Below, one piece after another: positions 1-64,000 of a stretch of 64,000 bases of DNA (positions are counted from its first letter, which is position 1; every line of letters starts with the position of its first letter). Position numbers and translations under genes: made by a program. This stretch comes from Neptunicella marina. Lineage in GTDB: Bacteria > Pseudomonadota > Gammaproteobacteria > Enterobacterales > Alteromonadaceae. The stretch is from positions 248,001 through 312,000 of the forward strand of contig NZ_JACNEP010000001.1 of the NCBI RefSeq assembly GCF_014270035.1, given 5' to 3'. The notes below the pieces were generated by a model. That model searched no databases. It saw nothing but the letters and a program-made list of their open reading frames with translations, and was not told where the DNA came from.

Positions 1-1590
1 TGTGGCGCAGAAGATCAAAACGGTGACAGCTGTGACGTTTGTAGTGCGACCTATTCACCGGTTGAGATGAAAAACCCACGTTCTGTAGTATCGGGCGCCA
101 CTCCGGTATTAAAAGATTCTGAGCACTTCTTTTTTGACTTACCGCAGTTTGGCGACATGTTGCAGGAGTGGATGAAAAGTGGTGCTGTACAGGCCGAAAT
201 GGCCAACAAATTACAGGAATGGTTTGAAGATGGCCTGCAGCAATGGGATATCAGCCGTGATGCGCCTTATTTTGGTTTTGAAATTCCAGGTGCACCGGGT
301 AAATATTTCTACGTTTGGGTAGATGCGCCAGTGGGTTATATGGCCAGCTTTAAAAACCTGTGTACCCGCGAAAATATCGACTTTGACGCGTTCTGGAATA
401 AAGATTCCGATGCCGAGTTGTATCACTTTATCGGTAAAGACATTACCTATTTCCACAGCCTGTTCTGGCCTGCCATGTTAGAAGGTGCGGGTTTCCGTAA
501 ACCAACCGGGGTGAACGTGCATGGTTTTGTCACTGTGAATGGCGCCAAAATGTCTAAATCAAAAGGTACCTTTATTAAAGGCCGTACCTTTTTAGATCAT
601 TTAAATCCTGAGTATTTGCGTTATTACTATGCCAGCAAATTAAATGATGGCGTGACCGACATCGACTTAAACTTTGAAGATTTTGTGTTAAAAGTAAATG
701 CCGATCTCGTGGGTAAAGTGGTCAACATTGCCAGTCGCTGTGCCAGCTTTATCACCAAGCGTTTTGATGGCAAATTGTCTGACAACGTACTTGAACCTGA
801 ATTAATTGCTGAGTTCCAACAGGCAAGTGCCACGATTGCTGGATACTTTGAAAAACGACAGTACAACCGCGCCATTCGCGACATTATGGCGCTGGCCGAT
901 AAAGCCAACCAGTTTATCGATGCCAATGCCCCGTGGGTTACGATCAAAGATGAAAACAAACAGCAGTTTACCCATGATGTATGTTCATTAGGCATTAACC
1001 TGTTCCGTATTTTAGTGACTTACTTAAAACCGGTATTGCCGACCATGGCTGCGGGAGCAGAAGAATTCCTCAACGATAACTTAAACTGGGACAGTGCCTC
1101 CAGCCTGTTAACCGGCCATGCCATCAACAAGTTCAAACCATTAATGCAACGTGTGGATATGGAAAAAGTCGAACAATTAATTGAAGCCTCGAAAGAAGAT
1201 TTACAGGCAACCGCAGACAAAGCCATCGATCCGGACAGTGAACTGGCGAAAGATCCAATTGGTGAAACCATCGATTTTAATGACTTTGCCAAAGTCGATT
1301 TGCGTGTAGCACTGATTGCTAACGCAGAACATGTTGAAGGCGCAGAAAAATTACTGCGTTTAGAACTCGATTTAGGCAGCGAAACCCGCCAGGTATTTGC
1401 CGGCATCAAATCAGCTTACGCACCAGAAGATTTAATTGGCAAACATACCCTGATGGTTGCCAACCTGGCACCGCGTAAAATGCGTTTTGGTTTATCTGAA
1501 GGCATGGTGTTAGCGGCAGGCCCGGGTGGTAAAGATTTATGGATTATGGAACCACACGCTGGTGCTAAACCGGGTATGAAGGTTAAATAA
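1..1590 (+). CDS. metG: Methionyl-tRNA synthetase, 3' part (5' end outside window)
   Basis: Class I aminoacyl-tRNA synthetase that charges tRNA-Met in the cytoplasm. The frame is open from base 1, and the first residues ([14 protein letters not shown]) are part of the zinc-knuckle region, so the ATG at 67 is internal and the true start lies before the window. Visible are the KMSKS signature ([10 protein letters not shown], near base 545) that binds ATP and the tRNA 3' end, the anticodon-binding helical region after it, and a C-terminal EMAPII/Arc1p-like tRNA-binding OB domain (from [12 protein letters not shown], near base 1270) that dimerises the long bacterial form. The HIGH motif would be upstream. 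The gene ends at a strong hairpin shared with the convergent methyltransferase gene. Identification is firm. Confidence 0.97.
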
Positions 1591-1606
1591 TTCCAGGTTA
1601 TTTGCT

Positions 1607-1634
1607 AAGAAGCCCGCATTAAGCGGGCTTCTTT
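1607..1634. terminator. Bidirectional intrinsic terminator
   Basis: An 11-bp perfect stem (AAGAAGCCCGC / GCGGGCTTCTT, loop ATTAA) sits between the convergent metG and methyltransferase genes, with T-rich flanks. It can serve both strands. Confidence 0.8.
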
Positions 1635-1644
1635 ATAGCGGATA

Positions 1645-2391
1645 TCAACGTGATTCGCGATGCAAGGCCTGCACACTGGCGCCCACGGGCGAGAATTTGC
1701 GGCTCATCTGCCATTTGGGTTTGATCATGGTTAGAGTCGACTCTCGCTTGCGCGCCACTATCATATAAACCGAGCCCAGAAGTGGTAAATAACGTTCGCT
1801 AAAACGCTGAATTCTGCCATCTGATTCTGCCAGTTTAGGCCAGAGCATTTCCGCAAATAAAAAACGCTGGTCTGATAAAATTTCAAAACCCAGTAACTGT
1901 AACCAGTCTTTAATTCGTGCTGCGCGAAAAAAACGCGCCTGATGTAACAGCGGGTGTTTTTTCAAGGGAATTAAACGACGTAATCCAGCCAGACTAAAGG
2001 GATTAAATCCGCTGATCACCACATGACCTTCGGGGATAAGTGCATAATGTACTTCACGCAATATTTGGTGTGGATCGCGGGCGAAATCCAGTTCATGCGC
2101 CAGCACAAAGGCATCAATGCTGTTTTCCTGATAAGGCAAACTGGTGGCTTTGCTCACCAGAGTGGAACCCTCACAGGCTTTGGTGGTCTGTAAAATCTGA
2201 TGTTTAATCGGGCAACAGGTTAAATCAAGCTGGCAACTTAACTGGCCTAATTGTACAAGCTGATAGCCAAAAAACTGGCGGCATTTTTCACTCAGATGGG
2301 CGTTACTCAACTGAAGAATACGCTCTCCCATTGGCATTTGCTGCCAGTTGTCGGGATAATGCAGTTTATTATCGAGTAAAGCAGGTTTCAT
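1645..2391 (-). CDS. YafS-like SAM-dependent methyltransferase
   Basis: Probable class I SAM-dependent methyltransferase of the type found beside gloB in enterobacteria (YafS). The visible core is a Methyltransf_11-like segment: SLPYQENSIDAFVLAHELDF followed by DPHQILREVHYALIPEGHVVISGFNP, the usual motif-4 and post-motif pattern. A clear GxGxG motif I is not seen. The ATG at 2391 is preferred over an in-frame TTG at 2418 because the latter lies in the short divergent promoter region shared with gloB; neither has a strong Shine-Dalgarno site. The substrate is unknown. The divergent arrangement with gloB matches the yafS-gloB order in E. coli. Confidence 0.8.
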   Translation of the reverse strand: MKPALLDNKLHYPDNWQQMPMGERILQLSNAHLSEKCRQFFGYQLVQLGQLSCQLDLTCCPIKHQILQTTKACEGSTLVSKATSLPYQENSIDAFVLAHELDFARDPHQILREVHYALIPEGHVVISGFNPFSLAGLRRLIPLKKHPLLHQARFFRAARIKDWLQLLGFEILSDQRFLFAEMLWPKLAESDGRIQRFSERYLPLLGSVYMIVARKRESTLTMIKPKWQMSRKFSPVGASVQALHRESR

Positions 2392-2439
2392 GCAAGCAGC
2401 TAATCTACTTATATACAATTCAGAAATGAAGTTGGAATA

Positions 2440-3219
2440 ATGAACCTAAATAATTTTAATGTCACGCCTATCGAGGCATTCAGTGATAACTATATCTGGT
2501 GTATTGAGCTGGACAAGCATTGTATTGTAGTCGATCCGGGCGATTCAGCGCCGGTATTAACCCATTTAAACACACATAACCTTACGCCAGTCGCACTATT
2601 AATTACCCATCATCACGCCGATCATATTGGTGGTGTAAAAACGCTGGTCGAAAAGTACCCTGACATTCAGGTCATTGCTGGTGATAACAGCCGTATACCT
2701 TGTGTCACTCAGCTTGTTAAACAAGGTCAGTCTGTTGATATTGAGCAACTCAATTTGAGATTTGAGGTGCTGTCGGTACCCGGTCATACACGTGACCATT
2801 TCGCATTTTACAGTGACCTCGGTTTATTTTGTGGTGATACTTTATTCTCCGCTGGTTGTGGACGTTTATTTGAAGGTACGCCCGACCAAATGCTTGATTC
2901 ACTTAAAAAACTAAGCGAACTACCAGCCAGTACGCCAGTATATTGTACCCACGAATATACCTTATCAAATATCAGATTTGCGCTGGCAGCAGAACCGAAT
3001 AATCAGCAATTACAGGCCTATCAGCAACATTGTCAAAACTTACGTGCTGCACAAAAACCAACTCTTCCCAGTTCAATTGGACAGGAACTGGCAATAAACC
3101 CCTTTTTGCGCTGTACTGAACAGGAAATAATTAACAACGTAAAACAGCATTCACAACAGCCACTTAGCTCTGAAAATGACGTATTTGCTGCATTGAGAAG
3201 CTGGAAAGATAATTTTTAA
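2440..3219 (+). CDS. gloB: Hydroxyacylglutathione hydrolase (glyoxalase II)
   Basis: Cytoplasmic metallo-beta-lactamase-fold thioesterase that hydrolyses S-D-lactoylglutathione to D-lactate and glutathione, the second step of methylglyoxal detoxification. The metal-binding THHHADH motif is at residues 56-62. Further ligands are seen in the VPGHTRDH and CGDTLFSAGCGR segments and in the CTHEYTLSN segment of the C-terminal HAGH domain. At 259 residues it matches the family length. It is divergent from the YafS-like methyltransferase. Confidence 0.96.
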   Translation: MNLNNFNVTPIEAFSDNYIWCIELDKHCIVVDPGDSAPVLTHLNTHNLTPVALLITHHHADHIGGVKTLVEKYPDIQVIAGDNSRIPCVTQLVKQGQSVDIEQLNLRFEVLSVPGHTRDHFAFYSDLGLFCGDTLFSAGCGRLFEGTPDQMLDSLKKLSELPASTPVYCTHEYTLSNIRFALAAEPNNQQLQAYQQHCQNLRAAQKPTLPSSIGQELAINPFLRCTEQEIINNVKQHSQQPLSSENDVFAALRSWKDNF

Positions 3220-3363
3220 CCCGTACAATGATGACGCATTGACTCAACTCATGTTTTAATGGTGCGATACACATAAATGCAGGCAATACCGAAACATCCT
3301 GCGCTTTGGTCAGAAACCGAATAAAAACAGCAGTTCGATAACAAAGGAATTCTTGCAATTATT

Positions 3364-5037
3364 ATGAAGCGATTACTTAGCCTCCCTCTTCTACTTGTGC
3401 TAAATGGCTGTGCCACCACGTCCATCTGGAACGACATTACCGAGCAACAACAAACCGAAGAGCACCTGATTGCCAACAAAATCGTGCAAAAGTGTGAACA
3501 AGGCGACACCAGCGATATTGATTCGCAGGACTGTGAACAAGCTCACAGCGGTGTTATCCCGGTAAATCATCCCAGCGAAGAAGTCGATATTGAGTTACAA
3601 GCCAATCAGGCTGTAATTGAAGAAGCCATCGAAGAACCGGTAGAAATTACAGATGTCTGGGAGCGTGTACGTGATCAGCTGCATTTCGCTATCCCTGACA
3701 ATCGTCGTGTTGCCAATCAGCGTAACTGGTACCTGGAACACCCCACATACATGCAACGTGTAACCAAACGTGCTACACCATTTTTGTACATGATTGTGGA
3801 TGAAATTGAAAAACGTGACATGCCGCTGGAACTGGCTTTATTACCTATTGTGGAAAGTGCGTTTGATCCCTTTGCATACTCACACGGACGCGCCGCAGGC
3901 ATGTGGCAGTTTATTCCCGCCACCGGCAAGCGTTTTGGTTTAAAACAAGGCTGGTGGTATGACGGTCGCCGTGATGTTGTTGCAGCCACACAGGGCGCGC
4001 TCGATTATTTAACCTATTTGTACAAGATGTTTGACGGTAACTGGTTACACGCGCTTGCAGCCTATAATAGTGGCGAAGGACGTGTATTAAGAGCAGTTAA
4101 GCATAATCGTAAAAAAGGTAAATCTACCGATTTCTGGCATCTGGATTTACCACGCGAAACCCGCGCTTACGTGCCCAAATTACTGGCGCTGGCAGATATT
4201 CTGAAAAATACCGACAAACGTGAAGATTACTGGTATCCCATTGCCAATCAACCCGTTACCGAAGTGGTGGATATTGGTTCACAAATCGATTTGGCTCTGG
4301 CTGCTGAGTTAGCAGAAATGCCGGTTAAAGAACTACATGCACTAAACCCGGGGTATAACCGCTGGGCAACCGATCCGGATGGCCCCCATCGTTTATTGCT
4401 GCCGGTAGAAAAAGTCGGTGCTTTTAGTCAAAAACTGGCAGAAACAGCCGATGATAAACGCCTGAACTGGGTACGTCATAAAGTCAGAAGTGGCGACAGC
4501 CTGTTAAAACTGGCACATAAATACCACACCACCGTGGATATCATTCGTGATATCAACAAAATCAAAGGTAATGTGATTGTTGCCGGTGATCACCTGTTAG
4601 TCCCGGTGGCGTTAAAATCACTTGATTCCTATGCCCTGTCACAGGATCAACGCATCGAAAAATTACAGTCTCGCCCGCACGGTGCCAATAAGCTTACCCA
4701 TTATGTTGTCAGTGGTGATACCTTCTGGGATCTGAGTCGCAAATACAAAGTGAGTATGCGCAATCTGGCCAAATGGAATGGCATGGCACCCACTGATCCT
4801 TTAATGCCAGGCAAAGAACTGGTGATTTGGGTCAATAAGGTGAGCGCCAACCAAACTGACAATTCGATTATGCGCACCCTCACCTACACAGTACGAAATG
4901 GTGACTCACTGGCACGTATAGCCAAACGTTTTAAAGTACTGGTGAGCGATATCACCAAATGGAACCAGTTAAACGTGAAGAAATACCTGCAACCGGGGCA
5001 AAAACTGAAAATCTTTGTGGATGTGACCCGAACCTAA
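3364..5037 (+). CDS. mltD: Membrane-bound lytic murein transglycosylase D
   Basis: Outer-membrane lipoprotein that cleaves the glycan strands of peptidoglycan with formation of 1,6-anhydro-muramic ends. A lipoprotein signal ends in LNGC, with the lipidated cysteine at residue 16. It is followed by an SLT catalytic domain (LPIVESAFDP with the catalytic Glu near residue 163; GMWQFIPATG; AYNSGEGRV) and three LysM peptidoglycan-binding repeats (about 368-416, 445-490 and 506-553). Length (557) and domain order are typical; E. coli MltD has two LysM repeats. The stop codon is followed at once by a heptamer repeat array and then a terminator. Confidence 0.96.
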   Translation: MKRLLSLPLLLVLNGCATTSIWNDITEQQQTEEHLIANKIVQKCEQGDTSDIDSQDCEQAHSGVIPVNHPSEEVDIELQANQAVIEEAIEEPVEITDVWERVRDQLHFAIPDNRRVANQRNWYLEHPTYMQRVTKRATPFLYMIVDEIEKRDMPLELALLPIVESAFDPFAYSHGRAAGMWQFIPATGKRFGLKQGWWYDGRRDVVAATQGALDYLTYLYKMFDGNWLHALAAYNSGEGRVLRAVKHNRKKGKSTDFWHLDLPRETRAYVPKLLALADILKNTDKREDYWYPIANQPVTEVVDIGSQIDLALAAELAEMPVKELHALNPGYNRWATDPDGPHRLLLPVEKVGAFSQKLAETADDKRLNWVRHKVRSGDSLLKLAHKYHTTVDIIRDINKIKGNVIVAGDHLLVPVALKSLDSYALSQDQRIEKLQSRPHGANKLTHYVVSGDTFWDLSRKYKVSMRNLAKWNGMAPTDPLMPGKELVIWVNKVSANQTDNSIMRTLTYTVRNGDSLARIAKRFKVLVSDITKWNQLNVKKYLQPGQKLKIFVDVTRT

Positions 5038-5086
5038 GTTGCGAGTTGCGAGTTGCGAGTTGCGAGTTGCGAGTTGCGAGTTGCGA
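5038..5086. repeat. Perfect heptanucleotide tandem array, (GTTGCGA)x7
   Basis: Seven uninterrupted identical copies of GTTGCGA (49 bp) begin at the first base after the mltD stop codon and end about 18 bp before the terminator stem. The array is non-coding, in the 3' untranslated part of the mltD transcript. Perfect identity of all seven units implies recent slippage or expansion. Confidence 0.97.
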
Positions 5087-5104
5087 ACAGAATGATAAAT
5101 GATG

Positions 5105-5130
5105 AATGCCGCTAAAAAGCGGCATTTTTA
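5105..5130 (+). terminator. Intrinsic terminator of mltD
   Basis: An 8-bp stem AATGCCGC / GCGGCATT with a TAAAAA loop is followed by TTTA. It closes the mltD transcription unit after the heptamer array. Confidence 0.8.
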
Positions 5131-5167
5131 TTAAATGATTATTTCCTTGGGCTTTTTGAATTAATTT

Positions 5168-5512
5168 CTATTTACCGTTTTGCGCGATACAACCCCAGCC
5201 ATCGATCTCAACGTTATATAACTCTGCAATACAAGTCATAAATCCTGACACACACAGTAAAATATTCTGAGTTACTGGCATGTCTATTAAAAGTTGAACT
5301 ATGTATTGTTCTTCTTCAATTAATACACTTGATTTTCCATACTGAAAGTCATCTAGGAAACCTGCAACGGTCTCAGCTTTATCTTTGCTTCCGCATTTAA
5401 ACGTAAAATCAACTTCTCTAAACTTTTTAAAGTCATCGCCATCAGAATTTAATCTTCGAAGAACATCTGTATCTGCTTCTGTTGCTTCCATTAACTTTGA
5501 TATTACAGACAT
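5168..5512 (-). CDS. RraB-family-like small protein
   Basis: A 114-residue cytoplasmic protein resembling the ribonuclease E inhibitor RraB family (PF06877). The family pattern seen is an N-terminal 'DVLRRLNSDGDDF' helix, a 'VDFTFKC' strand, and a C-terminal 'VEIDGWGC' segment equivalent to the YDGWG end of RraB. E. coli RraB (138 aa) binds RNase E and modulates mRNA decay. Short paralogues like this one are widespread and mostly uncharacterised, so the function here is inferred only from fold family. The gene is more AT-rich than its neighbours and sits with another small gene between mltD and the ABC exporter, which suggests an accessory insertion. Confidence 0.65.
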   Translation of the reverse strand: MSVISKLMEATEADTDVLRRLNSDGDDFKKFREVDFTFKCGSKDKAETVAGFLDDFQYGKSSVLIEEEQYIVQLLIDMPVTQNILLCVSGFMTCIAELYNVEIDGWGCIAQNGK

Positions 5513-5617
5513 TTTTTTAAATCACCTCTTTACTTACGAGCAACCTCACATGTAGTTATCCACAAATAAAATCCAGCACGCAAAAACCATACTTTTAAGT
5601 ACCGTGTTTTACACGTT

Positions 5618-5845
5618 TCATCCAAACAAATAGGTCAAAGTGAAGCCAATAATTGCACCAATAAGACCACCAATAAGATAGTCTGGAAGTTTAGATTTAA
5701 ATGAGTTTGCATGTTTTAACTCAGCTCTTAATACTCCAATTTCTTCGTGTGCGTTGACCAACATAGCTGGTAGCTCCAGTAATTGTTCTTCTTTATGCTG
5801 ACGTTCCTTTTCATACGTTTCTAACAATCTTTTTGATCCAGCCAT
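5618..5845 (-). CDS. Small coiled-coil protein with a C-terminal membrane anchor
   Basis: 75 residues that I do not recognise. Residues about 8-45 are charged and helical with heptad-like leucines (KERQHKEEQLLELPAML, VLRAELKHA). Residues about 55-74 form one hydrophobic, glycine-rich segment (LIGGLIGAIIGFTLTYLF), consistent with a tail-anchored inner-membrane protein. The start is supported by an AAGGAA sequence about 11 bases upstream. It lies about 105 bp upstream of the RraB-like gene on the same strand, so the two may share a transcript. Function unknown. Confidence 0.55.
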   Translation of the reverse strand: MAGSKRLLETYEKERQHKEEQLLELPAMLVNAHEEIGVLRAELKHANSFKSKLPDYLIGGLIGAIIGFTLTYLFG

Positions 5846-5990
5846 GCTTGATGTAATTCCTTTTTCAACTTAACAAAATGAAAGCACAGACCAAGTAGTT
5901 ACTTTTCTACAATAAGTCTGCGTTTTCTTTTATAAGTGCGCATCGTTCAGATACAAGCTCACCGCTCGAAACTCGATGCTGTGTTCTCTC

Positions 5991-7187
5991 CTACCTAAAC
6001 AACACCTTTTCCTGATTAAACCAGTACACACAAAAGGCGATTAAGCCACCGGCGATAAGCACGGTTGAACCAAAAATACTGAACAATGCAAAGTAGTCCA
6101 TGGTGCCTTTAATCAGCTCTTTCATGGCTAACGCCACATTGGTAATGGGTACCCAGGCCCAGCCACCGTCCAGAGAAACCCCAGGCAACATAGCCACCAT
6201 AATCGGCAGGATAATAAAAATAACCAGCGCGCCCATATAACTTTGTGCTTCTTTAAAGCTACGGGCATATATAGACAAACACAACAGCACAGAGGCAAAA
6301 ATCGCGGTTACGGGCAACAACATCAGAAACATTAAAATAAAATCCAGGGCGCTAATTGCTGACATAAATTCTGCAACAAACTTAATCGCCATGCCCTGAC
6401 TCAATATCACGCCCCAGGTCGCCATACTCAAGATGGTAATCAATGCTGAAACCCCACCTGCAAAGGCAATGGTTAAAAATTTGCCTAACACCAGTTTATA
6501 ACGTGCGATGGGCGAGATTAATAAGGTTTCCAGGGTACCGCGCTCTTTTTCACCGGCACCAATATCAGATGACGGGTACATCGCCCCCTGAAAGCACAAT
6601 AAAAAGACCAGGTAAGGCACCATACCGCCAATCTTTTCGCCCCAGTTCTCGCGTTTGTCTGCCACATCCTGTTTTTCCAGCACAATAGGTTCAAGCAGGG
6701 CTTTTTGTTGTACGTCAGTCACTCCCAGCTGTTGAAAAGCCTGGAGCTGACGGTTTTTAGCAATATCTTCAACCAGTTCATTTACCCGGTTATAAACCAT
6801 ATTAAGTGATGCATCATTCAGGTACAGCGACAATTTTTGCTGGCCAGCATCAAATAAATTTTGTTCAAAGGACTCGGGGATCACCAGCACAAAATCTACT
6901 TTTTGCGCTTTAATCAATGCCGCGTAATCGTCACTGCCGTTGATATCAACCAGGCTGAATTTGTCTTCGGCTGCGAGCAGCGCATCGTATAAACCCGGCG
7001 CATAGGCTTCACCTGTGATAGCAAATTTTAATACTTTGTTTTGTGCTTCTTTAATGGCATTGCCGGAAATAAACGCCATCGAACCAATAATTAATGGAAA
7101 CAGCAGTACAGGTAACGCGATCATAAAAAATAATGTTTTTTTATCGCGAATTAACTCTTTGATTTCTTTATTAAACACTTGCCACAT
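5991..7187 (-). CDS. ABC-2 type permease, NatB-like
   Basis: Inner-membrane subunit of an ABC exporter of the NatAB (sodium extrusion) type. There is one N-terminal membrane segment after the KEIKELIRDKKTLFFM motif, a large extracytoplasmic domain (about residues 45-210), and about five membrane segments in the C-terminal half with the family signature 'GAGEKERGTLETLLISP'. The ATG at 7187 is chosen over a longer frame because it has an AAGGAGAG site directly upstream. Its first 17 bases overlap the end of the ATPase gene, implying translational coupling. Substrate specificity (Na+ or another cation or drug) cannot be read from the sequence. Confidence 0.88.
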   Translation of the reverse strand: MWQVFNKEIKELIRDKKTLFFMIALPVLLFPLIIGSMAFISGNAIKEAQNKVLKFAITGEAYAPGLYDALLAAEDKFSLVDINGSDDYAALIKAQKVDFVLVIPESFEQNLFDAGQQKLSLYLNDASLNMVYNRVNELVEDIAKNRQLQAFQQLGVTDVQQKALLEPIVLEKQDVADKRENWGEKIGGMVPYLVFLLCFQGAMYPSSDIGAGEKERGTLETLLISPIARYKLVLGKFLTIAFAGGVSALITILSMATWGVILSQGMAIKFVAEFMSAISALDFILMFLMLLPVTAIFASVLLCLSIYARSFKEAQSYMGALVIFIILPIMVAMLPGVSLDGGWAWVPITNVALAMKELIKGTMDYFALFSIFGSTVLIAGGLIAFCVYWFNQEKVLFR

Positions 7188-7968
7188 ATGACTCTCCTTG
7201 TGCCAACGCCTGCATAAATGAATGATGTAGGTTACCGTCTGATAGCTGTTTAAATTCATCCAGACTGCCGTCAAAACAACTGGTGCCCTGATTAATCACT
7301 GTCACGCGATCACATAATTCACTGACTTCATCCAGGTGGTGGGTCGAGAAAATAACCGGGGTGCCATCCGCTTTTAAACGTTGAATAAACTCAAGCACAG
7401 TCTGGGTGGCCATGATATCCAGACCGGTAGTAGGTTCATCCAGGATAACCAGCGCGGGCTTGTGCATTACCGCACGTGCAATTGCAGTTTTTTGTTTCAT
7501 GCCGCTGGAGAAGGTTTCACTGCGCCTGTCTAAAAAACTGTGCATATCGAGCAAGTCTGCTAACTCGTCAATGCGTTGTTCAATTTGTGATTTAGACATG
7601 CCGTGCAGCTGACCGAAGTAAGCAATGTTTTCACGTCCGCTTAAACGGCCATATAAACCTGTAGTACCCGATAGAAAGCCGATTTTTTTGCGCGCAACAA
7701 TCGGATTTTGCAACACATCTTCACCGTCGATAAATATCGAACCAGAATCCGCTTTTAACGCCGTAGATAAAATACGTAACGTGGTGGTTTTACCCGCCCC
7801 ATTGGGGCCCAGTAATCCCAGTACCTGACCATTATCACAGCTGAAACTGACATCCTGTACAGAGTGAAAAAAACGTCCCTTTAAGCGAGGGTCCCTGCGC
7901 TCCTGCTCACTGAGTTTTTTAGGGTTATCCACTGCAAACCGTTTAGCGAGCTTTTTGATCTCTATCAT
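7171..7968 (-). CDS. ABC transporter ATP-binding protein, NatA-like
   Basis: ATPase subunit of the exporter with the overlapping NatB-like permease. Walker A GPNGAGKTT is near residues 54-62, the ABC signature (SSGMK) at 153-157, Walker B LVILDEPTTGLD near 172-183, and the H-loop STHH near 210. These are all intact. The ATG at 7968, with AAGGA eight bases upstream, is preferred to a TTG one codon earlier. It is the first gene of a two-gene minus-strand operon divergent from the Yip1-family gene. Bacillus NatAB extrudes Na+; by homology this pair may do so, but that is inference. Confidence 0.9.
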   Translation of the reverse strand: MIEIKKLAKRFAVDNPKKLSEQERRDPRLKGRFFHSVQDVSFSCDNGQVLGLLGPNGAGKTTTLRILSTALKADSGSIFIDGEDVLQNPIVARKKIGFLSGTTGLYGRLSGRENIAYFGQLHGMSKSQIEQRIDELADLLDMHSFLDRRSETFSSGMKQKTAIARAVMHKPALVILDEPTTGLDIMATQTVLEFIQRLKADGTPVIFSTHHLDEVSELCDRVTVINQGTSCFDGSLDEFKQLSDGNLHHSFMQALAQGESYVASV

Positions 7969-8102
7969 CAAGTAAATCCTTGTTTTTAATCCTATATTTG
8001 CTCTGGAAATTAACCACGATATTACATAGTATTCGCAATGTTAATGCAATTACACGGACAAGATACTTTTGTTGCGAAATGTATCACCAACGGGAATCCC
8101 TA

Positions 8103-8807
8103 ATGGAAACTATCACTAATCCCTTTCAGGCTTGTAGCGAGGTGTTTGTAAAACCCAATCGCGTTTTTGCCACCTTACAGGAAAAACACAACTGGTCATG
8201 GATCCCGTTTTTTCTGATCTTATTTATGGCAATACTGCCAACCTATTTGTATTTCGGCTTTGTCGATTTTGACTGGTATAAGGAATTTCTGGTTCAGATA
8301 CAGATGGCAGATAAAAGCCCCGCCGAACAACAATCGTTTCGCGATAATTTCAGCATTGAACAGGTGAAAATTTTCTCAATTATCGGTGTTACTGTCGGTT
8401 TAATTGTGATCAACGCCATCGTTGCTATTTACCTCAATGCCATGGCCAAAATGGACGATAACAATGTAAATGGCTTCACCGACTGGTATGGCTTTACCTG
8501 GTGGACCAATATGCCAATTGTTATCAGTGGGCTTATTAGTTTATTAATGCTGGCGCTGGCAAGTGATCATCAAATTCCTCCCACGGCCCTCTCCCCGACT
8601 ACGCTGTCTTATGCGCTGTCTTTGCCTATGAATTCAGACTGGTACGGATTAACCAGCAATATTCGTCTGGAATCGTTCTGGTCAATTTATTTAACTGCAG
8701 TGGGTGTAAGCCGCTGGACACAGCTTTCCAATGGCAAATGCTGGATGATTGCTATTATCCCTACAGCACTCATCTGGGGAATTTGGCTGATAGTGAAGCT
8801 GGTTTAA
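8103..8807 (+). CDS. Yip1-family membrane protein
   Basis: Integral inner-membrane protein of 234 residues resembling the YIP1 family (PF04893), which has no settled function in bacteria. The start METITNPFQACSEVFVKPNRVFATL shows the conserved 'NPFxAc..vf..P...f..l' opening of this family, and four to five hydrophobic segments follow (beginning near residues 32, 95, 135, 190 and 215). An upstream in-frame TTG would add 41 residues without a signal sequence and is not supported. The gene is divergent from natA and 30 bp upstream of the periplasmic binding-protein gene, probably co-transcribed with it. Confidence 0.8.
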   Translation: METITNPFQACSEVFVKPNRVFATLQEKHNWSWIPFFLILFMAILPTYLYFGFVDFDWYKEFLVQIQMADKSPAEQQSFRDNFSIEQVKIFSIIGVTVGLIVINAIVAIYLNAMAKMDDNNVNGFTDWYGFTWWTNMPIVISGLISLLMLALASDHQIPPTALSPTTLSYALSLPMNSDWYGLTSNIRLESFWSIYLTAVGVSRWTQLSNGKCWMIAIIPTALIWGIWLIVKLV

Positions 8808-8837
8808 GGCCTGATAAAACAATGTTATTGTGCACGG

Positions 8838-9674
8838 ATGCAGCAATTTAACCCTTTATATCTTTTGTCTGCAGCGATACTGTTTTTCAGTGTCGCGGCA
8901 CATTGTGCGTCGGGTTCAGCGTCACAGCAAAACGTCCCTCCATTATTATTGTTAACAGAGCACAGCCCTCCCGGCGAATATCTGGATGAAAATGGGCAGG
9001 CTACAGGTGCCACGGTTCAGCTGATTAAACTGATCATGCAGCGTCTGGATGAAAATGGTCGTTTTAGTATTCAACCCTGGGCTCGCTCACTCGCTATCGC
9101 TCAAACCAGCCAGAATACGGTGTTATTTGAAACATCCCGCACCGAGGCAAGGGAAAAACAATTTAACTGGGTAGGCCCACTTAAGCACTATGATGCCGCA
9201 CTATATGGGCGTGACGATATTTTGCCAGCCAACCTGTCGCAACAACAAATTAATCAGGGTTTTATTGCCTGCGCAGCGCGTGGCTCATTTTTAGCAAGCC
9301 AGTTGACAGACCATGGGTTTATCGAAGGTAAAAATCTGGTACTGACAACCAATGATGATCAGTGTGCGCCCATGCTGCTGCAGGGACGTATTGACTTAAC
9401 CCCTTTAAACGAGCGCGCACAACAACAGGTCACTCAGCGCTTGCCAGATCATGTCAATTTAGTTGAGGTTATGCATTTTCCTGCCAACGAATTGTATCTG
9501 GCTTTTTCAAAAGACATCCCCAGAGAACGATTAGAACGCTGGCAACTGGCACTGGAACAGACCTATCTTGATGGCAGTATGCGCAAACTTTACGAGCCGG
9601 TTTACCGCGAACAAACCATTGCGTTTTTAGAACAGTTTGCCCAGCAACAGGAACGTATACGTCAAACGAAATAG
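8838..9674 (+). CDS. Periplasmic solute-binding protein (SBP family 3-like)
   Basis: Secreted protein of 278 residues with an N-terminal signal peptide (hydrophobic core LLSAAILFFSVAAHCASG). The mature part resembles bacterial extracellular solute-binding proteins of family 3: 'LLLTEHSPPGEYLDENGQATG', 'LIKLIMQRL', then 'NTVLFETSRTEAREKQFNWVGPL', a pattern common in orphan amino-acid-binding-like proteins of marine gammaproteobacteria. No permease or ATPase gene lies beside it, so it may act as a sensor or a stand-alone binder. The ligand is unknown. Confidence 0.8.
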   Translation: MQQFNPLYLLSAAILFFSVAAHCASGSASQQNVPPLLLLTEHSPPGEYLDENGQATGATVQLIKLIMQRLDENGRFSIQPWARSLAIAQTSQNTVLFETSRTEAREKQFNWVGPLKHYDAALYGRDDILPANLSQQQINQGFIACAARGSFLASQLTDHGFIEGKNLVLTTNDDQCAPMLLQGRIDLTPLNERAQQQVTQRLPDHVNLVEVMHFPANELYLAFSKDIPRERLERWQLALEQTYLDGSMRKLYEPVYREQTIAFLEQFAQQQERIRQTK

Positions 9675-9751
9675 TGTTATAACACTGGGAATTCCAGGCA
9701 ATTTTTTGTAGGGTACGCGCCTGCCCAATTAACCCGCCGAGTCGGTTACTT

Positions 9752-10921
9752 ATGTTCACATTACATCACCTTGAACCAAAAACTTTTCTACGTGATTACT
9801 GGCAAAAAAAACCACTGCTTATCCGACAGGGATTTAAAGACTTTGTCGATCCCCTTGATGAACACGATCTGGCTGGCCTCGCGATGGAAGAAGATATTGA
9901 TGCGCGCATAGTCAGCCAAATCAACGGTCAATGGCATCTTACTCAGGGGCCATTCGAATCTTTTGACGCTCTGTGTGTAGGTCAGTGGTCATTATTGGTA
10001 CAAAATGTTGATGGTTATATTGATGACGCCAGCTCACTGTTAAATGCCTTTAATTTTATCCCGCGCTGGCGAGTGGATGATTTAATGGTGAGTTTTTCTG
10101 TGCCCGGTGCTGGCGTCGGCCCGCATCTGGATCAATATGATGTATTTATTATTCAGGGCAAAGGTAAGCGTCACTGGCAGGTGGGAGATAAAGGTCAGCA
10201 TAAAACTTTACTGCCCCACCCTAAATTATCTCAGGTAGCAGCGTTTGAGCCGATTATCGATGCAGTACTGCAACCAGGAGACATTTTGTATATTCCACCT
10301 GGTTTCCCTCACTGTGGTGAAGCCATCACTGACTGCCTGAATTATTCAGTGGGATTCAGAGCACCCGATCAAAAAGCGCTGTTAAGTGATTTTGCAGACT
10401 ATGCGCTCATTCAGCAAAATTATTTTAATGAACGTTATCAGGACCCGGATTTGCCAACACGTAAATTAGCTGGCGAACTTAAATTAACCGAAATAACTCA
10501 ATTAAAAGCCATGATGAAACGCGCACTGGATGACCCTGAATGTGACCACTGGCTGGCCAGTTATCTCAGTTTTGCCAATGATACGCTGCGTCCTCCCACG
10601 CCGTTATTAAATCAGCAACAAGTACATGGTTATATTTGTGAAGGCGGCCCTGTATACCGGCGCTTAGATGTAAAACCAATTTGGCGCGAATCACGCACAG
10701 ACAAGGTTGTGATACACATGGGAGACAGCCATTTTGAACTGACGCAATCTTTATTACCTGTTGTTGAGTCTTTATTCAGTGCGACTGAATGGTGTTATTG
10801 CGACGATTTGTTAGCGACAGAGTTAGCCGGTGAAGACCTGTCCGCGCTTACTCAACTGTTAACACAATGGCTTAATCTTGGATACTGGTCATGTGAGTTA
10901 CATGACGATATGCAGGAATAA
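9752..10921 (+). CDS. roxA: Ribosomal protein uL16 arginine hydroxylase (RoxA/YcfD)
   Basis: 2-oxoglutarate/Fe(II) oxygenase of the JmjC/cupin fold that hydroxylates an arginine of ribosomal protein uL16. The Fe(II) triad is visible as His125-x-Asp127 (GPHLDQYDVF) and His187 (GFPHCGEA), the same numbering as in E. coli YcfD. The C-terminal winged-helix-like part is present. At 389 residues it is slightly longer than the E. coli enzyme (373). It is convergent with the DUF3025 gene, with a short hairpin between them. Identification is firm. Confidence 0.94.
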   Translation: MFTLHHLEPKTFLRDYWQKKPLLIRQGFKDFVDPLDEHDLAGLAMEEDIDARIVSQINGQWHLTQGPFESFDALCVGQWSLLVQNVDGYIDDASSLLNAFNFIPRWRVDDLMVSFSVPGAGVGPHLDQYDVFIIQGKGKRHWQVGDKGQHKTLLPHPKLSQVAAFEPIIDAVLQPGDILYIPPGFPHCGEAITDCLNYSVGFRAPDQKALLSDFADYALIQQNYFNERYQDPDLPTRKLAGELKLTEITQLKAMMKRALDDPECDHWLASYLSFANDTLRPPTPLLNQQQVHGYICEGGPVYRRLDVKPIWRESRTDKVVIHMGDSHFELTQSLLPVVESLFSATEWCYCDDLLATELAGEDLSALTQLLTQWLNLGYWSCELHDDMQE

Positions 10922-10935
10922 TTAAACATTTCATA

Positions 10936-10970
10936 ACAGGTTTAACCTAAATACCCAGCGTTAAGCCTGT
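10936..10970. terminator. Candidate bidirectional terminator hairpin
   Basis: Arms ACAGGTTTAAC and GTTAAGCCTGT pair with one G-T wobble across a 13-base loop between the convergent roxA and DUF3025 genes. There is no clean T-tract, so this is a weak call. Confidence 0.4.
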
Positions 10971-11765
10971 CTAACCTTTTGATTTCTGCGCACGTCGCCT
11001 GGGCATAAAATATTGTGGGTTAGCGTAAAAGTCTTCACGCAAATTCAACTCACTCCAGCCCGGCACGCCCAGTAAAGGTAGCGGACACAGCTCTCCTTTT
11101 TGCGCAAACGCATTAGCCTTTAGCTTTTCGGCCAATAAGCTATCAGTTATATGTTGTTGCTGCTCTGTTTCCAGTTGCCAGAAATCAGCCTCTACTTTAA
11201 TTTCGACCCATTTTCCGGTTAAACCGATAAAAGGATTAAGCAACATTTCCAGATTGGCGTGACCATAAACCAGCGCGCTAATTTGGGTCCCCCACTGTTT
11301 TCTTTGTTGCCAAAAAGCCTGATGCCACTGATGTTCACGCAACAAATCCGGAATATTTGAATCACTATGAACGATAAGCACACCACATTCGTCTAAATGG
11401 GTTAAATGATTACGCCTTTTCGTGCGGGGGTTTAAACCAAACTGGTCAATATCCTCAATATGTTGCTGGTTAATCAGGCTTTTACTTTGCGGGAACGCCA
11501 GCCAGATACAGGCATTAAACCAGTCATGCCAGCTATGGATACGGGTCGGGATCTGATGCTGCTGAAAGATAATCTGTTCGTAATACAAATCCTGATCAAA
11601 TTGCCCATTATCATCTACAAATTTTTTAGTTGCGCTGGTAAAGCCATTTAAACAATCGACTGTCGGCCAATGCTCAAACGCCTCGAAATTAAAGCGCTGA
11701 AATTGCGAAAAAGGTACTTGTCGCCAGATTTGTGGCATCCATTGCGTAAGATTAGAGTTGTGCAA
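10971..11765 (-). CDS. DUF3025 domain-containing protein
   Basis: 264-residue protein matching the DUF3025 family (PF11227) by its central pattern: 'YYEQIIFQQHQIPTRIHSWHDW', 'FNACIWLAFPQSK', then 'LTHLDECGVLIVHSD'. No function is established for this family, and no signal peptide or membrane segment is seen. The start is a TTG with an AAGGA site seven bases upstream; an ATG nine codons further in is the alternative. It is divergent, with 48 bp between, from the M28 peptidase gene. Confidence 0.82.
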   Translation of the reverse strand: MHNSNLTQWMPQIWRQVPFSQFQRFNFEAFEHWPTVDCLNGFTSATKKFVDDNGQFDQDLYYEQIIFQQHQIPTRIHSWHDWFNACIWLAFPQSKSLINQQHIEDIDQFGLNPRTKRRNHLTHLDECGVLIVHSDSNIPDLLREHQWHQAFWQQRKQWGTQISALVYGHANLEMLLNPFIGLTGKWVEIKVEADFWQLETEQQQHITDSLLAEKLKANAFAQKGELCPLPLLGVPGWSELNLREDFYANPQYFMPRRRAQKSKG

Positions 11766-11813
11766 CGGTTTTCCTTATACTGTTGGGGTTTCAATAAAAA
11801 CAAGAGCATTATA

Positions 11814-13472
11814 ATGAAAAACTATCTTAAACTCATGGCGCTGGTACCGGTTGTTGCGCTAACCGCTTGTGATAACGCATCACAAACCACCAGTAAAATG
11901 GAACAAACAACAAACACCGGGAACACATACGAGCAGGCCTATCAATCGATTAGTGCTGATGATTTACGTGAATACACTAAAGTTATCTCCTCTGATGAAT
12001 TTGAAGGACGTTTACCCACCAGCCTGGGTGAAAAGAAAACCCTTGATTATTTAACCAGCGAGCTTCAAAAACTGGGATTACAACCGGGTAATGGCGACAG
12101 CTTTTTGCAGCCGGTGGAGCTACTGGAAATTACGGCCAGTCCGGATGTCAGCCTGACTTTAGGTGATGAACAACTCACCTATGGTGATACCATGATGCTG
12201 GGCACCAAACGTGAACAGGAAAGCGTAGAATTCAGTGATTCAGATATCGTTTTTGTGGGTTACGGTATTAATGCCCCTGAGTACGACTGGAATGATTACG
12301 CCAATGTAGATGTAAAAGGCAAAACCGTCATTATTCTGGTTAATGATCCCGGTTTTGAAAATCCGGACAGTGGCAAGTTTCAGGGTAAAACCATGACCTA
12401 TTACGGGCGCTGGACCTACAAATATGAAGAAGCCAGTCGTCAGGGCGCTAAAGCAGCAATTATAGTACATGAAACCGAACCTGCATCTTATGGCTGGACT
12501 GTGGTTGCAAACAGTTGGAGTGGTCCTCAGTATGGCCTGGTAACCGACAACGGTAATATGGACAGGGTAGCAGCCGAAGGCTGGATCCCGCTGGAAGTGG
12601 CACAAAATATGTTCCGCCGCGCCGGATTTGATTTTAGTCAGGAAAAAGCCAAAGCACTGCAAGGCCCCTACGCCAGAGACCTGAACATAAAAGCATCAGC
12701 CAGTATTCACAGCAAACTGAAAAAATCCACCAGTTACAATGTATTGGCAACGGTACCGGGTACAACCAAGCCGGATGAACACATTATTTATACAGCGCAC
12801 TGGGATCATCTGGGTAAAGATGAGAGCTTAACCGGCGACCAGATTTATAATGGTGCGCAGGACAATGCTACTGGTACCGCAGCGTCACTAACCATGGCCA
12901 AAGCCTTTATGAGTCTGGCCAATAAACCTGAGCGCTCCGTTTCATTCCTGATTGTTACCGCTGAGGAGCAAGGTTTACTGGGCTCTTATTACTACAGCGA
13001 ACATCCGGTTATTCCACTGGATAAAACAGTAGCCAATATTAATATGGATGCCATGAATATTCTGGGTAAAACCAAGGATGTTATCGTTGTGGGTAAAGGT
13101 AAGTCTGAACTGGAAAATTATCTGGATGCAGCGGTGAAAAAACAGGGCCGCTATTTAGAAGGCGAAGACAAGCCTCAGGCGGGTTATTACTATCGTTCAG
13201 ATCACTTTAGCTTTGCTAAAAAAGGGGTTCCTGCCTTATACAGTGAAGGCGGCACCGTGCCAATTGATGAACAAACCGCAGATTACCGTAAACGTATGAG
13301 CTTAATCACCACCGGCTGTTATCATCAGGTATGTGATGAATTTCGTGACAAATGGGACTTCAGTGGTGTGCAACAAGATACCCGGATGTTATTTGATGTT
13401 GGCTATCATATTGCCAGTTCAGATGACTGGCCTAAATGGTCTAAAACCAGTGAATTTCAGCGCCAACGCTAA
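11814..13472 (+). CDS. M28-family metallopeptidase lipoprotein
   Basis: Zinc aminopeptidase-like enzyme exported as a lipoprotein. The lipobox LTAC places the lipid-bearing cysteine at residue 19. A PA-type insert (about residues 140-290, including VVILVNDPGF-like strands) precedes the M28 catalytic domain. Its metal ligands are seen at AHWDHLG (His329, Asp331), QDNATG (Asp350), TAEEQG (Glu384/Glu385), NMDAMN and YRSDHFSF. A longer frame starts upstream but lacks a signal sequence at its N-terminus, so the ATG at 11814 is chosen. The enzyme likely trims peptides in the periplasm or at the outer membrane; the exact substrate is unknown. It is followed by a clear terminator. Confidence 0.92.
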   Translation: MKNYLKLMALVPVVALTACDNASQTTSKMEQTTNTGNTYEQAYQSISADDLREYTKVISSDEFEGRLPTSLGEKKTLDYLTSELQKLGLQPGNGDSFLQPVELLEITASPDVSLTLGDEQLTYGDTMMLGTKREQESVEFSDSDIVFVGYGINAPEYDWNDYANVDVKGKTVIILVNDPGFENPDSGKFQGKTMTYYGRWTYKYEEASRQGAKAAIIVHETEPASYGWTVVANSWSGPQYGLVTDNGNMDRVAAEGWIPLEVAQNMFRRAGFDFSQEKAKALQGPYARDLNIKASASIHSKLKKSTSYNVLATVPGTTKPDEHIIYTAHWDHLGKDESLTGDQIYNGAQDNATGTAASLTMAKAFMSLANKPERSVSFLIVTAEEQGLLGSYYYSEHPVIPLDKTVANINMDAMNILGKTKDVIVVGKGKSELENYLDAAVKKQGRYLEGEDKPQAGYYYRSDHFSFAKKGVPALYSEGGTVPIDEQTADYRKRMSLITTGCYHQVCDEFRDKWDFSGVQQDTRMLFDVGYHIASSDDWPKWSKTSEFQRQR

Positions 13473-13482
13473 AATTTAAGAT

Positions 13483-13508
13483 AAAGCCCGTAAAAATACG
13501 GGCTTTTT
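13483..13508 (+). terminator. Intrinsic terminator of the M28 peptidase gene
   Basis: A 10-bp stem AAAGCCCGTA / TACGGGCTTT with an AAAA loop runs into TTTTTT. Confidence 0.85.
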
Positions 13509-13639
13509 TATATGTAATAGCAAAATTCTTGCGCTTTTCACTTGCATTTTTCTACCACGCTGGCACATTCAGGTAAAAGAGTGAAAAGAATACCCTCGTC
13601 GGCACCAAGTCATAAAAATAATAAGGTGTCATGCAGATT

Positions 13640-13682
13640 GGCTCGGTTATATTGAGCCTGTATTTATGCCGGTCAAAACCGG
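13640..13682 (+). promoter_or_regulatory. Two small hairpins in the asnB 5' leader
   Basis: The 213-bp gap before asnB holds two adjacent inverted repeats, GGCTC/GAGCC (13640-13658) and CCGGT/ACCGG with a CAAA loop (13669-13682), about 40 bases before the start codon. I could not identify a convincing promoter in the gap. The hairpins may shape the leader RNA, but any regulatory role is conjecture. Confidence 0.25.
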
Positions 13683-13721
13683 AAACATTAAATTAACAAA
13701 CGTTGAGAGAGAACAACATAT

Positions 13722-15395
13722 ATGTGTGGTATTTTTGGTATTCTGGACATCAAAACTGATGTTACAGAGTTGAGGACGCAAGCATTAGAACTTTCCAAGA
13801 CGCTACGTCACCGTGGCCCTGACTGGTCAGGTATCTGGAATAATAATAATGCTATTTTGGCTCACGAAAGACTGGCCATTGTTGATGTAAATAATGGCGC
13901 CCAACCTCTGACCAATACCAATAATAATCACATTCTGGCAGTCAATGGTGAAATTTATAATCATAAGAAACTTAGAACAGAACTAGCTGCCCCTTACGAT
14001 TTTAAAACCGAATCAGATTGTGAAGTGATCCTTCCTTTATATCAGGAACAAGGTGTTGAATTTATCGATCGCCTGCAGGGTATGTTTGCTTTTGTATTAT
14101 ACGATGCAGAGCAAGATGCCTACCTGATTGCACGTGATCACATCGGTATCATTCCGCTGTACACCGGTTACGATGAACACGGTAACTTCTATGTGGCATC
14201 AGAAATGAAAGCCTTAGTACCCGTGTGTAAAACGGTGAAGGAATTTCCTCCCGGGCATTACCTGTGGAGCAAAACCGGCGAGCTGAAAAAATACTATCAG
14301 CGCGACTGGATGCAATACGACAATGTTAAAGACAACACCACCAGTCTGGATGATTTAAAAACAGCTTTCGAAAAATCGGTACGTTCACACCTGATGTCAG
14401 ATGTGCCTTATGCCGTGTTATTGTCCGGAGGTCTGGATTCATCACTGGTATCTGCAGTGGCGGCTAAGTATGTTGCCAAGCGCATTGAGGACGAAGGCCA
14501 GAGCGACGCCTGGTGGCCTCGCCTGCACTCATTCTCGGTAGGTCTGGAAGGCGCACCTGATTTAGTGGCAGCCAAAAAAGTAGCCGATATGATTGGCACG
14601 GTGCACCACGAAGTACACTTCACCATTCAGGAAGGTCTGGATGCCATTCGTGACGTAATTTATTTCCTTGAAACCTATGACGTAACCACCATTCGAGCGG
14701 CAACACCTATGTACCTGATGAGCCGGAAAATCAAGGCCATGGGGATTAAAATGGTGTTATCCGGTGAAGGTGCCGATGAGATATTTGGTGGTTACCTGTA
14801 TTTCCACAAAGCACCAAATGCCAAAGAATTCCATGAAGAAACCGTACGTAAACTTGAACGTTTACATATGTTTGACTGTGCACGCGCCAATAAAGCCACC
14901 GCAGCCTGGGGCGTGGAAGCACGTGTGCCTTTCCTCGATAAAGAGTTTATGGATGTGGCGATGCGTCTTAATCCACAGGATAAGATGTGTATTGACGGGA
15001 AAATGGAAAAATGGGTATTACGTAAAGCGTTTGATAACGGCGAATACCTGCCAGAAGAAGTATTATGGCGTCAGAAAGAACAATTCAGCGATGGCGTAGG
15101 TTACAGCTGGATTGATTCATTACAGGAATATGTTGCCACGGAAGTATCAGACCAGCAGCTGGCAAACGCTGAATTCCGTTTCCCGATTAATACACCAGAT
15201 ACCAAAGAAGGTTATTTCTTCCGTACTATCTTTGAAAGCTACTTCCCGCAGGAAAGTGCAGCACAGTGTGTACCGGGTGGAAAATCGATTGCCTGCAGTA
15301 CGGTGGAGGCACTTGAATGGGATGCCAGCTTTAAAAACAATGCTGACCCATCTGGCCGTGCGATGAAAGACGTGCACTCCAATGCTAAAAAATAA
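13722..15395 (+). CDS. asnB: Asparagine synthase (glutamine-hydrolysing), AsnB type
   Basis: Cytoplasmic enzyme converting aspartate, glutamine and ATP to asparagine and glutamate. It starts MCGIFGIL, with Cys2 as the glutaminase nucleophile after Met removal. The N-terminal class II amidotransferase domain (RHRGPDWSG, VNGEIYNH) is followed by the synthetase domain with the PP-loop LSGGLDSSLV near residue 233 and the SGEGADEIFGGY motif. Length (557) is close to E. coli AsnB (554). A GAGAGAGA purine tract precedes the ATG. It forms a single-gene unit ending at a strong terminator. Confidence 0.97.
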   Translation: MCGIFGILDIKTDVTELRTQALELSKTLRHRGPDWSGIWNNNNAILAHERLAIVDVNNGAQPLTNTNNNHILAVNGEIYNHKKLRTELAAPYDFKTESDCEVILPLYQEQGVEFIDRLQGMFAFVLYDAEQDAYLIARDHIGIIPLYTGYDEHGNFYVASEMKALVPVCKTVKEFPPGHYLWSKTGELKKYYQRDWMQYDNVKDNTTSLDDLKTAFEKSVRSHLMSDVPYAVLLSGGLDSSLVSAVAAKYVAKRIEDEGQSDAWWPRLHSFSVGLEGAPDLVAAKKVADMIGTVHHEVHFTIQEGLDAIRDVIYFLETYDVTTIRAATPMYLMSRKIKAMGIKMVLSGEGADEIFGGYLYFHKAPNAKEFHEETVRKLERLHMFDCARANKATAAWGVEARVPFLDKEFMDVAMRLNPQDKMCIDGKMEKWVLRKAFDNGEYLPEEVLWRQKEQFSDGVGYSWIDSLQEYVATEVSDQQLANAEFRFPINTPDTKEGYFFRTIFESYFPQESAAQCVPGGKSIACSTVEALEWDASFKNNADPSGRAMKDVHSNAKK

Positions 15396-15418
15396 CGCTA
15401 TTGCTAATAGCTAACTTT

Positions 15419-15448
15419 AAAAGCCACCTCTTAGCAGGTGGCTTTTTT
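15419..15448 (+). terminator. Intrinsic terminator of asnB
   Basis: An 11-bp perfect stem AAAAGCCACCT / AGGTGGCTTTT is followed by TT. Confidence 0.85.
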
Positions 15449-15631
15449 GTTTAAGAAGGTTGGTAACAACCCCGTTTGTGATTTAACACTTTACTTGTTC
15501 TGCTATTGATCATCTCAACCTACAATCAGATTGCGCCTATATCGTGCTACTGTTAATAATTGCGTTATCAATGCCACTATCCGACATATGATTCAAAATG
15601 CCAAAGCAGACAAAAACAAGGATGTCACAAC

Positions 15632-16663
15632 ATGAATAATGAGTTATTTATTCAACAATGGTTACCCGTTGTTGCCACGATTGTTTTTTTCGCTTTTGTA
15701 CTTTGGATTGCCAACTGGCTGTTGTTTAAACGCAATAAAAACACCAGTAGTAACAATAGTTTCGCCCGCCAATTTACCATGTTGTTGTTATGTTTAATCA
15801 CGATGGTCGCCATCGTTATCACCCTGCCATTAAGTGACTCCACCGAAACTCAGGTATTAGGTTTGGTGGGATTAGTCCTGTCGGGCTTGCTGGCTTTCTC
15901 CTCTACGACGGTATTTAGCAATCTGGTTGCTGGTGCATTAATGCGGTTTACTCAGCCATTTCGCACCGGTGATTTTGTCAGGGTGAATGATATTTTTGGC
16001 CGGGTAACGGAGCGTGGATTATTTGATTGTGAAGTCCAGACTGAAAATCGTGACCTGATTTCCATTCCGAATAATTTAATGATCAACAGCCCAATTACGG
16101 TTACCCGCAGCTCAGGCACCATTGTTTCTGTCAGCTTATCTTTAGGCTATGACATTCATCACGGCAAAGTTGAAGAAACGCTGAAACAAGCTGCACTGAA
16201 AACGGGACTGGAAGAACCTTATGTTCACATAACAGAACTTGGCAATTTCTCGGTGACCTATAAGATCAGTGGCCTGTTAACTGACGTTAAAAGTCTGCTA
16301 ACTACGCGCTCAAATTTATACTGCAATGTGCTCGATTATTTGCACCAGCAAGGCATTGAAATAATGTCTCCCACATTTGTCAGCCAGCATGCTGGCGAAC
16401 ACGTTCAGAAAAAAATTCCACGCTCTGGGTTAAATGTGACTGACGATGCCAGCGAATCAGTGGCTGAAGATATCGTATTTGATAAAGCGGAAAAAGCCGA
16501 ACAACAGGAAAAATCATTAACTAACTTACAAGCGCGATTAGAGCAGCTAAATCAGCTGCTAGCGGACGCCGATAAAGAACAAAAAACCGCGTTAGAAAAA
16601 CGTATTCACAACTTAAAAGTCAGGATAGACACTATTAAAAGCACACCCAAAGAAGAAACCTGA
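15632..16663 (+). CDS. MscS-family mechanosensitive channel
   Basis: Inner-membrane small-conductance mechanosensitive channel family member, probably a safety valve in hypo-osmotic shock. Three hydrophobic segments lie in the first 110 residues; the third is glycine/alanine rich (VLGLVGLVLSGLLAFSSTT, then SNLVAGALMRF), as in the pore helix TM3. They are followed by the MscS beta domain (FRTGDFVRVNDIFGRVTE, ISIPNNLMINSPITV). The C-terminal 60-70 residues form a charged coiled coil (KAEKAEQQEKSLTNLQARLE) not found in the short E. coli MscS. The start at 15632 has AAGGA upstream. It is convergent with the amidohydrolase operon. Confidence 0.9.
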   Translation: MNNELFIQQWLPVVATIVFFAFVLWIANWLLFKRNKNTSSNNSFARQFTMLLLCLITMVAIVITLPLSDSTETQVLGLVGLVLSGLLAFSSTTVFSNLVAGALMRFTQPFRTGDFVRVNDIFGRVTERGLFDCEVQTENRDLISIPNNLMINSPITVTRSSGTIVSVSLSLGYDIHHGKVEETLKQAALKTGLEEPYVHITELGNFSVTYKISGLLTDVKSLLTTRSNLYCNVLDYLHQQGIEIMSPTFVSQHAGEHVQKKIPRSGLNVTDDASESVAEDIVFDKAEKAEQQEKSLTNLQARLEQLNQLLADADKEQKTALEKRIHNLKVRIDTIKSTPKEET

Positions 16664-16700
16664 GCAGATTCGGGGCCGAAGAACTTACAGATAATGATGA

Positions 16701-16724
16701 AAAAGGCTCCAATCGGAGCCTTTT
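16701..16724. terminator. Bidirectional intrinsic terminator
   Basis: A 10-bp stem AAAAGGCTCC / GGAGCCTTTT with an AATC loop lies between the convergent mscS-type gene and the amidohydrolase operon. Confidence 0.8.
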
Positions 16725-16731
16725 AAGTTAA

Positions 16732-18003
16732 TTAATGTTGAAACTGCACTGGCAGTTTCGCGTCGCGATTAAGATACCTGTCGCGCAATTTAGTTTGACG
16801 ACTCACCATATCAATCTGTTTGCCATGGATAATTACATTTTCAGGGGCATTCATCACTTCAAGTGGATCACCATTCCAGATCACCACATCCGCCACTTTG
16901 CCGGCTTCAAGCGATCCATAGTCATTATCGATACCATAAATTTTTGCAGTATTTATGGTAAGAGCTGCTAACCCATCAATCCAGCTCAGGCCGTTGGCCA
17001 CCGCATTACCTGCATGTTGGGTCATCAGGCGAATATTATGGGTCTCAACACCAATGGATACCATAACGCCTGCATCAGCTAAACGCCCTGCATTGGCCAT
17101 AGTGGCGGCTAACTGGTCAAAGGAATATGGCAGATTCGATTCCGGGTTTAGAATAACCGGAATATTTGCAACAGCAATTTCCTTAGCCAGCATCCAGCCT
17201 TCTGTTGCATACAGCAGAACCACATTAAGCTTAGGATGACGCTGTTTAAGCGCTATCACTTGTTTAATATCTGCAACACGATGTGCGCCAATCAATAATG
17301 GCTCATCACCCGCGACAACAGCCAGTAGTGCGTTGATATCTGCCGGATTGAGCTGCCCATGATATTCGGCAGACAACGCAAGCTTTCTACCGTTACGCGC
17401 TTCCACTTCCGCTAACGCATTCTCCAAAACCGGCCATAATGCCGCGCGACTACCACTGGCATCATCTGCTCCATTATTTGATACATCAATGCGGGTAAAT
17501 GCCTGAGGCCTGACTAAATTGTCCCCTTCACCAAGAGACAAAATTGCCCCCTGCCCTTTAAACATTGCATGGGTATAGTTAATGCTGGTCGCAGCACTGG
17601 TAACCCCCTCAATGCGAGCAACAGGGATTAAACTTGACGCCGGATTAAGCGCATAACTCACATCCAGTGCGGCACCGTAAGGCGAGTAATCTGATGGCGA
17701 CACACTGGCATCCACTGTACCGGCCCAACTGCCCACTTCTTCCAGACCCAGCTGGGTTTGTGCACCAATTAACCCCGGAGTGACAACTTTATCCGCGGCA
17801 TCAATTTGACGATAGTCCTTTGGTATTGCATTGATATCCACAATAGCTTTGATACGCTCGCCATCAATTAATAACGCTTTATCGGTTACGCTACCCTGTT
17901 TACTCAGGGTATGCATCGTACCACCTACAATCGCGACTTTTTCCGCCAGTACGCTTGCACTAAACAACGAAGTGAGTGTCAGGCTGATGATTAGTTTTTT
18001 CAT
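16732..18003 (-). CDS. Amidohydrolase-family protein lacking the HxH metal motif
   Basis: Exported protein (signal peptide MKKLIISLTLTSLFSASVLA) of the amidohydrolase superfamily, paralogous to the gene just upstream. The family's first metal-binding motif, normally DxHxH after 'VTPGLI', reads GAQTQLG here, with Gln82 and Gln84 in place of both histidines. Later ligand positions are also altered (LLYATEGW, GVETHN). The fold landmarks VVTPGLIG, IYGIDNDYGSLEAGKVADVVIWNGDP are intact. It may be a non-catalytic partner of the upstream enzyme or bind metal differently. Its start overlaps the upstream stop codon by 4 bp (ATGA), so translation is coupled. Confidence 0.85.
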   Translation of the reverse strand: MKKLIISLTLTSLFSASVLAEKVAIVGGTMHTLSKQGSVTDKALLIDGERIKAIVDINAIPKDYRQIDAADKVVTPGLIGAQTQLGLEEVGSWAGTVDASVSPSDYSPYGAALDVSYALNPASSLIPVARIEGVTSAATSINYTHAMFKGQGAILSLGEGDNLVRPQAFTRIDVSNNGADDASGSRAALWPVLENALAEVEARNGRKLALSAEYHGQLNPADINALLAVVAGDEPLLIGAHRVADIKQVIALKQRHPKLNVVLLYATEGWMLAKEIAVANIPVILNPESNLPYSFDQLAATMANAGRLADAGVMVSIGVETHNIRLMTQHAGNAVANGLSWIDGLAALTINTAKIYGIDNDYGSLEAGKVADVVIWNGDPLEVMNAPENVIIHGKQIDMVSRQTKLRDRYLNRDAKLPVQFQH

Positions 18004-19418
18004 TTGCTGTCTCCCTCACCCGGTTGGCCCAATTCGAAGTCCGATACCGGCCAGCGCGACGGATCATCACGATCAAAAGCCAGTCCTCCATCGATATAGA
18101 CTTTTTCAGCTTGTGCATAGGTAGAAAAAGGGTCAGTGCTCCATAACACCAAGTCGGCATTTTTACCCACTTCCAGCGAACCGGTTTTATCAAAAATCCC
18201 CAGAGACTTTGCCGGATTGGATGATAACCACTGCCATGCATGGGCTTTGCTTATATTAATACCAGCCCGCTGTCCGTCACCTAACGCTTTTGCCGCTTCC
18301 TGATTTAACCGCTGAATACCTAAATCACTGTCTGAGTGCACAATAGCGCAGGCGCCAGCCTTGTCTACCATGGCAATATTTTCGCGAATGCCGTCATAGG
18401 CTTCCATTTTAAAGCCCCACCAGTCAGCCCACATCGCCGAACAGACCTTATTTTCAGCTAATTTATCAGCAATTTTGTAGGCTTCTACCGCATGCTGGAA
18501 CGAAGTTATCTGGTAACCAAATTCTTTCATTACATCCATCATGGTGCCCATATCATCGGCGCGATAACAATGCATATGTACTTTAATGTCACCTTTCAAC
18601 GCGCCAGCCAGCGTTTCCAGACGTAAGTCGCGTTTTGGCGCTTTTGGATTTTTACCGGCTTTATATTCTTCGGTGTATTTATCCCAGCTGCGCTGATAAT
18701 CCTGTGCGTCAGCCCAGGCCTGTCGGTATCCGGCAACATTACCCATACGTGTGGAAGGTCCGCCTTTTTTACCATAAACCCGTTTGGGGTTTTCACCACA
18801 AGCCATTTTTAATCCATATGGCGCATCGGGGAATTTCATATCCTGCACGGTACGATTAGGCAAATTTTTAACCGTAACCGAACGGCCTCCCACTAAATTT
18901 GCCGAGCCGGGTAAAATTTGTAATACGGTGACACCGCCAGCTAACGCACGACCAAAGCCGGGATCCTGTGGCCAAACTGAATGCTCTGACCACACCTGTG
19001 CAGTTACCGGATTAGTCGCCTCATTACCATCAGAGTGAGATCCGGTTGATGGCGATGCGTAAACACCAAGGTGTGAATGCACATCGATAATACCCGGGGT
19101 TAACCATTTATCCTTACCATCGATAACTGTATAACCGTCTGGAATTTCCAGTGATTCACCCAGTTGCTGAATTTTTCCATCAGCCATTAACAAAGTGGCG
19201 TTAGCGATTTGCCCACCTAAACCATCGAGTAAATTAACATGTGTAAATGCTATTTTTTGTGAAGGCAGGGCCTTATAGGTACTGGGGAAAGGATTTTGAT
19301 TAATATCGACAAAAGGTGCTTGTTGTGGCTTGGTATCATCACCACAACCACTTAGCAACCCAGTTGCCACCACCAGCGTGCCAAGCAGCACTGGTGATTT
19401 GAGCGAGGTTTTAAACAT
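18000..19418 (-). CDS. Amidohydrolase-family lipoprotein
   Basis: Metal-dependent hydrolase of the amidohydrolase superfamily, exported as a lipoprotein (signal sequence ending LLSGC). The metal motif is intact: PGIIDVHSHLG with His114 and His116. Further candidate ligands are VHMHCYRADD, FQHAVEAYK and the terminal IVHSDSDLG aspartate. The C-terminal NPAKSLGIFDKTGSLEVGKNADLVLWSTDP is typical of imidazolonepropionase-like members. The substrate is unknown; a dipeptidase or lactamase-type activity is possible. It is the first of two coupled amidohydrolase genes and begins 35 bp after dusC, with AGGGAT upstream of the ATG. Confidence 0.88.
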   Translation of the reverse strand: MFKTSLKSPVLLGTLVVATGLLSGCGDDTKPQQAPFVDINQNPFPSTYKALPSQKIAFTHVNLLDGLGGQIANATLLMADGKIQQLGESLEIPDGYTVIDGKDKWLTPGIIDVHSHLGVYASPSTGSHSDGNEATNPVTAQVWSEHSVWPQDPGFGRALAGGVTVLQILPGSANLVGGRSVTVKNLPNRTVQDMKFPDAPYGLKMACGENPKRVYGKKGGPSTRMGNVAGYRQAWADAQDYQRSWDKYTEEYKAGKNPKAPKRDLRLETLAGALKGDIKVHMHCYRADDMGTMMDVMKEFGYQITSFQHAVEAYKIADKLAENKVCSAMWADWWGFKMEAYDGIRENIAMVDKAGACAIVHSDSDLGIQRLNQEAAKALGDGQRAGINISKAHAWQWLSSNPAKSLGIFDKTGSLEVGKNADLVLWSTDPFSTYAQAEKVYIDGGLAFDRDDPSRWPVSDFELGQPGEGDSK

Positions 19419-19453
19419 TAGATTTTTATCCCTGTTATTATTTGGGATATAGA

Positions 19454-20395
19454 CTAATGTGCTGTTAAATTTTGTTCAAGTTGTTGCACTATCTCTTCGG
19501 ACTGTTTTAATCGTCGAATTTGTGCAAATAAATCATCAGCTTGTTGATATTGCCTGGCCAGATAGCCCAGCCACTGTTTAATCCGGTTCGGATAATATTT
19601 CCCCTTGTCACCAAATATTTCATAACCAGAATAGTTAATTAATAACTCAATAACCTGCTGCCAGGGCATCGGCTGCTCACCATGTGCGATTACACGCGCT
19701 AAGTTGGGCATGGCTAATGCACCGCGTCCCAACATTAAATCCGGGCAATTTGAGGCATCAGTACAACATCTGGCATCGTCTGCATCCCAGATTTCGCCAT
19801 TAGCAATAATAGGGATGTTTACCTGCTGTTTAATTTTGGCAATCCACTGCCAGTGCGCAGGGGGTTTATAACCTTCGACCTTGGTACGTGCATGTATAAC
19901 CAGTAAATCTGCCCCCGCAGCTTCAATAGCTAACGCGTTATCGATTGCTTTGGATTTATCTTCAAACCCCAGGCGCATTTTAGCGCTGACAATATGAGCT
20001 TTATCCACCGCTGTGCGCACTGCTGACACTATCTGATACAGACTGTCGGTATGCTGCAATAATACCGCGCCACCTTTACTGTTATTCACAGTTTTGGCAG
20101 GACAGCCAAAATTCAGGTCAACACCGTACGAGCCTAATTCGGTGGCGCGCACCGCATTCTCTGCCAGCCAGTTTGGCTCCTGCCCTAATAACTGTACACG
20201 CACAGGGGTGCCTGCCGGGGTTTTACCTTCATTGTGCAATTCAGGACACAACCGATAAAACACTTTGGCTGGCAGTAATTGATCGACTACCCGCACAAAT
20301 TCGGTTACGCACATATCAAAACCACCGATTCGGGTCAGCATGTCGCGCATAAGGTGATCCACCACCCCTTCCATTGGTGCCAGCATGATTGCCAT
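19454..20395 (-). CDS. dusC: tRNA-dihydrouridine(16) synthase
   Basis: FMN-dependent reductase that forms dihydrouridine at position 16 of tRNA. The TIM-barrel Dus signature is present: LAPMEGVVDHLMRDML at the N-terminus, VDLNFGCPAKTVN with the catalytic Cys, KMRLGFED and IIANGEIWDADDA. The MEGV opening and the 313-residue length fit DusC rather than DusA or DusB. It lies upstream of the amidohydrolase pair on the same strand and is divergent from the DUF599 gene. Confidence 0.93.
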   Translation of the reverse strand: MAIMLAPMEGVVDHLMRDMLTRIGGFDMCVTEFVRVVDQLLPAKVFYRLCPELHNEGKTPAGTPVRVQLLGQEPNWLAENAVRATELGSYGVDLNFGCPAKTVNNSKGGAVLLQHTDSLYQIVSAVRTAVDKAHIVSAKMRLGFEDKSKAIDNALAIEAAGADLLVIHARTKVEGYKPPAHWQWIAKIKQQVNIPIIANGEIWDADDARCCTDASNCPDLMLGRGALAMPNLARVIAHGEQPMPWQQVIELLINYSGYEIFGDKGKYYPNRIKQWLGYLARQYQQADDLFAQIRRLKQSEEIVQQLEQNLTAH

Positions 20396-20502
20396 AAAAA
20401 GTGTTATCTCTTATTTACTTAGGTGTCTTAAAAATGGGCGCGAAGTGTAGCAAAATAGGCATACAATCAACACCTAATTTGCGCTTAAGGAAAAATTGCA
20501 GC

Positions 20503-21180
20503 ATGACCCTGATTGATATTGTTGGATTGGTCTGGTTTTTAGTTTTATGGGTAGGCTATACCCTGTTTGCCAAACAACGGGCTCGTACAACCTTATGTTT
20601 AGCCAGTGAACTGAGGGCAAAGCGCAATAACTGGATGCTGCAAATGTTATTACGGGAAAACCGTATTGCTGATGTGGCGATCATCGCTGCTCAGGAGCGT
20701 AACATCAGCTTTTTTGCCTCGAGTGCGCTGCTTATTATCGCGGGTTTATTAACGGCCCTGTCTTCGGCTGAACAGCTCTCGAATGTATTGCATCAGGTTA
20801 TTCCCGGATTGCCGCAAACCACCCTGCAAATTCAACTCAAACTGGTATTAATGGTTTGTATTTTTGTATTCGCCTTTTTTCAGTTTACCTGGGCACTCAG
20901 GCAATACGGTTTTGGTGGTGCATTGGTAGGCGCTGCGCCAAACGGTAACCGCATCCCGGAGGAACAGCTTGAGACCTATGCTAACCGCACAGCGAAGGTG
21001 ATTGATCAGGCCGGACATTCGCTTAACTATGGATTAAGGGCACTTTATATGTCGTTATCCACACTAGCCTGGTTTATTGATTCACGCTTATTTATGTTTA
21101 CTACGGTTCTGGTAGTGCTGGTTATGTATCAGCGCGAATTTCATTCTAAAGCATTAAAGGCGTTAAAAGACTGCGTTTAA
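20503..21180 (+). CDS. DUF599-family membrane protein
   Basis: Inner-membrane protein of 225 residues matching the DUF599 family (PF04654), function unknown. About four membrane segments are visible: LIDIVGLVWFLVLWVGYTLF, FFASSALLIIAGLLTALSS, QLKLVLMVCIFVFAFFQFTW and a C-terminal LFMFTTVLVVLVMY. Family-typical residues include 'RNNWMLQMLLRENRIADVAI' and 'LRQYGFGGALVGAAP'. The ATG at 20503 with AAGGA upstream is used instead of a longer frame that starts near dusC. It ends at a strong bidirectional terminator facing pnp. Confidence 0.82.
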   Translation: MTLIDIVGLVWFLVLWVGYTLFAKQRARTTLCLASELRAKRNNWMLQMLLRENRIADVAIIAAQERNISFFASSALLIIAGLLTALSSAEQLSNVLHQVIPGLPQTTLQIQLKLVLMVCIFVFAFFQFTWALRQYGFGGALVGAAPNGNRIPEEQLETYANRTAKVIDQAGHSLNYGLRALYMSLSTLAWFIDSRLFMFTTVLVVLVMYQREFHSKALKALKDCV

Positions 21181-21200
21181 ACCCAAGATTCAGACAATAA

Positions 21201-21226
21201 AAAAGGAGCCTGCTGGCTCCTTTTTT
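21201..21226. terminator. Bidirectional intrinsic terminator
   Basis: A 10-bp stem AAAAGGAGCC / GGCTCCTTTT with a TGCT loop and T/A-rich flanks lies between the convergent DUF599 and pnp genes. Confidence 0.85.
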
Positions 21227-21240
21227 GCTTTGCTTAGAAC

Positions 21241-23370
21241 TTACTCTTCGCCAGGCGCTTGCTCTGCTGGCGCTTCTTCTGCAGCAGGCTTTTCAATCAG
21301 TTCCTTCATGCTTAAACGCACGCGGTTCTGACGGTCAATTTCCATCACTTTAACGTCAACCTTTTGGCCAACCTCAAGGAAATCAGACACCTTGTTTACA
21401 CGCTCGTGAGCGATTTGTGAAATGTGTACCAGACCTTCTTTACCCGGTAATACTTCAACAAAGGCACCGAAATCAACGATACGTTTAACTTCACCGTGAT
21501 AGGTTTTACCCACTTCTACTTCAGCGGTTACCTGCTCGATCATGCCAATAGCGACTTCAGCTTTAGCACGCTCGGTAGCAAAGATTTTCACCGTACCGTC
21601 ATCTTCAATTTCGATGCTGGTATCAGACGCTTCAGTAATAGAACGGATCATCGCGCCGCCTTTACCGATAACATCACGGATCTTGTCCTGATCTACTTTG
21701 ATGGTGTAGATACGAGGTGCGAATTCAGACATTTCTTCACGGTGAGTACCGATAGCCTGATCCATAACACCCAGAATATGCAAACGTGCTTCTTTCGCTT
21801 GTTTCAGCGCTTTTTGCATGATTTCTTTGGTGATACCTTCAATCTTGATATCCATCTGTAGTGCAGTTACACCAGTAGAGGTACCGGCTACTTTAAAGTC
21901 CATGTCACCTAAGTGATCTTCATCACCTAAGATGTCAGACAATACAACGTAGCTGTCATCACCTTTCACCAGACCCATCGCGATACCCGCAACAGAGGCT
22001 TTGATTGGTACACCAGCATCCATCAGAGCCAAAGACGTACCACAAACAGACGCCATTGAAGATGAACCGTTAGATTCGGTGATTTCAGATACCACACGTA
22101 CCACGTATGGGAATTCTTCTTCGCTCGGCATTACGGCAGCAATACCACGCTTAGCCAGACGACCATGACCAATTTCACGACGTTTAGGCGAACCGACAAA
22201 ACCTGTTTCACCCACACAGAATGGAGGGAAGTTGTAGTGCAGCATGAAACGGCTGTTTTCAGTACCGTTTAAACCGTCGATCATCTGTGCATCACGCTCA
22301 GTACCTAAAGTTGCAGCAACCAAGGCCTGAGTTTCACCACGGGTAAATAACGCAGAGCCGTGAGTACGCGGTAAAATGCCAGTGCCAACGTTTAAGGCAC
22401 GGATCATTTCAGGATCACGACCATCGATACGTGGCTCACCTGCCAGAATGCGTGAACGTACTACGTCACTTTCCAGGTTGTGCAGCATTTCGTGCAATTC
22501 TTTTTCGTCTTGCTCTGGGTTAGCTTCTAAAATAGTTGCAGCAGCTTTATCAGTAGCAGCAGTTACAGCGTCTTTACGCGCTAACTTGTCTGAAATCTGG
22601 TAAGCAGCAGTCATATCAGCTTCAGCTAATTCCTTAACCTTGGCTTTTAATTCAGTGTTTTCTGCAACTGGCTGCCAATCCCAGCTAGGAGTATTAACCT
22701 GTTGTGCAAAATCATTTACGGCGTCAACCACAGTCTGCATAGACTCATGACCGAACATAACCGCACCTAACATCACTTCTTCAGATAAGATGTCAGCTTC
22801 AGATTCAACCATCAGTACGGCGCTTTGCGTACCGGCAACAACCAGGTCTAACTGGCTTTCTTTTTGCTCGCTGTAAGTGGTGTTCAGTACATACTGACCA
22901 TCCATGTACCCTACACGTGCAGCACCAACCGGACCGTTAAACGGCATACCAGAGATAGCTAACGCGGCAGAAGTACCGATTAATGAAATGATATCAGCTG
23001 GGATTTCCGGGTTAGCAGATACCACAGTGATGATGATTTGAACTTCGTTGTTAAACCCTTTAGGGAATAACGGACGAATTGGACGGTCGATCAAACGTGC
23101 AATCAAGGTTTCTTCTTCTGAAGGACGACCTTCACGTTTGAAGAATCCACCCGGGATTTTACCTGCAGCGTAGGTTTTTTCCTGATAGTTAACGGTTAAC
23201 GGGAAAAAGTCCTGATCAGGTTTTGCATCTTTTTTACCCACAACCGAAACCAGTACAGAGGTATCGTCCATGCTGGCCATAACAGCGGCCGTTGCCTGAC
23301 GCGCAATTACGCCAGTTTCTAATGTTACGGTGTGTTTACCGTATTCAAATGTTTTAGTAATCGGAGTCAC
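21241..23370 (-). CDS. pnp: Polynucleotide phosphorylase
   Basis: Phosphorolytic 3'-5' exoribonuclease, a component of the RNA degradosome. Two RNase PH domains are separated by an alpha-helical domain ([19 protein letters not shown] and [18 protein letters not shown] in the second core), followed by a KH domain ([17 protein letters not shown]) and an S1 domain ([20 protein letters not shown]). The 709-residue length matches E. coli (711). Translation starts at GTG with AAGGA eight bases upstream. It lies downstream of rpsO after a strong terminator; a weak TATACT element in the leader (23419-23424 on the complementary strand) could be a secondary promoter. Confidence 0.97.
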
Positions 23371-23540
23371 TTAAATTTCCTTTCAATTTAATATCTTCGC
23401 TTTTTAATCGCGGCGCATAGTATAGCGGTATGGCATCATCAATAACAGGCTTTGAAGCCGAATTTGCTCGATTGAAAAAAGATTTAACAAATTTTCCAGA
23501 AGAAAATACTGCCAGCGGTGCCAACATATTTTAAAAGCAT

Positions 23541-23575
23541 AAAAAAACGGGGAATTGATAATCAATTCCCCGTTT
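23541..23575 (-). terminator. rpsO-pnp intergenic terminator
   Basis: A 14-bp perfect stem (arms 23545-23558 and 23562-23575, TAA-type loop) reads on the minus strand into seven T residues. As in E. coli, it should end most rpsO transcripts while letting a fraction read into pnp. Confidence 0.88.
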
Positions 23576-23604
23576 CTTAAAACGATTATTTACTGCAGTA
23601 AATC

Positions 23605-23874
23605 TTAGCGACGCAGACCTAAACGCTTGATCAGATCAGCATAACGGTCAGTGTTTTTACCTTTCAGGTAATCAAGTAATTTACGACGCTGACTAACCAT
23701 ACGTAATAAACCACGACGTGAATGGTGGTCTTTTTTATGGCTGCTGAAATGGCCTTGTAATTTGTTGATGTTATGAGTTAACAGAGCAACCTGAACTTCA
23801 GGTGAACCTGTATCGCCTTCTTTAGTTGCGTATTCAGCAACAACTGCTGCTGTTTCTTGTACTGTTAGTGACAT
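23605..23874 (-). CDS. rpsO: 30S ribosomal protein S15 (uS15)
   Basis: Primary 16S rRNA-binding protein of the small subunit platform. All 89 residues align with the family; the conserved [33 protein letters not shown] and RRKLLDYLK segments are visible. A TAGGAG ribosome-binding site precedes the ATG. It has its own promoter (23941-23968) and a strong terminator before pnp, the classic rpsO-pnp layout. Autoregulatory leader structure was not examined in detail. Confidence 0.98.
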
Positions 23875-23940
23875 AAATTTCTCCTAAGGATGAATAAAGA
23901 CTTAGCCAATCACTAATTCAGCCAAGCCAAAGAGGCGCGC

Positions 23941-23968
23941 ATTATAACGAGTTAACGAACGAACGCAA
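23941..23968 (-). promoter_or_regulatory. Sigma-70-type promoter of rpsO
   Basis: On the minus strand, TTGCGT, a 16-bp spacer and a perfect TATAAT lie about 70 bp upstream of the rpsO ATG. Confidence 0.7.
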
Positions 23969-24006
23969 GTAAATTCCCTCGTCAGTACACTTTTCTGGCT
24001 TCAGAC

Positions 24007-24669
24007 TCAGGCATTTTGAGTTTGCTGATGTTTTATGACCCGATAAAGCCCGTATAACATCACCGCTGCAACAATCGATAAAGCAGCCAGTGCCGATGGC
24101 TCTTTCATCATTTCCAATGCGCCTTTACCGAAAAAGATGGCACTTAGGCCCAGTGGAGCAATACCAGCCATTGAACCTAATGCATATTTCCATACATTTA
24201 ATGACATAGAGCCCGCAATAATACTGGTAACAGTAAATGGGGGGGTTGGTGCTAAACGCAATGCAAGTAACGCCCATGCACCTTTATCATCCACTTTATG
24301 TCGAATGTTGTTTATATGGTGGCTAATTGTCTCGCCAAACCCATCGGTACCAATTAATCGTCCCACCAGATAACCGCTTAAACTGGCAATCAGAAACCCA
24401 GGTAAACAAATCAACAAACTGATACCGACGTCAAACACCATAGTCACGGCAAATGCCATTAATGGGATCGGAATCAAAATAGCGCCACCAATAAAAAACA
24501 GGCCTAAAAAAATAAGCGCGGTCGACATATTTTCCGGCACATCACTGGTGAGTTCAGTAACCTTGTCTACCGATAAATACTCATTTACTGGTGTTAAAAA
24601 ATAAATCGCCAGCAATACAGCAACCGCAACTATGCCACCCACGAATTTATACTGATTCTTTTTTTTCAT
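24007..24669 (-). CDS. TVP38/TMEM64 (VTT-domain) membrane protein
   Basis: Polytopic inner-membrane protein of 220 residues in the VTT/DedA-like superfamily, implicated in lipid flipping or ion homeostasis. Five to six hydrophobic segments are seen. The family core lies in GGAILIPIPLMAFAVTMVF, GYLVGRLIG and 'LLALRLAPTPPFTVTSIIAG', the R-x-x-P(x)P-F loop typical of the SNARE-associated Golgi protein domain (PF09335). Its start lies inside the upstream amidotransferase-like gene (23-bp overlap), so the two are translationally coupled. Confidence 0.85.
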   Translation of the reverse strand: MKKKNQYKFVGGIVAVAVLLAIYFLTPVNEYLSVDKVTELTSDVPENMSTALIFLGLFFIGGAILIPIPLMAFAVTMVFDVGISLLICLPGFLIASLSGYLVGRLIGTDGFGETISHHINNIRHKVDDKGAWALLALRLAPTPPFTVTSIIAGSMSLNVWKYALGSMAGIAPLGLSAIFFGKGALEMMKEPSALAALSIVAAVMLYGLYRVIKHQQTQNA

Positions 24670-25441
24670 TTTTAGCCTTATGGATTAACCATTCAAAAAT
24701 ACGGCGATGTACATGCATATAAAACAGATATTCAGGGTGCCATTGCACGCCCAAAACCTTTTGATTGTTTTTGCTTTCAATAACCTGATTAATACCGGCT
24801 TTCTCTTTGGCCGTCACTTCCATTTCGTCACCCGTTTTAGCCACCGCCTGCGAATGAATGGCATTCACTTTAATCGGATCATCACCTGCTATTTTTGAAA
24901 TCAATGAATCATCTTTGGTGTAAATCACTTTCTTGCGGGGAAATGGACTGCGGATACGCAGGTTATGCTCAAGCAGTGGCATGGTAGATTCGTACATCGA
25001 GCCGCCTAATCTTGCATTGAGTAACTGGTGGCCACGACATATGCCTAAAATAGGCTTGTTATTGTCCAGTGCATAATCGATAAACTGAATTTCCATCTCA
25101 TCCCGTGGTTTGTCATACGCTCCTTTTCCGCTTAACGCGCTTAATAGCTCCATCGGATACAGCAATAACTCTTTTAAACGCAAACCACTATCACGTTTCG
25201 CTTTCGGTGCAGGCTCTTTTTCAAAATTTTCAGGATGGATGTCAGAGCCACCACCAATAATGATACCGTCATAATCAATCTCACCGTCAAAGGTACTGGG
25301 TTGAACTCTAACGGGCTCACCACCTGCGAGACGAACATTTAACGAGGTAAAGAACCAGGCAGTAAATCCCGATTTATCCGGCCCGGTCACCGCAATTCTG
25401 GGTTTGCGTTTTTGTACAGAAATGTTGTTCTCCTCTGACAT
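24647..25441 (-). CDS. Class I glutamine amidotransferase-like (peptidase C26) protein
   Basis: Gamma-glutamyl hydrolase-like protein of 264 residues, related to PuuD and other peptidase C26 enzymes. The nucleophile motif ILGICRGHQLLN has Cys135, and the His-Glu pair is in GVQWHPEYL. GGGSDIHPENF is the oxyanion-side motif. No synthetase domain is attached. The substrate is unknown; gamma-glutamyl amides (for example gamma-glutamyl-GABA) are the family precedent. No putrescine-degradation genes are near. It overlaps the VTT membrane-protein gene by 23 bp. Confidence 0.82.
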   Translation of the reverse strand: MSEENNISVQKRKPRIAVTGPDKSGFTAWFFTSLNVRLAGGEPVRVQPSTFDGEIDYDGIIIGGGSDIHPENFEKEPAPKAKRDSGLRLKELLLYPMELLSALSGKGAYDKPRDEMEIQFIDYALDNNKPILGICRGHQLLNARLGGSMYESTMPLLEHNLRIRSPFPRKKVIYTKDDSLISKIAGDDPIKVNAIHSQAVAKTGDEMEVTAKEKAGINQVIESKNNQKVLGVQWHPEYLFYMHVHRRIFEWLIHKAKNEKKESV

Positions 25442-25570
25442 TTATCATTATTCACCCGTCATCAAATCAATCTTCCAATCAAGTTATTTGTTCGTTGCTG
25501 GCAGAAAAATCTGTCTGAAAAAGTACAGGTGATAATTATATGTATTGAGGTTTAATTTGATATTTCAACA

Positions 25571-25592
25571 GGTTGGCCAATATTGACCAACC
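25571..25592. repeat. Near-perfect 22-bp palindrome downstream of truB
   Basis: Arms GGTTGG and CCAACC flank an almost self-complementary CCAATATTGA core, with two mismatches overall. It lies in the 202-bp gap between truB and the C26 gene. There is no T-tract on the minus strand, so it may be an operator for the downstream pair rather than a terminator. Confidence 0.4.
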
Positions 25593-25643
25593 CAATGAAT
25601 AAAATAGGAATGTAATTGCGAAGCGATATTTAGGGTGTTTAAC

Positions 25644-26570
25644 TTAAGCTACAACTAAGCGTTTCGGTGCAACTTTACCTTGCTCATCGATTTGCCCGAC
25701 ACCAAGAAACTCTTGCTGATGATAAACCCTTACAAATCCATCCTGAGGCGCATGGTTTGACAATACCGCCTGCCCCTGACGGAAAAAGTGCACTTGCTGT
25801 TCATCCAAGTTAACCGCATTTAATGCCGCAACGGCCGTGTCCATTGGGATAAGGTGTGCATCTAATGATGACCAGTCACCATCATCGGCAACATTAATCG
25901 CATCACGTAATTGTTGAAGCTGCTCAAAACTAACCATTTTATCCACCGGATAATCGGCTACTTCGGTACGATGTAACTTGGCGACATAGGCCCCACAACC
26001 TAATAACTGGCCGATATCATCAACTAACGAGCGAATATAGGTGCCCTTGCTGCAGCGCACCTGCATATCCACTTCATCACCTTCAAAACGCAACACATCC
26101 AGTTTATAGATAGTGATATCTCGCGCTTCACGAGGAATATCAATGCCCTGACGCGCATAATAATACAATGGCTTGCCCTGATGTTTTAAGGCAGAGAACA
26201 TCGAAGGTACTTGTTTAATCGGGCCCTTAAACTGCTCACAGGCGTCTAAAAACTGTTGTTCGGTCACATTGACGTCGCGGGTTTCCACCACTTCACCATC
26301 GGCATCTGACGTTGCCGTGCGAATACCCAGTTTTGCTGTCACCAGATACGTTTTATCTGCATCGAGTAAAAACTGTGAAAACTTAGTCGCCTCACCTAAA
26401 CAGACGGGCAACATGCCAGTTGCCAACGGGTCTAAAGCCCCGGTATGTCCGGCTTTATTGGCAAAGAAGATCCCTTTTACCTTTTGCAGTGCCTGATTGG
26501 ATGAAATCTCAAGCGGCTTGTCCAGCAATACAATACCGTTAATGGCACGGCCTTTACTTCTGCGCGCCAT
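25644..26570 (-). CDS. truB: tRNA pseudouridine(55) synthase
   Basis: Forms pseudouridine-55 in the T-loop of tRNAs. The catalytic aspartate is in [39 protein letters not shown] and [16 protein letters not shown] are further family motifs. A C-terminal PUA-like part is present ([10 protein letters not shown]). The 308-residue length is normal. It starts 3 bp after the rbfA stop codon, in the usual rbfA-truB order. Confidence 0.97.
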
Positions 26571-26573
26571 GCA

Positions 26574-26990
26574 TTAATCCTGTGTACTTTCGTCGTCCAG
26601 GTCTCGTCCAGCCGCTTTAGCACGCTCACGATCACTGCTTAGTGTTTCGCTCACTAAGTTAGAAATACGCATACCTTCAGTGATGGATGCATCCTGCAGG
26701 AAGCGTAATGCTGGCACCGCACGCATGCGCATGGCTTTGGATAATAAGGTGCGAATAAACCCCTTATTTTCATTAAGGATTTCAATGTACTCTGCAATTT
26801 TTTCTTTATCATTTTCAAAAAAAGTGACAAATACTTTTGCGTAAGACAAATCACGTGAGACTTCGACACCTGACACGGTTGTCATGCCCAAACGTGGGTC
26901 ACGATTTTTAAATTCGTTTTGTAGAATACTGGCAACTTCTTTGTGGATCTGATGGCCGACGCGGTCGGTTCTGCTAAATTCTCTGGCCAT
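26574..26990 (-). CDS. rbfA: 30S ribosome-binding factor A
   Basis: Assembly factor for 30S subunits and 16S rRNA 5'-end maturation. It is a single KH-like domain protein of 138 residues (REFSRTDRVGHQIHKEVASIL, DPRLGMTTVSGVEVSRDLSYAKV, LRFLQDASITEGMRIS). It is followed by truB with a 3-bp gap and preceded by a MAPEG-family gene rather than directly by infB. Confidence 0.97.
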   Translation of the reverse strand: MAREFSRTDRVGHQIHKEVASILQNEFKNRDPRLGMTTVSGVEVSRDLSYAKVFVTFFENDKEKIAEYIEILNENKGFIRTLLSKAMRMRAVPALRFLQDASITEGMRISNLVSETLSSDRERAKAAGRDLDDESTQD

Positions 26991-27014
26991 AATAATACCT
27001 CGTTAAACTCTGAA

Positions 27015-27416
27015 TCAGACTAGCTGAAACACTACCCAGCTCCACATGCCCACTAACAAGAATGTTGAAATTGAGAATGCTGTAAAGCGGTGCAGTACAT
27101 GATTATATGTAATATGTATATAGGAATGCAGATAGCGCAATCCAACATAAGCCCAGGCCAGTGCTTCAATAACCGGACTGTGTATATTTAATGCCAGCAT
27201 GGTGATGCAAAGTGCATAAAACAGTACTGGCACTTCAAATAAATTACTAAAATTTTGTTCCAGTTTTGCCAGTTTTTCAGGTATGTCATAACCGCGGTTA
27301 TATAAAAAATATTTAACCTGAACTTCCTTGCGTTTCACCGCACCAAAACGTGCTTTACCCATTAATAGTGCCACTATTAATACCAGCAACACCATGGCAT
27401 ACATCGGATACAACAT
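27015..27416 (-). CDS. MAPEG-family membrane protein
   Basis: Integral membrane protein of 133 residues resembling the MAPEG family (PF01124; membrane-associated eicosanoid/glutathione metabolism). The signature is VKYFLYNRGYDIPEKLAKLEQ followed by NFSNLFEVPVLFYALCI, with four hydrophobic segments. The start at 27416 is chosen because AGGAG lies eight bases upstream; a longer frame would begin inside the infB terminator. Bacterial members are often uncharacterised and glutathione-transferase activity is unproven here. Its insertion between infB and rbfA is unusual. Confidence 0.8.
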   Translation of the reverse strand: MLYPMYAMVLLVLIVALLMGKARFGAVKRKEVQVKYFLYNRGYDIPEKLAKLEQNFSNLFEVPVLFYALCITMLALNIHSPVIEALAWAYVGLRYLHSYIHITYNHVLHRFTAFSISTFLLVGMWSWVVFQLV

Positions 27417-27444
27417 TGAGGTTTCTCCTGTTGTCATTAAAGAC

Positions 27445-27473
27445 AAAAATGCCCAACCGTGGTTGAGCATTTT
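27445..27473 (-). terminator. Terminator downstream of infB
   Basis: A 12-13 bp stem (arms 27446-27458 and 27461-27473; one U-G wobble in the minus-strand RNA) is followed by a T-run. It separates infB from the MAPEG-rbfA-truB genes. Confidence 0.75.
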
Positions 27474-27498
27474 AGATTATGACGTCTGGTAACTATGG

Positions 27499-30108
27499 CT
27501 ACAGCTGACGTTTTACTTCAACAATTTCAAAGACTTCGATTTGGTCGCCGACTTTAACATCGTTGTAGTTCTTAACGCCGATACCACATTCCATACCATT
27601 ACGAACATCCTGAACATCGTCTTTAAAGCGACGTAATGACTCAAGCTCACCTTCGTAAATAACCACGTTCTCACGCAGTACACGGATTGGGTTGCTACGT
27701 TTAACAATACCTTCGGTAACCATACAACCTGCGATGGCACCCAGCTTAGGTGATTTAAATACATCACGAACTTCAGCCAGACCAATGATTTCCTGCTTGA
27801 ATTCTGGCGCCAGCATACCGCTCATCGCCATTTTAACTTCATCAATCAGATCATAGATGACACTGTAATAACGTAAGTCGATTTCTTCAGATTCAATCAC
27901 TTTACGCGCCGTTGCATCAGCACGTACGTTGAAACCAACAAGGATTGCACCAGAAGCAGCAGCCAAACTTGCATCGGTTTCGGTAATACCACCAACACCA
28001 CTGCCAACGATATTTACTTTCACTTCATCAGTAGACAGTTTAGTCAGAGAGTCTGCAATCGCTTCTACCGAGCCTTGAACATCAGCTTTAAGAACCACAT
28101 TCAACTCGCTCACATCACCCGCTTCCATGTTGGCAAACATGTTTTCCAACTTGGATTTTTGCTGACGTGCCAGTTTCAGTTCACGCTGTTTAATTGAACG
28201 TTTATTCGCAACTTCACGCGCTTTACGCTCATCAGATACCACCAATGCATCGTCACCTGCCGCAGGAACACCGGATAATCCCAGAATTTCTACCGGTGTA
28301 GAAGGACCTGCTACTTTTACATCATGGCCATTCTCATCTTTCATGGCACGAATACGACCGTACTCAAGACCACACAACATAATGTCGCCAGGCTTCAGTT
28401 CACCTTCCTGAACAAGAACAGAGGCAACCGGACCACGACCTTTATCCAAACGTGACTCAATAACCAGACCTTTAGCAGCGCCTGTTGGCGATGCAACTAA
28501 ATCCAGTACTTCAGCCTGCAGGTTAATCGCTTCTAATAAATCATCGATACCCAAACCGGTTTTAGCGGACACGTTAACAAACTGGTGTTCACCACCCCAT
28601 TCTTCTGAAATAACTTCCAGCTGAGATAATTCATTTTTAACACGATCCGGATCAGCAGCTTCTTTATCCATTTTGTTGACAGCAACAATCAATGGAACTC
28701 CAGCAGCTTTAGCGTGTTGAACCGCTTCTTTGGTTTGCGGCATAACGCCATCGTCCGCGGCAACCACCAATACAACAATATCTGTTGCCGTAGCTCCACG
28801 AGCACGCATTGCTGTGAACGCCGCGTGTCCCGGTGTATCCAGGAAGGTAATTTTTCCACCATCGGTTTCAACACTGTAAGCACCGATGTGCTGGGTAATT
28901 CCACCCGCTTCGCCATCAGCAACTTTGGCTTTACGAATGTAGTCCAGCAGTGAGGTTTTACCGTGATCAACGTGACCCATAATGGTAACAACCGGCGCAC
29001 GAGTGGACTTATCAACATTACTTTGTTCAGCCAGCAATTCGTCTTCTAACGCGTTTTCGTTAACCAGCTCATACTTGTGGCCCATTTCCTCGACCACCAG
29101 TACCGCAGTATCCTGATCCAGTACCTGGTTAATCGTCGCCATCTCACCCATTTTCATCATGGTTTTGATAACTTCTTTTGACTTAACCGCCATACGGTTA
29201 GCCAGTTCACCCACGGTTACTGTTTCACTGATGCGAACAACACGCTCCACTGGCGCAGCTGGTTTGTTAAAGCCGTGCTGAAGGCCCGCACCTGCATCTT
29301 TTTTCTTTTTAGATTTACGACGACGGTTACCACGCTCAATCTGTAAATCTTCTTTATCTTCTGCTTCCTGTGCATAACGTGAAGAGTGCAAATGAACTTC
29401 TTCCTCTTCCAGTTTTTTGCGTTTTTCTTCTTCTTCACGCCAGCGACGTTCGTTCTCTTCAGCAAGTTTACGTGCAGCTTCTTCGGCTTTACGTGTTTCT
29501 TCTTCCAACTTGCGTGCAGCTTCTGATTCTTGCTGTTGACGAAGCCTCTCTGTTTCTTTGCGCGCTTGTTCACGCTCGGCTATTTCTTCCGGCGTTAAGT
29601 GTTTATCTTCTTCCAGCTCACGTTTTTTCGCTGCTTCGCGCGCGATTTTTTCTTCTTCGGCTTTTTTCGCTCTGGCTTCGGCTTCTTGCTGTGCTTTTTC
29701 CTGAGCCGCTTTTCTGGCTTCTTCTGCGGCTTTACGTTCTGCCTCAATTTCAGCCAGACGTGATTCTTCAGCCTTCTTAGCTTCTTCAGCCATGCGAGCA
29801 ATTTCAGCGTCACTGCGTTTTACATAGGTACGTTTTTTACGCACCTCTACGGTGACAGAGCGAGATTTACCTGACGACTTCACATTTAAAGTACTGGTAC
29901 TTTTGCGGCTCAGCGTCATACGCTTAGGCTCATCATTACCTTTACCACCATGCTGCTTGCTCAGGTGATCAAGTAATGTCTTCTTTTCTTCTTCGCTAAC
30001 TTGCTCATCAGCTGATTTTTTAATGCCGGCGTCAGCAAACTGTTGAATCAATTTTTCAACGTTTGTGCCTATGTCATCGGCAAGTTTTTGTATGGATACT
30101 TCTGCCAT
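27499..30108 (-). CDS. infB: Translation initiation factor IF-2
   Basis: GTPase that delivers initiator fMet-tRNA to the 30S subunit and promotes subunit joining. An N-terminal IF2N domain is followed by a long charged, alanine/glutamate/lysine-rich helical linker (about residues 100-270) and a second IF2N domain. The G domain has [12 protein letters not shown] near residues 376-387, DTPGHAAF and NKMDK. Domains II-IV with the C-terminal fMet-binding barrel complete the protein. Its 869 residues are usual for gammaproteobacteria. It sits 25 bp after nusA in the rimP-nusA-infB operon, with a terminator right after it. Confidence 0.97.
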
Positions 30109-30133
30109 TTTCTAGCGGCTCCTCATGCTGATG

Positions 30134-31627
30134 TTATTCTTCGTTAAACCAAACAATGTTACGTGCGGCCATGATCAATTCTCCGGCCTTTTCTTCGCCC
30201 ATATTTTCCAGTTCACAAATTTCATCAACCCCTTGCTCAGCAAGAGCTTCAAGGTTGGTAATACCGTGACTAGCCAACACAAACGCAACATGTCGATCCA
30301 ATCCTTCCAGATTCAGGAGGTCTTCTTCTGGCTCAGCCCCCTCAAGAGATTCTTCGCTGGCCAATGCCTGAGTCGTCAAGGCACCTTTTGCGCGATTTCT
30401 CAATTCTTCAACGATATCTTCGTCAAATTCTTCAATTGCTAATAATTCACTAACCGGAACATAAGCAACTTCTTCCAATGTGCTGAAACCTTCTGCAACC
30501 AGAATGCCTGCTAAATCTTCATCCACATCCAGCGCCTGAACAAAACGTTTCAGTACTTTAGTGTTTTCTTCTTCGTGTTTTGAGTTCAACTCATCAACTG
30601 TCATTACGTTCAGTTCCCACGCAGTCAGTTGACTGGCTAAACGAACATTTTGACCATTACGGCCTATCGCCTGCGCTAAATTATCAGCTTCAACAGCGAC
30701 ATCCATTGAACGACTATCTTCATCAACCACGATTGAACCAACCTCTGCTGGCGACATCGCATTGATTACGAATTGTGCAGGATTATCATCCCATAACACG
30801 ATATCAACCCGCTCACCGCCCAGCTCGCTGGAAACTGCCTGAACACGCGAACCACGCATGCCCACACAAGCACCAACCGGATCTAAACGCTTATCGTTGG
30901 TTTTAACCGCAATTTTTGCACGTGAACCCGGGTCGCGGGCTGCCGCTTTGATTTCCATCACTTCTTCAGCAATTTCCGGCACTTCAAGACGGAACAATTC
31001 TACCAGCATGTCTGGGTGCGTGCGGCTAACAAATAATTGTGCACCTCGTACTTCAGGCTTAATGGCGTATAACAAACCACGCACACGATCACCCGGACGA
31101 AATGTTTCGCGAGGTAACATATCATCGCGGTAGATGACCGCTTCAGCATTATTACCTAAATCAATAATGACACTTTCACGGTTGGCCTTTTTAACTGTAC
31201 CTGTTACCAGTTCACCAACTTTTTCTTCATATTCTGCAACAACCTGCGCTCGTTCAGCTTCCCGTACCTTTTGTACAATCACCTGTTTAGCGGTTTGGGT
31301 AGTGATACGATCAAATAAAATCGAATCGATTTGTTCTTCAACGTAATCACCAACCTGAATATCTTCCTGCTCAACTTGTGCAGCAGACAATGTAATCTCT
31401 GCGTAAGGATTTTCTTGCGGTTGGTCGTCAGGAATCACCTGCCAACGGCGAAAAGTATCAAAATCACCCGTATTACGATCGATGCTTACGCGCACTTCGA
31501 TGTCACCGGTGTTTTTCTTTTTAGTTGCACTGGCAATCGCGAATTCCAGAGCTTCAAAAATTTTCTCTCTGGGAACCAATTTTTCATTGGACACGGCTTC
31601 TGCCACTAATAGAATTTCTTTATTCAT
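30134..31627 (-). CDS. nusA: Transcription termination/antitermination factor NusA
   Basis: RNA polymerase-binding elongation factor acting in pausing, termination and antitermination. It has an N-terminal RNAP-binding domain ([20 protein letters not shown]), an S1 domain ([20 protein letters not shown]), two KH domains ([34 protein letters not shown]) and two C-terminal acidic repeats ([33 protein letters not shown]). Length 497 is like E. coli (495). Second gene of the rimP-nusA-infB operon. Confidence 0.97.
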
Positions 31628-31647
31628 TGCCCGCTCGCCTCGCTTCC

Positions 31648-32106
31648 TTAATCAAAAACAGCAACTACATTGCCTTTGTTTATATTTGCAATCGCCAGTT
31701 GGTAGGGTTGTCCATCAACTTCAACGACTATGGTACCTGCATCACAGGACACAAGTTTACCTTTAAAATTCCGTCTGTTATCCATGGGAACCGTTAATTT
31801 GACTTGCACTACTTCACCTACCACTTGTTGGTAATGCGCTTCTTTAAATAACGGTCTTTCCATCCCTGGTGATGATACTTCCAGGGAATATTCTGTTGAA
31901 ATAGGATCTTCAACATCAAGAATGGCACTAACCTGATGACTTACATCAGCACAATTATCCACACTGATCCCATCTTCATGGTCAATGTAAACACGCATGA
32001 TAGAATGCTTTCCCGCTGCCACAAATTCGACACCTAACAGTTCGAATCCTAAAGCAACAACAGCAGGCTCTAACATATTTGTGAGTTTTAATTCCAGCTG
32101 TGACAA
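31648..32106 (-). CDS. rimP: Ribosome maturation factor RimP
   Basis: Needed for 30S subunit maturation. The start is placed at a TTG (32106) giving [20 protein letters not shown], which aligns with the E. coli N-terminus STLEQKLTEM and has GGAG six bases upstream. A longer frame to 32148 runs towards the tRNA terminator and is not supported. [33 protein letters not shown] and [20 protein letters not shown] are family signatures. About 152 residues. First protein gene after the initiator tRNA, as in the metY-rimP-nusA-infB operon of E. coli. Confidence 0.92.
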
Positions 32107-32180
32107 TCTCAGCTCCAAAAACAAAAAAAGGGCATTAAGCCCGGACAATTAACAATACAAGTATCGCAAAAACGAATAAC

Positions 32181-32209
32181 AAAAAGCCCCGAGCTAAGCG
32201 GGGCTTTTT
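32181..32209 (-). terminator. Terminator between tRNA-fMet and rimP
   Basis: An 11-bp stem AAAAAGCCCCG / CGGGGCTTTTT flanked by T-runs lies about 63 bp downstream of the tRNA 3' end. It should end many tRNA transcripts while some read through into rimP. Confidence 0.82.
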
Positions 32210-32272
32210 TGATACTGGACCCTTGTCCACCAATCTTAATTAAAAGTTGATATAAAACCAACTTTTAAAATT

Positions 32273-32349
<77 letters not shown>

Positions 32350-32404
32350 CTTGAAATCTTTTCTTTGCAGACTTGGCTTAGCACCCCGTCTCAAGATGCT
32401 GCGT

Positions 32405-32432
32405 ATTATACAGAGCAGCTTTGTTAGCGCAA
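32405..32432 (-). promoter_or_regulatory. Sigma-70-type promoter of the tRNA-fMet/rimP operon
   Basis: On the minus strand, TTGCGC, a 16-bp spacer and a perfect TATAAT lie about 55 bp upstream of the tRNA 5' end. The layout is the same as at the rpsO promoter. Confidence 0.72.
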
Positions 32433-32558
32433 GTCTAATTCTGTAAAAAAGCCATGAATATTGTTTAAGTGCCGACTATTTAAACAAACCGTTCAATATA
32501 CCAACTTTAATGTGCAAAAATTAGCTTAATCCGGTTTGTTTAATAAAAGTTTAACCAT

Positions 32559-32756
32559 TTAAAACCAATCAAATTCTTCATCTGATTTCATTTGCTGACT
32601 AAATCCCAGAGCAGTTAGACGAATTGCTAGATCGTTAACGGATTCTTCAATGACCTGCCATTCATTTTCAGGCACTTCTACCTGAGTTAACAATGTGCTG
32701 ATAGCTTGCAGTTTTTGATTTAATTTTGCTTTCTGGTTCGATTGCTGCTCATTCAC
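32559..32756 (-). CDS. Small protein of unknown function
   Basis: About 65 residues, not recognised. It starts at a GTG (after an AGGA about eight bases upstream) as MNEQQSNQKAKLNQKLQ; an ATG further upstream at 32804 is possible but lacks a good site. The protein is predicted mostly helical and soluble, with an acidic aromatic end (SDEEFDWF). It lies between the fumarylacetoacetate-hydrolase-family gene and the tRNA-fMet promoter, on the same strand as both. Nothing in it points to a function. Confidence 0.45.
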   Translation of the reverse strand: MNEQQSNQKAKLNQKLQAISTLLTQVEVPENEWQVIEESVNDLAIRLTALGFSQQMKSDEEFDWF

Positions 32757-32844
32757 CAGTATTGTCCTGTTATTTAAAAGTTCATAACATGACAAAGTCA
32801 TCAACAGTTAACCAGTTAATTTGTCGTAAAAAGTATGTACTTTC

Positions 32845-33456
32845 TTACTGCGCGGTCCATCGATGTTCTACCAATACTTGCTGTTGTGAAACGACTCTGC
32901 CCCAAAACACGCTGCCTTTTTCAATTTCGCCAACGCCTTTAGGTGTACCTGTCATCACTACATCGTTATCAGCCAGACTCATAAATGCGTTCACTTCATT
33001 TAAAATGGCTAAAGGTTTATTAATCATCAGGCCTACATCACCTTTTTGCACCAGATGATTGTCAATATAAAGTTCCAGCGACATTGAGTCAGAGATCGAC
33101 TCAATTGGAACAAATTCACTAAACAGAGCGGCGCCATCAAACGCTTTAGCCCGCTCCCATGGGAGCCCTTTGCTTTTTAAAAAAGCCTGAGTTTGACGTT
33201 TGGTTAAATCCAAACCAAATGCAACGGCAATAAAACGCCCATTTTGATACAAAAAACTAAGCTCAGCTTCATAATGCAAAGGTTCGAGGTTAAACGAGTG
33301 GAGCTCATCTGAAATACTGCTATTGGGTTTGGTAAAAATAACCATTTGTTGCGGTACTTCGTTGCCTAATTCCTGCGCATGCGCAACAAAATTACGGCCA
33401 ATGCACACAATTTTTGAAGGTATGAATGACTTGCCATTAAATTGAATTGTCTTCAT
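32845..33456 (-). CDS. Fumarylacetoacetate hydrolase-family protein
   Basis: Cytoplasmic metal-dependent hydrolase/decarboxylase/isomerase of the FAH family (PF01557), 203 residues, close to the short YcgM-type members (acylpyruvate hydrolases, about 219). It starts with KIVCIGRNFVAHAQELGNEVP. The metal-binding glutamates are in HYEAELSFL, and the C-terminal NDVVMTGTPKGVG loop is intact. The most likely role is acylpyruvate or oxaloacetate-type breakdown, but the substrate cannot be fixed. It lies 76 bp downstream of hemN. Confidence 0.87.
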   Translation of the reverse strand: MKTIQFNGKSFIPSKIVCIGRNFVAHAQELGNEVPQQMVIFTKPNSSISDELHSFNLEPLHYEAELSFLYQNGRFIAVAFGLDLTKRQTQAFLKSKGLPWERAKAFDGAALFSEFVPIESISDSMSLELYIDNHLVQKGDVGLMINKPLAILNEVNAFMSLADNDVVMTGTPKGVGEIEKGSVFWGRVVSQQQVLVEHRWTAQ

Positions 33457-33532
33457 AGGCGATAAAAAACCTGAAACGACATACAGGTCTTAAACAATAA
33501 TCACTCTTTTAGAAAAAGTCTGTACCAATAGG

Positions 33533-34903
33533 TTAAATAACCTTTGAAAACTGACGTAATTCCTGTTGCTGCTGGCGATAGGTATCAAACTTCATGCATA
33601 TACTTCGGATCAACAGTTTTGCCTGAGGTTCAACCACAATACCTTTTTCGCTCACAGTAATTAAGTCATCCTGAATAAATTCACTCAGGGATTTCAGCTC
33701 ATCCGAAAAGTACTCAGCAAACTCCAGTGCAAAATGTTGCCTAAAGATATCGGTGTTTAACTGAAAATTACACATCAACTGACTGATCACCCAACGACGA
33801 ATTTTATCATCCTGTGTTAACGTCACACCACGCTCCAGCGCATGACCCTGATCAGCAATTAATTGATAATATTCCGCCAGCGTTTTTACATTTTGACTAT
33901 AGGAAGGTCCAACGGCACTAATTGAAGAGACGCCCAATCCCAGCAAATCACAGTCTGCAGTAGTGGTATATCCCTGAAAGTTGCGATTAAGCCTTCCCTG
34001 ACGCTGCGCAACTGCAAGTTCATCTTCAGGTTTGGCAAAATGATCCATGCCAATAAACTGATAACCTGCCCGAGTAAAAACATTTATCGCCTGCTCCATC
34101 AAAGCTAACTTAGTTTTGGCATCAGGCAACCAGGCGTCTTTGATTTTACGCTGCGCTGCAAAACGTGAGGGTAAATGTGCATAACTAAACAAAGAGATAC
34201 GATCAGGATCCATGGCAATAACATCACTTAATGTTTTGGCAAACCCTGTCGTTGACTGCATTGGTAAACCATAAATTAAATCCAGATTAACTGAATTAAT
34301 CCCCAGCTCACGAGCCTTCTTTACCAGGCCTGTAATATAGGCAGTATCCTGAACCCGGTTAATAGCAAGTTGAACATCGGTATTGGTATCCTGTACGCCG
34401 ATACTAAGACGATTAAACCCAAGTTCGGCTAGTTCTGCCATATAATTATCAGGTAAACGTCTCGGATCTATTTCAATACTCATTTCAATATCATCGACAA
34501 CATTAAAATGCTGGCGAATAGCACTAAGCAATCTGGCCATCTGCTTTTGCGTCAGGAAGCTTGGCGTTCCGCCTCCCAAATGCAACTGGCGCACCGAATA
34601 ACGAATATAAGCCTGACTAAGACTTTTTATTTCCTGAATCAATGCATCTAAATACTGATCAGCCTTATGGCTGTGACGAGTAACAATTTTATTGCAGCCA
34701 CAGTAGTAACAAAGGCTATGACAAAATGGGATATGCACATACAAAGACAAATCTTGTGATGTTGACTGCTTAACCGCTTCAATGCGATCAAAATAATCAA
34801 AGTCTTCATGAAATTCTAATGCTGTTGGGTAAGAAGTATAGCGAGGACCATTAGCATTGTAGCGCGCTAAAACGTCTGGATTAATTAATGGTTTATACGA
34901 CAT
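33533..34903 (-). CDS. hemN: Oxygen-independent coproporphyrinogen III oxidase
   Basis: Radical SAM enzyme that decarboxylates coproporphyrinogen III to protoporphyrinogen IX for haem synthesis without oxygen. The cluster motif is CHSLCYYCGC at residues 61-70 (Cys61, Cys65, Cys68 for the [4Fe-4S] cluster, plus Cys70). LHLGGGTPSFL is the SAM-binding glycine motif, and the C-terminal HemN domain is present. Length 456 fits true HemN rather than HemW. AGGGGG precedes the ATG. An FNR-like box about 60 bp upstream fits induction under low oxygen. Confidence 0.95.
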   Translation of the reverse strand: MSYKPLINPDVLARYNANGPRYTSYPTALEFHEDFDYFDRIEAVKQSTSQDLSLYVHIPFCHSLCYYCGCNKIVTRHSHKADQYLDALIQEIKSLSQAYIRYSVRQLHLGGGTPSFLTQKQMARLLSAIRQHFNVVDDIEMSIEIDPRRLPDNYMAELAELGFNRLSIGVQDTNTDVQLAINRVQDTAYITGLVKKARELGINSVNLDLIYGLPMQSTTGFAKTLSDVIAMDPDRISLFSYAHLPSRFAAQRKIKDAWLPDAKTKLALMEQAINVFTRAGYQFIGMDHFAKPEDELAVAQRQGRLNRNFQGYTTTADCDLLGLGVSSISAVGPSYSQNVKTLAEYYQLIADQGHALERGVTLTQDDKIRRWVISQLMCNFQLNTDIFRQHFALEFAEYFSDELKSLSEFIQDDLITVSEKGIVVEPQAKLLIRSICMKFDTYRQQQQELRQFSKVI

Positions 34904-34958
34904 AGAGCCCCCTTTAATACACTTGAGGCAATATTAACAGGAAGCGATGCATGCAAAT

Positions 34959-34972
34959 TTGATCAAGCGCAA
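34959..34972. promoter_or_regulatory. FNR-like box upstream of hemN
   Basis: TTGATCAAGCGCAA matches the FNR/ANR consensus TTGATNNNNATCAA at 8 of 10 defined positions and lies 56-69 bp before the hemN start codon. hemN is a known FNR/ANR target in other gammaproteobacteria. The match is by eye only. Confidence 0.45.
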
Positions 34973-35074
34973 ACAAATAGGGCGTGCTGATCTTTATGCT
35001 TCATGTAGGTAACCATTTGGTTAGTACTCATATATAGCAGAGTGAGTGAGCGGTATCTCGATGAGATAAAAGAT

Positions 35075-35103
35075 AAAAAAGCCGCACTAGGTGCGGCTTT
35101 TTT
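35075..35103 (-). terminator. Terminator after tRNA-Leu
   Basis: A 13-bp stem AAAAAAGCCGCAC / GTGCGGCTTTTTT with a TAG loop ends the minus-strand unit that includes secG and tRNA-Leu. Confidence 0.85.
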
Positions 35104-35109
35104 TATTTA

Positions 35110-35196
35110 TGGTGCGGACGGTGGGACTTGAACCCACACGAGCTTGCGCTCACAGCGACCTCAACGCTGCCTGTCTACCAATTTCAGCACGTCCGC
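35110..35196 (-). tRNA. tRNA-Leu (anticodon GAG)
   Basis: An 87-nt class II tRNA with a long variable arm, GAG anticodon in the loop TTGAGGT, T-loop GGTTCAAGTCC and encoded CCA. It resembles leuU of E. coli, which is also next to secG. Its 5' end is only 7 bases after the secG stop codon, so it must be processed out of the secG transcript. Confidence 0.97.
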
Positions 35197-35203
35197 TAAA
35201 ACG

Positions 35204-35554
35204 TTATTCTGGGATAGTATTTTCCGGCTGCTGCTCTTTTGCTGGAGCAGGAGCTTCATCAGCCATTTGAGTTTGCGCGGCAGGTGTTTCAATATTTTCC
35301 CACTCATCACCTTGCTTAACCTGATTACTGGATAAATTACCGAGGATAAGGCTAATTACAAAAAACAAGGTGGCAAGAATTGCAGTTGTGCGGCTCATAA
35401 AGTTTGCTGAGCCTGAGGCTCCAAACATAGTATTTGAACTACCCGCACCAAAAGAAGCGCCCATATCGGCACCTTTACCCTGTTGGATCAACACCATACC
35501 AATCAGTAATAAGGCCACAATTAAATAGATAACTAATAATACTTCGTAAAGCAT
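35204..35554 (-). CDS. secG: Preprotein translocase subunit SecG
   Basis: Small inner-membrane subunit of the SecYEG channel. Two hydrophobic helices (residues about 3-23 and 55-75) flank the conserved loop LIQQGKGADMGASFGAGSSNTMFG. The C-terminal tail is acidic and proline/glutamine rich. 116 residues, normal. It starts 3 bp after tpiA and is followed by tRNA-Leu. Confidence 0.95.
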   Translation of the reverse strand: MLYEVLLVIYLIVALLLIGMVLIQQGKGADMGASFGAGSSNTMFGASGSANFMSRTTAILATLFFVISLILGNLSSNQVKQGDEWENIETPAAQTQMADEAPAPAKEQQPENTIPE

Positions 35555-35557
35555 GCT

Positions 35558-36316
35558 TTACCCCAGTTGCTCTGCTGCTAAGCAGATGTTAACAAATTCC
35601 GTTGGTTTCAAACTTGCACCTCCCACTAATCCCCCATCCACATCGGGTTGAGAAAACAGGGCAGATGCACTGGCAGCATTAACACTGCCGCCATATAAAA
35701 TTCTTACGCCGGATGCCGTATTAGCATCATGACCGGCTAAATGTTCGCGTATAAAGTGGTGAACTTCCTGCGCCTGCTCTGGTGTTGCCGTTTTGCCTGT
35801 ACCAATCGCCCAGATTGGTTCATAAGCAACAATTAGCTGATTAAATGCCTGAATACCTATACGGTTTATTACTGCATCCAACTGCTCTGCCAGAAAACCA
35901 AACAATTTACCACTTTCACGTATTTGTTCAGATTCACCAATACAAAAAATTGGAGTCAATCCACATTCCAGTATTTTATAAACTTTCTCAGCAATTAATT
36001 CGTTGCTCTCATTAAAATACTCCCGACGTTCTGAATGCCCTACAATTACATATTTAACCGGAAGCTCACTCAACATAGAAATTGATACTTCACCGGTATA
36101 TGCCCCACCATCCAAATGACTGACATTTTGCGCACCAATGGCAAAATCCGGTTCATTAAATGATGATAGATAAACTGCCGGAGGACATACCACAACATCT
36201 ACATGCTTAAAATCCTGCGTTGCAAATGTCTGCGACATACTGTCGATTAATGCCAAATTACCGTTCATTTTCCAATTTCCGGCAACCAGAATTTTTCTTT
36301 TTTGCGGTTTATTCAT
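35558..36316 (-). CDS. tpiA: Triosephosphate isomerase
   Basis: Glycolytic enzyme interconverting dihydroxyacetone phosphate and glyceraldehyde 3-phosphate. The TIM barrel is complete: AGNWKMNG with the catalytic Lys, VIVGHSERREYF with the catalytic His, AYEPIWAIGTGKTATPEQ with the catalytic Glu and loop 6, and the phosphate-binding GGSVNAAS and GGLVGGASL. 252 residues. It lies between glmM and secG, a common gammaproteobacterial arrangement. Confidence 0.97.
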   Translation of the reverse strand: MNKPQKRKILVAGNWKMNGNLALIDSMSQTFATQDFKHVDVVVCPPAVYLSSFNEPDFAIGAQNVSHLDGGAYTGEVSISMLSELPVKYVIVGHSERREYFNESNELIAEKVYKILECGLTPIFCIGESEQIRESGKLFGFLAEQLDAVINRIGIQAFNQLIVAYEPIWAIGTGKTATPEQAQEVHHFIREHLAGHDANTASGVRILYGGSVNAASASALFSQPDVDGGLVGGASLKPTEFVNICLAAEQLG

Positions 36317-36389
36317 GACTCCACCTAAGAGCGGGCGTGATATTATCCGACCCGTTTAAAAGTTACAAGTAGCTATACTGTATTTCGTT

Positions 36390-37727
36390 TCAGGCTGCCG
36401 ATTTTTTAACCTCTTCAGCGATATGGTTTGCCCATTTATCCGAAACAGTCTCATCACGGGACTCTACCATCACTCGGATCAAAGGTTCTGTGCCACTTTT
36501 TCTCAAAAGAACACGCCCACTCTCGCCCATTTCCTGTTCTGCCGTTTTTACCGCTTGCTGGACTGTTGGCTGACTTAATGGATCACAGCCAGCCTCAAAA
36601 CGAACATTAACCAAAGTTTGAGGGAATTTCTCCATGCCCTGACTCAGTTCATACAGTGACATTTCAGCTCGCAACATGGCGGTCAATACTTGCAACCCAG
36701 CCACAATACCATCACCGGTTGACGTCGCATTAAGGTTAATTACATGACCAGAACTCTCACCGCCTATGCTCCACCCCTTAGACTGCAACAACTCCATGAC
36801 ATACCTGTCACCCACTTTGCTACGTTCAAACTGGATGCCAAGCTTACTTAATCCTAATTCAAGACCAAGATTGCTCATTAAGGTGCCAACAACACCACCA
36901 TGTAAACGACCGGATTTTAATGACTCACGTGCAATGATATAAACAATCTGATCACCATCAAGTACGTTCCCTTTATGGTCGACCAGCATAATTCGATCCC
37001 CATCACCATCGAGAGCAAAACCAACATCAGCTTTTTCGTCTAACACACGCTGACGAATCGCTTCCATCGAGGTAGCCCCCACCTTGTCATTGATATTTAA
37101 ACCGTCTGGCTTTGTACCAATTTCAATAACGTCAGCCCCTAACTCTTTCAGTACATTAGGAGCAATATGGTAGGTAGCACCATGAGCACAATCGACCACA
37201 ATCTTCATACCATTTAAAGACAGTTCCGTCGGGAAGTTACCCTTACAAAACTCAATATACCGACCTGCTGCATCATCAATACGATAGGCTTTACCCAATT
37301 TATCTGACGCGACACATACCATGTCCTGCGCCATCATATTTTCGATAGCCAGCTCAATGTCATCATCTAATTTGGTACCATCGCTGGAGAAAAACTTAAT
37401 CCCGTTATCATAATAAGGATTGTGTGACGCACTAATTACAACCCCGGCTTCTGCGCGGAAGGTTTTAGTTAAATAAGCAATGGCTGGTGTAGGCATTGGA
37501 CCTAACAGACCAATATTAATCCCGGCCGCAGATAATCCAGCTTCCATGGCAGATTCAAGCATGTAACCCGAAATACGCGTATCTTTACCAATAAGTACTT
37601 TACTGGTTCCGCGACTGGCCAACACTTTACCTGCTGCCCAGCCAAGTTTAGTGACAAATTGCGGATTGATTAAACTCTCACCTACTTTTCCACGGATACC
37701 ATCAGTACCAAAATATTGTCGTGTCAT
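36390..37727 (-). CDS. glmM: Phosphoglucosamine mutase
   Basis: Converts glucosamine-6-phosphate to glucosamine-1-phosphate for UDP-GlcNAc and cell-wall synthesis. It starts [15 protein letters not shown]. The phosphoserine is in [17 protein letters not shown], the metal-binding loop is [22 protein letters not shown] is the sugar-binding loop, and [14 protein letters not shown] is the phosphate-binding loop. 445 residues, the same size as in E. coli. It begins one base after the folP stop codon, so the two are co-translated. Confidence 0.97.
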
Positions 37728-37728
37728 A

Positions 37729-38562
37729 TTATTCTTTTCCTTTGCATTCCATTGTTGCCTGTACCACTCTCAACGCATCAATTGTTTCGGCGACATCATG
37801 TACCCGCATAATTTGCGCCCCTTGCATAAACGCAATAGTTGCTGCGGCTAAACTACCTGCCAGCCGTTCATCAGGCTCTTTACCCGTTATCTTTCCAATC
37901 ATGGTTTTACGTGACATACCGATTAATAACGGACAACCGAATTGATGAAATTCTGATAGATTTGCCAGAAGTTGGTAATTTTGTTGCAAATTTTTACCGA
38001 ATCCAAAGCCTGGGTCTAGCAATATTTGCTCTTTCCCAATGCCTTCTTTTACACAAACTTCGATGCGTTCAGCCAAAAACAGATAAACGTCACGCACGAC
38101 ATCCCCATAAACAGGATTATGCTGCATGGTACGAGGTTGTCCCTGCATATGCATCAAACATACAGGCACATTTGCAGATGCAGCCGCCTGCAATGCACCG
38201 TCTTCACGAAGCGCACGAATATCGTTTATCAGCCCGGCTCCTGCTTTAACAGATTCACTCATGACTTGTGCTTTGCTGGTATCGACTGAAACAACACAAT
38301 CAAAACGTTTATGAATTGCCTCGATAACAGGAATCACTCGTTGTAATTCTTCATCCAATGTTACATCTGAGGCGCCTGGACGCGTAGATTCGCCTCCAAC
38401 ATCGATAAACTCGGCCCCTTGCTCCAACATTTTTTCCGCCTGATACAAGGCTCGATCCAATTGATTATATTTACCGCCGTCGGAAAAAGAATCTGGAGTT
38501 ACATTTAAAATGCCCATAATGCGAGGCACTGACAAATCGACAAATTTATTAGAAAATTGCAT
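37729..38562 (-). CDS. folP: Dihydropteroate synthase
   Basis: Joins p-aminobenzoate to dihydropterin pyrophosphate in folate synthesis and is the target of sulfonamides. The two family signatures are [17 protein letters not shown] and [30 protein letters not shown] and [11 protein letters not shown] form other parts of the pterin pocket. 277 residues. It lies between ftsH (after a terminator) and glmM. Confidence 0.97.
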
Positions 38563-38596
38563 GAAGATATTTTACTTGAACAAATACAGATGAAAT

Positions 38597-38620
38597 AAAA
38601 GGCGCTCAAAGGCGCCTTTT
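38597..38620 (-). terminator. Terminator between ftsH and folP
   Basis: A 9-bp stem AAAAGGCGC / GCGCCTTTT with a six-base loop. In the minus-strand sense it follows ftsH and is followed by TATTTC, so it may only partly stop transcription into folP. Confidence 0.65.
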
Positions 38621-38628
38621 ACAGTTTA

Positions 38629-40542
38629 TTACCCCGGGATATCGCCCGGCTTATTTGATGGGCTTTGCACCGCCTTATCATCATCCCCGGTTGCGGCACC
38701 ACCTTTTGGAGTGTTGTCATCACGGGAAGACCAATCAGCTGGCTCCCTTACCGGGACTCTCGCCATTAAGTCATCAATCTGATGTGCATCGATAGTTTCA
38801 TACTTCATCAGAGCATCTTTCATTGAGTGCAGTATATCGATATTGTCCTTTAAAATTTGTTCTGCACGATCATAGTTACTATCAATCACTGATTTAATTT
38901 CGGCATCGATTGCCCGGGCCGTTTCATCGGACATATGTTTGGCTTTTGCCATACTACGCCCAAGGAAAACTTCCCCTTCCTCTTCAGCATACATCATCGG
39001 ACCCATTTTTTGCGATAAGCCCCATTGCGTTACCATTTTACGTGCTATATCTGTAGCACGCTCTATATCATTTGACGCACCGGTGGTAACTTTTTCATCA
39101 CCATAAATAATCGCTTCAGCTATGCGGCCACCAAACAAGCTGGAGATCATGCTTTCCAGATGCTGTTTAGAATGACTGTATCTGTCTTGTTCTGGTAAAT
39201 ACATAGTTACACCCAAAGCGCGACCACGAGGGATAATTGAAACCTTATAAACGGGATCATGCTCAGGCACTAAACGACCGACAATCGCGTGACCTGCTTC
39301 ATGATAAGCCGTCATCGCTTTTTCATCTTCAGACATCACCATAGACTTACGTTCTGAGCCCATCATGATCTTATCTTTTGCTTTATCAAACTCTTCCTGA
39401 GAAACAGAGCGTTTACCGCCACGCGCAGCAAACAATGCAGCTTCATTGACCAGATTGGCCAAATCTGCCCCGGAGAAACCTGGGGTACCACGCGCAATCA
39501 CAGAGGCTTCTACATTGTCACCCAGTGGAACCTTACGCATATGTACTTTAAGAATTTGTTCACGTCCGCGTACATCAGGTAAACCGACAGTGACCTGACG
39601 GTCAAAACGACCAGGACGTAATAACGCGGGATCTAATACATCAGGTCTGTTGGTGGCAGCAATAACAATAATACCTTCGTTACCTTCAAAACCATCCATT
39701 TCAACCAACATTTGGTTAAGGGTTTGCTCACGCTCATCATGACCACCACCCAAACCGGCACCACGCTGGCGACCTACCGCATCAATCTCATCGATAAAAA
39801 TGATACAAGGTGCTGATTTTTTTGCCTGCTCGAACATATCACGCACACGTGATGCACCCACACCAACAAACATTTCAACAAAATCAGAACCAGAGATGGT
39901 GAAAAACGGGACCTTGGCTTCACCAGCAATCGCTTTAGCCAGCAGGGTTTTACCTGTTCCTGGCGGGCCAACCATCAAAACCCCTTTAGGAATTTTACCG
40001 CCTAATTTCTGGAACTTAGATGGGTCACGCAGGAAATCAACCAGCTCAGCAACGTCTTCCTTGGCTTCATCACAACCGGCTACGTCGGCAAATGTAGTCT
40101 TAATTTGATCTTCACCTAACAGACGTGCCTTGCTTTTACCAAAGGACATCGCTCCGCGACCACCGCCACCCTGCATCTGACGCATGAAGAAAATCCACAC
40201 ACCAATCAACAGCAACATGGGGAACCACGAAATAAATACAGAAGCTAAAAATGATGACTCTTCAGGTGGCTCACCCACTACACGTACATCGTGTTTAATC
40301 AAATCATCGATCAGCTTATCATCGAAATAAGGGATATAGGTCACAAAGCTTTCGCCAGAACGTTTAAACCCTTTGATTTCACGCTCATCAATGCGCACTT
40401 CGCGCACCTGACCTTGCTGAACATCCTGTACAAACTGGGTGTAATCCATTTGTCTGCTGGATGAATCACCCGGACTGAAACTTTGAAATACGGACATCAG
40501 CACCAATGCGATGACCAACCAAAGGATTAAATTTTTTGCCAT
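38629..40542 (-). CDS. ftsH: ATP-dependent zinc metalloprotease FtsH
   Basis: Membrane-anchored AAA+ protease that degrades misfolded membrane proteins and regulators such as LpxC and sigma-32. Two N-terminal membrane helices (about 5-24 and 98-120) flank a periplasmic domain. The AAA domain has [14 protein letters not shown] near 192-205, FIDEIDAVG and the SRH region, and the zinc site HEAGH starts at His414, the same position as in E. coli. The ATG at 40542 ([12 protein letters not shown]) matches the E. coli start; a TTG nine codons earlier is less likely. 637 residues. The usual upstream partner rlmE is not present. Confidence 0.97.
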
Positions 40543-40918
40543 ATCACTCAATGTTGTGACCTCTATCAATCACGCTTCACGAGGTTGTAAAGCGAATAGT
40601 TAACTAAAACAAGACTACTATAATTTCACCTCCGTCGCTACCATAGTTGCCCGCAAGTAGCACGGTTGTGAGCTCGGCTAAATCTATTTCCGTCAAGAAT
40701 AAAACCAACAGATTGCCTGTATTATTTTAGCCTGCGTATTCTTCCCCCCGAAAAATACTGTTTTTGTGTTCAAACCCAACCCAATCAACCAAATATTCAT
40801 TATGATTTCGTTGTAACAGGATGGTTTTTATCATCTATTTACATACTGAATTAGGAATACTGCAAAGATGGCGCTAGAATAGCGTTTTTCAATCTCAAAT
40901 AACCAATTTAATTTGTAA
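40543..40918. other. Gene-free divergent gap between ftsH and yhbY
   Basis: 376 bp with no credible gene on either strand. In related bacteria this interval normally contains rlmE (about 630 bp, 23S rRNA U2552 methyltransferase), and I see no RlmE-like segment in any frame. The gap must hold the divergent promoters of ftsH and yhbY. A TTGACG on the minus strand (complement of 40690-40695) is a possible -35 element without a clear -10. Confidence 0.6.
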
Positions 40919-41215
40919 ATGAATCTATCAAACAAACAAAAGCAGTACTTAAAAGGCTTAGCGCATTCACTGAAGCCAGTTGTTCAACTAGGTGGAAATG
41001 GCCTGACGGAAGGAGTACTGGCTGAAGTCGATGCTGCCTTGACCTATCATGAATTAATCAAAGTCAAAGTTCCGAGTATCGATCGGGAAGAAAAAGCACT
41101 AGTGATGGATGCGATTGTACGTGAGACCGGAGCTTTAAAAGTTCAGGTAATCGGCCATATCCTTGTATTATATCGCCAGAGTGAAGAAGCAAAGATCGAC
41201 ATACCGAAACGCTAA
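40919..41215 (+). CDS. yhbY: CRM-domain RNA-binding protein YhbY
   Basis: Pre-50S ribosome-associated RNA-binding protein, a single CRM domain of 98 residues. The family pattern LSNKQKQYLKGLAHSLKPVV, LGGNGLTEGVLAEVDAAL, the conserved 'LIKVKV' and the C-terminal GHILVLYRQS are all seen. It is divergent from ftsH and convergent with greA, as in E. coli apart from the missing rlmE. Confidence 0.95.
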   Translation: MNLSNKQKQYLKGLAHSLKPVVQLGGNGLTEGVLAEVDAALTYHELIKVKVPSIDREEKALVMDAIVRETGALKVQVIGHILVLYRQSEEAKIDIPKR

Positions 41216-41226
41216 ATTGCAGACAT

Positions 41227-41256
41227 AAAAAAACGAGTCCAAGGACTCGTTTTTTT
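41227..41256. terminator. Bidirectional terminator between yhbY and greA
   Basis: A 14-bp perfect stem (A7-CGAGTCC / GGACTCG-T7) with a two-base loop, symmetrical A and T runs, between convergent genes. Confidence 0.9.
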
Positions 41257-41273
41257 ATATTAATTTTTAGATG

Positions 41274-41750
41274 TTAAACGTATTGTACATCAACAATTTC
41301 ATATTCAACCAATCCTGCTGGCGTCTGAATATTTACGGCTTCATCCAATTCTTTGCCAATCAGACCGCGGGCAATCGGTGATGTAATCGAAATTAAATTA
41401 TTTTTAATATCGGCTTCATCTTCGCCCACAATCCGATAAGTCGTTTCTGCACCAGACTCAGTATTCACGATTGTCACTGTCGCGCCAAAAATCACTTTGC
41501 CATTGTTGGCCATTTTGGTGACATCGATGATTTGCGCATTTGATAATTTACCTTCGATATCCTGAATACGCCCTTCACAGAAGCCCTGCTCTTCACGAGC
41601 AGCATGGTATTCAGCATTCTCTTTCAAATCACCGTGTTCACGTGCTTCAGCAATAGACTGAATAATACGCGGGCGCTTAACCGTTTTTAATTCATTCAGC
41701 TCCTGGCGCAATAATTCTGCGCCATGAGCAGTCATCGGATACTGACTCAT
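41274..41750 (-). CDS. greA: Transcription elongation factor GreA
   Basis: Rescues backtracked RNA polymerase by stimulating transcript cleavage. The N-terminal coiled coil carries the acidic tip ([19 protein letters not shown] with the conserved D and E), and the C-terminal FKBP-like domain ends in [20 protein letters not shown]. 158 residues as in E. coli. It begins 3 bp after carB, apparently the last gene of the carAB-greA unit. Confidence 0.97.
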
Positions 41751-41753
41751 ATT

Positions 41754-44700
41754 TTAATTAACTCTTGTATGTAGTTCCTGAACAGAGGTGACTTTCGCTC
41801 TGTCATCGGCTTCATTTGCATTAATCGTAGCAAATGCGGCATTCAATGTTGTGGTGTAGGTTACCTTATTAACCAGCGCTGCCCGGCGGATATATACCGA
41901 ATCGGTAATCGCCTGACGTCCTTCGGTGGTATTAACAATGTAATTGTATTCACCATTTTTGATGGCGTCCATTAAGTTTGGACGACCTTCCGAAAGCTTA
42001 TTAACAACATTGCAGCTTACGCCGACTTTTTCAAGTACCGATGCCGTTCCTTTTGTAGCCTCAAGAGTAAATCCTTTTGCAATCATCGCTTTAGCCAGTT
42101 CTACAACACGCTGTTTATCGTTATTGCGAACCGATAACAATGCTTTTCCACCTTTAGGGATAGGAGCACTGGCACCTAAATTAGCTTTGGCATAGGCCTC
42201 TTCAAACGAGTCTCCCACGCCCATAACTTCACCGGTAGAACGCATTTCCGGACCTAATAAAGGATCCACGCCCATAAACTTGGCAAATGGCAGCACCACT
42301 TCTTTAACGGAGTAATAAGGAGGAATAATCTCAGCAGCAATATTTTGTTGCTTAAGTGTTTTACCTACCATGATACGTGCAGCAATCTTAGCCAGCGGCA
42401 TGCCTGTGGCTTTAGATACAAATGGCACAGTACGCGCAGCACGAGGGTTAACCTCAATCAGATACACTTCACCATCTTTTACCGCAAACTGAGTATTCAT
42501 CAAACCAACCACTCCCAGCTCCAGCGCCATGGCTTTAACTTGCTCACGCATGGTGTCCTGAATATCTTTACTCAGAGAATAAGGCGGTAACGAACAAGCA
42601 GAATCCCCGGAATGAACACCAGCCTGTTCGATGTGCTCCATGATACCGCCAATTAGCACCTGCTCACCGTCACACATGGCATCGATATCAACTTCAATGG
42701 CATCATCTAAAAAACGATCCAATAATACTGGAGAGTCATTTGACACTTTAACTGCTTCGTTCAGATAACGTTTTAAATCGCTGATGTCATAAACGATTTC
42801 CATCGCACGACCACCCAATACATAAGATGGACGAACCACAAGTGGGAAACCTATTTGTTCAGCTTCTTCCAGCGCCTGTTCAATATTGGTGACAGTGGCA
42901 TTTGCCGGCTGTTTCAGATTTAGCTTATGAACCATCTGCTGAAAACGCTCGCGGTCTTCCGCGCGGTCTATCGCTTCCGGTGATGTACCGATAATAGGTA
43001 CACCATTAGCTTGCAAAGCTCGAGCTAATTTAAGTGGTGTCTGACCACCGTATTGCACGATCACACCTTTGGGCTGCTCGATACGCACAATTTCCAATAC
43101 ATCTTCCAGGGTAACAGGTTCGAAATATAAACGGTCTGAGGTGTCGTAATCGGTAGACACCGTTTCAGGGTTACAGTTAACCATAATAGTTTCGTAACCA
43201 TCTTCACGTAACGCCAGCGCAGCATGCACACAGCAATAGTCAAATTCAATGCCCTGACCGATACGGTTTGGTCCGCCACCTAACACCATGATTTTATCTT
43301 TGGTACTTGGATTGGCTTCACATTCCTCATCATAAGCTGAGTACATATATGCCGTATCCGTTGAGAATTCGGCAGCACAGGTATCAACACGTTTGTAAAC
43401 CGGTACAATGCCCATATTACGGCGCGCTTCTCGTACATCATCTTCGCTAACTTTGGTTAAGTCAGCCATTCGTAAATCAGAGAAACCTTTACGTTTTAAC
43501 GTGCGCATTAAGTTTTGATCAATGCCAGCCAAACCACATGCTGCAATTTGTTGCTCGAGCTGAATGATTTCTTCAATCTGTACTAGGAACCACATGTCGA
43601 TTTTGGTCAGGCTATGAATTTCATGCACACTCATGCCATAACGCATGGCGTCAGCGATGTACCAAATACGTTCCGCACCGGGCTCCATCAGCTCGCGTAA
43701 TAAGGTCGCTTTAACATCGGGATCGGCAGGATCAACAATGGGATCGAAACCACTGGCGCCCACTTCCAACCCACGTAACGCTTTTTGTAATGACTCTTGT
43801 TGGTTACGACCAATCGCCATCACCTCACCTACCGATTTCATTTGGGTGGTTAAGCGGTCATTAGCGCCGGGGAATTTCTCAAAGTTAAAACGTGGGATCT
43901 TAGTCACAACATAATCGATTGAAGGTTCAAACGATGCAGGTGTTTTACCACCGGTAATATCGTTTGCCAGCTCGTCCAGGGTATAACCCACGGCCAGCTT
44001 GGCTGCCACTTTGGCAATCGGGAAACCTGTTGCTTTAGATGCGAGTGCTGAAGAACGCGACACACGTGGGTTCATTTCAATAATAACCATACGGCCATTA
44101 TCTGGATTCACACCAAACTGTACGTTTGAACCACCTGTTTCAACACCGATTTCACGTAATACCGCCATCGCCGCATTACGCATAATCTGGAACTCTTTAT
44201 CAGTTAAGGTTTGTGCTGGCGCAACAGTAATTGAGTCACCGGTGTGAACACCCATTGGGTCGAAGTTTTCAATGGTACACACGATAATACAGTTATCTGC
44301 TTTATCGCGAACCACTTCCATTTCATATTCTTTCCAGCCAATTAACGATTCATCAATTAACAGTTCGTTAGTTGGCGACAAGTCCAGACCGCGGCGACAA
44401 ATTTCTTCAAATTCTTCTTTGTTGTATGCAATACCACCACCGGTGCCACCCATGGTGAAAGATGGGCGAATGATGCAGGGGTAACCAATACGGCTAACCA
44501 CATCAAACGCTTGTTCCATCGAGTGTGCAATTTCGGCGCGCGGACATTCAAGACCAATTGATTTCATGGCCTTATCAAAACGTTCGCGATCTTCGGCTTT
44601 ATCGATGGCATCTGCCGATGCACCGATTAGCTCACAATTAAATTCTTCAAGCACGCCATGCTTGTTTAAATCCAGCGCACAGTTAAGTGCAGTTTGACCG

Positions 44701-44972
44701 CCCATGGTTGGTAAAACCGCATCCGGACGTTCTTTTTCAATGATTTTCTTAACCACTTCCCAGTGAATTGGCTCAATATAGGTTGCATCAGCCATTTCAG
44801 GGTCAGTCATGATGGTGGCAGGATTGGAGTTGACTAAAATAACCCGGTAACCTTCCTCCCGCAGCGCTTTACATGCCTGCGCGCCGGAGTAGTCGAATTC
44901 ACATGCCTGGCCAATAACAATTGGTCCGGCACCTAAGATCAAAATACTTTTTATATCAGTACGTTTTGGCAT
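41754..44972 (-). CDS. carB: Carbamoyl phosphate synthase large subunit
   Basis: Makes carbamoyl phosphate for arginine and pyrimidine synthesis from bicarbonate, ammonia and two ATP. Two homologous ATP-grasp halves are seen, each beginning with a Rossmann segment ([20 protein letters not shown] and [20 protein letters not shown]), with an oligomerisation domain between and a C-terminal MGS-like allosteric domain ([20 protein letters not shown]). 1072 residues, like E. coli (1073). It follows carA by 7 bp. Confidence 0.98.
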
Positions 44973-44979
44973 CGGTCAC

Positions 44980-46110
44980 TTATCCTTTGGCTTCGTTGAT
45001 TAATTCAATGAAATGATCAAATAATGCGGCAGCATCTTGCGGACCCGGACTTGCTTCAGGGTGTCCCTGGAAACTAAACGCAGGCTTATCAGTGCGATGG
45101 ATGCCCTGCAAGGTTTGATCGAATAGTGAGATATGCGTCACTTTAAGGTTATCTGGTAAGCTGGTTTCATCAACCGCAAAACCATGGTTTTGGCTGGTTA
45201 TAATAACGCGATTTTGTTCCACATCCTTTACCGGATGATTGGCACCATGATGACCAAATTTCATTTTCAGCGTTTTAGCGCCGCTGGCCAAAGCCAGTAA
45301 TTGGTGACCTAAACAAATGCCGAATATAGGTATATTTTTATCCAACAGCGTTTTAATCGCTTCAATAGCATAGTCACAAGGCTCAGGGTCTCCCGGGCCA
45401 TTTGAAAGAAAGACACCATCAGGATTAAGTGCTAATACATCTGAGGCTGATGTTTGGGCTGGAACAACCGTTAATTTACATCCGCGTTCAACTAACATAC
45501 GCAAAATATTGTGTTTGGCACCGAAATCGTACGCAACCACGTGATATGGCAAGTTTTGCTGATCTTCAGCATAACCACTTTCCAAAGACCATACCGAATC
45601 ATTCCAGTTATATTGTTTATCAGTTGAAACAACTTTCGCCAGATCCATGCCTTTTAATCCAGGAAAATCTTTAGCCGCCTGTAATGCTTTTGCTTCGTCT
45701 ATATCTCCAGCCACGATGCAGCCATTTTGTGCACCTGTTGTGCGCAGAATGCGTGTTAAGCGACGTGTATCAATATCGGCAATTCCTACAACACCATGTT
45801 GTTGTAAATATTCAGATAAACTCTGCTCTGAACGAAAATTACTGACAACAAGCGGTAAGTCACGAATAACCAGACCTTTGGCCCAGATTTTATTGGATTC
45901 TGTATCTTCGCTGTTAGTGCCGGTATTGCCGATGTGGGGATAAGTGAGGGTAATTATTTGTTCGGCGTAAGAGGGATCGGTGAGAATTTCCTGATAGCCT
46001 GTCATTGATGTGTTGAAAACGACTTCTCCGACTGATATACCATCAGCGCCAATGGCGGTGCCTTTGAAAACAGAACCGTCTTCAAGGACCAAAAGGGCAG
46101 ATTTGGACAA
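44980..46110 (-). CDS. carA: Carbamoyl phosphate synthase small (glutaminase) subunit
   Basis: Class I glutamine amidotransferase subunit supplying ammonia to CarB. It has an N-terminal CPSase small-subunit domain ([35 protein letters not shown]) and a GATase domain with the nucleophile in [13 protein letters not shown] and the His-Glu pair in [11 protein letters not shown]. Translation starts at TTG, with a strong TAGGAGG sequence at ideal distance; E. coli carA is known also to start at UUG. 376 residues. Upstream are a promoter, an ARG-box-like site and a leader hairpin. Confidence 0.97.
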
Positions 46111-46136
46111 ACCAACCTCCTATACTGGAAAACCTT

Positions 46137-46163
46137 AAGAAAAACGGGCATCTACACACCCGT
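46137..46163 (-). terminator. Terminator-like hairpin in the carA leader
   Basis: On the minus strand ACGGGTGT and ATGCCCGT can form an 8-bp stem (two G-U pairs) with a GTAG loop, followed by TTTTTCTT. It ends about 27 bases before the carA start. It could be an attenuator of carAB, or the end of dapB transcripts. Confidence 0.5.
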
Positions 46164-46222
46164 CAGCAACTGTTTACCCTACCATTTGCAAGCAACTTGC
46201 TAATTTTTGGCAAAACCACAGT

Positions 46223-46251
46223 ATTGTATATGAGTTAAGCTTGCCCGTCCA
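46223..46251 (-). promoter_or_regulatory. Candidate carAB promoter
   Basis: On the minus strand TGGACG, a 17-bp spacer and TACAAT; predicted start about 105 bases upstream of carA. Confidence 0.4.
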
Positions 46252-46283
46252 TAAAGAATTAGACAAAAATGTAAAAACAAGGT

Positions 46284-46301
46284 TTATAATTAAAATTCAC
46301 A
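46284..46301 (-). promoter_or_regulatory. ARG-box-like operator upstream of carAB
   Basis: TGTGAATTTTAATTATAA on the minus strand agrees with the ArgR box TNTGAATWWWWATTCANA except at two central positions of the second half. It lies about 33 bp upstream of the candidate -35 element. carAB is a classic ArgR target. Confidence 0.45.
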
Positions 46302-46347
46302 TTAAAAGCCTTAAAAATTACAATTTAGTCAAATATCTGCATAACGT

Positions 46348-47175
<828 letters not shown>

Positions 47176-47205
47176 TTAAGCGATTTTCCCGAAGGATAAA
47201 TTAAT

Positions 47206-47235
47206 AAAATAAAGGCCAGTTTACTACTGGCCTTT
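47206..47235 (-). terminator. Terminator of fimV
   Basis: A 10-bp stem AAAGGCCAGT / ACTGGCCTTT with a TTACT loop. The minus-strand reading continues TTTATTTTATT. Confidence 0.65.
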
Positions 47236-47267
47236 AATATAAATACGTTAGACGTTATGCAATTAAA

Positions 47268-50200
47268 CTATTCATCTAAAGAAGCCAGTAGCGTCCTGGC
47301 TTCTTCTACCTGCCCGGGGTCATCTTTATTAATGATCTCCTGCAATATCTGGCGTGCGGATTCTTTATCATCAATTTCAATATAAGCTATGGCTAAGTCC
47401 ATTTTTGTGTCTTCACTATCACTATCCACATCAACAACATCATCATCACCTATTTCCGGCAACCCCATAGCTGTTAAATCAATATCTAACGGTTTTTCCT
47501 CAGTTTCTTCGTCACTATCAACCAACAAATTTTCAACATCAACAAAGTCTTGATTGTCGTCCGGTGTAAATAAAGCTTTAAGATCAAGATCCGGATTATC
47601 CAGAATATCTTCAACAACTTTTTCTTCATGAGGATCCTGCTCTTTTTCCATTTCCTCAAGCATATCCTCAAATGAGCTATTTTCTATCTCATCCAGTAAT
47701 TCATCATCTTCATTTCGCTCATTTTTTGAATTATCGTCTTTGCCCAACCAGTCACCCAGACCAGGAATATCATCCATGCCAACTGCATCTTCAGAGTCGG
47801 AGGTTTCACCTTCACTATCATTCTCTGATTTAGGTGAAGCTTCGTCACTATCTGAAACAGATTGATTATGATCATCGGATTCCAGCCATTCGTCCAGGCC
47901 AGGTGCATCATAATCATCATCGGAACGCTGTTGTTCAGCAAGATCCTGTTGTTCAAAATCACGTAAGGCTGCATCCAGTTCATCATCGTCCAGGCTCGGT
48001 TCAGGTAAGTCGTCCTGCACTGAACTGTTCGACTCGAGATCGGTTAACAATTCATCCGTCAGTTCATCGTCTAACTCGTCAGATACGTCCATTGTTTCAT
48101 GCTCTTCGCCTGCGGGCGTTTGTGGTTGTTCATCAACCGGCTCTTCCAGGTCAGCCAGTAGCTCATCCGTTAGTTCATCATCTAACTCGTCAGATACGTC
48201 AGTTGTTTCCTTCTCTTCGCCTGCTGGCGTTGGTGGCTGTTCATCAATCTGCTCTTCCAAATCAGCCAGTAACTCATCCGTTAGTTCATCATCTAACTCG
48301 TCAGATACGTCAGTTGTTTCATGCTCTTCGCCTGCGGGCGTTTGTGGTTGTTCATCAACCTGCTCTTCCAAATCTGCAAGTAACTCATCCGTTAGTTCAT
48401 CGTCTAACTCGTCAGATACGTCAGTTGTTTCATGCTCTTCGTCTGCGGGCGTTTGTGGTTGTTCATCAAACTGCTCTTCCAAATCTGCCAGTAACTCATC
48501 CGTTAGTTCATCATCTAACTCGTCAGGTACTCCAGCAACTTCGTTCTCTTCGTCTGCGGGCGTTTGTGGTTGTTCATCAAACTGCTCTTCCAAATCTGCC
48601 AGTAACTCATCCGTTAGTTCATCATCTAACTCGTCAGGTACTCCAGCAACTTCGTTCTCTTCGTCTGCGGGCGTTTGTGGTTGTTCATCAAACTGCTCTT
48701 CCAAATCTGCCAGTAACTCATCCGTTAGTTCATCATCTAACTCGTCAGATACGTCAGTTGTTTCCTTCTCTTCGTCTACGGGCGTTTGTGGTTGTTCATC
48801 AACCTGCTCTTCCAAATCAGCCAGTAACTCATCCGTTAGTTCATCATCTAACTCGTCAGATACGTCAGTTGTTTCCTTCTCTTCGCCTGCGGCTGTTTCT
48901 GGTTGTTCATCATCGGATTCAGCAATTAACTCATCAATAAAAGCATCATCGACTTCATCGTCGCCAGTTGGCTTTTGCAGATCAACATCCTGCTGCGGTT
49001 CATCTGCAACTTTCTGTTGTTCAAGTTCAGCTAATAGTTCATCGGCTAAATCATCAACCGGATTATCTGCCGAATTTTCACTTGTTTCAGGCGCATCAAG
49101 CTCAGCAAAAGATTCACTGTCTCCGTTAGACAAGCTATCCGCTTGTTGCTGTGACTCTTCCGGTTGCTCACGACTTTCTTCAGCGCTTAAACTTGGATCA
49201 CCCGCGAGCATTTCCTTCATCTGCTCAACACTTTCCGCTTCGGAAATCAGATTATCGGTTAAATCGTCGATCTCATCACTGCGCGCTTTAATGACCTCAT
49301 CCAGTGAATCGATGCGCTCATCATCCATTGGCTCAATGTGGCTTAAGTCCTGAACTTCAATATCCTGTAAATCTTCTTCATTTAACAGATTACCCAGTTC
49401 AACATCACCTTCTTGTGAGACCTCTTCATCGTCACCCAATGTTTGCAACTCGGCGGCACTATCATCTACGATATCTTCGTCATCGATTTCATCTTCTTGC
49501 TCATCTGCATTCTCAGGAAGAAGCGGTTCATCATCCTCATCGGTGGTATCAAACAGGTCATCTAAATCACCCTGTTTCAGGATTTCCTCGCCTAAATCAG
49601 CATCCACATCGTCATCAGAATCAATAACAATATCGTCAGCTACATCCTCTGACGCTTCATTTTCAGCCAACATATCCTGCTCAGGCTGCTCAGAGATGTC
49701 AGGTTCAATATCCGTTTCATCAAGAAGCTCATCATCCACCAGCTCATCGGTCTGGAATTCAGTATCTTCATCGAGTTCATTCAGATCATCTAACGCTTCA
49801 TCCAACAGTTCGTCGGTAAGATCCTCAAAATTATCCAGATCATCTTCACTGATATCATTACTCGCACCATCAAGTAATTCATCGTCCAGCGCTTCGTCAA
49901 GCAAGTCGTCGTCACCAAATACATCATCGTCCAATCCTTCAGATAACTCATCAGTAAGCATGTCCGATAAATCATCCTGTTCTAATTGCACGGACTCCGA
50001 TGGAGCGGGGGCAGCAGATTTAACGTTAGCGGCAACGGCTTCGGCTTCGGCTTCGGCTTGAACAGGAGTTTGGCGGCGCATCAACCACCATGCAAGTCCA
50101 CCAAGCAGCAGCAACACCGGAGTGGTAGTTAACGTTATGACTCCTGCCGTGGTCGCAAAAAAGCTTTTCTGCGATTCCTGCTCCTGCATTTGAATGCGTT

Positions 50201-50948
50201 GCTGTTCTTGCTTAGAAATGGCTAATAATTCGTTTTGCAGCGTCAGCAATTTATCCATTTGCTTTTGCACTTCACCTTCTTCACCTATGCGTGAGCGCAA
50301 CTTGTCAATTTCAACGTTTACATCATCTAAACGCTGAGAAATTCGGTTATTTTCATCAATAAGGGACTGCACACCATTAATAGACTGCGCAAACTGGTCG
50401 CGCAAAGCTTCAAAGTGTTTAGCTTGTTTTTCATCAATGGCGGTCAGGCTTTTTTCCAGAGCCTGTTTAGTTACCTCAATCTCACTGGGTTTAGGCGGCA
50501 ATTTCTCGCCACCATTCCAGGTCTTGTTATCATTTAAGGCTTTCTGTTCCGCGAATTTAGGGCCGATCGTTTGAACATAACGTAATTGAGGAATGACCAA
50601 TACCGAACCATCGATCATATTATTAATATTGTTATCTTCAAATGCAGTGGGGTTTAACTGATAAATCGCCACCATCATTTGATACATTGTCACATCAGTA
50701 CTGGGGCGATAACGCGACGCTATTTGCCACAAAGTATCACTACTACGGATCGGTCCGTAAGTGAACTCATTGGCATACTGGTTGAACTGAGCGGGCTGAT
50801 TTGAGGCTCCACGAGGCCCCATTAGTCTGGCACCGCCAGTGGATTGTTGCTCCTGACCTTTTGGCCCTTTAAGCAAAGTGGATTGCGCAGAAACAGGGCA
50901 ATTTAGTGTCAGGACAACCAACATCAAAAATAACTGTCGCAAATTCAT
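47268..50948 (-). CDS. fimV: FimV-like polar/peptidoglycan-binding protein with acidic repeat domain
   Basis: Large inner-membrane protein related to Pseudomonas FimV, a polar hub that helps place type IV pili and chemotaxis machinery. In order: signal peptide (LFLMLVVLTLNCPVSA), the FimV N-terminal/LysM-like periplasmic domain (YGPIRSSDTLWQIASRYRPS), a coiled coil (about 160-255), and one membrane helix (ITLTTTPVLLLLGGLAWWLM). Next is a very long acidic Asp/Glu-rich cytoplasmic domain that includes seven 37-residue repeats, then the C-terminal FimV/TPR-like domain (MDLAIAYIEIDDKESARQIL, ending in ASLDE). 1226 residues. AGGAAAGGA precedes the ATG. It lies downstream of asd, as in Pseudomonas, but truA does not follow. 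Confidence 0.88.
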   Translation of the reverse strand: MNLRQLFLMLVVLTLNCPVSAQSTLLKGPKGQEQQSTGGARLMGPRGASNQPAQFNQYANEFTYGPIRSSDTLWQIASRYRPSTDVTMYQMMVAIYQLNPTAFEDNNINNMIDGSVLVIPQLRYVQTIGPKFAEQKALNDNKTWNGGEKLPPKPSEIEVTKQALEKSLTAIDEKQAKHFEALRDQFAQSINGVQSLIDENNRISQRLDDVNVEIDKLRSRIGEEGEVQKQMDKLLTLQNELLAISKQEQQRIQMQEQESQKSFFATTAGVITLTTTPVLLLLGGLAWWLMRRQTPVQAEAEAEAVAANVKSAAPAPSESVQLEQDDLSDMLTDELSEGLDDDVFGDDDLLDEALDDELLDGASNDISEDDLDNFEDLTDELLDEALDDLNELDEDTEFQTDELVDDELLDETDIEPDISEQPEQDMLAENEASEDVADDIVIDSDDDVDADLGEEILKQGDLDDLFDTTDEDDEPLLPENADEQEDEIDDEDIVDDSAAELQTLGDDEEVSQEGDVELGNLLNEEDLQDIEVQDLSHIEPMDDERIDSLDEVIKARSDEIDDLTDNLISEAESVEQMKEMLAGDPSLSAEESREQPEESQQQADSLSNGDSESFAELDAPETSENSADNPVDDLADELLAELEQQKVADEPQQDVDLQKPTGDDEVDDAFIDELIAESDDEQPETAAGEEKETTDVSDELDDELTDELLADLEEQVDEQPQTPVDEEKETTDVSDELDDELTDELLADLEEQFDEQPQTPADEENEVAGVPDELDDELTDELLADLEEQFDEQPQTPADEENEVAGVPDELDDELTDELLADLEEQFDEQPQTPADEEHETTDVSDELDDELTDELLADLEEQVDEQPQTPAGEEHETTDVSDELDDELTDELLADLEEQIDEQPPTPAGEEKETTDVSDELDDELTDELLADLEEPVDEQPQTPAGEEHETMDVSDELDDELTDELLTDLESNSSVQDDLPEPSLDDDELDAALRDFEQQDLAEQQRSDDDYDAPGLDEWLESDDHNQSVSDSDEASPKSENDSEGETSDSEDAVGMDDIPGLGDWLGKDDNSKNERNEDDELLDEIENSSFEDMLEEMEKEQDPHEEKVVEDILDNPDLDLKALFTPDDNQDFVDVENLLVDSDEETEEKPLDIDLTAMGLPEIGDDDVVDVDSDSEDTKMDLAIAYIEIDDKESARQILQEIINKDDPGQVEEARTLLASLDE
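48030..48857 (-). repeat. 111-bp in-frame tandem repeats in fimV
   Basis: Eight copies (seven full, the last partial) of a 111-bp unit encoding 37 residues: DELDDELTDELLADLEEQ-x-DEQPQTP followed by a more variable EE-rich tail. The anchor CTAACTCGTC recurs at 48071, 48182, 48293, 48404, 48515, 48626, 48737 and 48848, exactly 111 bp apart. The second and third units in protein order are identical in protein sequence, pointing to recent duplication. Confidence 0.97.
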
Positions 50949-51302
50949 AGATTGTCCTTTCCTGCCCCTAAATCGTATATCAACGTCATGTAGTTATTCG
51001 CACATGTGTAACACTGGTTGTTTATTTTGGCTATATTGACCAGCACTGCACAGCACCTTAATGCTGTTTTGTCAGATTAATTGACACTCCCTACCTAAGG
51101 GATTTCTTTTGCAAGACGCGTTCCAAAGTTACTATAAATCATCAACTTGTACCATCTAAAACGCATGGTAAAACGACTTATTGGTGAATATTAGTACTAT
51201 CCAGTTTAACGGCATTAGCGACTTCGCTTTTAGCGCTAATTATTGTGGTAAAAACAGGCCTTTGCCAATAAAAAGCGCTGAGTTAACTCTCTGTGCAGAT
51301 AT
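50949..51302. other. Gene-free region upstream of fimV
   Basis: About 354 bp with no credible gene. It contains a 17-bp near-palindrome TGTCAGATTAATTGACA (51070-51086), a short CCCT/AGGG inverted repeat (51090-51101) and an ATTAGCG/CGCTAAT pair near 51214. The fimV promoter must lie here; I cannot assign it with confidence. Confidence 0.5.
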
Positions 51303-51328
51303 AAAAAAGGGGTGAACCATCACCCCTT
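51303..51328 (-). terminator. Terminator of asd
   Basis: A 9-bp stem AAGGGGTGA / TCACCCCTT with an ACCA loop. The minus-strand reading ends in TTTTTT. Confidence 0.82.
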
Positions 51329-51354
51329 CATATTCTGTATAGCATGATAATCGA

Positions 51355-52371
51355 TTATAAATAATCCCGGATTAGATGCTCTGCAATCTGAATACTGTTG
51401 GTTGCCGCCCCTTTGCGCACATTATCCGCAACCACCCACATATTAATGCCATTGGGGTGCGAAATATCGTTACGAATACGACCAACAAACACGTCATCTT
51501 TACCGCTGGCATTGCCTACCTGAGTTGGAAAATCTTCGCGATTCGCCATCAAAGTGATGCCAGGTGCGGCAGCCAATAAGGCTTTGACTTCTTCGGCATC
51601 AATTGGCTGATGTGTTTCAATATGAATCGCTTCACCGTGACCATAAAATACCGGTACCCGTACTGCGGTTGGATTAACCAAAATGCTTTCGTCACCCATA
51701 ATTTTGTGGGTTTCCCACACCATTTTCATTTCTTCTTTGGTGTAATCATTATTCTGAAATACATCAATTTGCGGGATAACATTAAATGCGATTTGGCGAC
51801 TAAAAGCCTCTACCTGAGGTTCGCGACCACTCAATAGTGCATTACATTGCTTTGCCAGTTCTTCAATCGCAGAACGGCCGGCACCCGACACCGACTGATA
51901 AGTGGCAACATTAATACGTGCAATACCTACAGCATCCTGAATAGGCTTTAATGCAACCATCATTTGAATAGTCGAGCAGTTTGGATTAGCAATGATATTA
52001 CGATTACGGAAATCAGCAATGGCATGGGCATTTACTTCTGGTACCACCAGCGGAATGTCAGCTTCATATCGAAACTGCGAGGTGTTGTCGATAACAACAC
52101 AGCCGGCTTCTGCAGCTATAGGCGCATATTTAGCTGATGTACTGCCACCAGCGGAGAAAAAACCGATCTGGGTTTTAGAAAAATCGAAGGTTTCTGCATC
52201 CAGTACCGTTACGTCCTTGCCTTTGAACTTAATCTTTTCACCAGCTGAACGAGCACTGGCGAGTGGATAAAGTGTGTTAACCGGAAATTCCCGTTGTTCA
52301 AGAATCTCAATTATATTCTGGCCAACCAGACCTGTTGCACCTAATACCGCAACATCAAAGGCTTGTGACAT
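51355..52371 (-). CDS. asd: Aspartate-semialdehyde dehydrogenase
   Basis: NADPH-dependent enzyme reducing aspartyl phosphate to aspartate semialdehyde for lysine, threonine and methionine synthesis. The N-terminal AVLGATGLVGQNIIEIL binds the cofactor, IIANPNCSTIQ carries the catalytic Cys, and YQSVSGAGRSAIEEL and the later IRVPVFYGHGE-like segment (VRVPVFYGHGEAIHI) are family landmarks. The catalytic Cys rules out the inactive paralogue Usg, which often sits at this locus. The ATG at 52371 (GGAG upstream) is used; 338 residues. It lies 32 bp downstream of pdxB. Confidence 0.94.
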   Translation of the reverse strand: MSQAFDVAVLGATGLVGQNIIEILEQREFPVNTLYPLASARSAGEKIKFKGKDVTVLDAETFDFSKTQIGFFSAGGSTSAKYAPIAAEAGCVVIDNTSQFRYEADIPLVVPEVNAHAIADFRNRNIIANPNCSTIQMMVALKPIQDAVGIARINVATYQSVSGAGRSAIEELAKQCNALLSGREPQVEAFSRQIAFNVIPQIDVFQNNDYTKEEMKMVWETHKIMGDESILVNPTAVRVPVFYGHGEAIHIETHQPIDAEEVKALLAAAPGITLMANREDFPTQVGNASGKDDVFVGRIRNDISHPNGINMWVVADNVRKGAATNSIQIAEHLIRDYL

Positions 52372-52403
52372 TATTTGTAATCTCCATTGTGTAAAAGTAT
52401 GAG

Positions 52404-53531
52404 TTAAGGTTTTGCTGAAAAACCCAGCCCGTAGATTGCCTGTGAAAGCGCACAATTGCCAGCATTTACCTGCAGCGCTGCAAATTCTCTTCTTATAGCA
52501 TAGTTTTTTCGGATATATTCAAAATCTGTTGCACTAACAACCTTATTTCTAAAGGTTTTATCATCCAAAGCAACGTCATAGGATTTTTTAACGACAGCAT
52601 ACAAATCCGACCAATCAAGAGGTTGGTTACTTAGCTCAATCACAGCATGTTCTGGTTGAGGTAACATGGGTTGTAATGATATCGAGTTTGGTAGTGAAAA
52701 GTGTTTAGCCGCTGCCTGATATACCATTTCGGTACCATTAGCTTTACCTTCCACGCTATGGCCAGCTATATGTGCAGTTGCTATATCCACATAAGGGATC
52801 AGTTCATACACAATATCCGGTTCATTTTCCCACACATCCAGGACAACTTTGCGTTGTGCACCCTGCTGATACAAAGCTAACAAGGCATTATTATCCAGCA
52901 CTTCTCCCCGGCAGGCATTGATGAGTAACTGATTTTCATTTAGTTCAGCTAAACGTTTCGCATCGAACAGGTGTTGCGTAGGATGCTCACCGGCTGTGAC
53001 CAGAGGCACATGCAAACTGATGATATCGCACTGCATGATGGCGTCCATATCCACAAAGCTACGTGGATCTCCCTCTGCCAGCTTTGGTGGGTCACACAAC
53101 AGATAACGCATGCCTAACGCATCCAACTTACGAGCTAATGCACTTCCCGCTTGCCCCGCGCCAACAATACCAACGGTTTTATCCGGCAAATGCCAGTTGT
53201 AACGCCGAGCCAACTCACACAAACAACTCACGACATATTCCGCCACTGACACAGAATTACAGCCGGCGGCTACGTAATACGGAATATTGCGTTGATTCAG
53301 ATACTCGATGTCGATGTGATTGAAACCTGCAGTGGCTGTTGCAACAAATTTGAGATTTTTACATTCGCCTATCAAAGCCTGATTAACCTTGGTTGTCGAG
53401 CGTACAAACAGCATACCTGCATCAGCAATCTGTGCCGGAGTAACCGTTTTACCAGAAAAAGCCTGACATTCACCCCACTGAGAAAAAAAACGTTCAGCGT
53501 AAGGCATTGAATCTTCGTAGTATATTTTCAT
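52404..53531 (-). CDS. pdxB: Erythronate-4-phosphate dehydrogenase
   Basis: NAD-dependent 2-hydroxyacid dehydrogenase in the DXP-dependent vitamin B6 (pyridoxal phosphate) pathway. The N-terminal KIYYEDSMPYAERFFS is characteristic. The Rossmann motif is VGIVGAGQAGSALARKL, the catalytic Arg is in NACRGEVLDN, the catalytic His is in AHIAGHSVEGKANG, and a C-terminal PdxB dimerisation domain follows. 375 residues versus 378 in E. coli. It starts the pdxB-asd pair. Confidence 0.95.
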   Translation of the reverse strand: MKIYYEDSMPYAERFFSQWGECQAFSGKTVTPAQIADAGMLFVRSTTKVNQALIGECKNLKFVATATAGFNHIDIEYLNQRNIPYYVAAGCNSVSVAEYVVSCLCELARRYNWHLPDKTVGIVGAGQAGSALARKLDALGMRYLLCDPPKLAEGDPRSFVDMDAIMQCDIISLHVPLVTAGEHPTQHLFDAKRLAELNENQLLINACRGEVLDNNALLALYQQGAQRKVVLDVWENEPDIVYELIPYVDIATAHIAGHSVEGKANGTEMVYQAAAKHFSLPNSISLQPMLPQPEHAVIELSNQPLDWSDLYAVVKKSYDVALDDKTFRNKVVSATDFEYIRKNYAIRREFAALQVNAGNCALSQAIYGLGFSAKP

Positions 53532-53611
53532 GATTTAGCAGAATAGGCTGGCAAAAAGTGTCCGCATTATGCCATACAATGAATTGAGAAATGAGTGGGT
53601 TTTGAAGAGAA

Positions 53612-53653
53612 AAATGCAGCCTTAGACCATCAAAAAATCTAAAGCTGCCATTT
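53612..53653 (-). terminator. Terminator of fabB
   Basis: An imperfect 14-15 bp stem (arms 53612-53626 and 53638-53653, with one bulge and one mismatch). The minus-strand reading continues into TTTTTCTC. Confidence 0.6.
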
Positions 53654-53659
53654 GCAGGA

Positions 53660-54874
53660 TTATTGCTGGAACTTTTGCATCACTAATGTGGCATTGGTGC
53701 CACCAAAACCAAAACTGTTTGACATAACTGTGGTTAACTCAGCGTCACGGGGTTGTTTAACAATATCCAGACCTTCTGCTTTTTCATCCAGATTATCGAT
53801 ATTCACTGACGGGGCGACAAAACCATTTTCCATCATAATTAAACAGTAAATCGCTTCTTGCACACCAGCTGCACCTAACCCATGTCCAGTCATGGCTTTA
53901 GTAGCAGAAATAGCCGGGGAATTACCACCAAATACTTCCTGAATAGCAGCCAGTTCCTTAACATCACCAACCGGTGTCGAAGTGCCATGGGTATTTAAAT
54001 AATCGATTTTGGCATCGATACCTTGCATCGCTTGCTGCATACAGCGCACTGCACCTTCACCTGATGGTGCAACCATATCGTAACCATCTGAAGTCGCACC
54101 ATAACCAATAATCTCACCATAAATTTTGGCGCCGCGAGCCAACGCATGTTCCAGCTCTTCGACTACAACCATACCGCCGCCACCAGAGATAACAAAACCG
54201 TCACGATCTGCATCATAAGTACGCGATGCAACACCTGGGTTGTCATTGTATTTGGTTGACAACGCGCCCATGGCATCAAATTCCATCGCCAGTGTCCAGT
54301 GAACTTCTTCACCGCCACCGGCGAAAACAATGTCCTGTTTGCCTAACTGGATTTGCTCTACCGCATGGCCAATACAATGCGCACTGGTGGCACAAGCAGA
54401 ACTCATAGAATAGTTAATGCCTTTAATTTTAAATGGCGTGGCCAAACAAGCAGAAACCGTGCTGCTCATGGTACGGGTTACCATGTAGGGACCAACCCGT
54501 TTAACGCCTTTAGCCCGCAAAATGTCAGCCGCATCAACCTGATGTTTAGAGGATGCACCACCTGATCCCGCCACCAGTCCAGTGCGCGGATTAGACACTT
54601 GTTCTTCAGTTAACCCCGCATCCTCAATTGCCTGTTGCATCGAAATGTGTGCATAGGCTGCAGCGTCGCCCATAAAACGCAATGTTTTACGATCGATATG
54701 TTCACTGACATCCAGTTTAATATCACCACTTACGTGGCTACGCAGTCCCAGTTCAGCAAATTCTTCGCTGTAGCTAATGCCACTCTTACCGGCTCTCAGC
54801 GCTTCCAACACTTCCTGTTTATTGTTGCCAATACTGGATACCACACCGATACCAGTTATCACTGCTCTTTTCAT
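53660..54874 (-). CDS. fabB: Beta-ketoacyl-ACP synthase I
   Basis: Condensing enzyme of fatty acid synthesis, needed for unsaturated fatty acids. The thiolase-fold active site is complete: Cys161 in [12 protein letters not shown], one His in [11 protein letters not shown] and the second in [14 protein letters not shown], plus the C-terminal [14 protein letters not shown]. The ATG at 54874 ([10 protein letters not shown], with AGGG upstream) matches the E. coli start and gives 404 residues. It is divergent from mnmC as in E. coli. Confidence 0.97.
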
Positions 54875-55033
54875 ATAAAACCCTATTCCGAAAAATTGCC
54901 GCACATGTTAATGATTTTGACCTGTAAAGTGGTCTGCTTTTTACAAAAAAGTGGCAATTTTTTATAAAAATTTGTTGTATAGCATTCTGATATTAACAGC
55001 TAACACGTACAATAATGCTGTTTTATCTCAGGA

Positions 55034-57058
55034 ATGTGTATTTTGTCTATTAAAGCCGCCGATATTCAATTTAACCAATATGGCACCCCCTTCACAGACC
55101 AGTTTGACGATATTTATTTTTCAAATCAAAGTGGACTACAGGAAACAGAATACGTTTTTTTTAAAAACAACCAGCTTCCTAAGCGCTGGTTAACGTTCCC
55201 ATCAGCACATTTTACCGTTGCTGAAACTGGCTTTGGTACTGGTCTTAATTTTTTAGCTTGCTGGCAGCTGTTTCAACAAACAATGCTGCGACAAGAAGAT
55301 AACGTTAATGGTTCCTGTGCACTTAAAAAACTGCACTTTATCAGCGTAGAAAAGTTTCCGTTAAATAAAGACGACTTAGAAACCGCACTCAATGCCTGGC
55401 CTCAACTTACTGCATTTAGCCAGCAATTAATTGAACAATACCCAGATTTAGTCGAAGGATGTCATCGATTAGTTTTCGACAATGTCACGCTCGATTTATG
55501 GTTTGGTGATGTCGCTGATGTCTTTCCTGCCATGAACAATCAGCAAAGCGGTATTGTTGATGCCTGGTTTTTAGATGGTTTTGCCCCATCTAAGAACCCA
55601 CAAATGTGGTCACAAACCTTGTTCGACCAGATGTCCCGACTTGCCAAAGCAGATGCGACTTTTGCTACATTTACCGCGGCAGGATTTGTACGCCGTGGCC
55701 TGCAACAAGCCGGTTTTGACGCTGTTAAAGTCAAAGGTTTTGGTCAAAAACGTGAGATGCTGGCAGGCAAACTGAACCTGAAAATCAAACCTGACAATAA
55801 CCAAACTTTAACCCCATGGTTTACCCAATCCCCTGCCACTGGCAATAAGGTAGCGATTATTGGCGCAGGTTTAGCCGGTGCTAATCTGGCTTATTCACTT
55901 TCACAACGTGGTTATCGGGTCGAGATGTATTCGGCCGGAAGTGAAGTGGCAGAGCGCGCCTCCGGCAATCGTCAGGGCGGTTTTTACCCGCAATTGCATG
56001 TGCAAAAAAATATCGCCAGCGATATTCAGGCACTGGCTTTTGGTTTCGCCTTACGTCGTTATCAAACGCTGTTAAAACAAGGTGTCGAATTTGCCCATGA
56101 GTTTTGTGGAGTGTTGCAAATTGCCTTTACCAACGCGATTCAAACTCGTTATCAGCAACTGGCCGATAAATCACAATGGCCGGGCTCGTTAGTGGAATTA
56201 ATTAATGCTACAAACGCCACTGAAATTGCTGGCGTTACTATGCCCTATCCGGCTTTACATATTAAAAAAGGCGGCTGGATCCATCCTGCGGGTTTGGTTG
56301 AGGCGCTGATTAAACAATCCGGCACCAAAGTTCATCTAAATCATGCTTTAACTGACTTAGTAGAACAGGATAATGGCTGGCGCATGCAGTTTGATAATCA
56401 AGCTGTACAGCAAGCTGATATTGTTGTGTTAGCTACCGGCGATTGCAGCCACAACATCAAGCAGCTAAATGGCGTTCCTTATCGTTTAGTACGTGGTCAG
56501 GTGGAACAAGTGCCTGCTGCTGGCGCTTTGGCACAGTTAAAAACGGTTTTATGTCATAAAGGCTATTTAACCCCTGCCATGCATGGTGATTGTGCGCTGG
56601 GCTCCACCTATATCAAAAACGATACGGCAACCGAGCACCGGCTTGAAGAACAAAACACCAACCTTGCCGTGTTAAACAAAGCGCTAAGCGAGTGTGATTG
56701 GGTTAAACAGGTTAAAGCAGTGCAACAAGGCCGTGCCTCTGTACGTTGCAGCACGCCGGATCATTTGCCTGTTGCCGGACACATCGCTAACTGGCAACAA
56801 CAACTTGAAGACTATCAGGCGCTGTATAAAGCCTTGCCAGCAGCGCAATATGCTAAGGCGGCTAACCTGCCAAATCTGTACAGTTTAAGTGCTTTAGGTT
56901 CACGCGGACTGTGCACTGCGCCACTATTAGCCGACTATGTGGCAAGTTTAATTGCCAATGAGCCATTGCCACTTCCACAAACGTTAATCAATGCGCTGGT
57001 CCCAAATCGTTTTTTAATCCGGGCATTAACTCGCCGCGACACACCTTATTCAGGCTGA
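55034..57058 (+). CDS. mnmC: Bifunctional tRNA mnm5s2U34 synthesis enzyme MnmC
   Basis: Completes the mnm5s2U modification at the wobble position of tRNAs for Lys, Glu and Gln. The C-terminal FAD oxidase domain (VAIIGAGLAGANLAYSLS near residue 275; ERASGNRQGGFYPQL) removes the carboxymethyl group, and the N-terminal SAM methyltransferase (VAETGFGTGLNFL, DAWFLDGFAPSKNP) methylates. 674 residues. The start is uncertain: the ATG at 55034 gives the same N-terminal length as E. coli MnmC, but AGGA lies directly against it, whereas a TTG at 55043 has better spacing. Confidence 0.95.
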   Translation: MCILSIKAADIQFNQYGTPFTDQFDDIYFSNQSGLQETEYVFFKNNQLPKRWLTFPSAHFTVAETGFGTGLNFLACWQLFQQTMLRQEDNVNGSCALKKLHFISVEKFPLNKDDLETALNAWPQLTAFSQQLIEQYPDLVEGCHRLVFDNVTLDLWFGDVADVFPAMNNQQSGIVDAWFLDGFAPSKNPQMWSQTLFDQMSRLAKADATFATFTAAGFVRRGLQQAGFDAVKVKGFGQKREMLAGKLNLKIKPDNNQTLTPWFTQSPATGNKVAIIGAGLAGANLAYSLSQRGYRVEMYSAGSEVAERASGNRQGGFYPQLHVQKNIASDIQALAFGFALRRYQTLLKQGVEFAHEFCGVLQIAFTNAIQTRYQQLADKSQWPGSLVELINATNATEIAGVTMPYPALHIKKGGWIHPAGLVEALIKQSGTKVHLNHALTDLVEQDNGWRMQFDNQAVQQADIVVLATGDCSHNIKQLNGVPYRLVRGQVEQVPAAGALAQLKTVLCHKGYLTPAMHGDCALGSTYIKNDTATEHRLEEQNTNLAVLNKALSECDWVKQVKAVQQGRASVRCSTPDHLPVAGHIANWQQQLEDYQALYKALPAAQYAKAANLPNLYSLSALGSRGLCTAPLLADYVASLIANEPLPLPQTLINALVPNRFLIRALTRRDTPYSG

Positions 57059-57098
57059 TTAACCAGAGCCTGTTGCTCCGAGACTGATGTGGCAAAAC

Positions 57099-57383
57099 TT
57101 AGTTAAGTGCGGTTTGGTGTAGCGCGTGCCAGTAATCCAGTACCTGTTGCTGATCCTCTGGCTCCAGTTCTTTTTTATCAAAAGCCTGTTGCAGGCTATC
57201 CAGCATCGCTTCATTGCACGCCGGTACTGAAGTGTTGTTGCTTTGTTCACACTGACTCACCACCAGTGAAAAATGGCCATGTAAATAACCAGACATAAAC
57301 AGTTCCTGATCACTGCCGTTTTCTACGGCAGCGTCAAATTGTGATTCAATTACATCTACATATTGATCAAAAGATAACGACAT
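57099..57383 (-). CDS. yfcL: YfcL-family protein
   Basis: Small cytoplasmic protein of 94 residues, function unknown. It matches E. coli YfcL in 'DQELFMSGYLHGHFSLVVSQCE' and in the C-terminal 'LEPEDQQQVLDYWHALH'. It is also near mnmC and fabB in E. coli. Its ATG shares one base with the stop codon of the upstream NAD-kinase-like gene (TAATG), indicating translational coupling in an epmC-kinase-yfcL operon. Confidence 0.85.
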   Translation of the reverse strand: MSLSFDQYVDVIESQFDAAVENGSDQELFMSGYLHGHFSLVVSQCEQSNNTSVPACNEAMLDSLQQAFDKKELEPEDQQQVLDYWHALHQTALN

Positions 57384-58510
57384 TATTCATTCCCGGGCGC
57401 AGCGACTGGATATAATACCTGGTCACGATAGCCGGTGATCACTGGCAAAAATCCGCTTAAGGATTTATCCAGTTCAGCATCACCGGTATCCACTAACAGT
57501 GGACGACCTTGCAGCGCCTGTAATTTGGTTTTAGTGGCAATTAGCAAGATATTCTCTTTGCCAATCTGTTTTATAAGTTGCGGGCTAAGTTGTTGATTAC
57601 CCCGTCCAAAAATATGGCCCTGCCCCCCAATTAAGGTAATCACCAGTTTTGCAGGTTGATTATCGATGCTATCCAGCAATTGCTGCGCGGTTAAATCACT
57701 GGCAATCAGTTGCTGCTCTTTAACCAGGTCGACCCCCAGCAAGGTATTGGGCAAACCGAGAGATTGCATCACAGCGGCAACAGTTGAGCCGGAACCCATT
57801 ACAAAATACTCGTCTTCCATCAATTCACTGATGTAATCAGCAATATCAGCCAGCACTAATTCTTCTGATTCTTTACCACCTGACTTGGTGGCCTGAATAT
57901 AACGCAGCTCAAGCGGTATCTGCATTTCACCATACATTTTGGCAATCACTTTACCCTGACGAAATTTTTCTTCATCAATGTCTTTAACATCTGCGGTATC
58001 CACGCTTACCAGTTCACCGCAGAGCATTTTTTCAACCACCCTTCCACTGGCTTTAGGGCTCACGCCATAGACACCTGAGTGGATTTTACATCCCGCAGGC
58101 ACGCCCAGCACAGGCATAGCAGTATGCACTATGCTGCAAATATTACGTGCGGTACCATCGCCACCGGCAAATAACAGCAAATCTACCTTGGTGTCTAACA
58201 TGGCATAAGCGGCATTTTCACTATCAATAGCTTCGGTTTGTTGATGCGCTGGTGTGTACACCACTTGTACGTTAAAGCCCATTTCATGTGCGAGCGCTTC
58301 GCCCATATCGCGCGCTGCGGTAATAATCTGAACTTGTTTTTTGTACGGCAGAATTATTTCCAGCGCCTCACGCATACGTTGTTGCGCTTTGGGTATAGCT
58401 CCCATGGCAAGTGCTTGTTCACGCACCTCTTTACCGTCACTGCCTTTAAGTGCCATAGCGCCGCCAATGCCGGCCCAGGGGTTGATGATCAAACCAAGCT
58501 TAAACGACAT
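57383..58510 (-). CDS. ATP-NAD/AcoX kinase-family protein
   Basis: Cytoplasmic protein of 375 residues with an NAD-kinase/diacylglycerol-kinase-like nucleotide-binding fold. The signature LLLFAGGDGTARNI carries the GGDGT motif, and the N-terminal LGLIINPWAGIGGAMALKG is typical of the ATP-NAD/AcoX kinase group. It is longer than and distinct from the housekeeping NAD kinase NadK. The phosphorylated substrate is unknown. It overlaps epmC by 11 bp and yfcL by 1 bp, so it is co-translated with both. Confidence 0.85.
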   Translation of the reverse strand: MSFKLGLIINPWAGIGGAMALKGSDGKEVREQALAMGAIPKAQQRMREALEIILPYKKQVQIITAARDMGEALAHEMGFNVQVVYTPAHQQTEAIDSENAAYAMLDTKVDLLLFAGGDGTARNICSIVHTAMPVLGVPAGCKIHSGVYGVSPKASGRVVEKMLCGELVSVDTADVKDIDEEKFRQGKVIAKMYGEMQIPLELRYIQATKSGGKESEELVLADIADYISELMEDEYFVMGSGSTVAAVMQSLGLPNTLLGVDLVKEQQLIASDLTAQQLLDSIDNQPAKLVITLIGGQGHIFGRGNQQLSPQLIKQIGKENILLIATKTKLQALQGRPLLVDTGDAELDKSLSGFLPVITGYRDQVLYPVAAPGNE

Positions 58511-59099
58511 GCAAATCTACCGGACAGGATTTACTAGGTATCGGATCTGTTTGATAAAACTCTTTTAAACCATCAATAAACTGCTGCGCGCGCGGAGGAA
58601 AACCATATAACAAATAGTCTTTTAATTGTTGCTGGACTTTGTCGCGAAAACCTTCACGATCAGGCTCGGCACCATTCAGGTTATCTGTGCTGACCTGAAA
58701 CGACTTTCCTGCCGCCAGACAAAACGCCCACTCGATAGCCTGTGGTTTCACTTCAACTTTTTCAAACTCTGCCTGTTGCTGGGCATTGCGCCCATCGGGG
58801 CAATACCAATATCCGTAGTCTTCTTTTTCGCGTCTTTTATCCCCGGCCAAACACCAGTGGGCAATTTCATGTAAGGCACTGGCATAAAATCCATGAGCAA
58901 ATACGACTTGCGCGTAGTGCGCACCATGACCTGCAGGAAGATAAACAGGTTCGTCCGTACCTTTAATCAACCGCGTATTAAAGCTGTCAGCAAACAGCCG
59001 ATCAAAAATAGTGATCAGATCCTGATACTGATGACGTTTGCTAGCAGACGCATCATTACTCTGATGGTCATTATGCATAGGGGAAAGAGTGCTGCTCAT
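58500..59099 (-). CDS. epmC: Elongation factor P hydroxylase EpmC
   Basis: Hydroxylates the beta-lysylated lysine of EF-P, the last step of the EpmA/EpmB/EpmC pathway. The putative metal site is ASALHEIAHWCLAG, followed by the conserved RREKEDYGYWYCPDGR and PQAIEWAFCLAAGKSF. 199 residues; the N-terminal 20 residues are polar and variable, and an ATG at codon 8 could also be used. First gene of the epmC-kinase-yfcL operon. EpmA and EpmB genes are not in this window. Confidence 0.92.
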   Translation of the reverse strand: MSSTLSPMHNDHQSNDASASKRHQYQDLITIFDRLFADSFNTRLIKGTDEPVYLPAGHGAHYAQVVFAHGFYASALHEIAHWCLAGDKRREKEDYGYWYCPDGRNAQQQAEFEKVEVKPQAIEWAFCLAAGKSFQVSTDNLNGAEPDREGFRDKVQQQLKDYLLYGFPPRAQQFIDGLKEFYQTDPIPSKSCPVDLHVV

Positions 59100-59237
59100 A
59101 GGGCGGGCATTTTACCTGTCACCCTCAGACAATCAAGTACCGCTTTTAAGGCTTTTTAATTGTTTTTGATCTTAGTCACGAACCACAATCAACTTGCCTG
59201 TGGTAACCTCAACAAAACGTATAACGATTCGAGTTTT

Positions 59238-60059
59238 ATGAAAATTTCAATTTGTGGTTATGGCTGGTTAGGACTGCCTTTGGCGCTGCATATACAGCAG
59301 AAGGGTCAGCAAATAATTGGTACAACCCGTACAGCCGCCAAACAACACCAGCTAAAACAGCAAGATTTAGATACAGTGCTGTATTCACTGGGTGATGACA
59401 TCACCTCAAGCGAGCTGCAAACCTTATTTGATTGCGACGTATTAATTTTAAATATCGCACCCGGGCGAAAACAACTTGATGCGACAGCCTTTGTAAAAAA
59501 CATGACCGACTTCATTCAGCAAGCCAAAACAGCAGGAACTAAAAAGCTGTTATTTATTAGCACCACGTCAGTTTATGGCGAGCAAACCGGGGTTATCACA
59601 GAGTCATCGCCCTTACAGCCCACAACAGCATCAGGCCAATGTCATCAATTAATCGAGCAAGTGGTATTCGATGTTTTTGCGCAAGCGGGTGCAGTCATGC
59701 GACTAGCGGGTTTAGTAGGAGAAAATCGACACCCTGCCCGCTATTTAGCCGGTAAAACAGATATAGCAAACGGCCAACACGTGGTTAATTTAGTGCATCA
59801 AACCGATGTGATTAATGCCATCAACAGTCTTATTCAACACCATGCTTTTGGTGATATTTATCATTTATGCAGTCACGACCATCCCACGCGTCAGGCATAT
59901 TACCAGTGGGCGTGTGACACGTTAGGTTTGCCACCAGCTCAATTTGAAGAATCAAACTATGCCCCAAAAGATCAGGGTAAACTCATAGATGCACAACAAA
60001 GCTGTCAAAAGCTGGGGTTAGAACTTAGATACCCCAGTCCGTTTGATATGCTTAACTAG
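59238..60059 (+). CDS. NAD-dependent epimerase/dehydratase-like protein (YeeZ-like)
   Basis: Extended short-chain dehydrogenase/reductase-like protein of 273 residues. The nucleotide-binding motif KISICGYGWLGLPLALHI starts at residue 2. The central LLFISTTSVYGEQTGV resembles the TSVYG segment of NAD-dependent epimerases. The later Tyr-x-x-x-Lys is not obvious (GQCHQLIEQ occupies that region), so catalytic status is uncertain. It resembles E. coli YeeZ, function unknown. The ATG at 59238 replaces a longer frame without family similarity. Its last 8 bp overlap the convergent hydrolase gene. Confidence 0.8.
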   Translation: MKISICGYGWLGLPLALHIQQKGQQIIGTTRTAAKQHQLKQQDLDTVLYSLGDDITSSELQTLFDCDVLILNIAPGRKQLDATAFVKNMTDFIQQAKTAGTKKLLFISTTSVYGEQTGVITESSPLQPTTASGQCHQLIEQVVFDVFAQAGAVMRLAGLVGENRHPARYLAGKTDIANGQHVVNLVHQTDVINAINSLIQHHAFGDIYHLCSHDHPTRQAYYQWACDTLGLPPAQFEESNYAPKDQGKLIDAQQSCQKLGLELRYPSPFDMLN

Positions 60060-61092
60060 CCTGCTTGTGCCTAAGTAAAATATCAACAATACGTTGATAA
60101 ACAATTTCCAGAATACTCCAGCTATCGCCGCCATTGGTATTCACCAGCAACACCACCACTGCATCAATATCTTTATGGTAACGCGCAATACTCGAATAAC
60201 CGGGCAATAACCCCGTATGACCATATTGATAAAGAGATGAATAAATTGTTTGTTCGCTATCAGTTAATAGTGAACCATCATTTAACGCCCGAATAAAAAT
60301 GCCTACATCTTCAGCCGTCGCTACCATAGAGCCGCCAGGATTCACAAAGTCGTTGCCCTTGATATCCGGCTCATATCCCTGAAAATAACCGCTGGTAACA
60401 TCCTCCAGATTCACTTCCTTAAGCAAACTAAAGGTATGGGTTAAACCAAGCGGCTGCACTATCTGTTGTTGAATAAACTGGTGATGGCTGTAACCCAGAG
60501 CGCGATCCATGATTGCACCCAACAACAAGTAATTAGAATTGGAATATTCGTAATCGCTGTCCGGGGGGAAATTCGACGGTTTATTGATAAACAGTGCCAA
60601 GGCGCCTTGATTATCCGGTGGGTTATCCCAGGGGAAATCAGGATTATCGCTGTAATTGTAAATACCACTGCGATGCTGCACCAACATGCGCAATGCGATG
60701 GTATCGGCATTTTCTATTTTATTGGCAACAGCAGGTAACAAGTCAGCCAGGGTATCGTCCTGATGCAAGACTTGCTGGTTAATCAATTTAGCCACCGCAA
60801 CCGCGATATATAACTTACTGATGCTGGCGATTTTAAAATACGCGTGAGGATCAGCCGGAATTTTGTCTTTGCGGTTATTCCAGCCTGCGGCTAATAATTG
60901 CGGTGGTTGCCCAGCTTCGTCGATATACGCAATCGCACCATCAAATCCATGTTCAAGCCCTTGTTCTAATTGTTGTTGTACTGTGTCAGGTAAAGGTGCA
61001 ATCCAGATACTGATGATATTCCAGGGCACAAACGCCAAACTCGCTAAACTGCATGTAATAAGCACAATTTGAAATAAGCGTTTTCCGTTCAT
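60052..61092 (-). CDS. Beta-lactamase-fold serine hydrolase (class C-like)
   Basis: Secreted or membrane-anchored protein of 346 residues in the beta-lactamase/penicillin-binding-protein fold (PF00144). One N-terminal hydrophobic segment (LFQIVLITCSLASLAFVPW) is followed by the nucleophile motif SISK at residues 90-93, the YSN triad member in EYSNSNYLL and an HTG box in GHTGLLPGY. All three motifs are intact. Such proteins are usually peptidases or esterases and only rarely antibiotic-degrading enzymes, so a resistance role is not implied. It is divergent from the TonB-dependent receptor gene and shares its 200-bp upstream region. Confidence 0.88.
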   Translation of the reverse strand: MNGKRLFQIVLITCSLASLAFVPWNIISIWIAPLPDTVQQQLEQGLEHGFDGAIAYIDEAGQPPQLLAAGWNNRKDKIPADPHAYFKIASISKLYIAVAVAKLINQQVLHQDDTLADLLPAVANKIENADTIALRMLVQHRSGIYNYSDNPDFPWDNPPDNQGALALFINKPSNFPPDSDYEYSNSNYLLLGAIMDRALGYSHHQFIQQQIVQPLGLTHTFSLLKEVNLEDVTSGYFQGYEPDIKGNDFVNPGGSMVATAEDVGIFIRALNDGSLLTDSEQTIYSSLYQYGHTGLLPGYSSIARYHKDIDAVVVLLVNTNGGDSWSILEIVYQRIVDILLRHKQAS

Positions 61093-61174
61093 AACCTCGT
61101 CCTCAAACTTTGGCTTATCGATGCCCTAAGCCACTCATATTACGTAGAAATTACAAAATAATTACCATTTAATC

Positions 61175-61214
61175 CTGTCATAAAAAAGTCGTAAAAACAT
61201 CAATTAACTGTCAA
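61175..61214 (+). promoter_or_regulatory. PHO-box-like array upstream of the TonB receptor
   Basis: Half-sites start every 11 bp: CTGTCAT (61175), AAGTCGT (61186), ACATCAA (61197) and CTGTCAA (61208), separated by A/T-only tetranucleotides. The PhoB box is built of CTGTCAT-type heptamers with 4-bp A/T spacers. The first unit is a perfect match, the fourth has one mismatch, and the two middle units are weak. A TATAAA at 61261 is a possible -10 but lies farther away than usual. Confidence 0.5.
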
Positions 61215-61301
61215 GTTTTTGCCGCTTTCTCTTCACAAAACTGCTGCACATTAGCGCGCTTATAAAAACAACACACTCAACTACAAATAATGGAACCGCT
61301 A

Positions 61302-63644
61302 ATGAAATTAGGACATTACAAACATCTCGCAATGTGCATTGCGTGCGCGTTAACCCAACAAGCCATGGCAGAGGAAGCTGCACCAGCTAACAAGGAAGAA
61401 ACCACATTGGAAGAAATCACTGTCGTGGGACGCAGTGTTTCTTATGCGAACAACCAGACTGATGATTCGATGCTTAAACAGCAAACGGCACTCACCAGTG
61501 CATTGGCTGTTATCGATAATCTACCTGGTGTACTTATCAACGAAGGTGATACCTTTGGTTCTGACGACTGGTCTACCACTGTATCTATTCGTGGCTTTCA
61601 GTTAAGCCTCGATGAACAGCAAATCGGTATTACCATCGATGGCATCGCCAACGGTAACTCAAACTATGGTGGTGGTGCCAAAGCCAACCGTTATATCGAC
61701 ACCGAAAACTTAGGTCGTGTAGAAGTATCTCAAGGTACGGGCGATGTAGCCTCCCGCTCTAACGAAGCGTTAGGCGGTACATTAAACTTCACTACTTATG
61801 ATCCAGGCGTGACTGAGCGCATGACCACCAGTTTGTCATTAGGTAGTTTTGATGCACAGAAGTACTTTGTACGTTACGAAACCGGTGAAATCGCTAAAGA
61901 TACCTTTGCATGGGTAAGTGTATCCAGCAGCCAAAACAGTGACTGGGTTGATCAGGTTGCCGAAAACAAACGTGATCACTTAGCAGCTAAAGTATTATCC
62001 AACATTGGTGGTGTTGATTTCACCGCTTACGTTAGCTGGGATGATACCCACGAAGATAACTACCAACGTGTAAGCCTGGCTCAGTTTATTCAAAATCCAG
62101 AATCAGATAATTTAACCTCGGAATGGACAGGTATTCCTTACGTAGACCAGGTCTATCGTCGCGGTTGGTCTACTCTGCGTGAAAACCTTTTTGGTTACTT
62201 AAAAGCGTCTTATCAGGTGGGTGATTTAGAGCTCTCTGGTAATGTTTATTATCACCATAATGAAGGCCGTGGTGACTGGGTTCCTCAGTATGTAGTGGAT
62301 GTTCACGCCGATGGTGACAATCAGGCACATTCTGAACTGGTTTCAGGTAATACTTATTATGGCGGCAGTGCATTAGGACAAATAAAGTTTGTTGATTCTA
62401 ACGGTATGGCACTTAGTCCAATTGACGGTTGTCAAAGTTCAATCGTATTCCCATACGGTGGAGCTGGTGCAGATTACGATCCAAACTGTTATGAAGATGG
62501 TGCCGTTCCTGTTGGTTCATATCGTCACAGCCACTACAAAAAAGAACGTGTAGGTTTTGATGCTGACTTTGTTTACTACACCCGTTTAAATGGTATGGAT
62601 AACGAATTACGAGGCGGAATCTGGTATGAAGATTACAAGCGTCAGGAATCCCGTGACTGGCATAAAATCATTGATTCTAAAACCAGCTACGAATTTGACC
62701 ACACGCCTTACTGGGTGCAGTACGATAACCGCTTCCCGGTTACCACCACCATGTTTTATGCCGAAGATGAATTGGATACCGGCTTTGCCAAATTCCGTTT
62801 GGGTGTAAAACAGTTTTTTGTCGACTTAGAGCGTTTCGACAACTTTGGTGAAGGTGAACACCGTGAGGTTAACTCAGATTCTGATCTGTTAGTTTCGGGT
62901 GGTGTGGTTGTGCAAACCGGCATCGATGGATTGGAAGTATTTGCCGGTTATGCCGAAAACTTTGCTGCGATCAAAGACGCGGTATTAGAAAAAGAAGCTT
63001 CTGCACTGGAAGATATCGAACCAGAAACCGCCGATAATATCGATGCGGGTTTACGTTTTGTGTCAGGCAGCGTTAACGCCAGTATCACCTACTATGATAT
63101 CAAATTCGAAAACCGCCTAACCTTTATCTCTCCGGACTCACCTGATGGTGTTAACTACCTGGATGAAAACAATGGCGCTTACATTAACGTAGGTGGTATT
63201 GAATCTAAGGGTGTGGAAGCTTCGTTAACCGTTGATTTAAGCGAACGCTGGTCGCTGTATGGTTCATATACGCATAATACCTCTGAATACACTGGTGGTT
63301 TGAGTGATTATCCGGAAGGTAATCAGGTATTTGGCTCTGCGAAAAACATGGCAGTTGTCTCTGTTGATTACACACACGGTAACTACTTTGCCGGTAGTTC
63401 AACCAAATGGGTCGATGACCGTTATATTGATGCCGCTAATACCCAGATTGCGCCGGGCTATGTTGTGACGGATTTCTACGCTGGTGTTGCTGTTGAATCT
63501 CCGGTTCAGGGCATTGAGTCAATCAACGTGCGTATGACCATCAACAATATGTTTGATAAGAGCTATTTAGGTGGTATTGCTGGTCAGGCCGCATGGATTG
63601 GATCACCACGTTCTGCTGCTTTAAACCTGAGCATGAGCTTCTAA
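61302..63644 (+). CDS. TonB-dependent outer-membrane receptor
   Basis: 22-strand outer-membrane transporter, energised by TonB. The signal peptide (HLAMCIACALTQQAMA) is followed by the TonB box region (EEITVVG), a plug domain (VSIRGFQLSLDEQQIGITID, RVEVSQGTGDVASRSNEALG) and a beta-barrel ending in ALNLSMSF with the terminal phenylalanine. The ATG at 61302 has GGA seven bases upstream; an ATG four codons earlier is less likely. About 780 residues. The substrate is not given by the sequence. The PHO-box-like upstream site and the downstream phosphatase suggest a phosphorylated organic compound. Confidence 0.92.
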   Translation: MKLGHYKHLAMCIACALTQQAMAEEAAPANKEETTLEEITVVGRSVSYANNQTDDSMLKQQTALTSALAVIDNLPGVLINEGDTFGSDDWSTTVSIRGFQLSLDEQQIGITIDGIANGNSNYGGGAKANRYIDTENLGRVEVSQGTGDVASRSNEALGGTLNFTTYDPGVTERMTTSLSLGSFDAQKYFVRYETGEIAKDTFAWVSVSSSQNSDWVDQVAENKRDHLAAKVLSNIGGVDFTAYVSWDDTHEDNYQRVSLAQFIQNPESDNLTSEWTGIPYVDQVYRRGWSTLRENLFGYLKASYQVGDLELSGNVYYHHNEGRGDWVPQYVVDVHADGDNQAHSELVSGNTYYGGSALGQIKFVDSNGMALSPIDGCQSSIVFPYGGAGADYDPNCYEDGAVPVGSYRHSHYKKERVGFDADFVYYTRLNGMDNELRGGIWYEDYKRQESRDWHKIIDSKTSYEFDHTPYWVQYDNRFPVTTTMFYAEDELDTGFAKFRLGVKQFFVDLERFDNFGEGEHREVNSDSDLLVSGGVVVQTGIDGLEVFAGYAENFAAIKDAVLEKEASALEDIEPETADNIDAGLRFVSGSVNASITYYDIKFENRLTFISPDSPDGVNYLDENNGAYINVGGIESKGVEASLTVDLSERWSLYGSYTHNTSEYTGGLSDYPEGNQVFGSAKNMAVVSVDYTHGNYFAGSSTKWVDDRYIDAANTQIAPGYVVTDFYAGVAVESPVQGIESINVRMTINNMFDKSYLGGIAGQAAWIGSPRSAALNLSMSF

Positions 63645-63661
63645 TATAAACTTGAAAAAAT

Positions 63662-63686
63662 AAAGGCAGGTGATCCTGCCTTTTTT
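63662..63686 (+). terminator. Hairpin between receptor and phosphatase genes
   Basis: A 9-bp stem AAAGGCAGG / CCTGCCTTT with a TGAT loop runs into TTT. It lies only 30 bp upstream of the phosphatase start and may attenuate rather than block read-through. Confidence 0.75.
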
Positions 63687-63715
63687 CGTTTTTAAACCCT
63701 GTAAGGATAACAACA

Positions 63716-64000
63716 ATGCGCGCTATTTTATTTGTATTGCTAAGCCTTTATCTCAGCTCAATGTCGGCCACTGCCGCCGATAATTTGGTTATTGTTACTA
63801 TGGATGGCATGCGCTGGCAGGAAGTGTTCAACGGCATCGATCCGGTTTTAACTAATAATGAGAAATTTACCCGCGACGGTTTTAATATCAAATCAACATT
63901 CGATGCAGAGAATAATGAATTAAAACGCCAAAAACTGATGCCATTTTTGTGGAACACGGTTGTTCAGCAGGGCGTCATCACCGGCAATCAAAACGCAGGT
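63716..64000 (+). CDS. Alkaline phosphatase-superfamily secreted protein, 5' part
   Basis: The open frame runs off the end of the window; 95 residues are visible. The ATG has AAGGA nine bases upstream and is followed by a signal peptide (AILFVLLSLYLSSMSATAA). The mature start DNLVIVTMDGMRWQEVFNGID carries the first metal-binding Asp in the 'TMDGMRWQEVF' motif of alkaline-phosphatase/sulfatase-superfamily proteins. The catalytic Thr/Ser region is not yet reached. Its place after a TonB-dependent receptor fits release of phosphate from organic esters. Confidence 0.8.
   Translation, partial: MRAILFVLLSLYLSSMSATAADNLVIVTMDGMRWQEVFNGIDPVLTNNEKFTRDGFNIKSTFDAENNELKRQKLMPFLWNTVVQQGVITGNQNAG

Follow-up and report, generated by a model that had tools for sequence, protein, structure and literature searches.

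The end of the window (the whole stretch of 64,000 nt analysed here) holds the beginning of a three-gene operon that, judged from its sequence and that of its relatives, probably belongs to the Pho regulon and would scavenge phosphate from choline-containing phosphoesters; in some relatives, choline would act as a second signal for its expression. Candidate substrates are glycerophosphocholine, phosphocholine or lysophosphatidylcholine. The operon is longer than the window shows and encodes a TonB-dependent receptor, an enzyme of the alkaline phosphatase superfamily and a PhoD-like enzyme. A Pho-regulon unit had already been suggested in a preliminary description, and this view gains support from a PhoB matrix match, from the recurrence of the genes together with the box in relatives and from the PhoD-like enzyme, whose presence in the operon fits such a reading.

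PHO-box-like array and promoter

The PHO-box-like array occupies positions 61175 to 61214 of the forward strand and is composed of four heptamers, CTGTCAT (61175), AAGTCGT (61186), ACATCAA (61197) and CTGTCAA (61208), which follow each other in steps of exactly 11 bases; the first three spacers contain only A and T and the fourth is GTTT. Identity to the consensus CTGTCAT is high for two heptamers (7/7 and 6/7) and low for the other two (4/7 and 3/7), in agreement with the preliminary description, in which four heptamers in exact 11-bp phase, two of them near CTGTCAT, had been noted. Their summed identity of 20 is reached by no other of the 127,922 four-unit positions on both strands of the window, making this its best four-unit array. 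The arrangement taken here as the mark of Pho-regulon membership, two or more direct CTGTCAT-related heptamers with 11-bp phasing ahead of the first gene, is therefore present at this locus.

Because the plain CTGTCATNNNNCTGTCAT pattern was too unspecific (419 matches with 3 mismatches in the N. marina genome versus 230 for the reversed control), a PhoB matrix was trained only on phoB promoters (n = 16), and 373 upstream regions served as a control set with the 95th percentile as threshold. With this matrix, the array ranks first in the window when scored as 4, 5 or 6 units, ninth as 3 and third as 2. Scored as an 18-bp site, it reaches 13.3 and shares ranks 2 and 3 with another site, and 500 dinucleotide shuffles of the promoter gave p = 0.006. 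A matrix match above background, proposed earlier as a check, was thus found relative to shuffles, to the rest of the window and to the 373 controls. Elsewhere in the N. marina genome, this matrix detects further sites ahead of pstS and pstC. The top two-unit match of the window, at 32538 (+), was taken as chance since no clear same-strand gene start lies nearby; a 110-aa frame starting at 32726 is overlapped by a longer one on the opposite strand.

Orthologous promoters were then considered for 35 receptor genes, the initial 36 having been reduced by the removal of L144, in which the receptor match is 27% identical, lies on the other strand and falls outside the receptor cluster. One member of each duplicate pair (L057/L128 and L063/L132) was kept. 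The sample also contains close pairs (L052/L119, L122/L125, L135/L137 and L066/L143) whose promoters are not independent, so that P-values treating them as such are overstated. An array above the control threshold occurs in 33 of the 35 promoters versus 5 of the 35 reverse strands, L126 being one of the two promoters whose array scores below it. Furthermore, a heptamer is followed at a distance of exactly 10 bp by a -10-like hexamer in 20/35 promoters versus 0 to 7/35 at each of 21 other spacings. The N. marina promoter is outside these 20. From the phase and the promoters of relatives, its array may continue with a weak TTGCCGC at 61219 and TCTTCAC at 61230 (61219 to 61236, forward strand); 10 bases past this last in-phase heptamer, the spacing seen in orthologues points to CACATT (61247 to 61252, forward strand) as a candidate -10 hexamer, a weak one that matches TATAAT at 3/6 positions. 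A sigma-70 consensus scan of positions 61000 to 61400 found no promoter, as expected for a PhoB-dependent promoter, and proves nothing.

PhoB-activated promoters with PHO boxes are known from pstS, phoA and phoB of E. coli. The present promoters resemble these in their direct heptamer repeats in 11-bp phase and, for 20/35 orthologues, in a -10 about 10 bp downstream, but differ in having four or more units and, in six relatives, a BetI operator in register with them.

Genes of the operon

The first gene (61302 to 63644, forward strand) encodes a TonB-dependent outer-membrane receptor of 780 aa, most likely starting at 61302 although an in-frame ATG also occurs at 61290. Both its Plug domain (PF07715, 41.8 bits for a cut-off of 23.9) and its barrel (PF00593, 103.2 bits for a cut-off of 27) exceed the Pfam cut-offs, confirming the receptor annotated earlier downstream of the array. 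The 5' part of the phosphatase gene spans 63716 to 64000 on the same strand, and the full gene extends beyond the window to about 64810. Its 364-aa product matches PF01663 (28.4 bits versus a gathering score of 23), so that the alkaline-phosphatase-superfamily gene previously placed after the receptor also stands. Overlapping it by 4 bp, the third gene (about 64807-65850, forward strand, beyond the window) encodes a PhoD-like phosphatase that scores 62.6 bits against PF09423 (gathering score 27).

Of 35 distinct receptor loci, 30 have the whole series receptor, phosphatase, PhoD in this order, and in L058 the last two are fused as one ORF. Recurrence of the receptor-phosphatase pair with a box in relatives, which had been named as a further check, is therefore found. 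The phosphatase family itself occurs without such a receptor in 59 of the 97 loci examined, mostly in Bacteroidota (best 80 of at least 587 matches), and is by itself uninformative on the receptor.

No solved relative of the phosphatase was found from its sequence alone, and as a profile it gave only weak matches to NPP, phosphoglycerate mutase, PafA and sulfatase. Seven residues, D30, S107, D235, H239, D271, H272 and H284, are invariant in 16/16 sequences; from superfamily patterns, we take these to be candidate metal ligands and the candidate nucleophile. The fold predicted for the L119 orthologue best matches PafA (Z 29.6, rmsd 3.2, 296 aligned) and SPAP (Z 28.4), followed by Xac NPP (25.7), ENPP7 (25.1) and ENPP6 (24.8), choline enzymes appearing only among many lower rows. 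NPP phosphodiesterases include the choline-specific ENPP6 as well as ENPP7. The likeness to PafA/SPAP and NPP lies in this predicted fold, whereas a serine stands here at the presumed nucleophile position and identity in those rows is only 16-21%.

The PhoD-like enzyme was modelled through its L119 orthologue (mean pLDDT 75.6), with B. subtilis PhoD as the best match (2yeq, Z 25.6, rmsd 2.7, 288 aligned). Its Ser-Cys and Trp-Asp-Asp-His motifs align with those of the PhoD family, and it falls in the Cys subfamily. According to the passages of PMC4223295 drawn on here, this family includes B. subtilis PhoD and a phospholipase D, of S. chromofuscus. The present enzyme differs from the family in being far below the cut-off of the NCBIfam equivalog for alkaline phosphatase PhoD (NF058638, 27 bits versus 1000). 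It is a short form of about 345 aa with, by eye, a Sec-type leader.

Pho, Ton and choline genes in N. marina and its relatives

The N. marina genome encodes PhoB (362.3 bits, cut-off 296.2) and PhoR (553.9, cut-off 390), with PstS-family and PstC proteins also over cut-off. Between phoB and phoR lies an ExbB/ExbD/TonB cluster faced by a PHO-box pair, and a homologue of this cluster (five genes, 41-61% identical) is found directly upstream of the operon in L123, a Colwellia. A BetT-type transporter is over cut-off and a BetA-like protein only below it. No BetI was detected in the genome at E 1e-30, nor was a BetI-like site at the locus with up to 2 mismatches, so that neither the operator nor the regulator that would define a BetI regulon is seen in N. 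marina itself. Two GDPD proteins are also encoded in this genome.

The situation is different in several relatives. A BetI operator is located in 6/35 receptor promoters (L053, L055, L065, L126, L127 and L131, the last from Pseudoalteromonas flavipulchra), the other 29 being without. A scan of 1.38 Mb of loci for the BetI core with at most 1 mismatch gave 7 sites, of which 6 are within receptor promoters. The motif itself (up to 2 mismatches) was found upstream of betI in 24/27 and 11/12 genomes in two scans; in G015, one of the 24, betI and the receptor have this site in common. An exact palindrome that falls within a coding frame of G058 (L074) was regarded as a chance occurrence. The palindromes of the six receptor promoters all have the same register relative to the PHO box, with one half 22 bp before the last heptamer position; this half may double as a heptamer, in which case BetI and PhoB would compete.

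In addition, betI adjoins the operon in L053, L055, L065 and L126, in two different geometries, and in L053 it is followed by betB and a betA-like gene. The adjoining products exceed the BetI cut-off in all four, L126 being borderline (201.4, or 200.9 in another run, versus 201.3). Among 17 operon genomes with betI, 12 have no operator in the receptor promoter; of the 16 without detected betI, a single one (L127) has it. On the tree of receptors, promoters with the operator appear in both main clades in a scattered pattern that forces at least 4 changes, and the N. marina receptor therefore falls inside the choline-linked family. The relatives thus allow the specificity of the receptor, earlier left as unknown, to be narrowed by inference to choline phosphoesters; this substrate lead is new.

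Proposed function and alternatives

From these features we infer that, under phosphate starvation, PhoB would bind the heptamer array and recruit RNA polymerase to the -10 about 10 bp downstream. A choline phosphoester would then cross the outer membrane through the receptor, with energy from a Ton system that would itself belong to the Pho regulon. After its entry into the periplasm, the diester would be cut by the PhoD-like enzyme, and the PafA/NPP-like phosphatase would subsequently remove the phosphate, which would enter by Pst and leave free choline for BetT. In several relatives BetI would also repress the receptor promoter; added to PhoB control, this would let it fire only with phosphate short and choline present, a second control that the N. 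marina genome seems to lack. We propose more tentatively that choline phosphoesters are the dedicated cargo of this TonB-dependent transporter, which would have its own phosphate-regulated Ton energiser and, in part of the family, a two-input promoter at which BetI and PhoB compete.

TonB receptors are very numerous and, to our knowledge, few have a ligand known beyond iron, B12 and sugars; here, a specific ligand is predicted from regulation alone. A search by title or abstract, covering few subscription journals, retrieved no description of a TonB receptor for choline phosphoesters or of a BetI/PhoB promoter. In the parts of PMC10132767 used here, phosphocholine use by Phaeobacter sp. MED193 is attributed to PhoX, BetT, BetA and BetB, PhoX being named as the phosphatase in a strain without PhoA or PhoD; the main text does not mention TonB, and the authors state that genetic and biochemical identification is still needed for transporters and putative phosphatase-like enzymes in their proteomics data. 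As proposed here, both cases concern a phosphate-starved bacterium that takes the choline-headgroup phosphate and uses the choline, but in the present one the receptor gene shares one operon with those of a PhoD-like and a PafA/NPP-like enzyme. The operon would thereby offer an outer-membrane step for choline phosphoester use by marine gammaproteobacteria, and a promoter under both PhoB and BetI would link phosphorus limitation at a single site to the metabolism of choline, nitrogen and osmolytes.

A broader system of the Pho regulon, serving organophosphates at large (glycerol phosphates, nucleotides or phospholipid fragments), in which the BetI sites of some relatives are a local add-on and choline is one of many products, appears unlikely but retains some weight. 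Indeed, the array is nearly universal among the promoters and the operator is not, and PafA and SPAP, the best structural matches, are broad monoesterases. PhoD family members are described as phosphodiesterases that have monoesterase activity as well in the part of PMC4223295 consulted. This is countered by the two different geometries in which betI adjoins the operon at four loci, by an operator that is not confined to one receptor clade, and by the other neighbours found in at least three of 36 loci, which are a syntenic Pseudoalteromonas block, sigma-54-type response regulators (a loose cluster from four loci, whose L120 member is NtrC) and, in three loci, a PhoA-like phosphatase.

It is very unlikely that the receptor imports iron or another metal complex as cofactor of the PhoD-like enzyme, the operon coupling metal supply to phosphatase production. 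Among solved structures, the receptor is closest to those for siderophores or metallophores (CntO, FoxA and the pyochelin receptors), its best NCBIfam matches, all below cut-off, are siderophore and heme receptors, and B. subtilis PhoD holds Fe3+ and Ca2+ according to the same part of PMC4223295. A BetI operator would, however, make little sense for metal uptake, and inspection by eye of the neighbour clusters present in at least three of 36 loci revealed no conspicuous siderophore or Fur-type gene.

Finally, it is hardly credible that the array resembles a PHO box by chance, owing to DNA rich in A/T, and that the operon lies outside PhoB control: two of its four heptamers are weak and its 18-bp score is beaten by one window site and equalled by another, but its first rank among four-unit positions, the strand preference and constant -10 spacing seen among the orthologues, the excess over the controls and the sites found by the same matrix before pstS and pstC all speak against this.

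The PHO-box-like array and promoters of orthologous receptors

The TonB receptor gene (61302..63644, + strand) is preceded at 61175..61214 (+) by four heptamers akin to CTGTCAT, the E. coli heptamer consensus. The exact 11-bp phase claimed for them in the preliminary description was confirmed, with starts at 61175, 61186, 61197 and 61208, and their summed identity to this consensus, 20/28 at 61175, occurs at no other of the 127,922 positions of the window (both strands). Two further, weak heptamers lie in phase at 61219 and 61230 (+). PhoB was present in 16/16 genomes queried, and ahead of their phoB genes the best pair of heptamers agrees with the consensus at 8 to 13 of 14 positions. An 18-bp PhoB matrix was trained on the 16 phoB promoters, including that of N. 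marina and no receptor promoter. With this matrix, the suspected PHO box scores 13.3 at 61175 (p = 0.006, 500 dinucleotide shuffles), a value attained by 0.3% of 373 control upstream regions. In its four-unit form, the matrix puts 61175 at the top of the window (11.2 vs 5.6 for the runner-up), and in the 18-bp form this position is tied for ranks 2 and 3. The top 18-bp match of the window (14.9) is located at 32538-32555 (+) with no clear gene start nearby and probably occurs by chance.

The presence of the box in relatives was assessed in 35 distinct receptor loci, after removal of duplicates and of L144, whose receptor match is not orthologous. The array score exceeds the threshold, set at the 95th percentile of the 373 controls (upstream regions of other genes in these loci), in 33/35 promoters vs 5/35 reverse strands, a contrast whose significance is overstated because promoters of close species sit in the sample. 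The box thus recurs with the receptor-phosphatase pair, the two promoters under threshold being those of L061 and L126. The 18-bp score is above its 95th percentile in 22/35 promoters vs 3/35 reverse strands. A -10-like hexamer occurs exactly 10 bp past a heptamer in 20/35, other spacings from 3 to 24 accounting for 0 to 7 each; heptamers followed by a -10 at 10 bp correspond to the layout of PhoB-activated promoters. The N. marina promoter is outside these 20, and its likely candidate -10 is CACATT, correctly spaced at 61247. Divergent from this promoter is a gene encoding a beta-lactamase-family serine hydrolase (PF00144; 60052-61092, minus strand), which may or may not share a regulatory region with the receptor.

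Operon structure and predicted enzymes

The phosphatase gene (from 63716, +; 364 aa, PF01663) extends past the window end. The next gene, which it overlaps by 4 bp, is PhoD-like (347 aa, PF09423). The phosphatase was found in 18 of 118 genomes of relatives, N. marina included, and a scan of public genomes, from which the best 80 of 587 loci were taken, covers partly the same genomes. Recurrence of the receptor-phosphatase pair, proposed earlier as a check, was borne out and extends to the third gene: receptor, phosphatase and PhoD occur on one strand in 30/35 loci. In two others (L139, L062) the contig stops less than 1 kb past the phosphatase, and in three (L056, L121, L129) PhoD is absent from the stretch examined, among them that of Microbulbifer (L121), limited to receptor and phosphatase. 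Genera with the complete operon include Paraglaciecola, Colwellia, Thalassotalea, Pseudoalteromonas and Psychrosphaera. In L058 (genome G007) the two enzymes are fused in one open frame of 701 aa (6718-8820).

Structures were predicted for the orthologues of L119, whose phosphatase is 56% identical to that of N. marina. The phosphatase model (mean pLDDT 94.3) best matches PafA (Z 29.6, rmsd 3.2, 296 aligned) and SPAP (28.4). Next, at ca. 25, come NPPs such as ENPP6 and phosphocholine-bound ENPP7, among many tied matches to which choline sulfatase (24.7) also belongs. All 16 of 16 sequences compared share the candidate catalytic residues, and the fold, as modelled, leaves the substrate unfixed. 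For the PhoD-like enzyme, the model (mean pLDDT 75.6) is closest to B. subtilis PhoD (Z 25.6), with purple acid phosphatases next at 20, and the Ser-Cys motif of the family lines up with the one in the B. subtilis protein.

Other observations concern the surroundings of these genes. Among the best 80 of 587 loci, members of the phosphatase family are also frequent where neither this receptor nor PhoD occurs (L138-L198), mostly in records titled as Bacteroidota. A gene for a PhoA-like alkaline phosphatase occurs in the vicinity of the operon or phosphatase in L065 (784-2445, minus strand; product under the NCBIfam cut-off), L125 and L144. Sigma-54-type response regulators occur as a loose cluster near the operon in L120 (NtrC, above cut-off), L122, L123 and L125; by eye, the L122 and L125 members look like part of a two-component pair upstream of the receptor.

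A probable BetI operator in some receptor promoters

A palindrome was first spotted in three receptor promoters, one with a mismatch. When searched in 16 genomes, its 14-bp core was found in the promoters of G058 and G015, once within a coding frame of G058, and, in G054 and G008, ahead of a TetR gene whose downstream neighbour is betaine-aldehyde-dehydrogenase-like; both TetR proteins are BetI, the choline repressor, above cut-off. With up to 2 mismatches, the core lies at most 400 bp ahead of betI in 24/27 relatives (in G015 at the same site as that of the receptor) and in 11/12 further genomes, and it therefore very probably serves as BetI operator in this group. Allowing one mismatch, it occurs 7 times in 1.38 Mb (97 loci), six times in receptor promoters (L053, L055, L065, L126, L127, L131) and once in L192. 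In all six promoters, the half-site CGTTCAA lies 22 bp ahead of the last heptamer position; since the palindrome register falls within the heptamer phase, competition between BetI and PhoB is predicted where the palindrome is present.

In four loci betI itself adjoins the operon, either directly downstream of PhoD (L053, L055) or divergent from the receptor (L065, L126), and the four products are above cut-off, that of L126 only just. In L053, betI is followed by betB, whose product exceeds one curated cut-off, and a betA-like frame (311 aa, truncated where the locus ends) that scores best as choline dehydrogenase, under cut-off. Mapped on the receptor tree (maximum likelihood, 35 sequences), the operator is present in both main clades and requires 5 changes, at least 4 of them forced by well-supported branches; the N. 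marina receptor is placed inside it, close to G054 and Paraglaciecola mesophila.

betI was sought in 33 operon genomes (sets of 16 and 19, two in both; the genomes of L122 and L139 left out). It was found in 17, five of which have the receptor operator, and was not detected in 16, one of which has it. This one, L127, carries a perfect operator before the receptor (5508-5521) with no BetI found in the genome at E 1e-30; the assembly may be incomplete, BetI may have diverged, or the operator may be a relic. In the N. marina genome, no BetI was detected at E 1e-30 and the BetA-like protein is under cut-off, with a BetT-type choline transporter above it (757.6 vs 695 bits). The operon would therefore serve phosphate supply in this species, choline control having been lost or never gained.

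Proposed mechanism, Pho genes and Ton energiser cluster

Under phosphate starvation, PhoB on the array would activate transcription of the operon and of a Ton cluster, and a choline phosphoester would enter by TonB-driven uptake. The PhoD-like enzyme would cleave the diester and the PafA/NPP-like enzyme the monoester, phosphate being taken in by Pst and choline by BetT. The regulatory part of this proposal rests on sequence evidence. The choline-phosphoester ligand is proposed from how relatives regulate the operon, and the separate roles of the two enzymes from what is known of their families. PMC10132767 describes a Roseobacter that uses phosphocholine via PhoX and Bet proteins, and PMC5438359 glycerophosphodiesterases of Pseudomonas; neither main text contains a word beginning with TonB. 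Neither this operon nor a PhoB/BetI promoter was found described in titles and abstracts of the literature searched.

PhoB matrix sites also occur upstream of phoB, pstS and pstC in N. marina, of which only pstS and pstC provide a fair check of the matrix, the N. marina phoB promoter having belonged to the training set. The PhoB, PhoR, PstS-family and PstC proteins are all above curated cut-offs. Between phoB and phoR (contig C22, locus L069, 7618-12760) lie genes for DUF3450, ExbB-like, ExbB, ExbD-like (by eye), TonB and TPR proteins, and two matrix matches (19.9 and 14.7; 12732-12760, minus strand) face the first gene of this cluster, so that the Ton system may itself be phosphate-regulated. 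In 13/15 relatives phoR is at most 1.5 kb from phoB, and the TPR gene was found in the phoB-phoR stretch of 0/15. A homologous cluster was detected in one of 97 loci searched, that of Colwellia sp. BB5 (L123, 14-5280; 41-61% identity over the five genes compared), where it shares the strand of the receptor and ends ca. 305 bp upstream of that gene. Its location beside phoB/phoR in one species and beside the receptor operon in the other thus ties the two together. Finally, L069 also contains a Gram-negative porin gene (PF13609; 2813-3754, minus strand) with a PHO-box-like array upstream (3805-3855), possibly encoding a phosphate-starvation porin.
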